From assembly GCF_003590945.1 (NCBI RefSeq), contig NZ_QYUK01000011.1:2260001-2324000 (forward strand): DNA of 64,000 nt. The letters are read 5' to 3'. Below the pieces are notes generated by a model, which ran no database searches, had not been told where the DNA came from, and worked only from the letters and a program-made list of their open reading frames with translations. This document shows positions 1 through 64,000 of this stretch, one piece after another (the stretch's first letter is position 1; every line of letters begins with the position of its first letter). Both the position numbers and the translations under genes were made by a program. Origin of the DNA: Oleomonas cavernae (GTDB lineage: Bacteria; Pseudomonadota; Alphaproteobacteria; Zavarziniales; Zavarziniaceae).

Positions 1-981
1 CGGCTCACTAATTCCGTTAACCCGCCCCACGATCGCGAGAGCAGTTCCCCGTTGGCCCAGATTATCATGGATCCTGGGAGCGAAACTCCGCCACCAGTCC
101 TGACGCCAGACTTGCAAAGTGCCTTGGACAGTTTGCTCCAGGAGTGGGTCGACTACGACGAACTACGCACTTTAGGGGTGGCGCCGACCCAGTCTTGCCT
201 GATCTTCGGAGAACCCGGCACCGGCAAGACCGTGACCGCCATGTACATCGCCACAAGACTTGGGCTGCCAGTAGTACTCGCCCGGCTCGACGGCATGATG
301 AGTTCATTCCTTGGCACCACAGCGCGCAATATCGGTGCCTTGTTTGAGTTTGCGAACCGATACCGTTGCGTGTTGCTACTCGACGAATTCGACGCGCTTG
401 CAAAGCTGCGGGACGACCCGCAGGAAGTCGGAGAGATTAAGCGGGTAGTGAACACATTGCTGCAATGTCTCGATACGCGCGCGGACCTTGGCTTGACGAT
501 TGCCATCACCAACCACCCAAACCTCCTCGACCCAGCGATTTGGCGACGCTTCGAGGTGAAAATCGAAATGCCTTTGCCGCCGCCTGACGAGCGCGAGCGG
601 CTCATCGCCGGCTTCCTGCGGCCTCTTTCGGTGCAGGATAGCGGCGTGGACTTGCTCTCGTGGGCCTCTGAGGGCGCTACGGGCGCCGAGGTCAGGTCAA
701 TGGTAAACGCCATCAAGCGTTACAGCGTCCTACAGAAGACGGGCGAACAACGCGGCAAACTGGATCCTCAGGACATCCTGGCTGCATTGCAGCGCTACTA
801 TATTACCAGTGCCAAATTGGAAGATCGCTCGCGGCTTGGAACGCTGCGTGATGATCCTAAGAGCCTAGCCCGCGCGCTGCTGACCAGCGAGGACGGAAAG
901 TTCACCCAGTCAACGGTTGCGCATTTGCTCGGTCGTGATCAGGGCACAATCAGCCGGTGGATGCGGGAGGAGCCGGCTTAG
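1..981 (+). CDS. ietA: AAA-family ATPase, IetA-like (ietAS defence/plasmid stability pair), 5' end uncertain
   Basis: AAA+ ATPase that in the ietAS family works with the subtilisin-like protease encoded 14 bp downstream. Counting from the TTG at 52: Walker A GEPGTGKT at residues 53-60, Walker B VLLLDEFD at about 107-114, sensor-1 ITN at 152-154 and an arginine-finger-like WRRFE at 164-168. The last 25 residues (FTQSTVAHLL then GRDQGTISRW) look like a helix-turn-helix, so it may also bind DNA. The frame is open from base 1 with no stop, so the true start may lie outside the window; TTG 52 (309 aa) and ATG 67 are the internal options. GC and codon use are lower than in the core genes from 3660 on, consistent with transfer. 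Family assignment is from memory of IetA (pTiC58) and the phage-defence literature, not from a search. Confidence 0.72.
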   Translation, partial: RLTNSVNPPHDRESSSPLAQIIMDPGSETPPPVLTPDLQSALDSLLQEWVDYDELRTLGVAPTQSCLIFGEPGTGKTVTAMYIATRLGLPVVLARLDGMMSSFLGTTARNIGALFEFANRYRCVLLLDEFDALAKLRDDPQEVGEIKRVVNTLLQCLDTRADLGLTIAITNHPNLLDPAIWRRFEVKIEMPLPPPDERERLIAGFLRPLSVQDSGVDLLSWASEGATGAEVRSMVNAIKRYSVLQKTGEQRGKLDPQDILAALQRYYITSAKLEDRSRLGTLRDDPKSLARALLTSEDGKFTQSTVAHLLGRDQGTISRWMREEPA

Positions 982-995
982 TTGCCGGGATGTAG

Positions 996-3500
996 ATGGC
1001 GGAAAACAATCCGGTTCAGATCGTCCTCAATGACAACGACTATATTACCGCCCCGGAGCCAGGCCGGTCCGGGCCGCCGTTCGACTTTTTTGCTGGGCGT
1101 GATGCGGCGTTTGCTAAGCATAAGGCCAAGTTGGCCGGCCGGTTGTCAGAGGTTTCTAAAACGCTAGAGAAAGTCGGCGTTGATGGCCAAGGCTACATCA
1201 AGGTGCGTCTTCGCGAGGAGGCGCTCGCCAAGTCACACCGTCCCATTCGATCGATGTTCGTCCCTTCGGAGTTTCCATGCGTGGGGGCTGCGGGACTTGG
1301 CGAGTTGTTCTACTTGGCTAGTGCGAAGAATATCGGCGGCCTGATCAACGTGGTTGCCGAAGCCGAGTTGACCACCAACTGGGTGGAAGGCCGCGATGGA
1401 AAGGTGCGCGCTCAGCCGTCAAAGGTCAGGTCGGATGTCGGTGCGATCGAGGACGTGAGCCTTCCCGACCCCATAGCCAAGCGCGATTTCGACGCGAAGA
1501 CGGCTGTAAGTTGGCTCTCGGATCCGAGGACTGGCGGCTTCTACATTGTCGAGTTGTTCGAGAACCCGGTGTTGGCCCAACGTCGCACTGGACGCAGCCG
1601 TGGTCGCCTCGCCGAAAGTGTTCAGAGCCTGTTCAGTCAACTTGGCGCTGGCGTTGTTGCTTGGCCCATGCCTGCGGCGGGTGGTGAACTACCCTTAGCC
1701 TTGCGTCTGACGCTTAGCCAGGATGTGGCAAGGCTCGTCAGCGCACCGAGCAACGAGGGGCTTCCCGTCGAGATCGACCCCAATCCTGCTCGTCACGAGC
1801 AGGCCTTGCAGCACTTGGCTAGCCATCCGGCAGTCCGGCGAATTTCATTACCGCTCCGGCTTGAACTGTCCACCGCTGACAGCGCCCCTCTTTCTCGAAC
1901 CCCTGCGGTTCCAGTGCCTAACCCCGAGGTCAATTACCCAAAAATAGGCGTGATCGACACTGGTCTTGGCCCTGCACTCCACGACTGGGTGATCGGCAGA
2001 CACGACTATCTGGACGAAACCGAAGTCGACGGCGAACATGGCTCCTTTGTAGGGGGGCTGCTGGTCGGCGCCAAGGCCTTGAACCCTGCAATTCCAGGAC
2101 TCGAGGACGACGGTTGTGAATTGGTTGATCTTGCGCTCTTCCCGCAGGGCGACTTTATGAGCACTTATCCAGGTGGCTTCATCGATTTCCTTCACGAGAT
2201 GGATCAGGCGATCAAGGAGGCGTCGGAGAGCCATGGCGTTCGCGTCTTTAACCTGAGCATCAACGCTGTCAGCGCGGTGGAGCCTGACCACTACAGCTAT
2301 TATGCCGCGCGCATGGACGAGATCGCGGCCAAACATGATGTGGTCATTGTCAACTCGGCTGGCAATCTCGACGGAAGCGAGCGCCGCGCTCCTTGGCCGA
2401 AAAAGCCCATCGACGCGATTAAGTATTTCGCGGCCAGGGTCGAGCCGGACACTATCCACAAGCCGACAGAAAGCTATCGGGCTATTTCCGTTGGGGCTCT
2501 GAACCCACCTGGTTGCACGGTTCACAACGAAGGACTACCGACCACTTACACGCGCCGAGGGCCTGGCTTGCGGGTCGGTTGCAAGCCTGATGTGGCGCAC
2601 TACGGGGGCAACGACGGCGCAGGTCCAAGTGGCCACCACGGCTTGGTTTCGCTGGCTCCGGACGGGGCGCTAATGTCCGACTGTGGCACCAGCTTCGCAG
2701 CTCCCCTGGTCGCCAAGTCCTTGGCTTCGCTGGAAAGCCGAATTGAAGGGCGGATGCCTAGCCATGCCTTGCGCGCTCTGTTGATCCACAACTGTTTCAC
2801 ACCGGAGGCGCTCCAGGACAAGCGGCTCGCACATCTGGCGCGTCAGTTCGTTGGTTTCGGGGTGCCCTGTCCGACATCGCAGATGCTCCTCACGGATGAC
2901 AGCTCGATCACTTTGGTATTCACGAGCCGCCTTCCGGACGACGAGAAGCGCCCGAAAGTTCTGCGTTTTCCCTTTCAGTGGCCGCAGGCCCTTGTCGATC
3001 CAAGTACCGGCGCCTGCCTTGGGGAAGCGACCGCGACGCTTGTGTATGAACCGCCGGTTGATCGGGCGTTTGGCGCCGAGTTCGTGCGGATCAATCTGGA
3101 TGCCAAGCTACAACAGCGCCAATTGGAGAACTGCAAGGACGGAAGCCCCAGTTTCCATGATCGGTTTGAGCAGTGCTTTCTGCCCAAAACCTCAAAGCAG
3201 CCAGTGCCAGAAAAGGAACTGATCAAGCAAGGTCTGAAGTGGTGGCCTACCAAGCGCTATAGGACGCGCTTTGCCGCCGTTGGTGCTGGCGAAAGCTCAG
3301 AGTGGCGCATTGAGGTGTCTGCGCTCAGACGGGCCGAAGCGCCGTTCCCGATCGAAGGTGTACCTTTCAGCCTCGTAGTAACAATCCGTGACCCTAGCGG
3401 CGTGCAACCCATTTTCCAGCAACTGCGACGTTCGCTGCAAACCAGCCGCGTTCAGCTAGAGGACTTGAGGACGCATCAGCGTGTCCGCACCGGCGGATAG
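996..3500 (+). CDS. ietS: subtilisin-like (S8) serine protease, IetS-like
   Basis: 834-residue S8-family peptidase, partner of the preceding AAA ATPase. The catalytic residues are all visible: Asp321 in IGVIDTG, His348 in GEHGSFVGG, oxyanion Asn457 in NSAGN and Ser566 in CGTSFAAP, so it should be active. A 310-residue N-terminal region without signal peptide precedes the protease domain, indicating a cytoplasmic enzyme, and about 230 residues follow the catalytic Ser. In the Agrobacterium ietAS pair the protease is the toxic partner and the ATPase restrains it; the same pair has been reported as anti-phage. The ATG at 996 lies 14 bp after the ATPase stop, so the two are one operon. No other defence gene is visible downstream before the core gene at 3663. 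Specificity and trigger cannot be read from sequence. Confidence 0.75.
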   Translation: MAENNPVQIVLNDNDYITAPEPGRSGPPFDFFAGRDAAFAKHKAKLAGRLSEVSKTLEKVGVDGQGYIKVRLREEALAKSHRPIRSMFVPSEFPCVGAAGLGELFYLASAKNIGGLINVVAEAELTTNWVEGRDGKVRAQPSKVRSDVGAIEDVSLPDPIAKRDFDAKTAVSWLSDPRTGGFYIVELFENPVLAQRRTGRSRGRLAESVQSLFSQLGAGVVAWPMPAAGGELPLALRLTLSQDVARLVSAPSNEGLPVEIDPNPARHEQALQHLASHPAVRRISLPLRLELSTADSAPLSRTPAVPVPNPEVNYPKIGVIDTGLGPALHDWVIGRHDYLDETEVDGEHGSFVGGLLVGAKALNPAIPGLEDDGCELVDLALFPQGDFMSTYPGGFIDFLHEMDQAIKEASESHGVRVFNLSINAVSAVEPDHYSYYAARMDEIAAKHDVVIVNSAGNLDGSERRAPWPKKPIDAIKYFAARVEPDTIHKPTESYRAISVGALNPPGCTVHNEGLPTTYTRRGPGLRVGCKPDVAHYGGNDGAGPSGHHGLVSLAPDGALMSDCGTSFAAPLVAKSLASLESRIEGRMPSHALRALLIHNCFTPEALQDKRLAHLARQFVGFGVPCPTSQMLLTDDSSITLVFTSRLPDDEKRPKVLRFPFQWPQALVDPSTGACLGEATATLVYEPPVDRAFGAEFVRINLDAKLQQRQLENCKDGSPSFHDRFEQCFLPKTSKQPVPEKELIKQGLKWWPTKRYRTRFAAVGAGESSEWRIEVSALRRAEAPFPIEGVPFSLVVTIRDPSGVQPIFQQLRRSLQTSRVQLEDLRTHQRVRTGG

Positions 3501-3662
3501 TAGGGGCAGCATATGGACGGCTCACTGTCTGAACTGACATCAATGTCCGTTCTTGGGCGCTGAGCAGCTGTGAGACCAAGCTCTATGGAAGGACCACTCT
3601 CGGCCAAGGGCCGTCGTCTTAGTGCAAGATCGATCGACCAAGCCATGGTTGCCCCCATCCCC

Positions 3663-4433
3663 TCACCCCACCTTCTCAATCAGCGCCATCGCCGCCGCCG
3701 GGTTGCGCACCTTCGCCCCGGCGATGAAATAGGCGAACACGTCCCCCCGCTTCGCCCAGGCCTTGGCCTGCTTCGTGTACCCCGCCAGTTCCGCATCGGT
3801 CACCCCGCTGGGCAGGTCCTCGTGGCTGGACATGAAGCGGGCGTAGGTGAAATCGGCGGTGGGTTGGTCGATTTCGGGGAAGTCTTCGTCCTTGGCATAG
3901 ACGATCGCCACATTGTGGCGGTGGGCGAGGTCGTAGAATTCCTGGGTCTGGAAGGTGGGGCTGCGCACCTCCACGGCGTGGCGCAGGGGGAGGCCGTCCT
4001 GCTCCCTGGGCAGGAGGGAGAGGAAGGCGCCGAAGTCGGCGGGGTCGAACTTCTTGGTCGCCATGAACTGCCAGTTGATGGGGCCGAGCTTGTCGCCCAG
4101 TTCGCTCAGGCCCTGGCCCACGAATTTCCCCACCGATTCGGCGGCGTCGGCCAGCACCCGGCGGTTGGTGGTGAAGCGCGAGGCCTTCACCGCGAAGACG
4201 AAGCCGTCGGGCGTCTCGTCGCGCCATTTGGCCCAGGTGTCGGGCTTGAAGCTGGAATAATAGGTGCCGTTGATCTCGATCGAGGTCAGCCGGCGCGAGG
4301 CGTATTCGAGTTCGCGCTTTTGCGTGAGGTCGTCGGGGTAGAAGACGCCGCGCCAGGGCTCGAAGGTCCAGCCGCCGATGCCCACCCTGATCTTGCCCGC
4401 CCCAACTTTGCCCGTCTTGTTCTGGCCCGCCAT
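3663..4433 (-). CDS. DUF72 (YecE-like) family protein
   Basis: 256-residue DUF72 protein, a TIM-barrel-like family of unknown biochemical role. Family hallmarks seen are the N-terminal IRVGIGGWTFEPWRGVFYP, the EINGTYYS segment, FVFAVKASRF, the ELGDKLGPINWQF block and the C-terminal DVFAYFI. The start chosen is the ATG at 4433 (MAGQNKTGK); the frame stays open far upstream but that part is repeat-derived and not protein-like. Length agrees with the family. It is divergent from the small membrane protein at 4488, leaving 54 bp for both promoters. It is the first core-like gene after the ietAS pair and marks the island's right border. Confidence 0.85.
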   Translation of the reverse strand: MAGQNKTGKVGAGKIRVGIGGWTFEPWRGVFYPDDLTQKRELEYASRRLTSIEINGTYYSSFKPDTWAKWRDETPDGFVFAVKASRFTTNRRVLADAAESVGKFVGQGLSELGDKLGPINWQFMATKKFDPADFGAFLSLLPREQDGLPLRHAVEVRSPTFQTQEFYDLAHRHNVAIVYAKDEDFPEIDQPTADFTYARFMSSHEDLPSGVTDAELAGYTKQAKAWAKRGDVFAYFIAGAKVRNPAAAMALIEKVG

Positions 4434-4487
4434 GACGTCGCTCCCGGTGCTAAGGTGGCGGCCATCGTCCATGGAAAGGGCCGCGTC

Positions 4488-4685
4488 GTGAAGATCGCAA
4501 AGACCATCCTGCTCGTCATCGGCATCCTCGCCCTGCTCATGGGTGGGCTGTGGATGGGCCAGGGCAGCGGCTATATCCCTTGGCCGGAGAGCAGCTTCAT
4601 GATCTCGCAGACACCGTGGATCTGGCGCGGCGCCTTGCTGGCCGTGGCCGGGCTGGTGGCGATTTTCATCGCGCGGCGGCGGTAG
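4488..4685 (+). CDS. small membrane protein, two predicted transmembrane helices
   Basis: 65-residue protein starting at GTG 4488. The first 21 residues (KIAKTILLVIGILALLMGG) and residues about 48-62 (RGALLAVAGLVAIFIA) are hydrophobic and flank a short loop with GSGYIPWPESSF and the QTPW motif; it ends in RRR. Small proteins with a similar GxGYxPxPxSSFM loop are widespread and uncharacterised in proteobacteria, so I take this as real. No function can be assigned. It precedes a 78-bp palindromic repeat and ileS. Confidence 0.6.
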   Translation: MKIAKTILLVIGILALLMGGLWMGQGSGYIPWPESSFMISQTPWIWRGALLAVAGLVAIFIARRR

Positions 4686-4710
4686 GACTCCCGGCCTGTG
4701 AGCCCCCGCC

Positions 4711-4788
4711 GTCATCCCGGCGCAGGCCGGGATCCATTCTGGGGCAGCGCGCGACGTCCCAATGGATTCCGGCCTGCGCCGGAATGAC
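4711..4788. repeat. 78-bp palindromic intergenic repeat, family 1 copy A
   Basis: Imperfect palindrome that begins GTCATCCCGGCGCAGGCCGG and ends with the inverse, CCGGCCTGCGCCGGAATGAC, around a 30-bp centre. A near-identical 78-bp copy is at 40367-40444. Such REP/IS-associated palindromes of the 'GTCATCCCGGCG' type are common in GC-rich bacteria. It sits between a stop and a promoter region, where a cruciform or transcript hairpin is tolerated. Confidence 0.85.
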
Positions 4789-4897
4789 GGGGTATCGAGG
4801 GGCGGATTCGCGGCGGCCCCATGGCTGGACGGGCTGGAAACAGCCTGATACAACCACGAACCTTTGCTTGCCCCTTACATTTTGGCCCGTTCCCGCG

Positions 4898-7729
4898 ATG
4901 AGCACCGATTACAAAGCGACCGTTTTTCTGCCCGAGACCGGCTTTGAGATGAAGGCCGGGCTGACGCGGAAAGAACCGGCGCTGATTGAACGCTGGGACC
5001 GGCTCGACATCTACGGGAAGCTGCGCGCCAGCCGCAAGGGCCGCGAGAAATTCGTCCTGCACGATGGCCCGCCCTATGCCAACGGCAACATCCACATCGG
5101 CACGGCGCTGAACAAGATCCTGAAGGATGTGATCAACCGCAGCCAGTCGATGATGGGCAAGGACGCGCCCTATGTGCCGGGCTGGGATTGTCACGGCCTG
5201 CCGATCGAATGGAAGATCGAGGAGAAGTACAGGGCCGCCGGCAAGTCCAAGAACGCCGTGCCCGTGGTCGAATTCCGCCAGGAATGCCGCGACTTTGCCG
5301 AACACTGGATCGGCGTGCAGAAGGCGGAGTTCCGGCGTCTGGGCGTCGAGGGCGACTGGTCGAACCCCTATACCACCATGGCCTATCCGGCCGAGGCCAG
5401 GATCGTTCAGGAGTGCCTGAAGTTCCTGATGAACGGCGGCCTCTATCGCGGGGCCAAGCCGGTGATGTGGTCGGTGGTCGAGGAGACCGCCCTGGCCGAG
5501 GCCGAGATCGAATATCACGACCATACCTCGACCACGATCCATGTCCGCTTCCCCGTGGTCTCGGGCCCCGCGGCGCTGCTGGGGGCCGCGATCGTGATCT
5601 GGACCACCACGCCCTGGACCATGCCGGCCAACCGCGGCATCGCCGCCGGGGCCGAGGCGCACTATGTCCGCATCAAGGTGACCGATGTGACCGATGCCAG
5701 CCGCGCCAAGGTCGGCGAATCGCTGGTGCTGGCGGAACCGCTGCTGGCCCAGGTCCTGCGCGATACCGGCATCACCGATTACGCGGTCGAGGCGCGCCTG
5801 GCGGGCGCCGAGATCGCCGGCCACGCCATCTGCGCCCATCCGCTGCGCGGGCAAGGCTATGACTTCGACGTGCCGGTGCTGGCGGGCGATTTCGTCACCA
5901 TGGATACCGGCACCGGCTTCGTCCACATGGCGCCGGCCCACGGCCCGGACGATTTCGAGCTGGGCCGCAAGCATGGCCTGGAAGTGCCCGAATATGTCGG
6001 GCCGGACGGCGTCTATGCCCCCCATGTGCCGCTGTTCGCCGGCCGCCGGGTGCTGCGCGCCAACGGCAAGGACGGCGACGCCAACGGTGCCGTGTGCGAG
6101 GCGATCGACGAGGCCGGCGGGCTGCTCAGCCGCGGCCGGCTCACCCATTCCTACCCGCATTCCTGGCGCTCCAAGGCGCCGGTGATCTTCCGCGCCACCC
6201 CGCAGTGGTTCATCTCGATGACCACCAACGGCCTGCGCGACAAGGCCCTGGCCGCGATCGACGAGACCCAGTGGGTGCCCGGCGTCGGGCGCAACCGCAT
6301 CCATGCCATGATCGCCAGCCGGCCCGACTGGGTGATCTCGCGCCAGCGCGCCTGGGGCGTGCCCATCACCGTGTTCGTGAACAAGGCGACCAGCGAGCCG
6401 CTGCGCGACGGGCAAGTCAACGAACGCATCGTCGAGGCGGTGCAGGCCGAAGGGGCGGATGCCTGGTTCGCCAGCAAGCCGGAACGGTTCTTGGGGCAGG
6501 GTTACGACCCGGCGGATTACGAGCAGGTCACCGACATTCTCGACGTCTGGTTCGATTCGGGTTCCACCCACGCCTTCGTGCTGGAAGAGCGGGAAGAGCT
6601 GATGTGGCCGGCCTCGCTGTACCTTGAGGGCTCGGACCAGCATCGCGGCTGGTTCCATTCCTCCCTGCTGGAGGCCTGCGGCACCCGCGGCCGGGCGCCT
6701 TACGACGCGGTCGTCACCCACGGCTTCGTGGTCGACGGCCAGGGCCGCAAGATGTCCAAGTCGCTGGGCAACACCATCGCGCCGCAGAACGTGATCGACC
6801 AGAACGGCGCCGATATCCTGCGCCTGTGGGTGGCGACGTCGGACTTCTCGGAAGACCTGAAGATCGACAACGACATCCTGAAGGCTAAGGTCGAGATCTA
6901 TCGCAAGCTGCGCAACACGATCCGTTACGTGCTGGGCAATATCGCGGGCTTCACCGCGGCCGAGAAACTCCCCGCCGAGGCGATGCCCGAGCTGGACCGC
7001 TGGGTCCTGCACCGGTTGAGCGAGCTCGACCGCGACATCCGGGCGGGCTACGGCGAGTACGAATTCCACCGCGCCTTCACCGCGCTGGCGGAATTCTGCA
7101 TCTCCGACCTCTCGGCCTTCTATTTCGACGTGCGCAAGGACGCGCTCTATTGCGACGCGACGGATTCGATCCGCCGCCGCGCCGTGCGCACCGTGCTCGA
7201 CACGCTGTTCACCTGCCTCACCACCTGGGCCGCCCCGGTGCTGTGCTTCACCACCGAGGAAGCCTGGCTGACCCGCTTCCCCGACGACGAGGGCGAGAGC
7301 ATCCACCTGCACGAATTCGCCCCCATCCCGGCGACATGGGCCGACGACGCCCTGGCCGCCAAGTGGGAGCGCCTGCGCGACCTGCGCCGGGTGATCACCG
7401 GCGCCCTGGAAGTGGAACGGCGCGAGAAGCGGATCGGCGCCAGCCTGCAGGCCAACCCGGTGGTGCATATCGAGGATGCCGGCCTGCTGGCGCTGGCCCA
7501 GTCGGTCGACATGGCCGAGCTGTTGATCACCTCAGGCCTGGAACTGGCCGCCGGCCCGGGGCCGGACGGTGCCTTCCGCCTGCCCGACGTGCCGGGCGTC
7601 GCGGTGGTGCCGCGCAATGCGACGGGCGAGAAATGCGTCCGCTGCTGGATGGTCCTGCCCGAGGTCGGCGCCCATGCCGATCATCCCGGCCTGTGCCACC
7701 GCTGCTATGGGGTCGTCGCCCATGGCTGA
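4898..7729 (+). CDS. ileS: isoleucyl-tRNA synthetase
   Basis: 943-residue class I aminoacyl-tRNA synthetase that charges tRNA-Ile and edits misactivated valine. Visible: HIGH-type motif in NGNIHIGTALNK (residues 63-74), KMSKS at 618-622, the CP1 editing region between, and a C-terminal zinc knuckle with C913/C916 and C933/C936. Length fits the bacterial short-zinc type. ATG 4898 (MSTDYKATVFLPETGF) matches the usual N-terminus. Its stop overlaps the lspA start, and ileS-lspA-bamF form an operon. Confidence 0.97.
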   Translation: MSTDYKATVFLPETGFEMKAGLTRKEPALIERWDRLDIYGKLRASRKGREKFVLHDGPPYANGNIHIGTALNKILKDVINRSQSMMGKDAPYVPGWDCHGLPIEWKIEEKYRAAGKSKNAVPVVEFRQECRDFAEHWIGVQKAEFRRLGVEGDWSNPYTTMAYPAEARIVQECLKFLMNGGLYRGAKPVMWSVVEETALAEAEIEYHDHTSTTIHVRFPVVSGPAALLGAAIVIWTTTPWTMPANRGIAAGAEAHYVRIKVTDVTDASRAKVGESLVLAEPLLAQVLRDTGITDYAVEARLAGAEIAGHAICAHPLRGQGYDFDVPVLAGDFVTMDTGTGFVHMAPAHGPDDFELGRKHGLEVPEYVGPDGVYAPHVPLFAGRRVLRANGKDGDANGAVCEAIDEAGGLLSRGRLTHSYPHSWRSKAPVIFRATPQWFISMTTNGLRDKALAAIDETQWVPGVGRNRIHAMIASRPDWVISRQRAWGVPITVFVNKATSEPLRDGQVNERIVEAVQAEGADAWFASKPERFLGQGYDPADYEQVTDILDVWFDSGSTHAFVLEEREELMWPASLYLEGSDQHRGWFHSSLLEACGTRGRAPYDAVVTHGFVVDGQGRKMSKSLGNTIAPQNVIDQNGADILRLWVATSDFSEDLKIDNDILKAKVEIYRKLRNTIRYVLGNIAGFTAAEKLPAEAMPELDRWVLHRLSELDRDIRAGYGEYEFHRAFTALAEFCISDLSAFYFDVRKDALYCDATDSIRRRAVRTVLDTLFTCLTTWAAPVLCFTTEEAWLTRFPDDEGESIHLHEFAPIPATWADDALAAKWERLRDLRRVITGALEVERREKRIGASLQANPVVHIEDAGLLALAQSVDMAELLITSGLELAAGPGPDGAFRLPDVPGVAVVPRNATGEKCVRCWMVLPEVGAHADHPGLCHRCYGVVAHG

Positions 7730-8228
7730 GGCCGGCGCCGTGCGGCATCGGGGCCTGGGGCTGATCCTGCTGGCCCTGACCCTGGTCGCCGACCGCGTCT
7801 CGAAGGAAGCGCTGATCGGCCGGCTGGACGGGCAGGATGCGATCACGGTGACCGATTTCTTCAATCTGGTCATGGTGTGGAACCGCGGCGTCAGCTTCGG
7901 CTTGTTCCAGCAGGGCGACGCTGCCGGGCGCTACCTGCTGACCGGCTTTGCCGTCGTGGTCGCGTTGGTCCTCATTGCCTGGATGTGGCGCAATGCCGCC
8001 AGGATCGCGGTCACCGGCCTGGCTTTCGTGGCTGGCGGCGCCCTGGGCAATGCGTATGATCGCGTGGTTTACGGGGCGGTGGCCGATTTCTTCGACTTCC
8101 ACCTCTTCGGTTTTCATTTCTGGGCGTTCAACATTGCCGACGCCGCGATTACCATCGGCGTCGGTTTCCTGTTGCTCGATGCCTTCCGCGGCGGCGCCAA
8201 GGTCGCCCCGTCGCTAAAGGAGCAGTGA
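7722..8228 (+). CDS. lspA: lipoprotein signal peptidase (signal peptidase II)
   Basis: 168-residue inner-membrane aspartyl protease that removes signal peptides from diacylglyceryl-prolipoproteins. Four hydrophobic helices are visible. The two catalytic Asp lie in the conserved blocks GNAYDRVVYGAVADFFDFH and FNIADAAITIG, and the N-terminal DRVSK and NRGVSFG motifs are present. ATG 7722 overlaps the ileS stop by 8 bp, a classic ileS-lspA coupling. The next gene encodes a lipoprotein that is a substrate for this enzyme. Confidence 0.96.
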   Translation: MAEAGAVRHRGLGLILLALTLVADRVSKEALIGRLDGQDAITVTDFFNLVMVWNRGVSFGLFQQGDAAGRYLLTGFAVVVALVLIAWMWRNAARIAVTGLAFVAGGALGNAYDRVVYGAVADFFDFHLFGFHFWAFNIADAAITIGVGFLLLDAFRGGAKVAPSLKEQ

Positions 8229-8230
8229 AG

Positions 8231-8842
8231 ATGAGCCTGATCATCCGCACCAATGGCCGCCGCGCCCTGGCGCTCACCGGCGTGGCCGCCGCCGGCCTGC
8301 TGCTCGCGGCCTGCGACGGCGGCGGCGACATTCGCGCCCAGATGGGCCTGTCGCGCACCGCGCCGGACGAATTCTCGGTGGTGACCCAGGCCCCGCTGGT
8401 CATGCCGCCCGACTACAGCCTGCGCCCGCCCGAGCCGGGCGCCCCGCCGACCCAGCAGGCCAATCCCGAACGCGCCGCCTCGGAAGCCGTGTTCGGCGCC
8501 TCGCTGGCGACCGGCCCGGCCGCCGGCGCGCCGGTCGGCACCGGCGCCGGCATGGCCCCGGGCTCGCTGGAAACCCTGTTCCTCAGCCGCGCCGGCGCGG
8601 CCAATGCCGAGCCGGACATCCGCGCCACCCTGAACCGGGAATCGGGCGCCCTGGTCGAGAAGAGCAACAGCTTCGCCCAGGCCGTGCTGGGCATCCAGAC
8701 CGACCCGACCGACATCGTGGTCGACGCCCCGGCCGAGGCCCAGCGCCTGCGCCAGAACGCCAACCAGGGCCTGCCGGCGACCAGCGGCGACACGCCGCAA
8801 ATCAAGCGCGGGGAACCGGGACTACTCGAAGGTGTTTTCTGA
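8231..8842 (+). CDS. bamF: BamF-type outer-membrane lipoprotein (DUF3035)
   Basis: 203-residue lipoprotein of the DUF3035 family, described as an alphaproteobacterial accessory subunit (BamF) of the outer-membrane beta-barrel assembly machine. Signal peptide with lipobox LLAAC, acylated Cys28 counting from ATG 8231. The family signature APDEFSVVTQAPLVMPPDYS followed by LRPPEPG is clear; the rest is Ala/Gly/Pro-rich. AAGGAG at 8217-8222 is correctly spaced from ATG 8231 and too close to the GTG at 8225, so ATG 8231 is chosen. It overlaps or abuts lspA and ends the operon. Confidence 0.85.
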   Translation: MSLIIRTNGRRALALTGVAAAGLLLAACDGGGDIRAQMGLSRTAPDEFSVVTQAPLVMPPDYSLRPPEPGAPPTQQANPERAASEAVFGASLATGPAAGAPVGTGAGMAPGSLETLFLSRAGAANAEPDIRATLNRESGALVEKSNSFAQAVLGIQTDPTDIVVDAPAEAQRLRQNANQGLPATSGDTPQIKRGEPGLLEGVF

Positions 8843-8980
8843 TCGTGTGCAATCGGCACATGGTCACCTTCGAGAGCCCTAATGGCCCTTATCGACGTCG
8901 CGCTCAATCTTCGTCCGGGTTCGCGCAATCCCCTGCTTCGTGCTTTCCCCAAGGCTCGTCGACGCCGTGACGGTGGCGCC

Positions 8981-10312
8981 ATGAGCATCGTCGCCGCCGC
9001 CGCGAAGGCCGCCAAGGTGGCCGATCCGTTCCGCCAGTCGATCGAGGAATGCCGCATCGGCCGCCTCACGGGCGAGCAGATCGCCAAGCGCCTGAGCGAG
9101 ACGCCGGCCGCGCTGGCCAAGTTCCGCGACCAGGCGGCCCGCGGCACGCTGCCGCACTTCTCGATCCCCTATCGCACCGACGACCTGGCCGAACAGGAAG
9201 CCGTGGCGGCCCGCATCGCGGCCACGGCCGATCATGTCGTGCTGCTGGGCACGGGCGGCTCGTCGCTGGGCCCGCAGGCCATCGCCCAACTGGTGCAGAC
9301 GCCTTTCGGCGGCCCGGCCGACCGGCCGCGCCTGGGCTTCCTCGACAATCTCGACCCGGTGGGCCTCGCCGCCGCCCTGGGCTCGATCGACCTGACGCGC
9401 ACCCATTTCCTGATCGCGTCCAAGTCGGGGTCGACGGCCGAGACCATCGCGCAATTGCTGGTGGTGATCGACGCCCTGGAAAAGGCCGGCTTTGCCGGCG
9501 CCAAGCTGGGCGCCAAGCTGACCGTGGTGACCGAGCCGGGCAACAACCTGCTGCGCCGCCTGGCCACCCGCTATGGCGCCCAGATCCTCGACCATGATCC
9601 CAACCTGGGCGGCCGCTATGCCGTGCTCTCGGTGATCGGCACCCTGCCGGCGCTGATCCTGGGGCTGGATGCGCGCGCCCTGCGCCGCGGCGCTGCCGCG
9701 GCACTGGAAGCCAATCTGCAGGCGCAGGACCCCACTGACGCCCCCGCCGCGGTGGGCGCCGCGGTCTCGGTCGCCGCCGACGATGCCGGCCTCGACCAGA
9801 CCGTCATGCTCGCCTATGCCGACCGGCTGGAGCGCCTGGCCGCCTGGTGGCGGCAGTTGTGGGCCGAATCGCTCGGCAAGCACGGCAAGGGCACGACGCC
9901 GATCACCGCGGTCGGCCCGGTCGACCAGCACAGCCAGTTGCAGCTCTACCTCGATGGCCCGGACGACAAGCTCTATACCGTCGTCGACCTGGCCACCCAG
10001 GGCCAGGGCCCCTTGCTGCGCGCCGACCTGGCCGACGATCCGTCCCTGGCCTTCCTGGCCGGGCGGCATATCGGCGACATCGTCGCCGCCCAGGCCCGCG
10101 CCACCGGCGACACCCTGGTCAAGTTCAAGCGCCCGGTGCGCCGCCTGACCATCCCCCACCTCGACGAGGCGGCGCTGGGCTGGCTGTTCATGCACTTCAC
10201 GCTCGAGACCCTGATCGCGTCTGAATTGCTGGCGGTCGACCCGTTCGACCAGCCCGCGGTCGAGGACGGCAAGATCCTGACCCGCCAGTATCTGAGCAAC
10301 AACACGCTCTGA
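8981..10312 (+). CDS. pgi: glucose-6-phosphate isomerase
   Basis: 443-residue phosphoglucose isomerase interconverting glucose-6-P and fructose-6-P. Two SIS domains are seen: LLGTGGSSLGPQA and the phosphate loop ASKSGSTAET, the latter typical of PGI. Also present are GGRYAVLSVIGTLPA and the catalytic VDQHSQLQLYLDG segment. It is about 100 residues shorter than the E. coli enzyme, like other compact alphaproteobacterial forms. The frame could start at 8882 (476 aa), but the first 33 residues of that version are Arg-rich and not family-like; ATG 8981 (MSIVAAAAKAAK) is preferred. Confidence 0.88.
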   Translation: MSIVAAAAKAAKVADPFRQSIEECRIGRLTGEQIAKRLSETPAALAKFRDQAARGTLPHFSIPYRTDDLAEQEAVAARIAATADHVVLLGTGGSSLGPQAIAQLVQTPFGGPADRPRLGFLDNLDPVGLAAALGSIDLTRTHFLIASKSGSTAETIAQLLVVIDALEKAGFAGAKLGAKLTVVTEPGNNLLRRLATRYGAQILDHDPNLGGRYAVLSVIGTLPALILGLDARALRRGAAAALEANLQAQDPTDAPAAVGAAVSVAADDAGLDQTVMLAYADRLERLAAWWRQLWAESLGKHGKGTTPITAVGPVDQHSQLQLYLDGPDDKLYTVVDLATQGQGPLLRADLADDPSLAFLAGRHIGDIVAAQARATGDTLVKFKRPVRRLTIPHLDEAALGWLFMHFTLETLIASELLAVDPFDQPAVEDGKILTRQYLSNNTL

Positions 10313-10348
10313 CTGCCATCGGCACCGCGCATGGGGCATGATGGCCCC

Positions 10349-12151
10349 ATGCGTATCCGCCGCCTCTCCGAGTCGACCGTCAACCGTATCGCTGCCGGCG
10401 AAGTCGTCGAGCGGCCGGCCAGCGCCGTCAAGGAACTGGCCGAGAATGCCCTCGATGCCGGGGCCGCCCGTGTCGATGTCGTGGTCGAAGGCGGCGGCCG
10501 CGGCCTGATCCGTGTCGCCGACGACGGCTTCGGCATGGATGCCGACGAACTGGCCCTGGCGGTCGAGCGCCACGCCACCTCCAAACTGCCCGACGACGAC
10601 CTGGAAGCGATCGCCAGTTTCGGCTTCCGTGGCGAGGCCCTGCCCTCGATCGGCTCGGTCGCCCGGCTGGAGATCGTCAGCCGGGCGCGCGGCAGCGCTC
10701 AGGCCTGGGCGATCCGGGTCGACGGCGGGCGCGTCCAGCCAATAGAACCGGCGGCGATCAATGCCGGCACCAGGGTCGAAGTCCACGACCTGTTCTATGC
10801 GACGCCGGCGCGCCTGAAATTCCTCAAATCCGAACAGGCCGAGTTCCAGGCCATCGCCGATGTCATGCGCCGGCTGGCGCTGTCCCACCCGCAGGTCGCC
10901 TTCTCGCTGTCGGACGGCAATCGCACGGCCTTGCGGGTGACGGCCGAGAATACCCTGGATGCCGAGACCGCCCGGCGCAACCGCATCGCCGCCGTGATCG
11001 GGCGCGATTTCGCCGACAATGCCCTGGCCATCGCGGCCGACCGCGAGGGCATCCGCCTCACCGGCTTTGCCAGCCTGCCGACCTATGCCCGGGCGACCGC
11101 CGCCCATCAGTACCTGTTCGTCAACGGCCGGCCGGTGAAGGACAAGCTGCTGACCGGGGCCGTGCGCGGGGCCTATGCCGATTTCCTGGCGCGCGACCGC
11201 CACCCCGCCGTCGCCCTGTACCTGGAGATCGACGGCCGCAGCGTCGACGTGAACGTCCACCCGGCCAAGGCCGAGGTGCGCTTCCGCGACCCCGGCCTGG
11301 TGCGCGGCCTGATCGTCGGCGCCCTGCGCCATGCCCTGGGCGCGGCCGGCCACCGCGCCTCGACCACGGTCGCCGGTGCCGCCCTGGGCGCGTTCCGGCC
11401 GACCGAGCTTTCCCGGCCCAGCTATGCCCTGCCCTTCGGCAACGGCTTCACCGCGCCGGCCCGGTCGAGCCTGGCCGAGCGCACCGCCGCCTATGCCTTC
11501 CAGGCGCCGATGGATGCCAACCCGGGCGTCGCCACCACCGCCGTGGCGCATGAGGACGACGACATCGACCGGCCCCTGGGCGTACCCCGCGGGCAGTTGC
11601 ACCTGACCTATATCGTGGCCGAGACGCGCGACGGCCTGGTCCTGGTCGATCAGCATGCCGCCCACGAACGCCTGGTCTACGAGCGCATGAAGAAGGCAAT
11701 GGCGGCCGATGGCGGGGTGCGGCGCCAGGTGCTGCTGCTCCCCGAGGTGGTCGAGCTCGACGACGGCGCCGCCGCCCGCATCGCCGCCAAGGCCGACGAC
11801 CTGGCGCGCTTAGGCCTGGTGGTCGAAGCCTTCGGCCACGGCGCCGTGGTGGTGCGCGAAGTCCCCGCCCTGCTGGGCAAGCTCGACGTGCCGGGCCTGA
11901 TCCGCGACTTGGGCGACGAGATCGCCGAGCTGGGCGATGCCTTCGCGCTGGACGAAAAACTGGCGCACGTCTGCGGCACCCTGGCCTGCCATTCGGCGGT
12001 GCGCGCCGGCCGCCGCCTCACCTATCCTGAGATGGATGCCCTGCTGCGCGAGATGGAGGCGACGCCCCATTCCGGCCAGTGCAATCATGGCCGTCCCACC
12101 TATGTCGAGCTGAAGCTCGCCGATGTGGAACGCCTGTTCGGTCGGCGTTAA
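10349..12151 (+). CDS. mutL: DNA mismatch repair protein MutL
   Basis: 600-residue MutL. N-terminal GHKL ATPase: [35 protein letters not shown], and [22 protein letters not shown] linker follows (residues about 340-400), then the C-terminal dimerisation domain with [16 protein letters not shown] and a DQHAAHERL-type endonuclease-family motif. The C-terminal ACHSAVRAG and GQCNHGRPT blocks match the MutL endonuclease type. ATG 10349 (MRIRRLSE) is the family start; the frame is open 18 bp upstream to 10331. Confidence 0.95.
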
Positions 12152-12163
12152 GGAGTACGGCAC

Positions 12164-12766
12164 ATGACGAAACCGCAATCGCTGCTGCAACTGGTCGGCG
12201 CCCCTGGCCACCCCTCGCCGCTCGCACAGTCGGCCCTGGTGCTGATCGATATCCAGCGGGAATATCTCGACGGCGCCCTGCCCCTGGACAAGGTGCGCGA
12301 GGCAGCAGGCGAAGCGGCAAAACTGCTGGAACTGGCCAGACGCAACGGCGTGCCCGTGATCCACATCGTCCATGCCGAGGCCGACGGCGGCCCCCTGTTC
12401 AACCCCGCCACGCGCAACATCGACCTGCTGGCCGAGGTTGCCCCGCAGGGCCATGAACCGGTCCTGCGCAAGGCCTTCGCCAATGCCTTCATCGGCACCG
12501 AACTCGACGCCAAGGTGAAGGCGACCGGCCGTTCGGAACTGATCATCGCGGGCAACATGACCCATCTCTGCGTCTCGGCCACCGCCCGCGCCGCGGCCGA
12601 GCAATACGGCTACCGCGTCACCGTGGTAGCCGATGCGACCGCCACCCGCGACCTGCCCAACCCGCTGGGCGGCGTGGTCGCGGCCGAGACGGTCCGCCAG
12701 ACCGCCCTGACCGAGCTGGCCGACGGCTTCGCCGTGGTGGTGAAGGACACCGGCGCCTGGGGCTGA
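12164..12766 (+). CDS. cysteine hydrolase, isochorismatase superfamily
   Basis: 200-residue isochorismatase-like hydrolase. The expected triad is present: Asp29 (LVLIDIQREY), Lys103 (VLRKAFANAF) and Cys136 (NMTHLCVSATARAA), with a cis-peptide region preceding Cys. The family includes nicotinamidases, ureidoacrylate and other amide hydrolases, and substrate cannot be read off; no biosynthetic neighbours help. ATG 12164 has GGAG at 12151-12154. It ends one base before the convergent rsmD stop. Confidence 0.87.
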   Translation: MTKPQSLLQLVGAPGHPSPLAQSALVLIDIQREYLDGALPLDKVREAAGEAAKLLELARRNGVPVIHIVHAEADGGPLFNPATRNIDLLAEVAPQGHEPVLRKAFANAFIGTELDAKVKATGRSELIIAGNMTHLCVSATARAAAEQYGYRVTVVADATATRDLPNPLGGVVAAETVRQTALTELADGFAVVVKDTGAWG

Positions 12767-12767
12767 G

Positions 12768-13325
12768 TCATCCCCGCATCAGAAACGTCACCGCCGCCTT
12801 GCCGTAACGCCGACGGTCCAGCACCACAAAGCCCGCCGGCCACGCCGGGTCTTCCTGGCCGTCATGCTCGGCGACGACCAGCGCATCGGGCTTGAGCCAG
12901 CCCCGCGCCGCCAGCGCCGCGAGTGCCGCCTCGCACAGGCCCTTGCCGTAGGGCGGATCGAGGAACACGAGATCAGCCGCAGGCCTGCCGGCGGGCGGCA
13001 CGCCGGGATCGGTCGCATCGCGGTTGATCGCCTTGCACGCCGCCTCGCCCTTCACCCGGCCGATGTTCTCGGCGACCAGGCGCAGGGCGGCCGCATCCTT
13101 CTCGATGAAAGTCACCTGGACCGCCCCGCGCGACAGGGCCTCCAGGCCCATCGCCCCGGTGCCGGCGAAGACGTCGAGCACCACCGCGTCCTGCGGCAGG
13201 GGCGGATTGCGCGAGGCGAGGATGCTGAACACTGCTTCGCGCAGACGGTCGCTGGAGGGGCGGACGCCGCGATCCTCGGGCGTTGCCAGGATACGGCCGC
13301 GATTACGGCCGGCGACGATTCGCAT
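12768..13325 (-). CDS. rsmD: 16S rRNA (guanine(966)-N2)-methyltransferase RsmD
   Basis: 185-residue SAM-dependent methyltransferase acting on G966 of 16S rRNA. Begins MRIVAGRNRGR, a typical RsmD start, with VRPSSDRLREAVFSIL, the SAM loop LDVFAGTGAMGLEALSRG and the catalytic FLDPPYGKG (N/DPPY). Start ATG 13325 lies inside the 3' end of the upstream pseudouridine synthase gene (23-bp overlap), so the two are translated from one message. Confidence 0.93.
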   Translation of the reverse strand: MRIVAGRNRGRILATPEDRGVRPSSDRLREAVFSILASRNPPLPQDAVVLDVFAGTGAMGLEALSRGAVQVTFIEKDAAALRLVAENIGRVKGEAACKAINRDATDPGVPPAGRPAADLVFLDPPYGKGLCEAALAALAARGWLKPDALVVAEHDGQEDPAWPAGFVVLDRRRYGKAAVTFLMRG

Positions 13326-14766
13326 TGCCGCGCCCCTTCGGCGCCGCAGCACCCCCCGAGGGCCGCGTTCCCGGCTTGGCCCCGGGCCGCGATGGCGCTC
13401 CCTTGGGTGCCGGTGCCGGTTTGCGCTCGGCCTCGGGCTTTGCCGGGCGGGAACTCAACCGCGCGCTGGCCCGCCCGGCCGCGGCAGGCGGCGCCTTCTG
13501 GTCCGGGCTGTGGCGCGGCTGGGTCGCCCCGCTTGCGGGACGGGAACTCAGCCGGCCGGTGGGGCGGTCCGACACCGGCCGCTCCTCGCCCTGCCTGGGT
13601 ACCCGATCCTTGGGCGCGGCCTTGGCGCGCGGGGCGTCATCCCGCGGCGGCCGGGATGCCGGCCGGCCGCCGGCCCGATCCGGCGCCGGTGGCGCGCCGC
13701 CCGGGCGGCCCTTGGCCCGGCCCGGCGGTCCCATCTTGTATTCGGTCTCGCGCTGGGGTGCCGCCGCGCCAACGGCGGGCCGCTTTCCCGCCTTGCTGAA
13801 GGGGCGCAATTCCTCGTCCGGGCGCGATGCCCGGCCCCGGGGAGACGGGGCACCGGCCGGTGGGCGTGTCCCCGCCTTGCCGAACGCGGCACGCGGTCCG
13901 TCACGACGGGGCGGCACCTGCTCGCGCGGCGGCGGCTCGACCGCTTCGTCGCGGCGGGGCTTCTTCGGCGCCTTGGGCGGCGGCTTGTCGAGGAAGACCT
14001 CGTCACCGCGCAGCAGGGCATCCACATGGGGCTGGCCGATCGGCACGATGTCGCCCGGCGCCAGCCGGTCGATATCGAAGGGGCCGTAGGAGACGCGCTG
14101 CAACCGGTTCACCGACAGGCCCAGGTGCTCCAGCACCCGGCGGATTTCGCGGTTCTTGCCCTCGGTCAGCGAGACATAAAGCCAGCCGTTGAGGCCGCCG
14201 ACCCGGTCGATCTCGACCTCGATCGCGCCGTAGCGGACACCGTCGACGGTGATGCCGTGCTTCAGGGCTTCCAGGCGGTTGGGATCGATCTCGCCCGCCA
14301 CCCGCACCTTGTAGCGGCGCACCCAGGCGGTGCTGGGCAGTTCCAGCCTGCGCGCCAACTCGCCGTCGTTGGTCAGCAGCAGCAGGCCTTCGGAATTGAG
14401 GTCGAGGCGGCCGATGGAGATCACCCGGGGCAGGCCCGCGTCTTTCAGGAAATCGAACACCGTGGGCCGGCCCATCTCGTCCTTGTGGCTGACCACTAGG
14501 CCGCGCGGCTTGTGGAAGCGCCACATCTTGGGCCGCTGGGGCGCGCCGATGACCCGGCCGTCGACCGTGATCCGTTCCGCGCCGGTCACCTTGAAGGCGG
14601 GACTGGCCAGGGTGACGCCGTCGACGGCGACCTTGCCCGCGACGATCATCTGCTCGGCATCGCGCCGGGAGCAGACCCCGGCCCGGGCCAGGTATTTGGC
14701 AATGCGTTCGCCCTCGGACTTGTCCGCGGCGGGGGCAGGGTTGGGTGATTTCTCGTTTCTCGACAT
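13303..14766 (-). CDS. 23S rRNA pseudouridine synthase, RluB/RsuA family, with long basic tail
   Basis: 487-residue pseudouridine synthase. Residues about 15-75 form an S4 RNA-binding domain (RIAKYLARAGVCSRRDAEQM). The catalytic domain carries SIGRLDLNSEGLLLLTNDG with the catalytic Asp, then EGKNREIRRVLEHLG. From about residue 255 to the end there is a roughly 230-residue low-complexity tail of Pro, Arg, Lys, Ala and Gly, likely disordered and RNA-binding. Domain order fits RluB better than RluE/RsuA, but the exact uridine is not certain. Start ATG 14766 (MSRNEKSPNP) is divergent from tadA with 33 bp between. Confidence 0.88.
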   Translation of the reverse strand: MSRNEKSPNPAPAADKSEGERIAKYLARAGVCSRRDAEQMIVAGKVAVDGVTLASPAFKVTGAERITVDGRVIGAPQRPKMWRFHKPRGLVVSHKDEMGRPTVFDFLKDAGLPRVISIGRLDLNSEGLLLLTNDGELARRLELPSTAWVRRYKVRVAGEIDPNRLEALKHGITVDGVRYGAIEVEIDRVGGLNGWLYVSLTEGKNREIRRVLEHLGLSVNRLQRVSYGPFDIDRLAPGDIVPIGQPHVDALLRGDEVFLDKPPPKAPKKPRRDEAVEPPPREQVPPRRDGPRAAFGKAGTRPPAGAPSPRGRASRPDEELRPFSKAGKRPAVGAAAPQRETEYKMGPPGRAKGRPGGAPPAPDRAGGRPASRPPRDDAPRAKAAPKDRVPRQGEERPVSDRPTGRLSSRPASGATQPRHSPDQKAPPAAAGRASARLSSRPAKPEAERKPAPAPKGAPSRPGAKPGTRPSGGAAAPKGRGNANRRRP

Positions 14767-14799
14767 GGGCGGATCATAGTCGTGTATTTTCTGCGCGCC

Positions 14800-15246
14800 A
14801 TGACCAAGACGCCGATGGAAACCGCCCTGCTCGAGGCCCAGGCCGCCGCCGCCCGTGGCGAGGTGCCCGTAGGCTGTGTCATCACCGACGCCGAGCGGCG
14901 GATCGTCGCCCGCGCCGGCAATCGCACACGCGAATTGAACGACCCCACCGCCCATGCCGAAATCCTCGCCATCCGCGCCGCCGCCCAGGGCCTGGGCCAG
15001 GAGCGGCTGGCCGGCTGCGATCTCTACGTGACCCTGGAGCCCTGCGCCATGTGCGCCGGCGCGATCTCGTTCGCCCGCATCCGCCGCCTCTACTACGGCG
15101 CCGACGACCCCAAGGGCGGCGCCGTCGCCCACGGCCCGCGCTTTTTCAGCCAACCCACCTGCCACCACGCGCCAGAACTCTACGACGGCATCGGCGCGGA
15201 AGCGGCTGGTGACCTGTTGCGGGACTTTTTCCGCCAGAAGCGGTAG
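14800..15246 (+). CDS. tadA: tRNA-specific adenosine deaminase
   Basis: 148-residue zinc deaminase converting A34 to inosine in tRNA-Arg(ACG). The zinc and catalytic residues are His52/Glu54 in AHAEILAIR and Cys82/Cys85 in EPCAMCAGAI. ARIRRLYYGADDPKGGA is the typical TadA block. ATG 14800 is preferred over an upstream in-frame codon at 14782. It is divergent from the pseudouridine synthase gene, an arrangement common in alphaproteobacteria. Confidence 0.95.
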   Translation: MTKTPMETALLEAQAAAARGEVPVGCVITDAERRIVARAGNRTRELNDPTAHAEILAIRAAAQGLGQERLAGCDLYVTLEPCAMCAGAISFARIRRLYYGADDPKGGAVAHGPRFFSQPTCHHAPELYDGIGAEAAGDLLRDFFRQKR

Positions 15247-15593
15247 TTTTAAGGGCATCTCCTCCGCACCTACTCGGAAAAGGAGCGTCATCGTGTCCAG
15301 TCGCGATAGTTAAGGTACTAAAGAGCCAGGCACGAATCGCGTGGCCGCAGCCACGGACGACGAAACGAGAGCGGCGGCGATCGCCCGATTGCAGGCGCAC
15401 TGCCGGGCGCTGGTCGGCCCAGATCGCAATATCGTGGATGAGTTCATCGCCGAGCGCCGCCGCGAGGCCGAGCGTGAATGAGCGCGCGTCGGTGGCCTCG
15501 TACACTTTGAACGCAAGCGTCGAAATCCGCTGCATCCGCTGAGGCGGGCGGCTAGACTGCCGCCAAAACAACAAGCCAGCGGGAGAGACAGAC
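15247..15593. other. 347-bp intergenic region
   Basis: Between tadA and an acyl-CoA dehydrogenase. It holds only a possible 46-codon antitoxin-like relic (15341-15481). A purine-rich GGGAGAGAC at 15580-15588 is the probable ribosome binding site of the downstream gene. No tRNA, terminator with T-run or repeat seen. Confidence 0.5.
15341..15481 (+). pseudogene. possible VapB-like antitoxin remnant
   Basis: A 46-codon frame from GTG 15341 whose end reads NIVDEFIAERRREAERE, resembling the toxin-binding C-terminus of VapB-type antitoxins. It lacks the N-terminal DNA-binding part. An ATG at 15478 overlaps its stop in the ATGA manner expected for a following toxin, but that frame stops after 10 codons. 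Either a decayed toxin-antitoxin locus or a chance frame; kept as weak evidence. Confidence 0.25.
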
Positions 15594-16829
<1,236 letters not shown>

Positions 16830-16839
16830 CCTGTCATTT

Positions 16840-16980
16840 CCCTCTCCGCCGCTCGCGGGGAGAGGGAGGGGACCCGTCGCGGTACGCGATGGGGAGGGTG
16901 AGGTGGTGGGTCGGGAACGAGCGAACTCTACGCCGCCGACCCACCTCACCCAACCCTCTCCCCCTGAAGGGCGGAGAGGG
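16840..16980. repeat. about 140-bp inverted repeat, family 2 copy A (convergent-gene spacer)
   Basis: Starts CCTCTCCGCCGCTCGCGGGG and ends with the inverse CCCCTGAAGGGCGGAGAGGG; inner arms GGGTGAGGTGGTGGGT and ACCCACCTCACCC also pair. A second copy is at 55764-55903. Both copies fill the space between two convergent genes, so the transcript hairpin may act as a bidirectional terminator. Confidence 0.8.
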
Positions 16981-16984
16981 CTAC

Positions 16985-17281
16985 TTAAATTGGGAACAGC
17001 AGCCGGTCGTAATCGTCGGTGTCTTCCAGGAAGGTGACGACGGTGATGCCCGCGGGCTGCACCCGGTAAAGGATCAGGCAGCGGGCGTAGTTGGCGCGGC
17101 GGATCTCCGAGCCCTGGTAGCGCGCGGTGACCGGGAAGGCGTGCGGATCGGCGGCGATCTCGCGCAGCTTGTCCTGGAATTCGATGACGAAGCTGTAGGC
17201 GCGGATCTTGTTGCGCTGGGCGATCTCGCGGGCCACCGCACGCACGCCGGCCCAGGCCTGGGCGGAGAGGATGACGGTCAC
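16985..17281 (-). CDS. ParE/RelE-family toxin
   Basis: 98-residue toxin of the ParE/RelE superfamily. Pattern: N-terminal hydrophobic strand, helices with ARAV..EIAQRN, FPVTARYQGSEIRRANYARC, and the terminal strand LYRV..GITVVTFLEDTDDYDRLL. GTG 17281 overlaps the stop of the upstream antitoxin by 4 bp, which supports the start. Antitoxin-first order is the ParDE norm. Target (gyrase or mRNA) cannot be told from sequence. Confidence 0.83.
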   Translation of the reverse strand: MTVILSAQAWAGVRAVAREIAQRNKIRAYSFVIEFQDKLREIAADPHAFPVTARYQGSEIRRANYARCLILYRVQPAGITVVTFLEDTDDYDRLLFPI

Positions 17282-17535
17282 GGCGCGGCCTTCGCGGCCG
17301 GCATGGCCGCCAGTTCGGCCAGCAGGGCCTCGCACGCCGGATCGAGCGCCTCGACCGAGCCGGCCGCGGCATCGCCCATGCCCTGCACCACCGCCTCGTC
17401 CAGCACGGCAAAGCGCCGCTCGTGATCTTCGAGCAGGCGCAGGGCGGCATGGACCAGGTCGGTCACCGTGCCGTGGCGGCCGGCGGCCAGTTGCCGTTCG
17501 ACGAATGGCTCGAATTCCTTGCCGATCGAATACAT
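17278..17535 (-). CDS. ParD/CopG-family antitoxin
   Basis: 85-residue ribbon-helix-helix antitoxin paired with the toxin that overlaps its stop. The start SIGKEFEPFVERQLAAGRHG then TVTDLVHAALRLLEDHE is the characteristic ParD RHH. The C-terminal Ala/Glu-rich half should wrap the toxin. ATG 17535 is preferred; a GTG at 17544 is 9 bp upstream. Its start is only about 12 bp from the meaB stop, so the pair was placed immediately behind meaB and may be read through from it. Confidence 0.85.
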   Translation of the reverse strand: MYSIGKEFEPFVERQLAAGRHGTVTDLVHAALRLLEDHERRFAVLDEAVVQGMGDAAAGSVEALDPACEALLAELAAMPAAKAAP

Positions 17536-17547
17536 CGCCCTCACCCG

Positions 17548-18582
17548 TCAATCCGGCCGCACCGGGCGGCCCAGGAATACCGTCAGCAGCCGCTCGGCCG
17601 CCAGGGTCGGCGTGGTGGCCCCGCTGACCACGGCGGCCTCCAGCGCCGGCGCTTCGGCGGCGACCGCGGGATTGTCCTTCAAGGCCGTCACCAGGCCATC
17701 CTCGATTTCGCGCCACAGGGCGGCACGGGCCTGTTCGGCGCGCATCCGCGCCAGTTCGCCCGCACCGTCCATGGCCGCGCGAAATTCGCCGATCACAGCC
17801 CAGACCTCGTCCAGGCCCCTGGCCGCGACCGAGGACACGGTCAGCACCTTGGGCCGCCAGCACGAAACCTTGGGCCGCATCAGGTGCAGGGCCGCGCGCA
17901 GTTCCGCCGCGGCGCGCTGGGCCGGCTGGGCCAGGTCGCCGTCGGCCTTGGTCACCACCAGCAGGTCGGCCAGTTCCATGATGCCGCGCTTGATGCCCTG
18001 GAGATCGTCGCCGCCCGCCGGGCTGGCCAGCAGCACGAACAGGTCGACCATGTCGGCCACCGCGGTTTCCGACTGGCCCACCCCCACGGTCTCGATGAAG
18101 ACGACGTCGAAGCCGGCCGCCTCGAGCAGCAGCATGGCCTCGCGGGTGCGCCGGGTAACCCCGCCCAGGGTACCGCTGGAGGGGCTGGGCCGGATGAAGG
18201 CATTGGCCTCCCGCGCCAGGGTTTCCATCCGCGTCTTGTCGCCCAGGATCGAACCGCCCGAGAGGCTGGACGACGGATCGACCGCCAGCACGGCCACCTT
18301 GTGCCCGGCCCGCACCAGATGGGTGCCGAAAGCCTCGATGAAGGTCGACTTGCCCACCCCGGGCGGGCCCGAGAAGCCGACGCGGATCGACCTGCCCGTG
18401 GCCGGCAGCAGCCGTTCGAGCAGGCGCGAGGCCTGGGCGCGGTGATCGGCCCTGGTCGATTCGACCAGGGTGATCGCCCGGGCCAGGGCGCGGCGCTGTC
18501 CGGCCAGAATGCCATCGGCAAGCGACGCAGTGTGGTGGGAGATCGGCGCCTTCTGGCCGGCGGGGCTGGAACCTGCAATCAT
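17548..18582 (-). CDS. meaB: methylmalonyl-CoA mutase-associated GTPase MeaB/ArgK
   Basis: 344-residue G3E-class GTPase that protects and reloads the B12 cofactor of methylmalonyl-CoA mutase. Walker A GPPGVGKS at residues 72-79, Walker [15 protein letters not shown], base-recognition VVTKAD and switch-type [20 protein letters not shown]. Its partner mutase lies on the same strand at 27664-29812, 9 kb away. The first 25 residues and the 5' leader are duplicated at 19871-19965 (see the direct repeat). Downstream it abuts the ParDE-like pair. Confidence 0.95.
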
Positions 18583-18630
18583 GTTACGGATTTATCAGGG
18601 CAGACGCCGCAGGCAAAGCCCCGCGCAGCG
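18568..18630. repeat. direct repeat, copy A, over meaB start and leader
   Basis: 63-bp segment nearly identical to 19903-19965; the 39 bases 18588-18626 match exactly and mismatches cluster at 18583-18587. Similarity continues into the first meaB codons. The copies are 1335 bp apart and bound an orphan lipoprotein gene, suggesting insertion or duplication by recombination. Confidence 0.85.
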
Positions 18631-18642
18631 AGAGCCATTGGC

Positions 18643-19776
18643 CTACCGCTCCGCTGCAGCCGCCCGTCGCGGCTTGGGCATAGAACTCAGAAGCTCCCAG
18701 GCGAAATGCTTCACAGCCGAATCCAAGATATAGAGGCCGCCAGCCGGATCATAAATTACGAAGTATTTGGGCGGATATCCTATCGGATAGGTTAAGGAAA
18801 CTGGATGGTCTGGCAACAATATCTCGACGATCGAACCGTTACTCATGCTTGCGCCCGGCGCCTGGGATTCGGCAGCAATATCACTCATGTCGACGAATCG
18901 CAAAATCTCATCGCGATTTGTAACCGACCAAATCCCCTCTCCCAGATAAGAGGCGCCATATTTCCCTTCAAGAACATCCCTTCCATAATTGAATTTTCTG
19001 GGGCCATGCGCAGAATTTGGGAAATTCGTACCGAAGTCGCATACGGAAGCCAGCATGTCCAATTCATCACGACTCACGGCGATATATTTCGGTTGGCCCG
19101 CCGGCGATATTCTTGAATGGATGCTTTCTACCTGTTGCCACTGGCTCTTTTCACACACATCGAATCTCAGGCTGACCACCACCGCCATGTCGGTGGAGCC
19201 GGGATCGCGCTGCGCGAAGGGATAGACGGGAGGTGTAAACTGACGGTCGTGGAGCCACCCAAGCATTGGCCCTTCGACCTTCTTTATGGCAAGCTTCGCC
19301 TTGCAACCCTTGACGGGAAAATTCGCCGGACAATGCCAGCCCGGGAACAAGAATTCGCGAGTTACGGATGATGTCGTGACGGCTATATCCAGGGTTTCGA
19401 CATCATAGACCTCGCCTATTTCCGATTTCGCCATTCGGGCCGGATCTATGTCTAGAGGCACAGCGACAGACATGTCCCCCGTGAGAGGGATATCGACCCA
19501 CTCGCTGTCGTAAGTCCATTTGTCGGCAACGCCATACATCCCATTCGGAATGGTTTTGCGGCTGGCAACCAAGTCCACGCTCACCGAGCGCAGACCATCC
19601 GGGCCTTCGACCGATACCTCCACGACCGCGCGAAAATCGTCGTTCGAAGCTTCGCAACAGACAGAGCGGTGAATCAACGCCGTCGTAAAACAGCCGCTCA
19701 TAGCCACGGCCGTCAGCATCAGGCAGGCGATCGCCGACAGACGCTTTCCGACTGATTTCCCCCACGACGCTCGCAT
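18643..19776 (-). CDS. orphan lipoprotein of unknown function, bounded by direct repeats
   Basis: 377-residue secreted protein with a lipobox TAVAMSGC (Cys29 from ATG 19776) after a positively charged start. I recognise no domain. It has several Cys in the mature part (VCCEASND, PGWHC, VKGCKAK, VCEKSQ, VCDFG), many aromatics, and ends KHFAWELLSSMPKPRRAA. GC is clearly lower than in flanking core genes, and the gene sits between 63-bp direct repeats of the meaB leader. The frame is open to 19917, but that extension is the duplicated meaB N-terminus (MIAGS..GQ). Likely a transferred gene; real by its signal peptide and length, function unknown. Confidence 0.6.
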   Translation of the reverse strand: MRASWGKSVGKRLSAIACLMLTAVAMSGCFTTALIHRSVCCEASNDDFRAVVEVSVEGPDGLRSVSVDLVASRKTIPNGMYGVADKWTYDSEWVDIPLTGDMSVAVPLDIDPARMAKSEIGEVYDVETLDIAVTTSSVTREFLFPGWHCPANFPVKGCKAKLAIKKVEGPMLGWLHDRQFTPPVYPFAQRDPGSTDMAVVVSLRFDVCEKSQWQQVESIHSRISPAGQPKYIAVSRDELDMLASVCDFGTNFPNSAHGPRKFNYGRDVLEGKYGASYLGEGIWSVTNRDEILRFVDMSDIAAESQAPGASMSNGSIVEILLPDHPVSLTYPIGYPPKYFVIYDPAGGLYILDSAVKHFAWELLSSMPKPRRAAAAER

Positions 19777-19902
19777 CGGCCACCGCTCTCGGCACACCCC
19801 ACGGTCGCACTCTTCTATCTCGATAGCAACCATGCATAGGGCGTGGCCCACACAGACCGGGGCCGTCTCCGCGCGGATCGGCGGCGACTGGCCGATCAGC
19901 CC

Positions 19903-19965
19903 GGAACCTGCAATCATCTCTTGGATTTATCAGGGCAGACGCCGCAGGCAAAGCCCCGCGCGGCG
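19903..19965. repeat. direct repeat, copy B (meaB leader duplicate)
   Basis: Second copy of the 63-bp repeat at 18568-18630. It lies just upstream of the DUF3108 gene and probably carries that gene's promoter side of the original divergent meaB spacer. Confidence 0.85.
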
Positions 19966-19984
19966 TCATCGAGAGGGATGAACC

Positions 19985-20863
19985 ATGCGTATCGTTCGTC
20001 ACCTGACCACCGCCACCGTGGCGGGCGCCTTTGCGATCCTGCTGGGCGGTGCCGCCCAGGCGGCCGGCGCCGACCGGGTCGACCTCACCTACCGCGTCTT
20101 CGTCGGCGGCCTGCCCGTCGTCGAGGTCGACACCAAGACCACGATCGACGGCGAGCGCTATCGCATGGATGGCCTGGCCCGCACCGTCGGCCTGTGGGAG
20201 AGCCTGTTCGAGGCCCGCATGATGAGCCGGGTCGACGGCCGCTTCACCGCTGCCGATCGCGACGCCCGGCCCATGCTGTACCAGACCCGCTATGACGGCG
20301 ACATCGGCAGCAAACGCTCGATCAACGTCACCTTCGACAAGACCGGGCCCAGCAACGTGAGCGTCGAGCCCCAGAATGCCGACGACAACCGCCGCCCGGT
20401 CGAGCCTGAATTCCTGCTGGGCACCATCGATCCGGCCAGTGCCGCGATCCTGGCCACCGGCAGCGGCGACGGGGCCGATATCTGCACCCGCGAGTTCAAG
20501 GTCTTCGATGGCCGCCGCCGCTATGACGTCGCCTTCGAGAACCGCGGGCCGACGCAGATCCAAGCCCAGGACGAGCGCTTCTTTTCAGGGGAAGCCACCC
20601 ATTGCGTCATCCGCTATCGCCGGGTGAAAGGCTTCGATCCCGACTGGGAGCGCCAGAACGCCAAGAAATTTCCCAACGAACTCGATATCTGGTTCGCCCG
20701 CTTCGACGGCCTGCCCCGGCCGATCCCGGTCAGGGTGCAGGTCACCTCCGACTACGGCGTGATCATCGCCCAGCTCATTGCCCACGGCGTCACCAAGACC
20801 GACAGCCTGGAAGACGCGGCCTCGGTGCTGCCGCCGCCCGATCGCGACAAGATGGGCGGGTGA
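19985..20863 (+). CDS. DUF3108 periplasmic protein
   Basis: 292-residue protein with Sec signal peptide cleaved after AQA (about residue 27). Mature part begins DRVDLTYRVFVGGLPVVEV, then many strands with DARPMLYQTRYDGD and FLLGTIDPASA, a layout typical of the DUF3108 family of envelope proteins in proteobacteria. The terminal half has EFKVFDGRRRYDVAF and PIPVRVQV. Role unknown. It probably was originally divergent from meaB before the lipoprotein gene came between them. Confidence 0.8.
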   Translation: MRIVRHLTTATVAGAFAILLGGAAQAAGADRVDLTYRVFVGGLPVVEVDTKTTIDGERYRMDGLARTVGLWESLFEARMMSRVDGRFTAADRDARPMLYQTRYDGDIGSKRSINVTFDKTGPSNVSVEPQNADDNRRPVEPEFLLGTIDPASAAILATGSGDGADICTREFKVFDGRRRYDVAFENRGPTQIQAQDERFFSGEATHCVIRYRRVKGFDPDWERQNAKKFPNELDIWFARFDGLPRPIPVRVQVTSDYGVIIAQLIAHGVTKTDSLEDAASVLPPPDRDKMGG

Positions 20864-20924
20864 AGCCACCTTGTGCCCCTGCATCGCGACGAGCACAATC
20901 CCGAAGGCTTAGGGGGAGTGCTGT

Positions 20925-22552
20925 ATGGTCGAGCTTGTCGATGAGGCACAACCGGAAGCCGACGCACGGCCCCCGGAAAACCCACGACGCGCCCTGACCC
21001 AACGCATCCCCGGCTATCTGGCCCGCCACATCTCGGTCAGCGTCGGCTTTCTGCTGATCATCCTGGCCGGCCTGCCGATCGCCGTATGGCTTGATCTCCG
21101 CGATCTCTCGGACCGCTCGCTGCGCGATCAGGCCCACGCCTTCACCTCGATGATCGACAGTGTGCGCGGCTACTACGCCACCAATGTGGTCGGCCGCATT
21201 CTCGCGGCCCACGATACCCCGACCAGCGTCCTGCCCAATTACGCCACGGTCCCCGGCGCCATCCCGATCCCCGCGACCCTGTCGCTGGAGCTGAGCGACG
21301 TCATCAGCGACGCCAACGGCAGCCTGAAGTTCCGCTTCTTCTCCGATTGGCCCTTTGCCAACCGGGCCCCCATCAGTTCGACGATTTCGAGCGCCAGGCC
21401 CTGGCCATCCTGCGCGCCGATCCCAAGGCGGATACCAACGAGGTTTCAGGCTCGATCTTCAACCGCAATGTCCGCCTGGTCACGCCGATCATCATGGCTG
21501 CCGGCTGCGTCAGTTGCCACAACAGTCATCCCGACAGCCCCAAGCGCGACTGGAAGGTGGGCGATGTGCGCGGCATCGAGGAGGTTACGATCCAACAGCC
21601 GATCGCGGCCAACATCCTGGCCTTCAAGTATCTGATCGGTTACTTCGCGCTGGTGACCATCATCGGGGTCACCTTCATCGTCCAGCAGCGCCATCAGGCC
21701 AGGATCATCCAGGCGGTCAATCAGGAACTGGGACGGACCAACGCCTTCCTGCTGACGGTCTCCAGGAAAATCGCCAAATACCTCTCGCCGCAGCACTACC
21801 TCAGCATCTTCAGCGGCGAGAAGGACGTCACCATCTCGACCGAGCGCAAGAAGTTGACGATCTTCTTCTCGGATATCGTCAACTTCACCGCGACGACCGA
21901 GCGGCTTCAGCCCGAAGATTTGACCGCGCTGCTGAACGAATACCTGACCGAAATGTCGACGATCGCGGCCAGGCACGGCGGCACAGTCAACAAGTTCATT
22001 GGCGATGCCATCCTCATTTTCTTCGGCGATCCTGCGACACGCGGCGTGGTCGAGGATGCCCGGGCGTGCCTGGCCATGAGCTTTGAAATGCAGGCGCGCC
22101 TGACCGACCTGAATGCCAAGTGGCGCAACCAGGGCATCGAGGAACCGTTCCAGATCCGCATCGGCATCAATACCGGCTATTGTAACGTCGGCAATTTCGG
22201 CAGCGACGATCGCATGGACTACACGATCATCGGTGCGGAAGCCAATCTCGCCGCCCGGCTGCAGTCGATCGCGCAACCAGGCGGCATCGTAGCCGGTTAC
22301 GAGACCTATATGCTGGTCAGCAACGAGGTCGATGGCACGGCCTTGGAGCCCATCACCCTGAAGGGGATTTCGCACCCGGTGGTCCCCTACGCGATCCAGG
22401 CGCGCGACAAAGCCCGGCATGCGGCGATCTACAGCGAGCGCAGCCCCGGCTTCGACCTTTTCCTCGACGTCGGGACGATCGATTCCACGGCCGCCGACCG
22501 CGTTCGCCGGGTGCTCGAGGAAGCCCTGTCATCCATGCGCGACCGCAAGTAG
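20925..22552 (+). pseudogene. DUF3365 haem-sensor adenylate/guanylate cyclase, frameshifted
   Basis: Class III nucleotide cyclase split in two frames. Part 1 (from ATG 20925) has a transmembrane helix (VSVGFLLIILAGLPIAVWL) and the start of a DUF3365/Tll0287-like sensor. Part 2 continues with QFDDFERQALAILR, a c-type haem motif CVSCHNSHP, a second helix (LIGYFALVTIIGVTFIV) and the cyclase catalytic domain (KLTIFFSDIVNFTATTER, NKFIGDAILIFFG, IRIGINTGYCNVGNFGS). The break is at the C run 21367-21371; adding one C gives one 542-residue frame. All catalytic-domain metal and substrate blocks are intact, so a working gene with a sequence error is likelier than a true pseudogene. Haem-binding sensing of redox or gas is inferred. 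Confidence 0.82.
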
Positions 22553-22560
22553 TTCGCCTG

Positions 22561-24312
22561 CTAGTCCCTTGCGCCGGCATGCGCCTTGGCGGCGTGGATG
22601 CGGCGGTCGGCATAGCTGGTGACCCGGGTCTCGGCGATGAAGGCGTCGTTGCTCTCCGCCGCGTGATCCATCGAGATGGCGGCATCGGTATAGGCGAGGC
22701 GGTCCTTTGCGCGCCGGGCATGGCGCATCATCAGGTTCAGCCGCGTATGGGTCAGCAACATGCGGGCCAGCGCCGAACCTGTCTTGAACCAGTGCTTGGG
22801 ATAGAACACCAGCGGCGTCTCGACGGGCAGCCCATGACGGCGCTGCTGCCGACGGCGGATGCGCAAGACGCCGCTCTCGAGCTTGGCGACGCCTTCGATG
22901 CGCACCGCCTCGCGGTAGCCCAGCAGGCGGTTGACCGTCATCCGCGGCTTGTGGGAGCGCAAGGCGACCATGCGCTTCATCACCGTGTTCATGTGCTCCC
23001 AGCTATAGAAGCTGCGATGGGCGGCGACATAGGCCTCCTCCCACTCGGCATCGGACATGCGGGGGTGGTGGGTGACGCGGTGATTGAGGTCGTACTTGCC
23101 CATGTCCGGGTCCATCCACGCCCCGGCCTCGTGAAGCTTGCGGTGATCCTCGCAGCCCGGCAGCGGGGTGAGATAGTTCAGGTACAGGCAATCGACCGGA
23201 AACTGCTGCTTGATCACCGCAATGTCGTGCAGGATCGATTCCTTGGTGTCGTTGGGAAAGCCGATGATGTAACCGCAGATGATCACGACGGCATGCTGCT
23301 TCCAGGCCAGGAACATCTCGCGGTAATCCTCGACCCGGTTCTGGCGCTTCTTGGCCCCCTCCAGGCTGTCGGAATTGATGTTCTCCAGGCCGATGAAGAT
23401 CTGGTCGGCGCCGGCGGCGAAGCATTTGTCGATGAAGCGCGGGATCTTGTGGGCCAGCGTGTCGACCTGGATCACCAGATGCGCCTTCAGCCCCTCCTCG
23501 CGCAGCGCGATCAGGCGGTCGGCGAAGGCCTCCCAGTTGCGGTTGCGGGCGAAATTGTCGTCGGTCAGGAAGAATTTGTGGATGCCGTTGGCGGCATTGG
23601 TGCGGATGATCGCTTCCAGGTCGTCGGGCGTGCGGAAGCGGCTCTTGCGGCCCTGGACGTTGATGATGGTGCAGAAGGAACATTCGAACGGGCAGCCTCT
23701 CCCTAAATCGAAGCTGGTATAACCGCTCATGTTGCGGGCGATCTCGGCCGGCGGCAGCAGCGGCAGGGGCGCGCCGGCCAGGTTGGGCTGGTCCTTCACA
23801 TGGTTGTAGATCGGCTTGAGCGCGCCCGCATAGCCGTCGCGGATGACCTCGTCGATGCGCCCGTCCTCCGCCTCCCCGGCGAAGAAGGACAGGCCCATGG
23901 CCTGCGCCTCGATCAGGTCCGGCGGCAGGTCCTTCAGCATCGAGAGAATGCCCGAGACATGGAAGCCGCCGACGCAGACCTGGACACCGGCGGCGCAGAA
24001 CGGCCGGGCAAGGTCGACCGCGCGGGGGAACTGGTTCGACTGCACGCCGACCAGGAACACCAGCAGCCGGGCGCCCGCGCGCCTGGTTTCGCGGATGATC
24101 CTGGCCGGATCGATCTTGGCGTTCACTTCGTCGATCACCACCGAGCGGATCTGCACGTCCGCCCCCAGCACCTGCCGGTCGATGGCGTCCTGCACGATGC
24201 CGGCGACGCAGGCGAGCGAATTGGACGGAATCAGCGACCGCCACCACTGGACCGGATAGCCCAGGTCGTCATAGCGGGTGGGTTTCAGCAGATAGAGATC
24301 CAGACGATCCAT
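22561..24312 (-). CDS. B12-binding-domain radical SAM enzyme
   Basis: 583-residue radical SAM protein. The first 150 residues (YLLKPTRYDD, ARLLVFLVGVQSNQFPRA, GVQVCVGGFHVSG) resemble a cobalamin-binding domain. The [4Fe-4S] cluster motif is Cys207/211/214 in RGCPFECSFCTI. Then LTDDNFARN, QVDTLAHKIP, IFIGLENINSDSL and GYIIGFPNDT are typical of the Elp3-like barrel of this class. The last 120 residues are basic and have YPKHWFK. Such enzymes modify lipids, hopanoids or other small molecules; the substrate is not clear here. Convergent with the cyclase gene. Confidence 0.87.
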   Translation of the reverse strand: MDRLDLYLLKPTRYDDLGYPVQWWRSLIPSNSLACVAGIVQDAIDRQVLGADVQIRSVVIDEVNAKIDPARIIRETRRAGARLLVFLVGVQSNQFPRAVDLARPFCAAGVQVCVGGFHVSGILSMLKDLPPDLIEAQAMGLSFFAGEAEDGRIDEVIRDGYAGALKPIYNHVKDQPNLAGAPLPLLPPAEIARNMSGYTSFDLGRGCPFECSFCTIINVQGRKSRFRTPDDLEAIIRTNAANGIHKFFLTDDNFARNRNWEAFADRLIALREEGLKAHLVIQVDTLAHKIPRFIDKCFAAGADQIFIGLENINSDSLEGAKKRQNRVEDYREMFLAWKQHAVVIICGYIIGFPNDTKESILHDIAVIKQQFPVDCLYLNYLTPLPGCEDHRKLHEAGAWMDPDMGKYDLNHRVTHHPRMSDAEWEEAYVAAHRSFYSWEHMNTVMKRMVALRSHKPRMTVNRLLGYREAVRIEGVAKLESGVLRIRRRQQRRHGLPVETPLVFYPKHWFKTGSALARMLLTHTRLNLMMRHARRAKDRLAYTDAAISMDHAAESNDAFIAETRVTSYADRRIHAAKAHAGARD

Positions 24313-24455
24313 CGAGCCTTACCGCCCCCCGCGGTCAACAGGCATTGAGGATACGCACGCAACATGGTGAACATCGCTAGTAAGCCACACCACCCCCGGT
24401 CGGTCCAGACATCGGTGCTGCGCCGCACAAGTTCGGGGCGGCACGGCCCCTTCCA

Positions 24456-24884
24456 TCAGGCGGCGTGGCGCCGCGCTGATGCGGCTTGGCGGGGCTTGGG
24501 CTTGACCAGCAACGCCAGTTGCGCCGGATTGGCCTTCAACAGCTTGAGCAGATGCCACATGGAAAGGGCCGGCGCGACTTCGCCCTTTTCATATTTCTGA
24601 AAGGCGCGGGCGCCGCCGCCAAGCAGTTCACCAGCTTTGCGCTGGCTCAGTTTCAGCGCCTTTCGCACAGCGGTAACCTCAGCGGCGACCTTGGCCTTCA
24701 ATTCCCGCAACACCGCGTCGGTCACCGCCAGATCCACCATCGAATGCAAACCGTCGCCGTCGTCGCTCGGGTACCACCCGGGCAGCATCACGGTCTTCTC
24801 CTCGCCAGCCCAGCGGACCACGACCGGCCTTTCGCCGCGGGTCAAGACCGCGCCGGTTTCCGGATGAATTCTCGTGGCCTGCAT
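24456..24884 (-). CDS. mqsA: MqsA-family antitoxin/regulator
   Basis: 142-residue type II antitoxin. It begins with the MqsA-like HPETGAVLTRGERPVVVRW then VMLPGWYPSDDGDG, and has a C-terminal HTH: VRKALKLSQRKAGELLGGG, ARAFQKYEKGEVAPALSM. Unlike E. coli MqsA no zinc-binding CxxC pair is seen, as in many alphaproteobacterial members. It starts 1 bp after the toxin stop. Autoregulation of the operon through the HTH is typical of the family. Confidence 0.85.
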   Translation of the reverse strand: MQATRIHPETGAVLTRGERPVVVRWAGEEKTVMLPGWYPSDDGDGLHSMVDLAVTDAVLRELKAKVAAEVTAVRKALKLSQRKAGELLGGGARAFQKYEKGEVAPALSMWHLLKLLKANPAQLALLVKPKPRQAASARRHAA

Positions 24885-24885
24885 G

Positions 24886-25206
24886 TCACTTCTCCTTGAA
24901 CGAGGTCAGGACGAATTCCGTCGTCGTTGCAGGGTCGTTTTCATCGACGAATTTGATGTAGATCGTCAATTCGATACTGTTTTGGAAATGATAGACATCC
25001 ATCCATCTTTTCGGGTCGTTGAACGTATTCACCGACTTGAAGAAATGCTTGGCCGTCAGCTTGCCCAGAACGCCGCTGATGGCAGCCGTATCGAAACTGA
25101 TATCAAGGCCACCTTTCACGGCGGCCGTTGTCATCTCGACCTTCCCCGCCACAACAGCCGCTTTGAAGGCCGCGAGGCTGTGTGTCGATTTGCGCTTCTC
25201 AGCCAT
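24886..25206 (-). CDS. mqsR: MqsR-family toxin
   Basis: 106-residue toxin of the MqsR family, which cuts mRNA mainly at GCU in E. coli. Seen: MAEKRKSTHSLAAFKAAV, LTAKHFFKSVNTFNDPKRWMD, VYHF and the C-terminal strand TTEFVLTSFKEK, all typical. ATG 25206 chosen. Toxin-first order matches mqsRA. Lower GC than neighbours, part of the 24.4-27.6 kb island. Confidence 0.83.
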   Translation of the reverse strand: MAEKRKSTHSLAAFKAAVVAGKVEMTTAAVKGGLDISFDTAAISGVLGKLTAKHFFKSVNTFNDPKRWMDVYHFQNSIELTIYIKFVDENDPATTTEFVLTSFKEK

Positions 25207-25542
25207 TGGCCGCACTCATATTGGCATGTTTATGGTGCCAGTCAATGCACCTGCCTTCCCGCCGCCGATGCCCTATCGCCCGTGCGGTCGGCCGCTGGCA
25301 ACGACCGCAGTCGCCAGCTCTGCTTGTCTGCTCTACCGCTGCCATCAGGGTTCGTTCCACCTCGCCATTGTCGGGGCGGTCCCGCCTCATTCATCCTGCC
25401 GCCGCTCCCCACGACAATCAGGATGATTTCGGCAGCTCAATCCGCGGCGGTTCCAGGAGAGGGCTCTCAAAAAAAGTATTGATTTATATAATTCCCCATT
25501 TTTTATACTCTGCTTTGCATAAACAATCTTGGGGGATAATTT
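25207..25542. promoter_or_regulatory. 336-bp spacer with AT-rich promoter region
   Basis: Divergent spacer between mqsR and an orphan lipoprotein gene. The stretch 25470-25530 is the most AT-rich of the window. A candidate -10, TATACT, lies at 25504-25509 with TTGATT at 25479-25484, though the 19-bp spacing is long. GGGGG at 25531-25535 is a good ribosome binding site for ATG 25543. I see no clear palindrome for MqsA. Confidence 0.4.
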
Positions 25543-26580
25543 ATGTGCAATACTCTAAAATGGTCTGCTCCGCTCTTTGTAGTATCACTATCGATTGCTC
25601 TGGCCGGCTGTCGGGCGGCTCGGCTGGATCAGGTGAGCGGCGAGACCTCCTGTGGTGAGAATGCAAGTCAGATCAAATCACGGGGCTTCGACTTCTTCGA
25701 TCCCGCGCCACTGCCCGTGGATTGCGTCGCCAGAGGCTTGGCAGTGGCAGCCGATCAGTACACCAGCGACGTCACCGCAACGCCGCTCGAAAGAAATGAG
25801 CATTTCATCAAATGGCAGATACAGGCCTCCAAGAGTTTGGTGATCGGCCAGGATGCGCTCCTAGACTCGGCGGACACCCTCCGCCGCGGCTCGGGCCTGC
25901 TCGATATCCCGATCTTGGGCTTGGCGATCGGCTCCCTGGCGACGGTGGCTTTCGGCGGTGAAGGCGCCGTCCCGCTAGCCCTCGCATCGGGCGCCGGCTT
26001 TCTCACCGGAGCCCGTACATATCTCGGACCATTGGAACGGGCGGCAATCTACGAGGGCGCGGCAAAAAGATTCCAATGTGCTGAAGTCACGACGGGCGGA
26101 ATTGCAAACTTTGCCCGCGGCAGCGACATCGACGCCGAAATCCAACAGGCCGAGTACCTCATGGCCGATCTGAAACGGCTGGATAGCAACCCGGCGGCAG
26201 ATGCCAAATTGCTAAAGACCGCGACGTCCCAGCTTGAGACCGCTCTGGCCGCCGGCCGTGATGTCGTGTTCCGGCTGGACCAAGCGCCTTCCCGGGTATC
26301 AATTGAAATCGCCAAGCTGACTACAACGACGAGGGAGGCTGCAATCAGCGGAAGGTTTAACTACCAAGACGTAACCGCGGCGTTCCAGGCACAATTACCC
26401 TCGAAGCCGCCTACTGAAACGACAGACGACAGCTCAGGAGATAACGGTGCAAGAAGCCTCATCGCAGGGGCACAGCCTGCTCCAAATGAGACCATCAACG
26501 ATGCAATCCTGGCGGCCGCGCGCCTCAAGCAGATTTCCGACACACTTAAGGCCGCCCTCGACGCTCTTGAGAAGTGCTGA
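25543..26580 (+). CDS. orphan lipoprotein with glycine-rich hydrophobic segment
   Basis: 345-residue protein of unknown function. Lipobox IALAGC with Cys23. After a polar region (about 60-105) comes a hydrophobic, Gly/Ala-rich stretch (about 115-150: DIPILGLAIGSLATVAFGG then LALASGAGFLTGARTY), which could be a membrane hairpin. A helical region follows to the end. The 42-bp gap to the protease start suggests a pair of genes made together. Promoter and lower GC suggest an acquired gene. I find no family match; not a recognised toxin or immunity protein. Confidence 0.65.
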   Translation: MCNTLKWSAPLFVVSLSIALAGCRAARLDQVSGETSCGENASQIKSRGFDFFDPAPLPVDCVARGLAVAADQYTSDVTATPLERNEHFIKWQIQASKSLVIGQDALLDSADTLRRGSGLLDIPILGLAIGSLATVAFGGEGAVPLALASGAGFLTGARTYLGPLERAAIYEGAAKRFQCAEVTTGGIANFARGSDIDAEIQQAEYLMADLKRLDSNPAADAKLLKTATSQLETALAAGRDVVFRLDQAPSRVSIEIAKLTTTTREAAISGRFNYQDVTAAFQAQLPSKPPTETTDDSSGDNGARSLIAGAQPAPNETINDAILAAARLKQISDTLKAALDALEKC

Positions 26581-26621
26581 ATACAACCAGTCCCGCCCGC
26601 TCGCATGACAGGGGAAGTATC

Positions 26622-27632
26622 ATGTGCCTACGTAACTTTGCCATGGTCGCCCTGGCACTGTTTCCCCTCGCAGCTCAGGCCCAAACACCAGAGCCCTGGA
26701 CCGTTGATCGCGTCGACCGGAATACTATCGTCGTCCATGGGAACCCGCCAGGATTAGAGAGACTGGACCCGGCTCAGCCCGATGCACTGACGGCCACCAG
26801 CGTGGGCGATGCACAGGTTTTCCGTGGCTCCTCCGCCATGATCGACAAGCTCGGCGATACGCTAGCCGGCATTGACTCGCCCGGCCGGATCATTGCCCCT
26901 TTAGGCAGTGCGATGCGGGGCAGTTTCCCTGGCAGGTGGCACTGATCGGAACGTCTTACAGGAATCCTGCGGAAGGCGTGTTCTGCGGTGGCGCGTTGAT
27001 CAGCGATCGGTGGATCCTGACGGCCGCTCACTGCGTCTATGACACTTATCGTCAGCGGCGCCTTGTTCCGGTAACTAGCCTAATGATCGCCGTCGGCCAG
27101 CGCCAGTTGGGACGCAATACACCCTTGCTGCCAATCCGCAGGATCATCCCCACAATCGGTGGAAGAAAGAGATCATCCCGCTCGACCATGACATCGCGTT
27201 GCTGGAATTGGCATCACCTGTGGTCTTCGACGACCATATTGGCCCGATCCAAATCAGTACGCCGACAACTGACGAGACACTTCTCGCCCCGCAGCAGATC
27301 ATCCGGGCGGTAGGCTGGGGCATTACGGACGACGGACAGGCCAGCCAGGATCTTTTGTATGCCGATATCGAAGTACAGCCGCTCTCCACCTGCGCTAACC
27401 TTGAAGGGTACAAGGGCAAAATATCCATCAACATGGTTTGCGCGGGCGGGGATGATGTCGACACCTGCAACGGTGATAGCGGAGGAGGAGTGTTCAGCGA
27501 GGGAACTTATCCCCCACGCTGGTCGGCCTAGTAAGCTTCGGCCTTCCCGGCCATTGTGCCGTCAAGGGGTATCCGGGAGTCTATACCCGGGTTTCGCGCT
27601 ACGCAGGCTGGATCGAGGAGCACGCACGATAG
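26622..27632 (+). pseudogene. secreted trypsin-like (S1) serine protease, three frameshifts
   Basis: S1 protease with Sec signal MCLRNFAMVALALFPLAAQA. Domain blocks are in three frames: after GSMRGSF-type lead-in comes [26 protein letters not shown] (His), then [10 protein letters not shown] (Asp), then [12 protein letters not shown] (Ser) and the end [19 protein letters not shown]. Breaks lie at CCC 26927-26929, CCCC 27148-27151 and CCCCC 27511-27515, each one base short. Restoring one C at each gives a single 337-residue frame with an intact triad. Likely an active extracellular/periplasmic enzyme in reality. It may act with the lipoprotein encoded upstream; that is inference. Confidence 0.82.
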
Positions 27633-27663
27633 CGGGGAGCACACTCCCTGCTATCGCTACCGC

Positions 27664-28277
27664 TCACGCCGCTTCGCGCTTCTTGGCGATGATCGACATG
27701 ATCTCGGCCGCGGCGGCCGGGATGTTGGTGCCCGGGCCGTAGATCGCGGCGACGCCGGCCTTGTAGAGGAAATCATAGTCCTGGGCCGGGATCACGCCGC
27801 CGCAGACCACCAGCACGTCGCCGGCGCCGGCCGCCTTCAGCTCATTGATCAGTTCCGGCACCAGGGTCTTGTGGCCGGCCGCCTGGGACGAGACACCGAT
27901 GACGTGGACGTCGTTCTCGATCGCGTCGCGCGCCACTTCCGCCGGGGTCTGGAACAGGGCGCCGACGTCGACGTCGAAGCCGATGTCGGCAAAGGCGGTG
28001 GCGATCACCTTGGCGCCGCGGTCGTGGCCGTCCTGGCCCATCTTGGCGACCAGCATGCGCGGCCGGCGGCCTTCTTCGCGGGCAAAGGCGGCGACATCCT
28101 TGCGGATGCGGTCGAAGCCCTCGTCGCCCTCGTAAGCCGCGCCATAGACGCCGGAGATCGAGCGGATCACCGCGCGGTGACGGGTGAAGACCGCCTCGAG
28201 CGCATCGGAAATCTCGCCCACCGTGGCCCGGGCGCGTGCCGCGTCGACCGCCAGGGCCAGCAGGTTGGCCTCGTTGT

Positions 28278-28281
<4 letters not shown>
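27664..28281 (-). CDS. methylmalonyl-CoA mutase, C-terminal cobalamin-binding part
   Basis: 205 codons from ATG 28281. The B12-binding domain is clear: [20 protein letters not shown] (His ligand in DGHDRG), [26 protein letters not shown] and the IYGPGTNIP end. The leading [18 protein letters not shown] continues the linker of the catalytic part, so it is one enzyme with 28278-29812. The start codon overlaps the upstream stop as ATGA. Either a split, translationally coupled subunit or an artefact of one missing base in the C run 28284-28287 (plus strand); the single-gene reading gives 716 residues, normal for this enzyme. Confidence 0.85.
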
Positions 28282-29812
<1,531 letters not shown>

Positions 29813-29978
29813 CGCCCGCCACCCCTGCCACGTCCGTCTGTCGCAAACATCGAAATCCATTGTCGTAATAGGGTCTCACAAGGCCCCAAGTCAATCGAGC
29901 CGCAGTGCGGTATAAGCCGGAACAAATCTGTCCGCAGGGCGCTTTCCCTTTCGGATTTGTCTCTCGTGAGGATGTAGC

Positions 29979-31058
29979 ATGCCGCTTTGCAACAAGACCG
30001 GACGTCGCGTCGCCCTGGCCGCCATGGTGGCCACCGGTGCCTGGGGATCGGGTGCCTGGGCCCAGGATGGCACCGGCACAACGCCACCGCCGGCCACCCC
30101 GGTGCCGGCCAATGCGGGCTGGGACGCTGCCCCGCGCGATCCCAACGGCACCTTCTCCCTCCAGTGGGAAAACGACATTTTCGCGGGCACCGACCGCTAC
30201 TACACTAATGGGTTGCAATTGTCGTGGCTGTCCTCGTCGGCGCCGCCGGCAACCCTGGGCGCCGTGGCCGACGCCGCCTCGTACTTCCTGGGTGCCGACT
30301 CGCAGATCCGCTGGGGCCTGTCGCTGGGCCAGACGATCTACACCCCCCAGGACACCGACACGCGGATTCCCGATCCCAAGGATCGCCCCTATGCGGCCTT
30401 CCTGTTCGGCGCCATGTCGCTGGTGTCCTACAGCGAGAAGGAACTCAACACCATCGAGCTGCAGGTCGGCGTGGTCGGCCCTTCGGCCCTGGGCGAGGAG
30501 GTGCAGAACAATGTCCACCGCGTCATCAAGGACGACAACGCCGAAGGCTGGGATTACCAGATCAAGGATGAGCCGGGCATCAACCTGGTGTTCGACCGCA
30601 AATGGCGCGCCCAAAGCCTGCTGGTGACCGGCTGGGACCTGGGCGTCGACGTCACCCCCAGCGTGACCGTGTCGCTGGGCAATGTCTCGACCTATGCCGG
30701 TGCCGGCGCCATGTTCCGCTTCGGCCAGAACCTGAGCTCGGACTTCGGCGCGCCGCGCATCCGCCCGGCGCTGGCCGGGTCGGGCTTTTACGACAAGCGC
30801 GACGGCTTCGGCTGGTACCTGTTCGCGGGTGTCGAAGGCCGGGCCGTGGCGATCGACAAGTTCCTCGACGCCAACAACTATCCCGGCTACGCGCCTGATA
30901 TCGACAAGAAGATCCTGGTCGGCGACCTCCAGGCCGGCGCCTCGGTCTTCGTCGGCTCGACCCGCCTGACCTACAGCTATGTTCTCCGAACCAAGGAGTT
31001 CGAGGGCCAGTCCGGCAATTCCGAATTCGGCTCGGTCAGCCTCTCCTGGAACTTCTGA
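29979..31058 (+). CDS. LpxR-like outer-membrane lipid A deacylase (DUF2219)
   Basis: 359-residue outer-membrane beta-barrel, family of LpxR, which removes the 3'-acyloxyacyl chain of lipid A. Signal peptide ends AWA (about residue 28). Signature WENDIFAGTDRYYTNGLQLSW holds the conserved Asn-Asp and TNG; then DRPYAAFLFG, and the C-terminal strand ends in WNF, as for Bam substrates. Start ATG 29979 has GTGAGGATG just upstream. Whether it acts on lipid A here is inference from family. Confidence 0.82.
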   Translation: MPLCNKTGRRVALAAMVATGAWGSGAWAQDGTGTTPPPATPVPANAGWDAAPRDPNGTFSLQWENDIFAGTDRYYTNGLQLSWLSSSAPPATLGAVADAASYFLGADSQIRWGLSLGQTIYTPQDTDTRIPDPKDRPYAAFLFGAMSLVSYSEKELNTIELQVGVVGPSALGEEVQNNVHRVIKDDNAEGWDYQIKDEPGINLVFDRKWRAQSLLVTGWDLGVDVTPSVTVSLGNVSTYAGAGAMFRFGQNLSSDFGAPRIRPALAGSGFYDKRDGFGWYLFAGVEGRAVAIDKFLDANNYPGYAPDIDKKILVGDLQAGASVFVGSTRLTYSYVLRTKEFEGQSGNSEFGSVSLSWNF

Positions 31059-31359
31059 TGAAGGCCAGCCCGACGGTCTACCACCGGATCCAGCCGTTAT
31101 TGTCTGGATCCGGTCCGTCGATTATTGCGGGATGAAGATCGAAGGATCGGGAAAACAGAATACCCTGACGGCTCCCCAAAGATTCTGAGAACATCCTCTA
31201 TGGGCGATACGGCTTTTTTGTCTGGAAAATGAAGCAAGAGCTTTGGCGGTCGGGGAGGCCATGAACAGGGCCGCTGCCTGGAGGTTTCCCGGACCTGGGC
31301 GCCCGGGCTTCTCACCGTGGGCCCGGTCCTGTTCCAAAGGGTCACGGCCAATCCCGACT
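31059..31359. other. 301-bp spacer with hairpin
   Basis: Between the convergent lpxR-like gene and a BamE-like lipoprotein gene. It holds a perfect 11-bp inverted repeat ACCGGATCCAG / CTGGATCCGGT at 31083-31093 and 31104-31114 (10-bp loop), 25 bp after the lpxR-like stop. No T run follows, so any termination would not be a classic intrinsic one. I see nothing else. Confidence 0.6.
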
Positions 31360-32025
31360 TTAGCGCCGCACCTCCCAGGGTGTCATGAAGCTAGAGGTGA
31401 CATCGGACTTGTAGCGGAAGGCCGTCACTTTGCCGTCTTCGCCAAGGAGGACCTCCAAGGTCCGCCGGGTGAAACTGCCGCCCCCGACCACTTCCCCGGA
31501 TGCCTGATCGGCATAGCCCCAGTAACTGTAGGACAGCAGCCGGCTGCCCCGGTCCCGGATCATCGGGTAGGTGGCCTCGCCTGTCGGCTGCCCAAACAGG
31601 TTGATCAGATCCGACCGTGTCGTGACACCACGCTTCAGTTCCGCCACCCTGTTTTGCGCAAAGCTCGCGGCCAAGCCGGGGGTGCTGGCTTCGTAAGAAT
31701 ACTCAACCAGTACGCCATTCCAAAACGTGAAATAGGCCTTCTTGACGGTCCGCGAACGAATACCGCTGGCATCATGATAGTAGCCGATGCGGCGGTAGGC
31801 GCCAGCCACAGGGACGGAATCGAAGGCGGTCTTCACCTCGACAAGCTGCTGCGCGGTCGGTTCTGGCAGGATGCGCTCAGCCCGCGCACCGGGCGTTCCC
31901 GTGACTGCAACCACCTGGGTCTCCGTCGTCACATCGAGGGTGAGGCGCGTGGGATCCGGCGGCGCGAAATCCTTGCCCGCCTGGCAGCCGGCCAGGGCGA
32001 AAAAGACGACGAGGACAAGGCGCAT
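31360..32025 (-). CDS. BamE/SmpA-like lipoprotein, pair A, member 2
   Basis: 221-residue lipoprotein (lipobox FALAGC, Cys14). Two BamE-like modules: LTLDVTTETQVVAVTGTPGA and LKRGVTTRSDLINLFGQPTG followed by EATYPMIRDRGSRLLSYSY, and a final RRTLEVLLGEDGKVTAFRY. The pattern 'G-T-T-x-x-x-V-x-x-L-x-G-x-P' is shared with SmpA/OmlA. Closely related in order to 33794-34489. Upstream partner starts at 32744. Role inferred: envelope/outer-membrane. Confidence 0.75.
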   Translation of the reverse strand: MRLVLVVFFALAGCQAGKDFAPPDPTRLTLDVTTETQVVAVTGTPGARAERILPEPTAQQLVEVKTAFDSVPVAGAYRRIGYYHDASGIRSRTVKKAYFTFWNGVLVEYSYEASTPGLAASFAQNRVAELKRGVTTRSDLINLFGQPTGEATYPMIRDRGSRLLSYSYWGYADQASGEVVGGGSFTRRTLEVLLGEDGKVTAFRYKSDVTSSFMTPWEVRR

Positions 32026-32048
32026 TCGGTTACCTCGTTGAGGGTGCC

Positions 32049-32744
32049 TCACCAGGGAAGCTCGTGTTCGTCATCGAAACTTGGAAGCCGCTCGCGCGGG
32101 ATGTGCGTCGTCTCGACGCGGATTTCGCGCAGCTTTCCGTCCCGATCTATCAGCAGATCGGCGAAGATGGTTGGCATGCTTGAGGCAGGGGCCTGAAGCG
32201 GAAGTTCGGTCCGTGCAGGCATCCGGTAGTGCAGGACGCGGAAGCCAGGATCACGGACAGCGGGATAGATGCCCATTCCGGTCGGGGGACCCATAAGAGC
32301 GACGATTTCGGCTTCCGTGGTCTTACCCTTGACCACCGATTCAAGGCGAAGGGGATCGAAGGTGATCGCCTCGCCCTTGAAGCTGCTCTGAAATGTGTAA
32401 TCGATCAGCTTCCCGTCCAGGAAGAGATAGTCGGCCGTCTTCAAGTAAAGGATGCCGAGGGATTCGTACTGGCCTTCGTGCCGGTAACGAAACATCGAGA
32501 GCGGGCGGTCCCCGCTCGCGACGTCAAGCGGCGACAGGAACTGGTCGACCGGATAGGCCAGCACGATGCGTTGTATCTTGTCTGCCCGGCCATAGAGCCG
32601 GATGACATCCGCCTCGGTCGTCTGACCCAGCACCAGCTCGGCCGGGACAGGCAGGCGAAAATCGAGGGGGTAGACCTCCGCTCGCAGATCGGCCGTACCT
32701 AGGCCGACGACAAGGCCCACCACGCCCGACAGCCAACGGATCAT
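32049..32744 (-). CDS. BamE/SmpA-like periplasmic protein, pair A, member 1
   Basis: 231-residue protein with Sec signal (no lipobox Cys) ending near LRA. Modules LVLGQTTEADVIRLYGRADK and VVKGKTTEAEIVALMGPPTG then GIYPAVRDPGFRVLHYR, ending ADLLIDRDGKLREIRVE. Paralogue of 34516-35211. The two members of this pair lie 23 bp apart, one operon. Unlike the other three it is not lipidated by its sequence. Confidence 0.72.
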   Translation of the reverse strand: MIRWLSGVVGLVVGLGTADLRAEVYPLDFRLPVPAELVLGQTTEADVIRLYGRADKIQRIVLAYPVDQFLSPLDVASGDRPLSMFRYRHEGQYESLGILYLKTADYLFLDGKLIDYTFQSSFKGEAITFDPLRLESVVKGKTTEAEIVALMGPPTGMGIYPAVRDPGFRVLHYRMPARTELPLQAPASSMPTIFADLLIDRDGKLREIRVETTHIPRERLPSFDDEHELPW

Positions 32745-32917
32745 GCCTGCCTCCCAACGACCCCGCCAAACGATAACCAGGAATTGTGGCTCAAACGAGC
32801 CTCAATCCATGGCGGGACTCCGCACGACCAAAATCGCGTGCGAGCCCCGCGTATTTTGGAGGGGTAATGCGGGGCAGACTTGGCTAGGAATCGGCGCGTA
32901 ACATGGGGTAGATCGAG

Positions 32918-33538
32918 ATGCTCAAGCTGTTCTATGCCCCAGGCACCTGTGCCCTGGCCTGTCACATCGCGCTTGAAGAGGCCGGCGCCGATTACGAGGC
33001 GGTGCGCCTGAACTTCAGGGAAGCCGAGCAGACCAAGCCCGAATACCTGGCGATCAACCCCAAGGGCCGGGTCCCGGCGCTGGTCACTGGCCAGGGCGTG
33101 CTGACCGAGAACGTGGCGATCCTGGCCTATATCGCGCAAAGCTTTCCCGCGGCAAAGCTCGCCCCGCTGGACGACCCCTTCGCCTTCGCCCGCATCCAGG
33201 CGTTCAACGGCTACCTGGCCTCGACCGTCCACGTGAACCACGCCCACAGGGTGCGCGGCACCCGCTGGGCCGACGACCCCATCGCCATCGCCGATATGAA
33301 GCGCAAGGTGCCGGAAACCGTGGGGGCGAGCTTTGCCCTGATCGAGCGGGAAATGTTCAAGGGGCCGTGGGTGATGGGGGAGACCTACACGATCGCCGAC
33401 CCTTACCTGTTCACGCTCGGCAACTGGATGGAGGGCGACGGGGTCGACCCGGCCAAGACGCCGAAGATCCTGGAACATCGCCAGCGCATGGCCGACCGCC
33501 CGGCCGTGCAGAGGGTGGTTGCGGCCGAAAAGGCCTGA
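32918..33538 (+). CDS. glutathione S-transferase, beta-like
   Basis: 206-residue GST. N-terminal thioredoxin-like domain MLKLFYAPGTCALACHIALE has the beta-class Cys region; NPKGRVPALV holds the cis-Pro and LTENVAILAYIA the glutathione-binding TEN. C-terminal helical domain has GETYTIADPYLF. Cytoplasmic detoxification enzyme, substrate unknown. It lies, with a MITE-like element, between two duplicated BamE-like gene pairs. Confidence 0.9.
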   Translation: MLKLFYAPGTCALACHIALEEAGADYEAVRLNFREAEQTKPEYLAINPKGRVPALVTGQGVLTENVAILAYIAQSFPAAKLAPLDDPFAFARIQAFNGYLASTVHVNHAHRVRGTRWADDPIAIADMKRKVPETVGASFALIEREMFKGPWVMGETYTIADPYLFTLGNWMEGDGVDPAKTPKILEHRQRMADRPAVQRVVAAEKA

Positions 33539-33590
33539 TTCCACCTCTCGCCGCCATGATTCGGAAGGATCGCCAGCCAGCCTGAAAGCC

Positions 33591-33773
33591 CTGAGAGACT
33601 GTTTCAAAAGCCGTACCTTGCAGAGACGTTGTACGTCCTTCGACAGGCTCAGGATGGGGACAATCTTTGTGGCAAAAAGACTTTCCTCATGGTGAGCCTG
33701 TCGAACCACGCAATCTGCTCGGCCGGGTCACCCAACCGCAGACCGAAACGAACCTTTCGAAACAGTCTCTGAG
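33591..33773. mobile_element. MITE-like element with 20-bp terminal inverted repeats
   Basis: 183-bp non-coding element. The ends ctgagagactgtttcaaaag (33591-33610) and its inverse at 33754-33773 match at 18 of 20 positions. An inner inverted repeat is CTTCGACAGGCTCA (33639-33652) against TGAGCCTGTCGAA (near 33692-33704). No transposase inside. Miniature element, probably moved in trans by an IS with the same ends. Confidence 0.65.
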
Positions 33774-33793
33774 ATGCCGGCCCCGGCCGCCGA

Positions 33794-34489
33794 TTATTTC
33801 GTCGGAATGAAAAGTGGCATGAACGTGGGGGCGGGGGACGGTTGGGGCGTCAAGGTCTTCACCTCCGACTTCGACTGGAAATCCACCACCTTGCCGTCCG
33901 GCCCGATCAGCACCTGCAGGAACGAGATGCTGATGTCGCGCTGGCCGGTATAGAACTGGCTCCGGCCGATCCCGACGAAGCTGTAGCTCAGGAGCTGATT
34001 GCCCTTGTCCTTGACCATCGGGTAGATCGCCTGGCCGGACGGTTCCCCGAGCAGCTCGATCACCTGCTGCTTGGTGGTCACCCCACGCCGAAGCGCGGCG
34101 ATTCGGCTTTCGTCGAATTTGGTCGAGGCACCCTCCATGTCGCTGATGAGGTCGTAGGCGACAAGCCGGTCGTTCCAAAAGATGAAAAACAGATTCTTGT
34201 GGCTGGTCCCGCCGAACCCGTCGGATTTCGAATAGTCGTAGTCCAGGCGAACATAGGCTCCTTCGACCGGCATCGAATCGAAGCCCGAACGCGCCGTCGC
34301 TACCTGTTCCGGACTGGGCACTGGCGCGATCTGCTGGCGACGTTGTTGAGGGGTACCGAACTGGCCGACGACGCTCTGTTCCGTCGCCACGCCGGGGCTG
34401 ATCGTCGCCATCGTCGGCCTCGCGAAATCGCGGCCGCTGGAACAGGCCGCAAGCAGGCAGGCGGCCAAAACGAAGAAGACAGCACGCAT
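33794..34489 (-). CDS. BamE/SmpA-like lipoprotein, pair B, member 2
   Basis: 231-residue lipoprotein (lipobox LLAAC, Cys16). Modules ISPGVATEQSVVGQFGTPQQ and LRRGVTTKQQVIELLGEPSG with AIYPMVKDKGNQLLSYSF, and final SISFLQVLIGPDGKVVDFQS. Paralogue of 31360-32025 in the same position of its pair. 26 bp after the upstream member. Confidence 0.75.
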   Translation of the reverse strand: MRAVFFVLAACLLAACSSGRDFARPTMATISPGVATEQSVVGQFGTPQQRRQQIAPVPSPEQVATARSGFDSMPVEGAYVRLDYDYSKSDGFGGTSHKNLFFIFWNDRLVAYDLISDMEGASTKFDESRIAALRRGVTTKQQVIELLGEPSGQAIYPMVKDKGNQLLSYSFVGIGRSQFYTGQRDISISFLQVLIGPDGKVVDFQSKSEVKTLTPQPSPAPTFMPLFIPTK

Positions 34490-34515
34490 GGAAGAACCCC
34501 TGGATTGTCGTCGAA

Positions 34516-35211
34516 TCATTTGGGTTGCGGGTTGGGCGGCTGACCAGGACCGGCCGGCACCGGCGCAAGCCCTGTCGCGCGATAGTCGACAACGAAGCCG
34601 CGGGCGTCGATCAGGACATCCGCCTGCTTGTTTTCGACCGTGGTGTCCCAGACGAAGAAGCCCGTGTCGATACGGTGAAAGCCGTAGTGAAGCACGTGCG
34701 TTCCCGGGTCGCGCACAATGGGAAAAATGCCCTTGCCGGCAGGCGGGCCAAGCAGGCTCACCACCTGCGCCTCGATGGTCTGCCCTTTCACGATGTCGGG
34801 GATGCGGCTTTCGTCGAAGTCCGATGCGTCGGCGTCAAAACTGCTCATGAACATGTAATCGATGAGGACATTGTCCAGGAACAGCAGGCGCAGGCTCTTT
34901 GCCTTCGGGTCACCGCCAAGCATCCTGACCTGTGGCGCATTGTCGAGAGCATAGGTCAGCAGCGCATAGCTGCCCTCGAGCATGACCGGATCGAATGGCG
35001 TACCGCCAGCAGGCAGCGCCGTCTCCGTCGCCTTGGGCGTCACCTGGCGGGCGATCCGGGTCGGCTCGCCGAAGCGCTGGCGAACCTCCGCTTCGGTGGT
35101 GCGGCCAAGCTGGAGATCGCCCGCACTGGGCGGCGAAAACGGGCGGCCGGACTGACAAGCGCCGAGCAACAGCAAGAGGAACGCAAGGAATATTCTCGAC
35201 ACTCGCAACAC
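34516..35211 (-). CDS. BamE/SmpA-like lipoprotein, pair B, member 1
   Basis: 231-residue lipoprotein (LLLLLGAC, Cys19). Modules LQLGRTTEAEVRQRFGEPTR and IVKGQTIEAQVVSLLGPPAG then GIFPIVRDPGTHVLHYG, ending NKQADVLIDARGFVVDYRA. Paralogue of 32049-32744. GTG 35211 has GAGGGAA seven bases upstream, so it is preferred over in-frame starts up to 35292. Confidence 0.74.
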   Translation of the reverse strand: MLRVSRIFLAFLLLLLGACQSGRPFSPPSAGDLQLGRTTEAEVRQRFGEPTRIARQVTPKATETALPAGGTPFDPVMLEGSYALLTYALDNAPQVRMLGGDPKAKSLRLLFLDNVLIDYMFMSSFDADASDFDESRIPDIVKGQTIEAQVVSLLGPPAGKGIFPIVRDPGTHVLHYGFHRIDTGFFVWDTTVENKQADVLIDARGFVVDYRATGLAPVPAGPGQPPNPQPK

Positions 35212-35426
35212 GCTTCCCTCTTCCCGCAAACGGGTATTGTCACCGGCACTTCCCTTAAAGCGATAGAACCACATTCCCTCTCGCCGCGTCACCGTTCTTG
35301 CGGCGCGCCGCGAAGACCGCGCCCTGATCGTGCCCTGGATGCAACGCCCTCAATGGAGGGAGCAGCGCCCCGGCCGAGCGCAAAGGCCTTGAGATTCCGC
35401 CGCGGCCGCCCGATGTTGGGCAGGTT

Positions 35427-38425
35427 ATGTCAGAACGCCCGAGTCATGCTGCCCGCTCGACCACCTCCGTGGTCGCCCAGGGGCGGGTTACGGCCGTTCT
35501 GGGCCCCACCAACACCGGCAAGACCCATTTCGCCATCGAGCGGATGCTGGCCCATCGCACCGGCATCATCGGCCTGCCGCTGCGCCTTTTGGCGCGCGAG
35601 GTCTATGACCGGGTGGTGCGGCTGAAGGGCGAGGCCGCCGCCGCGCTGATCACCGGCGAGGAAAAGATCATCGGCCGCGAGGCGCGCTATTTCGTGGCGA
35701 CCGTCGAGGCCATGCCCAAGGACCGGCTGTTCGAGTTCCTGGCGGTCGACGAGATCCAGCTCGCCACCGACCTGGAGCGCGGCCATGTCTTCACCGACCG
35801 CCTGCTCCATGCCCGCGGGGTGTCGGAAACCCTGTTTCTAGGCTCGGAGACCATGCGCCCGGTGATCAAGCGCCTGATCCCCGAGGCCACCTTCATCACC
35901 AGGCCGCGCCTGTCCACCCTGACCCATGCCGGCTACCGCAAGCTGGCGCGGCTGCCGCGGCGCTCGGCCATCGTCGCCTTCTCGGCCAACGAGGTCTACG
36001 CCCTGGCTGAGGCCGTGCGGCGCCAGCGCGGCGGGGCGGCGGTGGTGCTGGGCGCCTTGAGCCCGCGCACCCGCAATGCCCAGGTCGCCATGTTCGAGGC
36101 GGGCGAGGTCGACTATCTGGTCGCGACCGACGCCATCGGCATGGGGCTCAACCTCGGCGTCGATCACGTCGCCTTCGCCAGCCTGGACAAGTTCGACGGC
36201 AAGCGCCACCGGCCGCTGACGCCGGGCGAGGTGGCCCAGATCGCCGGCCGCGCCGGCCGCCACATGCGCGACGGCACCTTCGGCACCACCGCCGGCACCG
36301 AGCAACTGGACCCCGACGTGGTGATCCGGGTCGAGGAGCACCGCTTCGAGCCGGTGCGGCAGTTGCAGTGGCGCTCGTCCGATCTCGATTTCTCCAGCGT
36401 CGCGGCCCTGCTCCGCACCCTGGAGCGGATGCCGCCGCTGCCCGGCCTGATGCGGGTGAAGGACGCCGACGACCAGTCGACCCTGAAGGCCCTGGGCACG
36501 GACGAGGAACTGGCGCCCCTGGTGGTCGGCCGCGCCCGGGTCGAGTTGCTGTGGCAGGTCTGCCAGATCCCTGATTTCCGCAAGACCATGGCCGATGTCC
36601 ATGTCCGCCTGCTGGGCCGCATCTTCCGCCACCTGGCCCAGGACGGCCGCCTGCCCCAGGCCTGGGTCGAGGAGCAGTTGAACCGCCTGGACGATACCCA
36701 GGGCGATATCGATACCCTGGCGACCAGGCTCGCCTATATCCGCACCTGGACTTTCGTCGCCTATCGCGGCGATTGGCTGGATGCGCCGGAACCAATCCAG
36801 GACCAGGCTCGTTCAATCGAGGATCGCCTGTCGGACGCGCTGCACGAGCGGTTGACCCAGCGCTTCGTCGATCGGCGGTCCTCGGCACTGATCCGGAGCC
36901 TCGCCGGCGAGGCCGAGTTGTTGGGGGCTGTCGACTCCGCAGGTGACGTGCTGGTCGAAGGGGAGTATGTGGGACGCATGTCTGGACTGAAATTCATCCC
37001 CGACCCCGATGCGGAAGGCGTCGACGGGAAGGCAGTGCTGGCGGCCGCGAACCGCGCCCTCGGCCCTGAAGTGACCCGCCGCACCGACGAACTCGAAGCC
37101 GCCGGCGACGAGGTCTTCAAGCTCGACCCCGAAGGGCGGATCGTCTGGGATGGAAATGTCCTGGCCCGGCTGGTGCCGGGACGCGACGCCCTGCACCCGC
37201 GGGTTCACCTGCTGCCCCATGAACTGCTGGACGGGGCGCAGCGCGACCGCGTGCTGCACCGGCTGGAGCGGTTCGTGGCAACCCGGGTCGAGACCGTGCT
37301 GGGCGCCCTGACCAAGCTGCAATCGGCCGAGGAACTGCCCGGCCCCGCCCGCGGCCTGGCCTTCCGCCTGAGCGAAGCCCTGGGCGCCATTCCCCGGCGC
37401 GACATTGCCGGCGAACTCGACGCCCTGCCCCAGCCCGCGCGGGCCGAACTGCGCCGCCTGGGCGTCAAATTCGGCAAGCTGACGATCTATCTGCCGGGCC
37501 TGCTGAAGCCCGAGGCCACCCAGCTCAAGCTGAGCTTGCGCGCCGTGCTGCTGGGCCAGGGTTCGGTGACCCCGCCGCCGGCGGGCCATGTCGCCTATCT
37601 GCTCGACGGCCAGACGCCGGACGAATGGCTGACCGTTGCCGGCTTCCGCCGCTGCGGCGCCAAGGCCATCCGCATCGACATGCTGGAGCGCCTGGACCAG
37701 ACCCTGCGCGACCGCCAGGGCGAGGATGCGATCACGCCGACCGGCGAATTGACCGGGCTTGTCGGCTGCTCGAACGACGAGTTCGTCGCCGTCATGCGTG
37801 CGCTGGGCTATGAGAAGCTGACCCTGGAAGACGGCGCCGTGCGCTACCGTGTGCGCGGCCGCAAGGGTCGCCCACGCCCGGCAGCCAAGCCCGCTGCCGC
37901 CCCGACACCGGCCGACGCGGCCGCCCCGCTTGAGGGTGCCGCCCCGCCGGCGGAGGGCGAAGCCGCCCCGAGCGAAACCACGGCGGCCGAGCCGGCGCCG
38001 GGCGACGCCGCCCCTGTCGAAACCGCCGGCGAGGTCGATGCCGCCGCTCCCGTTGCCGCGAGCGAGGTCGCGGCCACCGATGTTGCTGCGCCCGCCCCTG
38101 CCCCGAGGGCCAGCGCCCGCCGCGCGAGGGCCGTCGCCGCGGCGGCAAGCACAAGCACGGACCCAAGCCGGGTCGGCCCCAGCAGGACGGTGCCCAGCAG
38201 CACGAAACCAAGCGGGCCGACGGCGGGCGGCACGAAGGTGGACGGCACGAGGGCGGGCGGCCCGACGGCGGCAACGGCCGGCATGCCGGGCCCAAGCCCC
38301 AGCATCAGGGCCAACCGCACCGGGACAACAATCGCCCCCGCCGGCCCGATCCCGCACCGGTGAAGATCGATCCCGATTCGCCCTTCGCGGCCCTGGCCGC
38401 CCTGCGCGAAAAACTCGGCCGCTGA
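35427..38425 (+). pseudogene. SUV3-like RNA helicase, frameshift near the 3' end
   Basis: Large DExH-type helicase typical of alphaproteobacteria. Walker A GPTNTGKT (residues 26-33), FLAVDEIQLATDLERGH, LGSETMRP, helicase C block VATDAIGMGLNLGVDHVAFA and QIAGRAGRHM. The frame as read stops at 38363 after an unnatural Ser/Thr/Pro-rich end. The -1 frame instead gives a basic tail (RRRGGKHKHGPKPGRP) and the family's usual end IDPDSPFAALAALREKLGR, stopping at 38423-38425. One base missing at the C run 38101-38104 (or GGG 38128-38130) explains this and makes 999 residues. The restored stop overlaps the S4 gene start as TGATG. Confidence 0.85.
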
Positions 38426-38721
38426 TGGCTGACGGCGCGGGGCCTTCGCTCCGCCTCGACAAATGGCTGTGGCACGCGCGTTTCGTGAAGACGCGCGGCC
38501 TGGGCGCCGATCATGCCGAACGCGGGCGGGTGCGCCTGAACGGCCAGCCGGCCCTGAAGGCCCATCAGGCGATCCGGATCGGCGACGTGCTGACCCTGGG
38601 TTTCCTGCCCCAGGTCCGCGTCGTGCGCGTGCTGGGCCTGGGCGTGCGCCGCGGCCCGGCGCCCGAGGCCCAGGGCCTCTACCTCGACATCACCCCGGCA
38701 GCAGAACCCCGGGATTCATGA
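38425..38721 (+). CDS. RNA-binding S4 domain protein (HslR-like)
   Basis: 98-residue S4-domain protein: SLRLDKWLWHARFVKTRGLG then RVRLNGQPALKAHQAIRIGD is the alpha-L RNA-binding fold of the Hsp15/HslR type, which binds nascent-chain 50S subunits. The start overlaps the restored helicase stop, so the genes are coupled; this order is standard in alphaproteobacteria. The 3' end overlaps the convergent oxidase gene by 32 bp. Confidence 0.88.
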   Translation: MADGAGPSLRLDKWLWHARFVKTRGLGADHAERGRVRLNGQPALKAHQAIRIGDVLTLGFLPQVRVVRVLGLGVRRGPAPEAQGLYLDITPAAEPRDS

Positions 38722-40282
38722 TGCCCTTGGGATCGAGCCGGCGCTTGACCGCCTGAAGCGCCGCGACGGCCAGGCCCGGCACCTCGCGGGCATAATGCGC
38801 CGCGTGATCGCGCCCCACCGCATGGTGATGGGTGATCGTGCCGCCCAGCTCGATCAGGGCATCGGAGGCCGCCTGCTTCACCACCTGCCATTGGCCGATC
38901 AGATCGGCCAGATCCCCACGGCCGAGGCCGTAGAAAGTGAAATAGGGCGCGGCGCCATCGGCATAGACATGGGTCAGGCGGCAGGTCACCTGCCCCGGCC
39001 GGCCCGTAACCCTGAGGATTGCGTCGCGCACCCGGGCCTTCACCGTGTCGACAAAATCGTCGAAGCGGTCCCAGGTGATCGCGGTCTCGAACGTGTCGAC
39101 CATGACCCCGCGGGCGACCAGCACCTCGCGGTAATAGGGCGCCCGCAGGAAGGCGTTGCGCCATGCCCCGGCCGCCCCCTCGCGCTGGCCGCCGGTGCTC
39201 GAAGCCTTGGGCGGCGCAAAGCGGCCGCCATGGGCACGGCAGATCTCGAGCGCGCCGGCCATCAGCGCATCGAGCGGGGCACCGGCGCTTTCGAAGCCCA
39301 GCACCAGCAGGTCGGCGCTGCCGTCGCCGGCGAAGGTGGCCAACGCTTCGCCGGCATCGATCAGGCGGCAATTAGCCGGCTGGAATCCGGCCTGCACGAT
39401 CTCCCGGATCGCCTCGGCGCCACGATGGAAACCGTCGAAGGCGATCGAGGTGCCGAGGCGCTGCTTGGGGATATCCTGCAGGCGCATCCAGGCGCTGGCG
39501 AGAATGCCGAAAGCCCCTTCCGACCCGGCGACCCAGCGATTGGTGTCGGGGCCGGCGCCCGAGGCCGGCAGGCGCCTGGTCTCGATCCGGCCCGCCGGCG
39601 TCACCAGGGTGACGGCCTCGACGAATTCCTCGATATGGGTGGGACCGGTGGCGTAGTGGCCGCCGGAACGCGTCACGATCCAGCCGCCCAGGGTGGAGAA
39701 TTCGAAGCTCTGGGGAAAATGGCGCAGGGTCAGGCCATGGGGCTTCAGGCCCGCCTCCAGCGCCGGGCCGAACATGCCGCCCTCGATCAGCGCGGCACGG
39801 CTGGTGCGGTCGATCTCGCGGATCCTGTCCAGCCGCCCCATGTCGAGGCTGAGTGCTGCGCGGTCGCCGGGCGGTGTAACCCCACCCACCACGCTGGAGC
39901 CACCGCCGAACGGGATCAGGGCCACATCCTGCGCCCCGGCCCAGTCCATCAGGGCGGCGATATCGGCCTCGTCACGCGGGAAGGCGACCAGGTCGGGCGC
40001 CGTCGTGAAATCGCGCAGGAACGGCTTCACCTGATCGGGGAAGGAACGCCCCAGGGCGTGCACCAGCCGCGCGTGATGATCAGCGGTGACGATGCCGGCC
40101 AGCGACGCCGGCACCTGGACCCGCGGCCGGCCCAGCGAGATTTCTTCAGGCGCCGGCGGCGGCACGACGCCCAAGCTGTCGACCCCGAAACGCTGTGCGG
40201 CCAGGCCCGCCAGCATCCCGACCTCCGCCTCGCTCGCCCCCTCGTCGGCAAAGCCCCAGCCCCAGAATTTCCGCTGCCGCAT
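38690..40282 (-). CDS. FAD-linked oxidase (glycolate-oxidase/alkyldihydroxyacetonephosphate synthase-like)
   Basis: 530-residue flavoprotein. PCMH-type FAD domain: VAFPRDEADIAALMDWA, ALIPFGGGSSVVGG, GGMFGPALEAGLKPHGLTLRHF, STLGGWIVTRSGGHYATG, VAGSEGAFGILASA. C-terminal FAD oxidase domain with TCRLTHVYADGAAPYFTF, GGTITHHHAVGRDHA and end LDPKGIMNPGVL. The HHH and tail resemble alkyldihydroxyacetonephosphate synthase; electron acceptor and substrate uncertain. ATG 40282 (MRQRKFWGWGF) chosen. Confidence 0.85.
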   Translation of the reverse strand: MRQRKFWGWGFADEGASEAEVGMLAGLAAQRFGVDSLGVVPPPAPEEISLGRPRVQVPASLAGIVTADHHARLVHALGRSFPDQVKPFLRDFTTAPDLVAFPRDEADIAALMDWAGAQDVALIPFGGGSSVVGGVTPPGDRAALSLDMGRLDRIREIDRTSRAALIEGGMFGPALEAGLKPHGLTLRHFPQSFEFSTLGGWIVTRSGGHYATGPTHIEEFVEAVTLVTPAGRIETRRLPASGAGPDTNRWVAGSEGAFGILASAWMRLQDIPKQRLGTSIAFDGFHRGAEAIREIVQAGFQPANCRLIDAGEALATFAGDGSADLLVLGFESAGAPLDALMAGALEICRAHGGRFAPPKASSTGGQREGAAGAWRNAFLRAPYYREVLVARGVMVDTFETAITWDRFDDFVDTVKARVRDAILRVTGRPGQVTCRLTHVYADGAAPYFTFYGLGRGDLADLIGQWQVVKQAASDALIELGGTITHHHAVGRDHAAHYAREVPGLAVAALQAVKRRLDPKGIMNPGVLLPG

Positions 40283-40366
40283 CCCGCTCCCCCGTCCTTG
40301 ACCCGTCATGCGCGGGTCTTGGGCGAAGGATGGCAGGGCCGGGCAAAGGAGGAAACCACCTTGATC

Positions 40367-40444
40367 GTCATCCCGGCGAAGGCCGGGATCCATTCTGGGC
40401 CAGCGCGAGATGTCCCAATGGATTCCGGCCTTCGCCGGAATGAC
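40367..40444. repeat. 78-bp palindromic intergenic repeat, family 1 copy B
   Basis: Begins GTCATCCCGGCGAAGGCCGG and ends CCGGCCTTCGCCGGAATGAC; same length as and very similar to 4711-4788. It lies between accA and the FAD oxidase gene. Confidence 0.85.
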
Positions 40445-40462
40445 GTTTTGGATTACAGGAGG

Positions 40463-41419
40463 TCAGATGATCGCGGTGCGGCCGAGCGCCAGGAATTTCT
40501 CGCGGCGTTCGCGGCGGATGGTGGCGGCGTCCTTGCCCTTGAATTCGTCGAGCGCGGTCGAGATGGCGTGGCCGACCGAGGCGATCGCCGCCTTGGGGTC
40601 GCGCTGGGCACCGCCCAGAGGCTCCGAGACCACGGCGTCGATGACGCCCAGGCGGATCAGGTCCTGGGCCGTGAGTTTCAGGGCCGCGGCGGCGTCCTGG
40701 GCCTTTTCGGCCGAGCGCCACAGGATTGAGGCACAGCCTTCGGGCGAGATCACCGAATAGACCGCGTGTTCGAGCATCAGCACGCGGTTGGCCGTGGCCA
40801 GCGCGACCGCGCCGCCCGAGCCGCCCTCGCCCACGATCACCGCGACATTGGGCACACCCACGCGCAGGCATTGCTCGGTCGAGCGGGCGATGGCTTCCGA
40901 CTGGCCGCGCGCCTCGGCCTCGACGCCGGGAAAGGCGCCCGGGGTGTCGATCAGGGTGATGACGGCCATGCCGAAGCGGTCGGCCAGGTCCATCAGGCGG
41001 ATCGCCTTGCGGTAGCCCTCGGGCTTGGCCATGCCGAAGTTGTGGCGCAGGCGGCCTTCGGTGTCCGAGCCCTTTTCATGGCCGATGACCACCACGGGGC
41101 GGCCGCGGAAGCGGCCCATGCCGCCCAGGATCGCCTTGTCGTCGCCGAAGGCCCGGTCGCCCGCCAGCGGCACGAAATCCTCGATCAGCATGCGGACATA
41201 ATCGTTGAAGCGCGGGCGCGACTGATGCCGCGCCACCTGGGTCTTCTGCCAGGCGGAAAGCTTGCCGTAGGTCTGGCGCAGCAGCAGGTCGGCCTTCACC
41301 TCGAGCCGAGCGACATCCTCGGCGATCGAAATGCCCTGCGTCGCCGGCATGGCCTGCAGTTCCTTGATCTTCGCCTCGAGTTCCGCAATCGGCTTCTCGA
41401 AGTCGAGGAACGTAACCAT
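40463..41419 (-). CDS. accA: acetyl-CoA carboxylase, carboxyltransferase subunit alpha
   Basis: 318-residue alpha subunit, which with AccD moves CO2 from biotin to acetyl-CoA in fatty acid synthesis. Seen: [15 protein letters not shown] coiled start, [70 protein letters not shown] and [20 protein letters not shown]. Length matches E. coli AccA (319). ATG 41419 chosen. Confidence 0.97.
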
Positions 41420-41467
41420 TGACCGACCTCTTCCCTTGCCCCACCAGCCCCCTGAACCGGGCTCTGC

Positions 41468-42445
41468 CTACTTGTTGGCGATACGATCCGCCTGGGTGAC
41501 CAGTGCCTGCGCCTGGCGGATCGACGCGAGATCGATCAGCTTGCCGTCCAGCGACACCGCGCCCTTGCCCTCGGCCTGGGCCTGGGCCATGGCTTCGAGG
41601 ATGCGCCGCGCCTTGGTAACTTCCTTTTCAGGCGGCGTGAAGACCTCATTCGCAACCGGGATCTGCTTGGGATGGATGGCCCACTTGCCTTCGCAGCCCA
41701 GAACGGCGGCGCGCAAGGCCTGGGCGCGGTAGCCGTCCGAGTCGGAATAGTCGCCGAAGGGGCCGTCGATCGGGCGCAGGCCGTTGGCGCGGGCCGCCAC
41801 CACCATGCGGGCGATGGCGTAGTGCCACATGTCGCCCCAGTGGCGGAAGCGCTCGCCCGCCTCGTCCGGGTCGGTCAGCACGGCATAGCCCGGGTTGGGG
41901 CCGCCGATCTGGGTGGTCTGCGCCCGGGTCGAGGCGGCATAGTCGGCAACACCGAAATGCAGCGACTCGTTGCGCTTGGAAGCGGCCGCGATCTCGTGGA
42001 TGTTCTGCATGCCGAGCGCGGTTTCGATGATGTGCTCCAGGCCGATCTTCTTCTTGCGGCCGATCGCCGCCTCGATCTGGGTCAGCATCATGTCGACGGC
42101 ATAGACGTCCGACGCGGTGCCGACCTTGGGGATCATGATCAGGTCCAGGCGCTCGCCGCCCCGCTCGACCACTTCCACGATGTCCTTGTAGGCATAGTGG
42201 GTGTCGAGGCCGTTGATGCGCACGGCGATGGTCTTGTCGCCCCAGTCCACGTCGTGCAGGGCCTGGATGATGTTCTCGCGCGCCTTGGGCTTGTCGTCGG
42301 GGGCGACCGCATCCTCGAGGTCGAGGAAAATCACGTCGGCGGCCGATTTCGCCGCCTTTTCGAACATGTGCGTGCTCGAGCCGGGGACGGCGAGTTCACA
42401 GCGGTTCAGGCGGGCGGGGGCTTGTTCGACGATCTTGAAGCTCAT
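41468..42445 (-). CDS. L-malyl-CoA/beta-methylmalyl-CoA lyase (CitE-like)
   Basis: 325-residue HpcH/HpaI-family lyase. NRCELAVPGSSTHMFEKAAKS, ADVIFLDLEDAVAPDDK, VRINGLDTHYAYKD, IMIPKVGTASDVYAVD, LHFGVADYAASTRAQTT and KWAIHPKQIPVANEVFTP match the Rhodobacter Mcl1 type, which cleaves malyl-CoA and methylmalyl-CoA. It would link with acyl-CoA metabolism here (mutase, acyl-CoA dehydrogenase) in the ethylmalonyl-CoA or a related route. Other CitE-like roles are not excluded. ATG 42445. Confidence 0.84.
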   Translation of the reverse strand: MSFKIVEQAPARLNRCELAVPGSSTHMFEKAAKSAADVIFLDLEDAVAPDDKPKARENIIQALHDVDWGDKTIAVRINGLDTHYAYKDIVEVVERGGERLDLIMIPKVGTASDVYAVDMMLTQIEAAIGRKKKIGLEHIIETALGMQNIHEIAAASKRNESLHFGVADYAASTRAQTTQIGGPNPGYAVLTDPDEAGERFRHWGDMWHYAIARMVVAARANGLRPIDGPFGDYSDSDGYRAQALRAAVLGCEGKWAIHPKQIPVANEVFTPPEKEVTKARRILEAMAQAQAEGKGAVSLDGKLIDLASIRQAQALVTQADRIANK

Positions 42446-42513
42446 CAGGCGTCTCCGGTGGCGGCGCGCGACCCTAGAAAGCAGTGCCGAGCTTGTCAAC
42501 GCGCGCCGCGGGC

Positions 42514-43509
42514 TCAATTTGTGCGGCGCGGCAATTTTGCCATCGGATGGTGCCGGTTGACGAGGGTCCTGAGCTTCTCGTCGAGCACATGGGTGTAAAT
42601 TTCCGTGGTCGAGATGTCGGCATGGCCCAAAAGCGTCTGGACCACACGCAAATCCGCCCCGTGGGCCAGCAGGTGGCTGGCAAAGGCATGGCGCAGGACG
42701 TGGGGCGAGACCCGCTCGGGCTCGATCCCCGCCTCGATGGCCAGGGCCTTCATGCCCTGCGCGAAGTGCTGGCGGGTCATGTGGCCGGTGGCGGTGCCGG
42801 CCGGAAACAGCCATTTCGCCTGTTTGGGCAGCAAGGCGGCGGGGCGCACCTCCAGCCAGCGGCTGAGTGCTGCCCGGGCCGGCTGCGACAGCGGCACCAG
42901 GCGCTCCCGCCCGCCCTTGCCCCGCACCAGGGCGAAGCGGGGATCGTGCGCGAGGGCTGCCAGCGGCAGGCCGACCAGTTCGCTCACCCGCAGGCCGGTG
43001 GCATAAAGCATTTCGACCAGGGCCAGTTGGCGCAGGGCGCGGCGCTGGCGCGACAGGCCGGCGGCCGTCTCGATGCCCTTGACCGCCGCCTGCAGCAAGG
43101 CCTCGACCTCCTCCTCGCTCAGGTACTTGGGCAGCCGGCGGCCGCGGCGCGGCGCCTCGATCCGGCTGGTGGGATCGTCGGTGCGCACGCCGTCGGCCAG
43201 CACGAAGCGATGAAACTGGCGCAGGGCCGACAGCCGCCGCGCCGCCGTGGCGGGCTTCAGGCCCCGGCCCTCGACACTGGCGAAATAGGCTTCGACATCC
43301 TCAGGCGCCGCTTGCCCCAAGGTGCGCCCCTGGCGGACAAGGAAGCCGGCATAGTCGGCCAGGTCCCGGCGGTAGCTGGCGATGGTATTGGCGGCGGCGT
43401 TGCGTTCCGCCGTCATCATTTCGAGGAAAGTCTCGATCAGGCTGTCGGCCTCGCCCAGCGATGGCGCGGCCTTGGGCGGCCGGCCGCGACGGCGTGCCGG
43501 CGTGCTCAC
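42514..43509 (-). CDS. xerD: site-specific tyrosine recombinase XerD
   Basis: 331-residue tyrosine recombinase acting with XerC at dif to resolve chromosome dimers. Catalytic residues: Arg174 (ATGLRVSEL), Lys198 (RGKGGRERLVPL), His270/Arg273 (SPHVLRHAFASH), His296 (LLGHADIS), Tyr305 (TTEIYTHV). N-terminal SAM-like DNA-binding domain residues about 20-105. A short basic stretch (ARRRGRPPK) leads. Downstream overlap of 4 bp with the next upstream gene's stop shows an operon; it is next to accA/aroK as in many alphaproteobacteria. Confidence 0.93.
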   Translation of the reverse strand: MSTPARRRGRPPKAAPSLGEADSLIETFLEMMTAERNAAANTIASYRRDLADYAGFLVRQGRTLGQAAPEDVEAYFASVEGRGLKPATAARRLSALRQFHRFVLADGVRTDDPTSRIEAPRRGRRLPKYLSEEEVEALLQAAVKGIETAAGLSRQRRALRQLALVEMLYATGLRVSELVGLPLAALAHDPRFALVRGKGGRERLVPLSQPARAALSRWLEVRPAALLPKQAKWLFPAGTATGHMTRQHFAQGMKALAIEAGIEPERVSPHVLRHAFASHLLAHGADLRVVQTLLGHADISTTEIYTHVLDEKLRTLVNRHHPMAKLPRRTN

Positions 43510-45377
43510 AGGCCGGCCGCGAGCGCGGCCTCGATGGCGAGCGCCGTCGCTTCGCCGTCCAGGCCGACCCGGCGCAGGCTGGTCACCGCGACATTCAGTT
43601 CCGCCGGCCCGACGGCCGACAGCGGCCGGTCGCCCAGGATGACCAGGACGATGGCAATGGCCTCGCCGCGCCGGCTGGACAGGATCATGTCCTCAAGCTG
43701 CCGGCTGACCCCTTCGGGTACCTTGGCGCTGCCGTCATAGCCCGCGCGCCCGGCATCGGCCAGCTTGGCCGGGACAGGCAGGTTGAGGCCGTCGAGCAGG
43801 GCCGCGGCGATGGCCAGCCGGCGCGCGCCGGCCGCCCCGCCGCTGGTCGCCTCGATGAAGCCGTCGACCCCGCCGGGCGGCGGCTTGCCGCCGCTGCCGC
43901 TGAGAATCGCCTGATGGAGCCAGAGCAGGGTAACCGCCTTGGCGGGCCGACCGCCCGCGGCCTGGCCCAGGCGCATGATCTGGGCCAGGGCGGCGGCCTC
44001 GTCGCCGGCCCACAGGGCGGCCCGGGCCAGGGCCGCCCCGATGGGCGGCGGCAGCGACTGGCCGGCAACATCGGTGATGGCCTGGGCCTCGACCCGGGCC
44101 AGGGTGCCGGACAGTTCCTCGCCCGCGCCGGCCTCGATCAGGGTGGCCACGGCCTGGGCGCGCACCGCCGGGCCCGAGGCCTCGACCACCGCCCGGTGCA
44201 ACGAGGCCCGCCGCAGCGACGGCGCCAGGCCCGCCACCGCGCCCGTCGGCGTCGGCCCGGTCGAGTAGAGTTCGGCCAAGGTGAACGCCGGCACGATACC
44301 CACCGCCTCGCCCCGTTCGGCGGCGGCAAGCCGATCTTCCAGCGGCCCGGTCGCGCGAGCCAGCAAGGCCAAGTTGAGCGGCGCCATCGCCTTGTAGCCG
44401 TCAGCGGTCAGGGCGATGCCCTGCGCCTCGGCCGCCCACAGGCTCAGCGTGTCGGCGGCATCGACCACGGCGGCCGGCGGCCGTTGCCCGCCGGTCAGGC
44501 CGGCGATCAATTGCCCGAAGCCCTCGGGGACGTTGCCGCGTTCCCGCGCCAGTTCCAGCGCGATCTGGGCCCCGGCCGAATCGCCGTTGGTCGCCCGGCA
44601 CAGGGCCACGGCGCGCAGCACGTCGACCTGCCGGCCGGCCTCGCCGTCCAGGCGGTCCAGGCCGGCGGTGCACAGGCGCTGACGGTCGGACAGGGCGGCG
44701 AGACCGTCGACCACGGCACTCAGCGCGTCGATCGGCAGCTTGGCCAGGCCGGCTTGCGCCAGCGCACCCAGCGCCTCGGCCTCGCCGGCCTTGGCCAGGC
44801 GCTGGACCGATTCGGCGCGCACCGACGAAAACGGCATCTCGACGGTCAACAGACGGCGCGTCAGATCACGGGCCACCGTGCTGCGCGCCGGGGCCGGCAG
44901 GCGCGGCACCAATTGCTCGACCAGGGCCTTGTCGGCGTTCAGCCACAGGGTGCGGCCGAAAACCTCCCCGCCCGGAACGACGGGCAGCGGCAGCGGCTCG
45001 GTCATTGCCGCCACCGCAGGCGGATCGAGGGGCACCATCTCGATGGCACCGGGCAAGGCGGCACCGCGCGGATCGGTGCCGTAGAGCGGCGTGCCCAGCG
45101 CCCCGGGCTGGCCGCCCGGGCGGCTGATGCTGGGCGTGGGATCGATCATGCCGGGCGGGGTCAGTTCGATCGGCCCGCCGGCGATGGGCATCGGCACGTC
45201 CGGGATCGGCACCGGCGGCTGGCCGGCCGGCGAGGCCGGGTCCAGCACCGGCGGCAGCAGGCTCAGCGGCCCGGCGGCAGGCGGCGACTGGGCCTGTGCC
45301 GCAAAAGGCAGTAGCGCGACGGCGGTGGTCGCGAGAAGGCGACGGAGGGGGTGGCCCCTACTCCGGGAACCGGTCAT
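43506..45377 (-). CDS. secreted Ala/Pro-rich protein of unknown function
   Basis: 623-residue protein with Sec signal (LLATTAVALLPFAAQA). A Pro-rich stretch (30-130) precedes an alpha-helical region of repeated Ala/Leu-rich helices, with the look of TPR/SEL1-like solenoids but no clean motif. Conserved hypothetical in this position, between a 46-residue membrane protein and xerD. Its stop overlaps the xerD start (ATGA type), so they are co-translated. Function unknown. Confidence 0.7.
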   Translation of the reverse strand: MTGSRSRGHPLRRLLATTAVALLPFAAQAQSPPAAGPLSLLPPVLDPASPAGQPPVPIPDVPMPIAGGPIELTPPGMIDPTPSISRPGGQPGALGTPLYGTDPRGAALPGAIEMVPLDPPAVAAMTEPLPLPVVPGGEVFGRTLWLNADKALVEQLVPRLPAPARSTVARDLTRRLLTVEMPFSSVRAESVQRLAKAGEAEALGALAQAGLAKLPIDALSAVVDGLAALSDRQRLCTAGLDRLDGEAGRQVDVLRAVALCRATNGDSAGAQIALELARERGNVPEGFGQLIAGLTGGQRPPAAVVDAADTLSLWAAEAQGIALTADGYKAMAPLNLALLARATGPLEDRLAAAERGEAVGIVPAFTLAELYSTGPTPTGAVAGLAPSLRRASLHRAVVEASGPAVRAQAVATLIEAGAGEELSGTLARVEAQAITDVAGQSLPPPIGAALARAALWAGDEAAALAQIMRLGQAAGGRPAKAVTLLWLHQAILSGSGGKPPPGGVDGFIEATSGGAAGARRLAIAAALLDGLNLPVPAKLADAGRAGYDGSAKVPEGVSRQLEDMILSSRRGEAIAIVLVILGDRPLSAVGPAELNVAVTSLRRVGLDGEATALAIEAALAAGL

Positions 45378-45498
45378 TGGGCAGAACCTGTTCCACCCGC
45401 TCCCGCTGAATGGGAGGATCGAAGGTCGCGAGGTAGATCGCGCCACCCACCACAGCGGCGAGCACGACCCCGGTCAAGATGATGATCAATTTCGGCAT
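45358..45498 (-). CDS. 46-residue single-helix membrane protein
   Basis: Starts ATG 45498: MPKLIIILTGVVLAAVVGGA is one transmembrane helix, followed by a short periplasmic tail with TFDPPIQRERVEQVLPNDRF. The 'PP..R.E.V.P.DRFP' end recurs in small alphaproteobacterial proteins before the gene at 43506. It overlaps that gene's start by 20 bp, supporting coupling. Role unknown. Confidence 0.65.
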   Translation of the reverse strand: MPKLIIILTGVVLAAVVGGAIYLATFDPPIQRERVEQVLPNDRFPE

Positions 45499-45657
45499 GG
45501 CGCGAGAATATGTATGGCCCTGGGCAGGATTATGGCGGGGTGCGGATCGTTCGCGTCGCTGTTGCGCCGCGCGAATCCATCGCCCCGCCGACAAGATGCA
45601 GGCACTCTAGGAGCCGCGCCTGCGCATCACAAGGGCCTGGGCCCATAAGGGCACGGC

Positions 45658-46290
45658 TTGAAAGATCGGCGCCCACGGGGCACATTCCGCGCCGTGGACG
45701 ACGATCTTCAATTCAACGATGCCCCTCACCCGGCACCCCCGCCCTTCCCCCTCGACCGCACCGTCGTGCTGGTCGGCCTGATGGGCGCCGGCAAGAGTTC
45801 GATCGGCCGGCGGCTGGCGCAGCGCCTGCACGTGCCCTTCATCGATGCCGACACCGAAATCGAGGCCGCCGCCGGCTGCTCCATCGACGAGATCTTCGAA
45901 CGCCACGGCGAAGCCGCCTTCCGCGACGGCGAGCGCCGGGTCATCGCCCGCCTGCTGGCCGACCATTCGCCCCATATCCTGGCGACCGGCGGCGGCGCCT
46001 TCATGGACCCCGAGACCCGCACCGCGATCAAGGCCGCCGCCACCTCGATCTGGCTGCGCGCCGATCTCGATGTCCTGCTGAAGCGGGTGAAGAAACGCAA
46101 CAACCGCCCGCTCCTGAAACGCGGCGATCCGCGCGAGATCCTCGAGCGGCTGATCTCCTCGCGCTATCCCGTCTATGCCCAGGCGGACCTGACCGTCGAG
46201 AGCCTGGACGGGCCCCACGAGCAGGTGGTCGAGGCCGTGATCGAGAAGATCGCATCGCTGCGCCGCGGCACACCGGGAACCCCATCATGA
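45658..46290 (+). CDS. aroK: shikimate kinase
   Basis: Shikimate to shikimate-3-phosphate kinase. Walker A GLMGAGKSS, DADTEIEAAAGCSIDEIF (shikimate site), RHGEAAFRDGERRV, LATGGGAFMD and the lid RPLLKRGDPREILERL. TTG 45658 has AAGGG at 45647-45651; GTG 45694 (198 aa) is an alternative that lacks a good RBS. Stop overlaps aroB start (ATGA). Confidence 0.94.
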   Translation: MKDRRPRGTFRAVDDDLQFNDAPHPAPPPFPLDRTVVLVGLMGAGKSSIGRRLAQRLHVPFIDADTEIEAAAGCSIDEIFERHGEAAFRDGERRVIARLLADHSPHILATGGGAFMDPETRTAIKAAATSIWLRADLDVLLKRVKKRNNRPLLKRGDPREILERLISSRYPVYAQADLTVESLDGPHEQVVEAVIEKIASLRRGTPGTPS

Positions 46291-47408
46291 GCGAGACTGT
46301 CCGCGTTCCTGTCGCCCTGGGCGAGCGCGCCTACGACATCTTCATCGGCGCCGGCGTGGTCGAGCGGCTGGGCGCCGGGGTGCGCGAGCTGTTTCCGCGC
46401 GGCCGGGCCCTGATCGTCACCGACGAGCATGTCGCCCCGCTGCATCTGGCCAAGGCCCAGGCCAGCCTCGACGGTGCCGGCGTGCGCCACCAGGCCATCG
46501 TCCTGCCGGCCGGCGAGGGCAGCAAGTCCTTCGCCATGCTGGAACGGCTGATGGCGCATCTGCTCGATGCCCGGATCGAGCGGCGCGACGCCGTCGTGGC
46601 GCTGGGCGGCGGTGTGATCGGTGACCTGGCGGGTTTCGCCGCGTCGATCGCCAAGCGCGGCGTCGATTTCGTGCAGGTGCCGACCACCATGCTGGCCCAG
46701 GTCGACAGTTCGGTGGGCGGCAAGACCGGCATCAACACCAGCCACGGCAAGAACCTGGTCGGTGCCTTCCACCAGCCGCGCCTGGTGCTGGCCGACATCG
46801 CCCTGCTCGAAACCCTGCCCCGGCGCGAATTGCTGGCCGGCTATGCCGAGGTGGTGAAGTACGGCCTGCTGGGCGACGCCGATTTCTTCGACTGGCTGGA
46901 AGTGCACGGCCCCGCCCTGGTCGACGGCGACCGGCCCGCGCGCATCGAGGCGGTGCGCCGCTCGGTCGTGGCCAAGGCCCGCATCGTCGCCGCCGACGAG
47001 CGCGAGACCGGCGAGCGAGCCCTGCTGAACCTGGGCCACACCTTCGGCCACGCGCTGGAAGCGGCGACCGGCTTCGGCCCGCGCCTGCTGCACGGCGAAG
47101 GCGTTGCCATCGGCATGCGCCTGGCCTTCGACCTCTCGGTGCGGCTGGGCCTGTGCCCGGGCCAGGATGCCGTGCGGGCGCGCCGCCACATGGCCGCCGT
47201 CGGCCTGCCCACCGCCCCGGCCGATATCGAAGGCGCCGCCGGCCTGGGCCCGGCTCTGGCACCGGCGGCCCTGATCGGCCACATGGCGCAGGACAAGAAG
47301 GTGCTGGACGGCAAGCTGACCTTCATCCTGGCCCGCGGCATCGGTGATGCCTTCATCACCCAGGACGTGCCGATCGAGGCTGTAGATGCCGTCCTGAAGG
47401 CGGCCTGA
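46287..47408 (+). CDS. aroB: 3-dehydroquinate synthase
   Basis: 373-residue NAD- and zinc-dependent enzyme of the second shikimate step. Seen: LPAGEGSKSF, VALGGGVIGDLAGFAAS, VQVPTTMLAQVDSSVGGKTG, GYAEVVKYGLLGD and LNLGHTFGHALEA with the zinc His. ATG 46287 overlaps aroK stop. Usual aroK-aroB pair. Confidence 0.97.
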   Translation: MSETVRVPVALGERAYDIFIGAGVVERLGAGVRELFPRGRALIVTDEHVAPLHLAKAQASLDGAGVRHQAIVLPAGEGSKSFAMLERLMAHLLDARIERRDAVVALGGGVIGDLAGFAASIAKRGVDFVQVPTTMLAQVDSSVGGKTGINTSHGKNLVGAFHQPRLVLADIALLETLPRRELLAGYAEVVKYGLLGDADFFDWLEVHGPALVDGDRPARIEAVRRSVVAKARIVAADERETGERALLNLGHTFGHALEAATGFGPRLLHGEGVAIGMRLAFDLSVRLGLCPGQDAVRARRHMAAVGLPTAPADIEGAAGLGPALAPAALIGHMAQDKKVLDGKLTFILARGIGDAFITQDVPIEAVDAVLKAA

Positions 47409-47488
47409 GGCGTTGTCGCGCTGCCTTGTAAGGCTGCGGCGGGCGCGTTAGGATTTGTCGCCGCAAAATGCAAGCCGGGGGGCCACGC

Positions 47489-48307
47489 ATGAGTGACGTA
47501 CCTGTCGTTCAGGCGTTTCCCAAGCGGCCCATCGCGATCAAGGTGGTGGCAGCCGACGTCCGGCGCCGCAGGCTGATGCTGGTCGGCGCCCTGCTGCTGT
47601 TCCTGCCCCTGGTCTGGTATGGCAATTCGACGCTGCAGCGCTGGTCGCTTCGGGCCGACCTGCGCGAGCGCGGTGTTACGGCCGAGGTACTGAACGCGGA
47701 AGGAAGCTGCCTGTCGCGGCGCGGTGTCAGCGGCGATACCCCGCGCGGCTGCGATTACGACATCCGCTATGCCGTCCGGCCCGAGCATGGCGGCGGCGAG
47801 CGCGAGGCGAGCGTCTATCTGCCGGGCGCGCCGCCGCTCGTCTTCGCCCCGAGCGTTCTCTACGATCCGCAAGACCCCAGCCGGGTGATGACCGAGCGCG
47901 CCGTCCAGCAGGACGATCGCATCGTCGACATCGCCATCCCCACGGCTCTGCTCACGCTGATGCCCCTGTTGGCGCTGCTCGTCTGGTTTGCCACCGGCAA
48001 GGGCGCGCTCGTCAAGGCCGCCGCGGCCCCCCGGCCGGCCATCGTTGCCATCGAGCGGGCGGTGCGCCGGCAGAACCGGCTGGAGATCTGGTTCCGCAAG
48101 CCCGACGGCAAGGGCCAGGGCATGAGGTCGTTCCCGAAAGGCGGGCCGCTGCTGGTGGCGCCGCCGCCTGGCGCGGCGCCGGACAAGCAATGGGCGCTGG
48201 CGCTGCTGAACCTCAGCGGCTACCCGATCCTGCTCGACGAGGAACTGGCCGAGTTGGAACTGACCGAGGCGGAGCGCGGCGCGATTTACCGGGCGGCGCG
48301 GGGATGA
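47489..48307 (+). CDS. DUF3592-like membrane protein
   Basis: 272-residue protein with two helices (LMLVGALLLFLPLVWYG at about 33-50 and IPTALLTLMPLLALLVWFA at about 145-165). Between them: LRERGVTAEVLNAEG, CDYDIRYAV, and LYDPQDPSRVMTE, the layout of DUF3592. A C-terminal cytoplasmic beta region follows. GGGG at 47477-47482 precedes ATG 47489. Function unknown. Confidence 0.7.
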   Translation: MSDVPVVQAFPKRPIAIKVVAADVRRRRLMLVGALLLFLPLVWYGNSTLQRWSLRADLRERGVTAEVLNAEGSCLSRRGVSGDTPRGCDYDIRYAVRPEHGGGEREASVYLPGAPPLVFAPSVLYDPQDPSRVMTERAVQQDDRIVDIAIPTALLTLMPLLALLVWFATGKGALVKAAAAPRPAIVAIERAVRRQNRLEIWFRKPDGKGQGMRSFPKGGPLLVAPPPGAAPDKQWALALLNLSGYPILLDEELAELELTEAERGAIYRAARG

Positions 48308-48320
48308 GGCCGGCCCCGCC

Positions 48321-48542
48321 CTATTCCGCGGCACGCGCCGGCCGGCGGCGGTAGTAGTCGACCACCCAGCAGCGCAGGGCGGAGGTGAAATTGCCGCCGC
48401 GCGCCCCGGCCGAAACCCGCTCGCACAGGCCGGCGAGATCGACCTGCTCGCGATGGCAGATTTCCTCGACCGCCTCCCACAAGGTGGGTTCGAGACGGAT
48501 ACTCGTCCGCCGGCCCTGAATTCTGACGTTGCGCACCTGCAT
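48321..48542 (-). CDS. ribbon-helix-helix domain protein
   Basis: 73 residues from ATG 48542: VRIQGRRTSIRLEPTLWEAV, EEICHREQVDLAGL, ARGGNFTSALRCWVVDYYRR is the RHH_4-type transcription-factor fold, found in alphaproteobacteria. An ATG at 48569 would add nine residues. Probable DNA-binding regulator; target unknown. No TA partner next to it. Confidence 0.78.
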   Translation of the reverse strand: MQVRNVRIQGRRTSIRLEPTLWEAVEEICHREQVDLAGLCERVSAGARGGNFTSALRCWVVDYYRRRPARAAE

Positions 48543-48645
48543 GCCTGCCTCGCCGCGCTCGATCGGCATGGCCAGCATCATGGCACAAGTGGCAGACGGC
48601 ACATCAAAAAAGTTGTGCCGCCGGCAAATACCCCCGTGGCGGGCG

Positions 48646-50742
48646 TCAGAACAGGAAGTCACTCGCGTCGAGCACGCCCAGGTTCACGCCTTGCAGGATG
48701 AACTTGTCGGTCCCGAAAGCGATCACCACATCGGCCCCGACCTGCGACATGTGCGACTGGATGTCGGCGAAGGAATTCGCGACGCTGCCCGTGAAGTCCA
48801 GGTAGTCGTAGTTGTTGGTGAAGTCCTTCACCGTATCCACGCCCGTGCCCGTCGCGAAGACGAAGGTATCGCGGCCGGCATCGCCCTGCAGCGTGTCGTT
48901 GCCGGCGCCGCCGTCGATCCGGTCGTGGCCCTCGTCGCCGAACAGGGCGTCGAGATCGAGGCCGCCGAACAATTGGTCGTTCATCAGACCGCCGTGGAGC
49001 GTGTCGTTGCCGGCACCGCCTGTCAGCGTATCGGTCCCGTTGCCGCCCGACAGGCTGTCGTTCTGGGTGCCGCCGTCCAGCGTATCGTTGCCCTCGCCGC
49101 CTTCCAGGGCATCGGCCCCGGCATCGCCGTTGATGGTGTCGTTGCCGTCCTCGCCGCGCAGCCAGTCGAGGCCCTGGCCGCCCGAAATCGTGTCGGCCCC
49201 CAGGCCGCCCGTCACATAGTTGGCCGCGTTGTTGCCGGTCAGCGTGTCGTCGAAGGACGAACCGCTGATGTTTTCGATTTGCGTGAGAGTGCCGCCCTGC
49301 ACCCCGCCGATGCTGAACTTGCCGAGCGTCAGGTTGACCACCGCCGGCCCATCGGCGTTGTAGATGGTGAGCGTGTCGATCCCCGTGCCGCCGTTGTAGC
49401 TGTCGCCGCTGCTCAAGGGGCCGTCGACGACGAACGTGTCGCTGCCGCCGCCGCCGACCACCTTGTCCTTGCCGCCTTCGAGCAGCCAGAAGACATCGTT
49501 GCCGCCGCCGCCGATCAGCGTGTCGTTGCCGGCGCTGTCATACATGGTGTAGGCGGCATCGGTTTCGGCGCTGGCGTCGATGTAGGCGTAATTGCCGGAT
49601 CCCAGGGCGCTGGAAACGCTGACCAGCAGGGATTCGCCCGTGTTCAGGTTGCCGTCGGCTAAGAAGAGCTTGTAGGTGAAGCCCGACCGCAGCACCACCC
49701 GTTCGAGCCCGGCCAGGCCGTCGTCGGCGAAATAGACGCCGGCACTATAGTCGCCGGTGAGATCCAGCGTGTCATAGCCGCTGCCGCCGTAGACCAGGTC
49801 CGAGGCGTCGAGCCCGCCGTTGAAATAGAAGGAGTCGTCCCCGCCCAGGCCGGAGAAATAGTCGCTGCCCGAATAGCCGGCGCGGAACAGGTCGCCCGAC
49901 TGGCCGCCGGTGAAGACCTCGTTGCCGGCGCCGTCATAGAAGTCGAACCAGCCGTCCGTCTCCTGGGAGCCGTTGAAGACCACCGAGAGGCCGGGAGCCA
50001 GCGAACGGACGTCGATATTCAGCATCTGCCCAGCGGCCAGCAGGCTGTCGGCCGCCTGGAAGGAGGCGCCGAAGTCGCCGGTAACGTTCAGTGTTTCGAC
50101 ATTCTTGAAATTGGCGCCGGTGAGCTGGACGGTCGCCGGCTGCACCCCGCGGAAGTAGACGACGTCCGACCCGGCGCCGCCGTCGAACACGTCGCCCGCG
50201 CCGAAATTGTTCTCGGCCACCAGAACGTCGTTACCGCCCTGGCCGTCGACAAAGTCCGTGCCGCCATAGGACATCGACATGGCGTCGGCGCCCTGGCCGC
50301 CGATCAGGATGTCGTCGCCGTAGGAGTCGGAGACATTGAAGCCGCCGTCGGTCTCGGCCGAACCGTTGAAATGCAGGTAATGGCCCGTGCCGCCGAAGCC
50401 CACGCCATAGGCGCTGACCGTCATCGCCTGGCCGGCGGCGACCGTGTTGTTGCTGGTCGTGATGTCGTAGGAAAAGCCCGTGGTCATTTCGAGCTTTTCG
50501 ACAAAGCGAACCGTGGTCGAATTGAACGTCAGACCGGCGCCGTAATCGCCCTTCAGGGTCAGCGTGTCGACGCCGTCGCCGCCGTTGACCTTGTCGGCAG
50601 CCATCAAGGTGGCGCCGAAATCGATTTTGTCGTCGCCCCCGTTGCCGTTGACCGTGTCGACGCCGCCTTGGGTCATGTCGAAGGTATCGGGGTCGATGGT
50701 GCCTTGCTTGGTGTCGTTATTGTTGGTGCCTACGAAGTCCAT
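48646..50742 (-). CDS. RTX-type calcium-binding protein 1
   Basis: 698-residue Gly/Asp-rich acidic protein. C-terminal third has classic GGxGxDxLxG nonapeptides (e.g. GGLGADTISGGQGLDWL, GGTQNDSLSGGNGTDTL, GDEGHDRIDGGAGNDTL). The N-terminal two thirds have three related ~105-residue units each with an [AQ]ETD segment (SAETDGGFNVSD, SQETDGWFDFYD, SAETDAAYTMYD). No signal peptide; C-terminal TDKFILQGVNLGVLDASDFLF suits type I secretion. Start ATG 50742 (MDFVGTNNND). No HlyBD genes in the window. Confidence 0.85.
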   Translation of the reverse strand: MDFVGTNNNDTKQGTIDPDTFDMTQGGVDTVNGNGGDDKIDFGATLMAADKVNGGDGVDTLTLKGDYGAGLTFNSTTVRFVEKLEMTTGFSYDITTSNNTVAAGQAMTVSAYGVGFGGTGHYLHFNGSAETDGGFNVSDSYGDDILIGGQGADAMSMSYGGTDFVDGQGGNDVLVAENNFGAGDVFDGGAGSDVVYFRGVQPATVQLTGANFKNVETLNVTGDFGASFQAADSLLAAGQMLNIDVRSLAPGLSVVFNGSQETDGWFDFYDGAGNEVFTGGQSGDLFRAGYSGSDYFSGLGGDDSFYFNGGLDASDLVYGGSGYDTLDLTGDYSAGVYFADDGLAGLERVVLRSGFTYKLFLADGNLNTGESLLVSVSSALGSGNYAYIDASAETDAAYTMYDSAGNDTLIGGGGNDVFWLLEGGKDKVVGGGGSDTFVVDGPLSSGDSYNGGTGIDTLTIYNADGPAVVNLTLGKFSIGGVQGGTLTQIENISGSSFDDTLTGNNAANYVTGGLGADTISGGQGLDWLRGEDGNDTINGDAGADALEGGEGNDTLDGGTQNDSLSGGNGTDTLTGGAGNDTLHGGLMNDQLFGGLDLDALFGDEGHDRIDGGAGNDTLQGDAGRDTFVFATGTGVDTVKDFTNNYDYLDFTGSVANSFADIQSHMSQVGADVVIAFGTDKFILQGVNLGVLDASDFLF

Positions 50743-50841
50743 GATGTCGTCTCGATCCCCTGGATTGGGCCGCCCGTCTATAGCCGAGCGGCCCGGATGC
50801 AAGCAAAGGCAGTCCTGCCAAAATGTTCATCCGTCACGGTG

Positions 50842-51105
50842 TTAACGCTCCCCCGGCGCCAGCAGCGTCAGTTGCAGGGCATGCAGACCGTCGGCGAATT
50901 CCTGGGCCAGCAGGGCGTTGACCTGGCGATGGCGGGCGACCCGGCCCTGGCCGGCGAAGGCGGCCGAGACGACCTTGATGTTGAAATGGGTCTCGCCTGC
51001 CTCGCGGTGGCCGGCGTGACCTGCATGACGGGCGGAATCGTCGACCACTTCGACAAGGGTCGGCGCCAGCGCCTGCTCGAGTTTTTCGCGGATTCGATCG
51101 GCCAT
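50842..51105 (-). CDS. bolA: BolA family protein
   Basis: 87-residue BolA: RIREKLEQALAPTLVEVVDD, ETHFNIKVVSAAFAGQGRVA, RHRQVNALLAQEF, HALQLTLLAPGE. Binds [2Fe-2S] with monothiol glutaredoxins. His in the H-R-x-V loop is present. ATG 51105. Divergent from the dnaJ-like gene by 91 bp; bolA beside dnaJ-cobS-cobT is typical of alphaproteobacteria. Confidence 0.92.
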   Translation of the reverse strand: MADRIREKLEQALAPTLVEVVDDSARHAGHAGHREAGETHFNIKVVSAAFAGQGRVARHRQVNALLAQEFADGLHALQLTLLAPGER

Positions 51106-51196
51106 GCGCATTGGGAATTCCCGTCCTGACGCCGCGTCGACATATCACCTGCCGGCCGCGCTTGTTTCACGTTTGCGCCGCACCCATAATCCCTGA

Positions 51197-51820
51197 ATGT
51201 CCCGGAAGGAAAGCGCATATCCGCGCCGGGCCGCGAACGGCCCCCGCGAAACCCCGGCGCTGCGCGTCTGCGCAGCGGACGGTTGCGCTTGCCCGGGCGA
51301 ATACCGGGCGCCGCGCTCCCGCGATCCGGCCGACGAGCCGCTGTGGTTCTGCCTCGATCATGTCCGGGAATACAACAAGTCGTGGAACTGGTTCGACGGC
51401 ATGGGCCAGGACGAGATCGAACGCTATCAGAGCCAGAACTCCACCTGGCAGCGGCCGACCTGGCGCCTGGGCGAGCGCTCGGCCGGCAGCCGCGCCAACA
51501 ACGGCGACACGGCCAGCCACCATGACCCCTTCGACCTGCTGGGCGAGGCCGGCTATCGCTTCGACGGCAAGGCCAAGGCGGGCGCCGTGCCGGAAGCCCG
51601 CCGCATCTCGCCCGAAGACAAGCATGCCCTGGCCGTGCTGGAACTTGACGCCGGCGTCAGTGCCCCGGACGTCAAGTCGCGCTACAAGGCGCTTGTGAAA
51701 CGCTACCATCCTGATCGCAACGGCGGGGACAAGTCCGCCGAAGCCCGGCTGCGCGAAGTGATCGATGCCTATCGGCACCTGCGCACCAAGGGCTTCATGC
51801 GTGAGGAAGCAACCAGGTAA
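51197..51820 (+). CDS. DnaJ-domain (J-domain) protein
   Basis: 207 residues. N-terminal Cys motif [15 protein letters not shown] (zinc-like), then [21 protein letters not shown], and a C-terminal J-domain: [28 protein letters not shown] with intact HPD at about 174-176. This type lies next to cobS in alphaproteobacteria; probable Hsp70 co-chaperone, perhaps for cobalt-chelatase assembly (inference). Confidence 0.88.
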
Positions 51821-51851
51821 CCGGTATTTAAGCCCGCGAGTAGGATCGAAC

Positions 51852-52844
51852 ATGACTGCAACCGCCACCGCTGCGCCCCGCGAAGGCATGCCCGACATCA
51901 AGGTGTCGGCGCGCCAGTTGTTCGGGATCGACAGCGACCTCGAAGTGCCTGCCTTCTCGACGGCGAACGAATATGTTCCCGACGTCGACGAGAGCTATCG
52001 CTTCGATCGCGAGACCACCTTGGCCGTGCTCGCGGGCTTTGCCTATAACCGGCGCGTCATGATCCAGGGCTATCACGGCACCGGCAAGTCGACCCATATC
52101 GAGCAGGTGGCGGCGCGCCTGAACTGGCCCTGCATCCGCATCAACCTGGACAGCCACATCAGCCGCATCGACCTGGTGGGCAAGGATGCGATCGTGCTGA
52201 AGGAAGGCCGCCAGGTCACCGAGTTCCGCGAAGGCATCCTGCCCTGGGCCCTGCAAAGCCCGACCGCCCTGGTGTTCGACGAATACGACGCCGGCCGGCC
52301 CGACGTGATGTTCGTGATCCAGCGCGTGCTGGAAGTCGAAGGCCGCCTGACCCTGCTGGACCAGAACCGCGTCATCCGCCCGCACCCGGGCTTCCGCCTG
52401 TTCTCGACCGCCAACACGGTCGGCCTGGGCGACACCACCGGCCTCTATCACGGCACCCAGCAGATCAACCAGGGCCAGATGGACCGCTGGAACATCGTGG
52501 TGACGCTCAACTACCTGCCCAAGGAGCAGGAAGTGGCGATCGTCCTGGCAAAGTCGCCCAGCTTCGACACGGCGGAAGGGCGCAAGTCGATCAACGCCAT
52601 GGTCGGCGTCGCCGAGTTGTCGCGCGCGGGCTTCATCGCCGGCGACATCTCGACCGTGATGTCGCCCCGCACCGTGATCACCTGGGCCGAGAATGCGCGC
52701 ATCTTCAACGATATCGCCTTCGCCTTCCGGGTGACCTTCCTCAACAAGTGCGACGAGGTCGAACGGGCGACGGTGGCCGAGTACTACCAGCGCTGCTTCG
52801 GTAAGGAACTGCCCGAGTCCGCCGCCAACATCCGCATGTCCTGA
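51852..52844 (+). CDS. cobS: cobaltochelatase subunit CobS
   Basis: 330-residue AAA+ ATPase that with CobT and CobN inserts cobalt into hydrogenobyrinic acid a,c-diamide (aerobic B12 route). Walker A GYHGTGKS 73-80, [34 protein letters not shown], and [17 protein letters not shown] 51852. CobN is not in the window. The cofactor would serve the methylmalonyl-CoA mutase at 27664-29812. Confidence 0.96.
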
Positions 52845-52851
52845 TCCTTCG

Positions 52852-54782
52852 ATGTCCAGGCCCGAGAGTCCTGTCGAACCCTTCAAGCGCGCCGTCGCCG
52901 CGACCATGCGCGCGATTGCCGAGAAGACCGAGCTGACCGTCGCCTTCGGCGCCGAGGGGATGAGCAATCGCCCCAATGCCGCCGCCCCGGCAGCGGCTTT
53001 GCCGGCGTGTCGGGTGCCGCCGCCAGCCCAGGCGCGGCCGCGCGACTACCCCTGCCCTCGCGCGAGCTGACGCCGGCCGAGGTCGCCCAGGTGCGTGGCC
53101 AGGCCGACTCGATGGCCCTGCGCCTGCGCCACCACGACGACAAGCTGCACGGCCAGTTCGTGCCCGAAGGCACCACCGCCCGGGCCGTGTTCGACGCGGT
53201 CGAACAGGCGCGCTGCGAGTCGATCGGGGCCAACGACATGCTGGGCGTCGCCGGCAACCTGGGCGCCATGCTGGAAGAGCGCTGCAAGGCGCGGGGTTAT
53301 GCCCGCATCACCGAACGCGCCGACGCGCCCTTGTCGGAGGCAGTCGCCCTGATGGTGCGCGAGCGCCTGACCGGCAGCCGGCCGCCCGACTCCGCGACCA
53401 AGATGGTCGACCTGTGGCGCGACTGGATCGACGAGAAGGGCGGCCGCGACCTCGACCGGCTGGCCGCCGTGCAGGGCGACCAGGCCGCCTTTGCCCGTGC
53501 CTCGCGCAAGCTGATCGCCGACCTCGGCCTGTCCGAGGACATGGGCGCCGAACCCGAGGAGAACGAGGACAAGGACGACAGCGAGGACGAGAACGACCAG
53601 GAAGGCGACGGCGACGAGAACCAGGGCGACGGCGTCGCCCCCGAAGGCTCGAGCACCGAAATGGTCGAATCCGACGACCCCAGCGCCGACGATTCGACCG
53701 AGACCGCCGTCCACGTCGATTCCGAAGACGACATGGACGGGGCCGAGGGCGACGATTCCTCGGAAGCCATGCGGCCCTGGCGGCCCAACGGCCCGATCAC
53801 CAACGAGCCGGGCGAGCCGCCCTACCGCGCCTTCACCACCGAATTCGACGAGGAAACCGAGGCCGAGGACCTGTGCGACGCCGACGAGATGACGCGCCTG
53901 CGCGCCTATCTCGACCAGCAGCTCCTGTCCTTGCAGGGCGTCGTCTCCAAACTCGCCAACCGCCTGCAGCGCCGCCTGATGGCCAAGCAGAACCGCTCGT
54001 GGGTGTTCGATCTCGACGAGGGCATCCTGGACGCCGCGCGCCTTTCGCGCGTCGTCACCGATCCCATGCACCCGCTGTCCTTCAAGCACGAGACCGACAC
54101 GGATTTCCGCGACACGGTCGTCACCCTGCTGATCGACAATTCAGGTTCGATGCGCGGCCGGCCGATCACGGTGGCGGCGACCTGTGCCGACATCCTGGCG
54201 CGCACGCTCGAGCGCTGCTCGGTCAAGGTCGAGATCTTAGGCTTCACCACCCGCGCCTGGAAGGGTGGGCAGAGCCGGGAGCGCTGGCTCAAGGACGGCA
54301 AGCCGCCGCAGCCCGGCCGCCTGAACGACCTGCGCCATATCGTCTACAAGAATGCCGATGCGCCCTGGCGCCGGGCCCGCAAGAACTTAGGCCTGATGAT
54401 GCGCGAGGGCTTGCTGAAGGAGAACATCGACGGCGAGGCCCTACTGTGGGCCCACAACCGCCTGATCGCCAGGGACGAGCAGCGTCGCATCCTGATGGTG
54501 ATCTCGGATGGTGCGCCGGTCGATGATTCGACCCTGTCGGTCAATTCCGGCTCGTACCTGGAGAAGCACCTGCGCCAGGTCATCGACTGGATCGAGACCC
54601 GTTCGCCGGTCGAGCTGATCGCGATCGGCATCGGCCATGACGTCACCCGTTACTACCGCCGCGCCGTGACCATCGTCGAGGCCGAGCAGTTGGGCGGCGC
54701 CATGATGGAACAACTGGCCTCCCTGTTCGACGATCAGCAGGCACCGGCGAAGGGACGTGGGCGTGCTGCTGCGCGGCGTTGA
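52852..54782 (+). pseudogene. cobT: cobaltochelatase subunit CobT, frameshifted near the 5' end
   Basis: CobT, the VWA-containing partner of CobS. ATG 52852 begins [20 protein letters not shown], typical of CobT, but this frame ends at 53070. The other frame runs from before 53007 with [20 protein letters not shown], an acidic middle (about 190-260), and [16 protein letters not shown] (MIDAS DxSxS) to the stop at 54782. The shift lies between 52956 and 52990, most simply at CCCC 52985-52988; one extra base gives 643 residues, the family size. A real gene with a sequence error is most likely. Confidence 0.88.
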
Positions 54783-55761
54783 GGGATATTTCGGGGTAGC
54801 GCTGCTGGCGCTGGCCCTTGCCGGCCCGGCCCTGGCCGATCCGATTCCGATCGATGCCGCGGCGGTGCGGCTGGATCCCGACCGGCCCGAGCGCGAAACC
54901 GTCGGCAAGCTGACCTATGCCGGCGGCGTCTCGCTGCTGTCGCCGGATCAGCGCTTCGGCGGCTGGTCGGCCATGGTGATCAGTGCGGACGGCAGCCACC
55001 TGACGGCGATTTCCGATATCGGCTGGCGCATGACCGCGACCATCGCCCGGCAGGACGGCCGCATCGTGGGCTTGATGGAGGTCGATCTGGCCGCACTCGC
55101 CGGCCCCGACGGCAAGCCGATCGCCGGCGACAAGGAAGCCGCCGATGCCGAGGGCATGGCGGTGATGCCCGACGGCGGCATCGCCGTGGCCTTCGAGCGC
55201 CAGCACCGGGTCTGGCACTACCCGGCCGCGCGCGACGGTGGCGATGCCCTGCTGGGCGTGCCGGTGCCGATCGACACCCCCGCCGCGCTGACCGCGGCCG
55301 AATCCAACGGCGGCCTGGAAGCGCTCGAGGCCCTGCCCGACGGCAGCCTCGTCGGCTTTGCCGAGGAATTGCCCGACGGCAAGGGGCACCATACCGGCTG
55401 GATCTTCGGCGGCCCTGCGGCGGCGCAGCCGCGCACCCTGCGCCTGGACGCGATCGGCATCCTCAAGCCGACCGACCTCAAGCGGCTGCCCTCAGGCGAC
55501 CTCCTGCTGCTGGAGCGGCGCTATACCGTGGCCGGCGGCCCGGGCGCCCGGCTGTCGATCATCGACGCCGCCGCGCTCGACGGCGCCAAGCCCATCCACA
55601 GCCGCGAACTGGCCCAGATCCCGGCCAATCTCACCGTCGACAATTTCGAGGCCCTGGGGGTCTGGCAGGACGCCAAGGGCGGGCAATACGCCGTCATCCT
55701 GTCCGATGACAATTTCAGTGCCGTCCAGCGCACCCTGCTGATGGAATTCAAGCTGCCGTAG
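54757..55761 (+). CDS. phytase-like/esterase-like secreted protein
   Basis: 334-residue protein with Sec signal ([13 protein letters not shown]). Mature part: [90 protein letters not shown] and NFEALGVW, which is the 'esterase-like activity of phytase' beta-propeller. This gene often follows cobT in alphaproteobacteria. GTG 54757 overlaps cobT by 26 bp. Substrate unknown. Confidence 0.85.
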
Positions 55762-55763
55762 CT

Positions 55764-55903
55764 CCCCTCTCCGCCGCTTGCGGGGGAGAGGGAGGGGCCC
55801 GCCGCGTCAGCGATGGGAGGGTGAGGTGGTGGCCTGGGCCAGATCTCGCTCTACGCCACCAACCCACCTCACCCAACCCTCTCCCCCTGAAGGGCGGAGA
55901 GGG
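55764..55903. repeat. about 140-bp inverted repeat, family 2 copy B (convergent-gene spacer)
   Basis: Same layout as 16840-16980: CCCCTCTCCGCC at one end, GGGCGGAGAGGG at the other, with inner GGGTGAGGTGG / CCCACCTCACCC arms. It begins 3 bp after one stop and ends 16 bp before the convergent stop at 55919, so it fills the spacer and may terminate both transcripts. Confidence 0.8.
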
Positions 55904-55918
55904 CTTTGCGCACCGTGC

Positions 55919-56476
55919 TCAAGCGGCCCGGGGCTGCCGGGCGTAGGCGATGAACAGGCGGAAGGGGGCCAGCAGGCCCAGCGCGAAGATCAGCTTCACG
56001 GCGAGGTCGCCGGCAGCCCAGCCAAGCCAGGGCAGGCCGGTCAGGGCGAAGGCGGCGGTGAAAAACACCGCTGTATCGACCACCGAGCCCAGCGCCGAGG
56101 CGACCAGGGGCGCGCGCCACCAGCTTTGCCGGCGCAGGCGGTTGAACACGGTGACGTCCAGCAATTGCCCGACCAGGAAGGCCAGACCGGAGGCGGCGGC
56201 GATGCGGGGCTCGGCCAGCAGCGCCGACAGGATGACGGCCACGAAAAAGCCGACATAGACCACGAGGCGGGCGCCCCGGGCGCCGATCTGCCGGTTGGTC
56301 AGATCGGTGACGAAGAAGGACAGCGGATAGGTGAAGGCACCCCAGGTGAGCCAGTCGGCCAGGCCGAACGGCTCGAACGGGTACTGAACCGCGATATTCG
56401 AGGCGACGACGACCACGGTCATGGCGGCAATCGCGCCGAGGAAAAATCCCCGGTCGCGGCGCGCCACGACAGTCAC
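55919..56476 (-). CDS. yhhQ: queuosine precursor transporter, YhhQ/VUT family
   Basis: 185-residue membrane protein of the VUT/YhhQ family that imports preQ0/preQ1. Six hydrophobic segments; WGAFTYPLSFFVTDLTNRQIG and ASALGSVVDTAVFF are family signatures. GTG 56476 is chosen; an in-frame GTG 56518 would overlap rpmB by 29 bp. It follows rpmB by 13 bp. Confidence 0.88.
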   Translation of the reverse strand: MTVVARRDRGFFLGAIAAMTVVVVASNIAVQYPFEPFGLADWLTWGAFTYPLSFFVTDLTNRQIGARGARLVVYVGFFVAVILSALLAEPRIAAASGLAFLVGQLLDVTVFNRLRRQSWWRAPLVASALGSVVDTAVFFTAAFALTGLPWLGWAAGDLAVKLIFALGLLAPFRLFIAYARQPRAA

Positions 56477-56489
56477 GGGCTTGGAGCCC

Positions 56490-56789
56490 TCAGGCCGCCG
56501 CGGCTGCGGTGTCGGCACGCTTCTCGACCAGCTTCTTCAGGCGGCGGGCCTTCAGCGACAGTTCGGTGTCGCGGGCGCGCAGCAGGAAGCGGTCCAGGCC
56601 GCCGTTGTGTTCGACCGAGCGCAGGGCGTTGGCCGAAATGCGGAAGCGGATCGACTGGTTCAGCGACTCGCTGATCAGCGACACATTGACCAGATTCGGC
56701 AGGAAGCGAGTTCGGGTCTTGTTGTTGGCATGGCTGACGTTGTTGCCAACGAGAACGCCCTTGCCGGTCAGTTCGCAGCGCCGAGCCAT
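56490..56789 (-). CDS. rpmB: 50S ribosomal protein L28
   Basis: 99-residue L28: [53 protein letters not shown]. Alphaproteobacterial extended type with a C-terminal helix ([13 protein letters not shown]-like). Only C5 remains of the zinc Cys. ATG 56789. Confidence 0.97.
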
Positions 56790-57007
56790 GAGAATCTCCA
56801 TTTGCTTCGCGCAATAGTTACGTGTCACAGGAGGCGATACCCCCCGCGGAAGACGGGCTTTCTAGCCCTCGGGCGACGTTCCGTCAAGGGTGCGCTGACC
56901 TGCCATGTCTGCGCCCGGCGCGGGGGAGCATGCCCGGGGCGGCCTTGCTCCCCCCGGATGCGGCGCCCATCGTAAGACAAATCCCTTATCTTGCGAGAGT
57001 GACGCCG

Positions 57008-58105
57008 ATGACCTGGAGTTCCCGCCTGTTCTCGCCGTATCGCCTGGCCGCGATCGACCTGCCCAACCGAATCGTCATGGCGCCGCTGACGCGCGACCGC
57101 GCCGGCCCCGGCAACGTGCCGACCGAGCTGATGGCAAAGTACTATGCCCAGCGCGCCAGTGCCGGCCTGATCATCGCCGAGGCGACCCAGGTGATGCCGG
57201 AAGGCCAGGGCTATGACGCCACGCCCGGCATCCACAGCGAGGAACAGGCGGCCGGCTGGCGCAAGGTCACCGACGCCGTCCACGCCGCCGGCGGGCGCAT
57301 CTACCTGCAGCTCTGGCATGTCGGCCGCATCTCGCACACGGCGTTCCAGCCGGGCGGCGGCGCGCCGGTCGCTCCTTCCGCCATCCGCGCCAAGACCAAG
57401 ACCTTTTTGAACGGCGGCTTCGTCGAAGTCTCGCAGCCCCGCGCCCTCGACCTGGCCGAGATCCCCGGCATCGTCCAGGCCTATGGCGAGGCCGCCCGGC
57501 TGGCCCTGAAGGCCGGCTTCGACGGGGTCGAGATCCATGCCGCCAATGGCTATCTGATCGACCAGTTCCTGCGTGATTCGAGCAACAAGCGCGAGGATGC
57601 CTATGGCGGCCCGATCGCCAACCGCACCCGCTTCCTGTTCGAGGTGGTGGACGCGGTGACCGCCGTGTGGGGCGCGGAACGCGTCGGCATCCGGCTTGGT
57701 CCCGTGAGCCCGGCCAACGATATCGCCGACAGCAACCCCACCGCCCTGTTCAACGCCGTGGTCGACGGCCTGGATGCCCGCGGCCTCGTCTATATCCATA
57801 TTATCGAGGGTGCCACCGGCGGCGCCCGCGACCATGGCCAGCCCTATGATTTCGCTGCCCTGCGCAAGCGCTTCCGCGGCGCCTATATCGCCAACAACGG
57901 CTATGACAAAGCGCTTGCCGAGCAAACCCTGGCCGCCGACCACGCCGACCTGATCGCCTTCGGCAAGCCCTTCATCGCCAATCCCGACCTGGTCGAGCGC
58001 CTGCGCACCGACGCGCCGCTCAACCAGGTCGTGCGCGAGACGCTCTACGGCGGCGGCGCGGAGGGCTACACGGACTATCCGGTCCTGAACGAAGCGGCGG
58101 AGTAA
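57008..58105 (+). CDS. Old Yellow Enzyme-family alkene reductase
   Basis: 365-residue FMN oxidoreductase reducing alpha,beta-unsaturated carbonyls or nitro compounds with NAD(P)H. Seen: LPNRIVMAPLTRDRA, EATQVMPEGQGY, LQLWHVGRISH, DGVEIHAANGYLIDQFLRD (His-Asn substrate pair) and YGGPIANRTRFL. Best fit is the NemA/XenB-like class. ATG 57008 chosen; GTG 56999 is in frame. Confidence 0.93.
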   Translation: MTWSSRLFSPYRLAAIDLPNRIVMAPLTRDRAGPGNVPTELMAKYYAQRASAGLIIAEATQVMPEGQGYDATPGIHSEEQAAGWRKVTDAVHAAGGRIYLQLWHVGRISHTAFQPGGGAPVAPSAIRAKTKTFLNGGFVEVSQPRALDLAEIPGIVQAYGEAARLALKAGFDGVEIHAANGYLIDQFLRDSSNKREDAYGGPIANRTRFLFEVVDAVTAVWGAERVGIRLGPVSPANDIADSNPTALFNAVVDGLDARGLVYIHIIEGATGGARDHGQPYDFAALRKRFRGAYIANNGYDKALAEQTLAADHADLIAFGKPFIANPDLVERLRTDAPLNQVVRETLYGGGAEGYTDYPVLNEAAE

Positions 58106-58126
58106 GGAGCCCCGGGGAGACGTGGT

Positions 58127-58235
58127 GCGTCCTTCGAGACGCCCCTGCGGGGCTCCTCAGGATGAGGCAAGTCTTTGTGCCATAATGATTTTCCTCATCC
58201 TGAGGAGGGTGCGAAGCGCCCGTCTCGAAGGACGC
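58127..58235. repeat. 109-bp long inverted repeat
   Basis: Perfect outer arms GCGTCCTTCGAGACG and CGTCTCGAAGGACGC, and inner arms CTCCTCAGGATGAGG / CCTCATCCTGAGGAG, around a 25-bp AT-rich centre. Similar 'ccttcga...caggatg' sequence is in the MITE-like element at 33591-33773. Intergenic between the OYE and GST genes. Confidence 0.82.
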
Positions 58236-58297
58236 AAGGCGCCCGTGCAAGGCAGATCCGGCCGACGTAAGCTTCGCCCCTATCCAGGGGGTGCATC

Positions 58298-58924
58298 TTG
58301 AAACTCTACGATTCGACATTGTCGCCCTATGGCGCCCGGGTTCGCCTGTATGCGGCCAGGAAGGGCATCGAGCTCGATATCGAAAACCCGCCGGCCGACT
58401 TCCAGGCGATCAACCCCACCGCCAAGGTGCCCTGCCTGGTCGACGGCCGGCTGGTGCTGCCTGAATCCGAGGTGATCGTCGAATATCTGGAAGACCGCTT
58501 CCCCGAGCCGCCGCTGCGCCCCGCAAGCGCGGAAGGCCGGGCGATGGCGCGGCTGCTCGCCCGCATCGGCGATCTCTATGTCTATCCGGCGCTGGCCGCG
58601 CTGTTCACCCAGATGGGCTCGCCCCGGCGCGATCCGGCGGTGATTTCCCGGAAGGTCGAGGAGCTGGCTTACGGCCTCGACCAGTTGGAAGCCTTCATCG
58701 GCACCGCCGGCACGGCGGTCGACGGCGGCTTTTCGACCGCCGACTGCGCCCTGGTGCCGATCCTGCTGTTCACCGTGCAGTTCCTGGAACAGGTGGCGCC
58801 CGACCTGCTGAGGACGCACCCCCGCGTCGTCGCCTATTGGGCAGCCATCCAGCAGGAAACCGCCGTGGCCCCGCTGGTCGCCGAACTGCGCCTGGCCCTG
58901 GCCGCCTTCCTCACGCAACGATGA
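58298..58924 (+). CDS. glutathione S-transferase family protein
   Basis: 208 residues. Thioredoxin-like domain MKLYDSTLSPYGARVRLYAA, AINPTAKVPCLV (cis-Pro) and LPESEVIVEYLED; C-terminal helical domain with GFSTADCALVPIL. The active Ser/Cys position has SPYGAR, as in zeta/omega-like members. Substrate unknown. Overlaps the convergent RTX gene end by 14 bp. Confidence 0.88.
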   Translation: MKLYDSTLSPYGARVRLYAARKGIELDIENPPADFQAINPTAKVPCLVDGRLVLPESEVIVEYLEDRFPEPPLRPASAEGRAMARLLARIGDLYVYPALAALFTQMGSPRRDPAVISRKVEELAYGLDQLEAFIGTAGTAVDGGFSTADCALVPILLFTVQFLEQVAPDLLRTHPRVVAYWAAIQQETAVAPLVAELRLALAAFLTQR

Positions 58925-61118
58925 GGAAATCGGTGACCGAGATCACCGGCGCACCCTGCAACACCCAAAGCAGGACCGCCGACGAGGCGCCGCTGCCGTC
59001 CATATCATAGCGCAGGTAGCCATCGTCGGTGTCGTAGAGAAAGACGCCGTCGGTGTGGCCGGAGGGATCGGGGGTGCTGCCCATGACCAGATCGACCGGG
59101 CCGCCGGCGACCAGGCCCCAGCCGAATTGGGAGGCATCGACTTGCAGCAGGTCGATACCGGACTGGAAATCCATGACGCGGTCGTGCTCGCCGGCCGCCG
59201 GCAGCTTGTCGACGATGGCGAAGATATCGGCGCCGGCGGCGCCGGTCAGCTGGTCAGCCCCCGTCCGCCCCAGAAGCACGTCGTCGCCCTCGCCGCCGTC
59301 CAGCTTGTCCCGGCCGCCACCGCCGTCCAGCCGATCGGCGCCGCCCAGGCCGGTCAGCACATTGTCGGCACTGTCGCCGACCAGCCGGTCCGACCTGAGG
59401 GCGCTGCCGATGAGATTCTCGATGCCGGCGAAGCTGTCGCCCAGCGCATCGCGGTCGTTGGTTCCCGAGCCGTCGAGATAGACGACCGCGCCGCTGCCCC
59501 CTCCGGCATAGCTGACCAGGTCGATGCCCGCACCGCCATCGAACCTGTTGGCTGCCGCGTCGCCGCTGAGCACATCGCCGAACGAGGAACCAGTCAGGTT
59601 CTCGATGCCGATCAGCGTGTCGACGCCCGCGCCGCCCGTATCTTGTGCCGTTGCGATCCCGAGACCAACCGTAATGCCACTTGTTGCATCGGCATAGCTG
59701 GCGGTGTCGCCGCCGCCACTGGCGTTGCCGCCGCCGTCAAGGTGATCATTGCCCGCGCCGCCGATCAGGATGTCCGAATCGGAATAACCCAAAAGCCAAT
59801 CATTGCCCGCGCCGCCCTCGAGCGTATCGACATTCAAATTGCCCAAAAGCCGATTGTCGAGATCATTGCCCCGCAGGTTGAAATTGCCCGATCCCCGGTA
59901 ATCGCCCATTTCAACGCCGGCCGCCAAGGTATAAGCACTGACGCCGCCGGCACGGAAAATGATGACCTCGTCAAAGCCCTCCCCCGGATTTTCAACGACC
60001 GCGTCATAGACGAATCTGTTGATGAGCGGATCGATCGGATTGACATCCCTGAGGACGTAGGTGTCGTCACCGACACCACCAATCAAGACATCCTTGGCCA
60101 ATCCCCCTTCAATTGTATCGTTGCCAAGGCCGCCGGTCAGCAAATTGACGCCCTGTCCCCCGGTCAATCGATTGCCAAGGCCGTTGCCTGTCAGATCGAA
60201 AGCGCCGGTGCCTACATCCTTGCCATCCTCGATGTTGGCCGGGAGGACATAGCTGCTGACGGCCGATCCTTCGACCCGTGCAATCTGGACGACATCGCGA
60301 TGAGTGCTGCCGGCTGTCTCGATCACCGTGTCATAGACATAAGAGCCGCCCGGGCCGGTTGGATGAACATCCAGCAGGATGAAGGTATCGGCGCCGCCGC
60401 CCTCGCCCCACAGCGTGTCAGCCCCGGCGCCACCGTCCAGCACGTCGTCGCCGGAACCGCCGATCAGGACATCGTCACCCCCCAGACCCTCGACGTAACC
60501 ATTGCGCGACGGGCTGCTGCCGCTCTTGAGGATATCACCGAAGGCGGAACCAACGGCTTTCTCGATGCTGATCAGCAGGTCGATGCCGCCACCGCCGGTG
60601 TTCTGCCAATCGGTCAGCGCCAGGTCCACAAAGACGGCACTTGGCGCCCAGGCGTAGGTCACCAGGTCGTTGCGGCCAAATTCGTTGCCTGAGGTGTCGG
60701 TGCCCTGATCTCCGCCATAGATCGCGTCATTGCCTGGGCCACCATCCAGGATGTCGTCGCCATTGCGCCCGACGACGATGTCGTCGCCGTCGCCGCCGTT
60801 AAGATAGTCCCTGCCATCATTGACGTAGAAATCAGCGACGCCATTGGCACCTCGGCCGCCATTGACGATGTCGTTGCCGTCGCCGCCATAGACAACGTCG
60901 TCGCCCAGGCCGCCATAGAGCCTGTCATTGTTGGCGCCACCGTCCAAAAGGTCGTCGCCGCCGATGCCGTGAATAAAATCGTCGCCGCCGGCGCCGCTCA
61001 GGCTGTCATTGCCCGCCTCATCACCAAAGACATTGGTGTCGGGGCCGCCATACATGGTGTCGCCAACGCTCGTGCCTGAGCGGATGTCGTCCCCGTCGGT
61101 ACCAAAAATCTTCGCCAT
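58911..61118 (-). CDS. RTX-type calcium-binding protein 2
   Basis: 735-residue Gly/Asp-rich protein with many GGxGxDxLxG repeats (e.g. GGDGDDIVVGRNGDDIL, LGGDDVLIGGSGDDVLDGG) interleaved with 'IGIENLTGSSFGDVLSG'-type units. The last about 110 residues (HDRVMDFQSGIDLLQVDASQ, FLYDTDDGYLRYDMDGSG, VLLWVLQGAP, TDFLIVA) are nearly the same as in RTX protein 3: the likely type I secretion region. No signal peptide. ATG 61118 (MAKIFGTDGDD). Tandem to 61311-63323. Confidence 0.86.
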   Translation of the reverse strand: MAKIFGTDGDDIRSGTSVGDTMYGGPDTNVFGDEAGNDSLSGAGGDDFIHGIGGDDLLDGGANNDRLYGGLGDDVVYGGDGNDIVNGGRGANGVADFYVNDGRDYLNGGDGDDIVVGRNGDDILDGGPGNDAIYGGDQGTDTSGNEFGRNDLVTYAWAPSAVFVDLALTDWQNTGGGGIDLLISIEKAVGSAFGDILKSGSSPSRNGYVEGLGGDDVLIGGSGDDVLDGGAGADTLWGEGGGADTFILLDVHPTGPGGSYVYDTVIETAGSTHRDVVQIARVEGSAVSSYVLPANIEDGKDVGTGAFDLTGNGLGNRLTGGQGVNLLTGGLGNDTIEGGLAKDVLIGGVGDDTYVLRDVNPIDPLINRFVYDAVVENPGEGFDEVIIFRAGGVSAYTLAAGVEMGDYRGSGNFNLRGNDLDNRLLGNLNVDTLEGGAGNDWLLGYSDSDILIGGAGNDHLDGGGNASGGGDTASYADATSGITVGLGIATAQDTGGAGVDTLIGIENLTGSSFGDVLSGDAAANRFDGGAGIDLVSYAGGGSGAVVYLDGSGTNDRDALGDSFAGIENLIGSALRSDRLVGDSADNVLTGLGGADRLDGGGGRDKLDGGEGDDVLLGRTGADQLTGAAGADIFAIVDKLPAAGEHDRVMDFQSGIDLLQVDASQFGWGLVAGGPVDLVMGSTPDPSGHTDGVFLYDTDDGYLRYDMDGSGASSAVLLWVLQGAPVISVTDFLIVA

Positions 61119-61310
61119 GGTCTCCCCCCGAACCGCCGTGGGCGGTCGGCCAAATGAATGGAGACGACGCAGAAATCCGGCTGCGGCGCCTGCCGCCGCA
61201 CCCGATCAGCTTTCCCTGCGTTCGGCCAAGCCGAACTTTTCTTGGCGGCGGCAGGCTACAACAATTTGCAGTCAAAGTCCTGCCGCCGACATCCTACGGG
61301 CGCACCCGGC

Positions 61311-63323
61311 TCAGGCAACGATCAGGAAATCGCTCGCCGTCAGGCTGGGCACGCCTTGCAGGACCCAAAGCAGGACCGCCGACGCCGCCCCGGCGCCGTC
61401 CATGTCGTAGCGCAGATAGCCGTCGTCGGTGTCGTAGAGGAAGGTGCCGCCGGCCAGCCCCACCGTGCCGGGGTCACTGCCCGTGCGCAGGGTCACGGTG
61501 CCGCCGGCCACGAGCCCGCCCTGGAACTGGGAGGCGTCGACCTGGAGCTGGTCGATGCCGTGCTCGAAATCCATCACCCGGTCGTGGCCGCCGGCAGCAG
61601 AGGGTTTTTCGACGAAGGCGAAGATGTCGGCGCCGAGGCCGCCGGTGACCTGGTCGGCGCCGGCCCGGCCCAACAGGACGTCGTCGCCGTCGCCGCCGTC
61701 GAGATTGTCCTTGCCGTCGCCGCCGTCGAGCCGGTCGTTGCCGCCCAGGCCGGTGAAGCCGTTGTTCGCACCGTCGCCGATCAGCCGGTCGGCCTTGGCG
61801 GCGCTGCCGATGATATTCTCGACATTGACGAAGCTGTCGCCCAGGGCGTCGCGGTCGTTGGTGCCGGTGCCGTCGAGATAGACCACGGCGCCGGTGGCGC
61901 CGCCCGCGTAACTCACCAGATCGACACCGCCGCCGCCGTCGAACTTGTTGGCCAAGTTGTTGCCGATCAGCGTGTCGTCGAAGGCGGAACCGGTGAGGTT
62001 CTCCATGTTGACGAGCCTGTCGATGCCGGCGCCGCCCGTGTCCTGGTAAACCGCAAGGCCGAGATCGACCGTGACGGCACCGGCAGCCGAGGCATAGCTG
62101 GCCGTATCCCCGCCCTGGGCCAAGCCGGCGCCGCCGTTCAAGTCATCGTCGCCGAGACCACCGGTCAGAACGTCGGCCCCGTCGCCGCCGAACAGGCCGT
62201 CATTCCCGGCACCGCCATCGAGCAGATTGGCGACGGCGTTGCCGGTCAGCGAGTTGCCGAGATCGTTGCCGAACAGGTTGAACGCACCGCTGCCGGCAAC
62301 GCGACCGTTTTCGACGTTCGCTCCCAATGTGTAGCTGCCCACCTTGCCGACGCGCCTGACCTCGACCGTGTCGGTGCCGGCGCCGGCATTCTCGGTCACC
62401 GTGTCGAAGCTGAAGCTGAGATAGACATCGGCGAGGATGTAGGTGTCGTCACCGGTTCCACCCGCCAGGCTGTCCGCATCGCCGCCGCCGTCCAGCCGGT
62501 CGTTGCCGCCGGCGCCGTTGAGCGTGTCGCTGCCGGCACCTGCATCGATTCTGTTGCCGACGTCGTTGCCCGTGAGGTTGTCGTTGTAGGCCGAGCCGAT
62601 GAGATGCTCGATGCCGATCAGGGTATCGATCCCGGCAGTGCCGGTGTTCTGCGCCCCGGCGAGCGCCAGATTGACATTGACGCCATTGATGCCGCCGCCG
62701 GCGTCGGTGTAACTGACCGTGTCGTTGCCGCCCTGGCCGTCGAGCACATCATTGCCGAGCCCGCCGATCAACGTGTTGGAGCTGTTGTTGCCGGTCAGGA
62801 TATCGTCGAAGGACGACCCGGTGAGGTTGAGCACGCCGGTGATCGTGTCGGTCCCCGCCCCGACGGTATTCTGCGCCGTGGTGATCCTGAGATCGACCAC
62901 GACGCCGCTGGTCGCCGTGGCATAGCGCGCCGTGTCGTAGAACACCCTGCTGTTGGCGCTGGGCGGGCCGCCGACGATGAAATCGTTGCCGGCGCCGCCT
63001 TCGAGGATGTCGTCGCCGGCGCCGCCTTGCAGCCGGTCGGTTCCGGCGCCGCCGAACAGAAAATCGTCACCCCCGTCATGCGGGTATTCGTTGATGAAGT
63101 CGCCGTAGAGAAAGTCGTTGCCCTCGCCGCCGTCGGCATAGTCGTTGCCCTCGCCGGCGAAAAGCTTGTCGTTGCCTCCCAGGCCGTAGAGAAAATCGTC
63201 ACCCGCGCCTGCGCCGGACGCATTGGCCGCGAACGGCCCGGAGTCAGGGCCGGCGAAGATCTCGTCGTCTTCCGGGGTGCCGGTGATCGAATCCGAGCCG
63301 TCGGTACCGGTCAGCGTGGCCAT
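61311..63323 (-). CDS. RTX-type calcium-binding protein 3
   Basis: 670-residue paralogue of the downstream RTX protein. Start ATG 63323 (MATLTGTDGSDSITGTPEDD) with AGGAGG nearby upstream. Repeats of GGLGNDVLDGQGGNDTV type and 'IGIEHLIGSAYNDNLTGND' units; C-terminal module shared with RTX protein 2 (HDRVMDFEHGIDQLQVDASQ, YLRYDMDGAG, ASDFLIVA). Probably secreted by type I; role (adhesion, matrix, enzyme) unknown. Confidence 0.86.
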   Translation of the reverse strand: MATLTGTDGSDSITGTPEDDEIFAGPDSGPFAANASGAGAGDDFLYGLGGNDKLFAGEGNDYADGGEGNDFLYGDFINEYPHDGGDDFLFGGAGTDRLQGGAGDDILEGGAGNDFIVGGPPSANSRVFYDTARYATATSGVVVDLRITTAQNTVGAGTDTITGVLNLTGSSFDDILTGNNSSNTLIGGLGNDVLDGQGGNDTVSYTDAGGGINGVNVNLALAGAQNTGTAGIDTLIGIEHLIGSAYNDNLTGNDVGNRIDAGAGSDTLNGAGGNDRLDGGGDADSLAGGTGDDTYILADVYLSFSFDTVTENAGAGTDTVEVRRVGKVGSYTLGANVENGRVAGSGAFNLFGNDLGNSLTGNAVANLLDGGAGNDGLFGGDGADVLTGGLGDDDLNGGAGLAQGGDTASYASAAGAVTVDLGLAVYQDTGGAGIDRLVNMENLTGSAFDDTLIGNNLANKFDGGGGVDLVSYAGGATGAVVYLDGTGTNDRDALGDSFVNVENIIGSAAKADRLIGDGANNGFTGLGGNDRLDGGDGKDNLDGGDGDDVLLGRAGADQVTGGLGADIFAFVEKPSAAGGHDRVMDFEHGIDQLQVDASQFQGGLVAGGTVTLRTGSDPGTVGLAGGTFLYDTDDGYLRYDMDGAGAASAVLLWVLQGVPSLTASDFLIVA

Positions 63324-63383
63324 TCGGCCTCCTTCGGACCGGCCCTGGGCAAATCCCAGGCCGGATCCAGAGGACGTACAGTA

Positions 63384-63414
63384 GAACAAATTGAGCCCGG
63401 CGTCCCGGGCTCAA
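63384..63414 (-). terminator. intrinsic terminator for the phosphotransferase-like gene
   Basis: Perfect 10-bp stem TTGAGCCCGG / CCGGGCTCAA (63391-63400 and 63405-63414) with a 4-bp loop, 11 bp after the stop at 63425. On the minus strand it is followed by TTTGTTC (63384-63390), a modest U tract. It separates this gene from RTX protein 3. Confidence 0.75.
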
Positions 63415-63424
63415 CGGTTTAGGG

Positions 63425-64000
63425 TCAGAGCTTGACGCCGGCCTTTGCCAGGGTCCCGCAGGCGAGTTCCGCCAGGAAGCGGGCGACGGCGCCGTACATG
63501 ATGGCCTTTTCCGAACTGGCATTGCCGTCCAGGCCGCGCTTGTAGACGCCCTGGGCGATCGAGGCGAGGCGGAACATCGCGAAGGCGAGATAGAATTCCC
63601 AACTGGGAATGCCGTCACGGCCCGTGCGCTGGCAATAGGCGGCCAGGTATTCCGCCTCGGTCGGGATGCCGGTCGCGGCAAAGTCGACATTCATCAGATT
63701 GCCCATGGTCGGATCGGCAATGTGATAGGGCATGCAGTTGTAGGCGACATCGGCCAGCGGGTGGCCCAGGGTGGCCAGTTCCCAGTCCAGCACCGCCAGG
63801 ATGCGCGGCTGCGTCGGATGGCAGATGGTGTTTTCCAGGCGGTAGTCGCCATGGGCGATGGTGACCTGGTCGCCCGGCGGGATGTTCGCCGGCAGCCAGG
63901 CCATCAGGGCGTCCATCGGCGCCACGTCGTCGGTCTTGGCCGCTTCGTACTGCTTGGACCAGCGGCCGATCTGGCGGTCGAAATAATTGCCGGGCTTGCC
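63425..64000 (-). CDS. aminoglycoside phosphotransferase-like (ACAD10-type APH) protein, 5' truncated by window
   Basis: C-terminal 191 codons of an APH/choline-kinase-like protein; the frame is open to base 64000. Kinase blocks: TIAHGDYRLENTICHPTQPR (catalytic loop HGDYRLEN), LAVLDWELATLGHPLADVAY (metal-binding DWE), and the C-terminal FYLAFAMFRLASIAQGVYKR. This branch is commonly linked with acyl-CoA dehydrogenases of the ACAD10/11 type (one at 15594). GKPGNYFDRQIGRW at the edge matches the family. Confidence 0.9.
   Translation of the reverse strand, partial: GKPGNYFDRQIGRWSKQYEAAKTDDVAPMDALMAWLPANIPPGDQVTIAHGDYRLENTICHPTQPRILAVLDWELATLGHPLADVAYNCMPYHIADPTMGNLMNVDFAATGIPTEAEYLAAYCQRTGRDGIPSWEFYLAFAMFRLASIAQGVYKRGLDGNASSEKAIMYGAVARFLAELACGTLAKAGVKL

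Follow-up and report, generated by a model that had tools for sequence, protein, structure and literature searches.

IetAS is a known two-gene system tied to phage defence and plasmid maintenance. Its founding toxin-antitoxin pair is ietA/ietS of the Agrobacterium plasmid pTiC58, an operon of an AAA+ ATPase gene and an S8 (subtilisin-like) protease gene. The sgiAT operon of SGI1 has the same composition, and toxin-antitoxin behaviour was shown for it: in E. coli, sgiT is toxic and sgiA neutralises it (PMC5006074). A related type, IteA/IteS from Acidovorax and Dongshaea, is named anti-phage by NCBI. The mechanism of IetAS was called unknown in 2023 (PMC9958689) and in 2025 (PMC11878078).

We analysed a stretch of 64,000 nucleotides from Oleomonas cavernae (C11:2260001-2324000), here called the window. 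At its left end an AAA ATPase gene lies directly upstream of a subtilisin-like protease gene on the same strand, as the first-pass annotation had proposed and as the open reading frames (ORFs) and the Pfam S8 match bear out (Table 1). The span of 1-3500 given there to the pair is right for the protease gene, which is complete. It is too short for ietA, which is cut by the window edge and starts 216 bp upstream of window base 1 (L007:9785). This start codon was chosen from the Met of the homologues, ten residues into the longest ORF. The profile search that had been suggested as a check gave full-length matches to the PADLOC models for IetA (PDLC02195, 490 bits, E 1.8e-147, ORF residues 10-405) and IetS (PDLC02199, 919 bits, E 6e-277, residues 3-832). 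For both proteins these models scored far above all others. A protease falling into another S8 subfamily and an ATPase falling outside IetA had been named as the outcome that would refute the pairing; since the full-length matches stand far above the rest, the search gave the opposite result. Judged by its profiles, the pair is IetAS.

Table 1. Features of the ietAS locus of Oleomonas cavernae (window positions, unless L007 is indicated)
Feature	Position	Strand	Description
Phased direct-repeat array	L007:9694-9780, upstream of window		5 GCAT cores, spacing 20/21/21/21 bp
ietA, 3' part	1..981	+	last 326 codons of the gene for a 398-aa AAA+ ATPase
IetA C-terminal helix-turn-helix	862..978	+	residues about 360-398, includes FTQSTVAHLLGRDQGTISRWMREEPA
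ietS	996..3500	+	834 aa, S8 (subtilisin-like) protease; Pfam S8 match
IetS propeptide-like region	1504..1865	+	residues about 170-290; superposes on subtilisin propeptides
IetS S8 catalytic domain	1935..2891	+	residues about 314-632; Asp321, His348, Asn457, Ser566
IetS C-terminal beta domain	2892..3497	+	residues about 633-834; AlphaFold model

Terasakiella pusilla (L028) carries the nearest relative in both protein trees, yet its IetA is only 54% and its IetS only 48% identical to the proteins studied here. This locus and rhizobial plasmid copies share with ours the gene order, the catalytic residues and the full-length PADLOC match, and likewise have a C-terminal helix-turn-helix (HTH) in IetA and a phased GCA array before ietA. 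Unlike them, the O. cavernae copy is a rare chromosomal one and solitary. The IteA/IteS type has the same architecture and is related over the full length; its IetS is about 750 aa long and 26-28% identical, and its array core, where present, is TTCA and not GCA. Our proteins stayed below the cut-offs of the NCBIfam IteA/IteS equivalogs NF042959 (276 vs 510 bits) and NF042956 (328 vs 900 bits). The match to the Agrobacterium plasmid ietA/ietS, which the first-pass annotation had put forward, holds only at the level of the superfamily. The pTiC58 pair itself is distant: IetA is 38% identical over 181 aa, and IetS gives a BLASTP score of 36 bits with 26% identity over 252 aa. The hhalign probability for IetS is 97.8%; kinship of the two proteases is clear only by profile comparison and very remote. 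IetA of the pTiC58 type is short, about 325-330 aa, and has no HTH at its C-terminus. In pTiC58, IetA has 328 aa, ends before the HTH domain and has no array upstream of its gene; the IetA studied here has 398 aa and carries the HTH.

The catalytic residues Asp321, His348 and Ser566 of IetS are exactly where they had been placed, and Asn457 is the oxyanion-hole Asn. The four residues are constant over 86 homologues, with one exception. In the IetS of a Bradyrhizobium barranii plasmid (L018) the equivalent of His348 is Leu, and Asp, Asn and Ser are retained; judged from this substitution, that protein is possibly inactive or repurposed. No hydrophobic stretch was found at the N-terminus of IetS (over the first 60 aa, no 19-residue segment has a Kyte-Doolittle mean above -0.05), and the protease therefore looks cytosolic. 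A search of solved structures by the IetS sequence gave no match. The AlphaFold model of IetS (pTM 0.90) has the KP-43/SubHal subtilases as its top fold matches (Z 27). The KP-43 alignment reaches IetS residue 797, and the C-terminal beta domain is as in KP-43. The pro-subtilisin rows in VIA-align begin at model residues 167-181; these rows give only the first and last residue, so that the propeptide-like span in Table 1 is an estimate. In the model, residues about 170-290 could be an internal inhibitor domain.

IetA consists of an N-terminal helical region, an AAA+ core, a lid and the C-terminal HTH. The Walker A and B motifs and the arginine finger that had been noticed are present: Walker A is GEPGTGKT at 142-149, Walker B is D200/E201, sensor-1 is N243 and the Arg pair is R254/R255. 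Apart from one T/S exchange, these do not vary over 88 IetA homologues. In a structure model of the Terasakiella IetA (54% identical; model pLDDT 85) the AAA+ core is PAN/p97/FtsH-like, and four HTH-type helices are seen at the C-terminus (345-391, pLDDT about 90-94). Pfam HTH_38 was matched by 14 of 45 IetA homologues.

Upstream of ietA lies an array of short direct repeats, with GCAT cores at -91, -71, -50, -29 and -8 relative to the ATG. It is the only chain of five or more GCA cores at 20-21-bp spacing on both strands of 104 kb of the organism's own sequence (p = 0.0003 against dinucleotide shuffles). Arrays of this kind are common before related ietA genes. In 47 related upstream regions, pairs of GCA[ACT]C occur 133 times at 21 bp (0.4 expected) and 36 times at 20 bp (0.3 expected), and chains of three or more GCA cores (3-8 cores) are present in 42 of these loci vs 18 of 831 control windows. 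Often, 21-24 bp separate the final GCA core from the start codon. A phasing test that assumes no motif reached p<=0.01 in 43 of 91 loci with a long IetA, so that about half of them miss this threshold individually; it did so in 2 of 112 regions upstream of neighbour genes and in none of the loci with a short IetA, which number only seven from few lineages. Inverted-repeat operators before ietA were also considered and rejected: they are in slight excess only (mean best score 6.1 vs 5.3), and the direct repeats account better for what lies there.

We first noticed the array on reading the upstream DNA of the initial loci by eye, so that a second collection served as the only clean test. In 63 further loci from viral contigs the summed signal is strongest at lag 21 (z 10), with peaks at 20 and 42 too; 17 of the 63 are individually significant vs 3 of 220 control windows. 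A chain of three or more GCA cores was found in 4 of 21 closer relatives within this set. The GCA core is not general there, and thus the phasing replicates and the motif does not. In other clades the 20-21-bp phasing comes with a different core: a sister alphaproteobacterial clade uses CGAT, Bacteroidota have GGAAT/GGAAA, the IteS-like clade has TTCA, and an Enterococcus plasmid copy has GGAAC. The GCA array is absent in pTiC58, Acidovorax, Dongshaea and other distant types, part of which show other cores with the same phasing.

It could be that the operon is an ordinary IetAS whose repeats are sites of a host-encoded regulator or nucleoid protein, the HTH serving, for example, to dock IetS or to sense phage DNA. 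Some loci with HTH-like tails (L140 and L147), in which no array was seen, would agree with this. We consider it unlikely, since Pseudomonadota, Bacteroidota and Bacillota share the phasing despite the differing cores, and since the core changes together with the HTH. In all clades compared, the AAA+ part is 0.61-0.65 identical to that of IetA here. The identity of the HTH is 0.22-0.51 in the GCA-core clades and 0.11-0.16 in the CGAT-core clade. The core motif thus shifts with the HTH while the AAA+ part stays unchanged, which fits an operator read by IetA's own HTH, that is, a cis-encoded regulator. With two helical turns between them, the sites all point to the same side of the DNA, which would suit an oligomer. 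From this co-variation, the C-terminal HTH of IetA probably reads the upstream array. A literature search on ietA/iteA with helix-turn-helix or iteron, with subscription papers outside its scope, returned nothing on IetAS; apparently, the HTH tail with the phased array is unreported in the searchable literature.

The setting of the operon in O. cavernae points to acquisition. The pair had been described as chromosomal-looking and lower in GC, and both descriptions agree with our data: it sits on a 4.37-Mb contig and is therefore chromosomal, and the GC of ietA (0.599) and ietS (0.594) is below that of the window (0.666), of the immediate neighbours (0.663 and 0.658), of ileS (0.675) and of the adjoining genes (about 0.66-0.69). 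ileS comes straight after ribF in three sister genomes, whereas an insert of about 9.7 kb separates the two in O. cavernae, with genes in the order ExoD-like, fatty acid desaturase, DUF454-like, pyruvate kinase, mobile mystery protein A, ietA, ietS and DUF72 (ExoD, DUF454 and ribF are names that we assigned by reading the sequences). The accessory block begins some 5 kb before window base 1 and ends near position 4690. The core border had been drawn at 3660. The DUF72 gene found there has no match at E<=1e-30 in five same-genus genomes and is not core; because ribF and ileS are adjacent in the sister genomes, the right core border is ileS at 4889. The block ends gave no convincing attachment-site repeat or tRNA, and no integrase, tRNA or end repeat marks the insert as a single mobile element. 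An Rfam search gave no match.

Within the block, the orphan gene of mobile mystery protein A (L007:9082-9585, 918 to 415 bp before the window start; TIGR02612, 156 bits) is preceded by palindromic repeats. No Fic partner B, with which protein A is usually paired, reaches the curated cut-off in this genome. A functional link between this gene and ietAS was rejected: no relative carries a mystery A gene nearby, and we therefore take the adjacency as chance. The pyruvate kinase gene (L007:7477-8895) is 83% identical to pyk of one sister genome (G003, L129) and only about 54% identical to the copies of other genus members, which suggests gene replacement. Farther along the window, on the - strand, lie an MqsR toxin/MqsA antitoxin pair (24459-25215; Pfam PF15723, PF15731) and the genes of three large RTX calcium-binding-repeat proteins (48649-50802, 58914-61118 and 61314-63389).

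IetS was not found in five same-genus genomes and one same-family genome. Among 385 genomes drawn from the class it occurs in four, O. cavernae included, and in one of the four it is a fragment close to the end of a contig. The absence of ietAS from the five same-genus genomes might be expected of a decaying, functionless remnant, and it fits a recent gain too. Against a remnant stand two complete reading frames, the full set of catalytic residues and a retained promoter array, so that we regard it as very improbable.

We compared about 160 relatives; one scan of a genome collection gave 80 loci. In nearly all loci ietA precedes ietS, commonly with an overlap of about 8 or 11 bp and otherwise with a short gap. 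In Methylobacterium goesingense (L084) the two genes are divergent and not tandem. The IetA and IetS trees are congruent (Mantel r 0.983, 0 of 999 permutations); thus, the two genes are inherited together. In Escherichia phage vB_EcoS-683R6 (L150) the pair lies between a dnaC-like gene and antiterminator Q, and the viral-contig loci L151-L230 hold IetAS pairs inside phage or prophage genomes, IetS being downstream of IetA in 69 of these 80.

IetAS also occurs on plasmids and on SGI1, and relatives behave as toxin-antitoxin pairs (PMC5006074). The operon may thus be a toxin-antitoxin module that stabilises a former mobile element, as in pTiC58 and SGI1, and has no anti-phage role in O. cavernae. 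The copy here has no further defence gene beside it in its non-syntenic block: no defence island was found around it, and 48 neighbours gave only cyclase-like and mad2-like matches. The relatives, in contrast, cluster with defence systems. Annotated plasmid copies adjoin TIR, caspase, Shedu, Abi, SIR2 and DUF2235 genes, and 119 ORFs neighbouring the relatives matched 168 PADLOC models (among them Gabija, Septu, PARIS and Thoeris; the count is of models and not of proteins) vs 0 for 116 control ORFs, which come nearly all from sister genomes and are mostly core genes. In addition, a related type bears the anti-phage name, and stability functions bring little benefit to the host on a chromosome. 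We therefore hold a purely stabilising role to be rather unlikely, and the two roles are compatible.

Taken together, we favour as fairly probable an acquired and intact IetAS operon in which IetA restrains IetS and binds its own promoter array through the HTH, setting the dose of the protease. IetS would be a cytosolic subtilisin-like protease restrained by a hexameric, p97/PAN-like AAA+ IetA, which may keep it inactive through the propeptide-like region. In the HTH lineage, IetA would bind the promoter of its own operon at the short direct repeats, which recur every two helical turns, and would thereby repress the operon. One protein would then both set the amount of the toxic protease and restrain it. 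IetS would probably be switched on by IetA upon phage infection or loss of the operon. The toxin-antitoxin data behind this model come from the pTiC58 and SGI1 types, of which the pTiC58 IetA has no HTH.

DnaA and bacterial enhancer-binding proteins, which are AAA+ proteins with a C-terminal HTH, and the iteron-binding Rep proteins of plasmids recognise repeats whose phasing puts them on the same side of the double helix. The array of IetAS resembles DnaA boxes and iterons in this respect, being phased repeats that would be read by an AAA+ protein with a C-terminal HTH. Unlike these proteins, IetA has an AAA+ part of the p97/PAN/FtsH type and a protease partner, and no role in replication or with sigma-54 is indicated for it. 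A more speculative reading, which we think improbable as it stands, is that IetA is an array-bound AAA+ sensor with a DnaA-like layout: a hexamer with up to six HTHs on about 3-7 repeats at its own promoter, whose release or remodelling both derepresses the operon and frees IetS. This could be caused by phage factors, by DNA damage or when the replicon that bears the array is lost. If so, diverging arrays would make IetAS copies mutually interfering or compatible, which would be a molecular basis of the plasmid-incompatibility side of such systems.

IetAS is a known kind of system, and the array together with the HTH makes this locus more than a case of routine annotation. The family splits into a type with array and HTH and a short type with neither. 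The HTH tail and the phased promoter array offer a concrete handle on how a potentially lethal cytosolic protease may be dosed and triggered.
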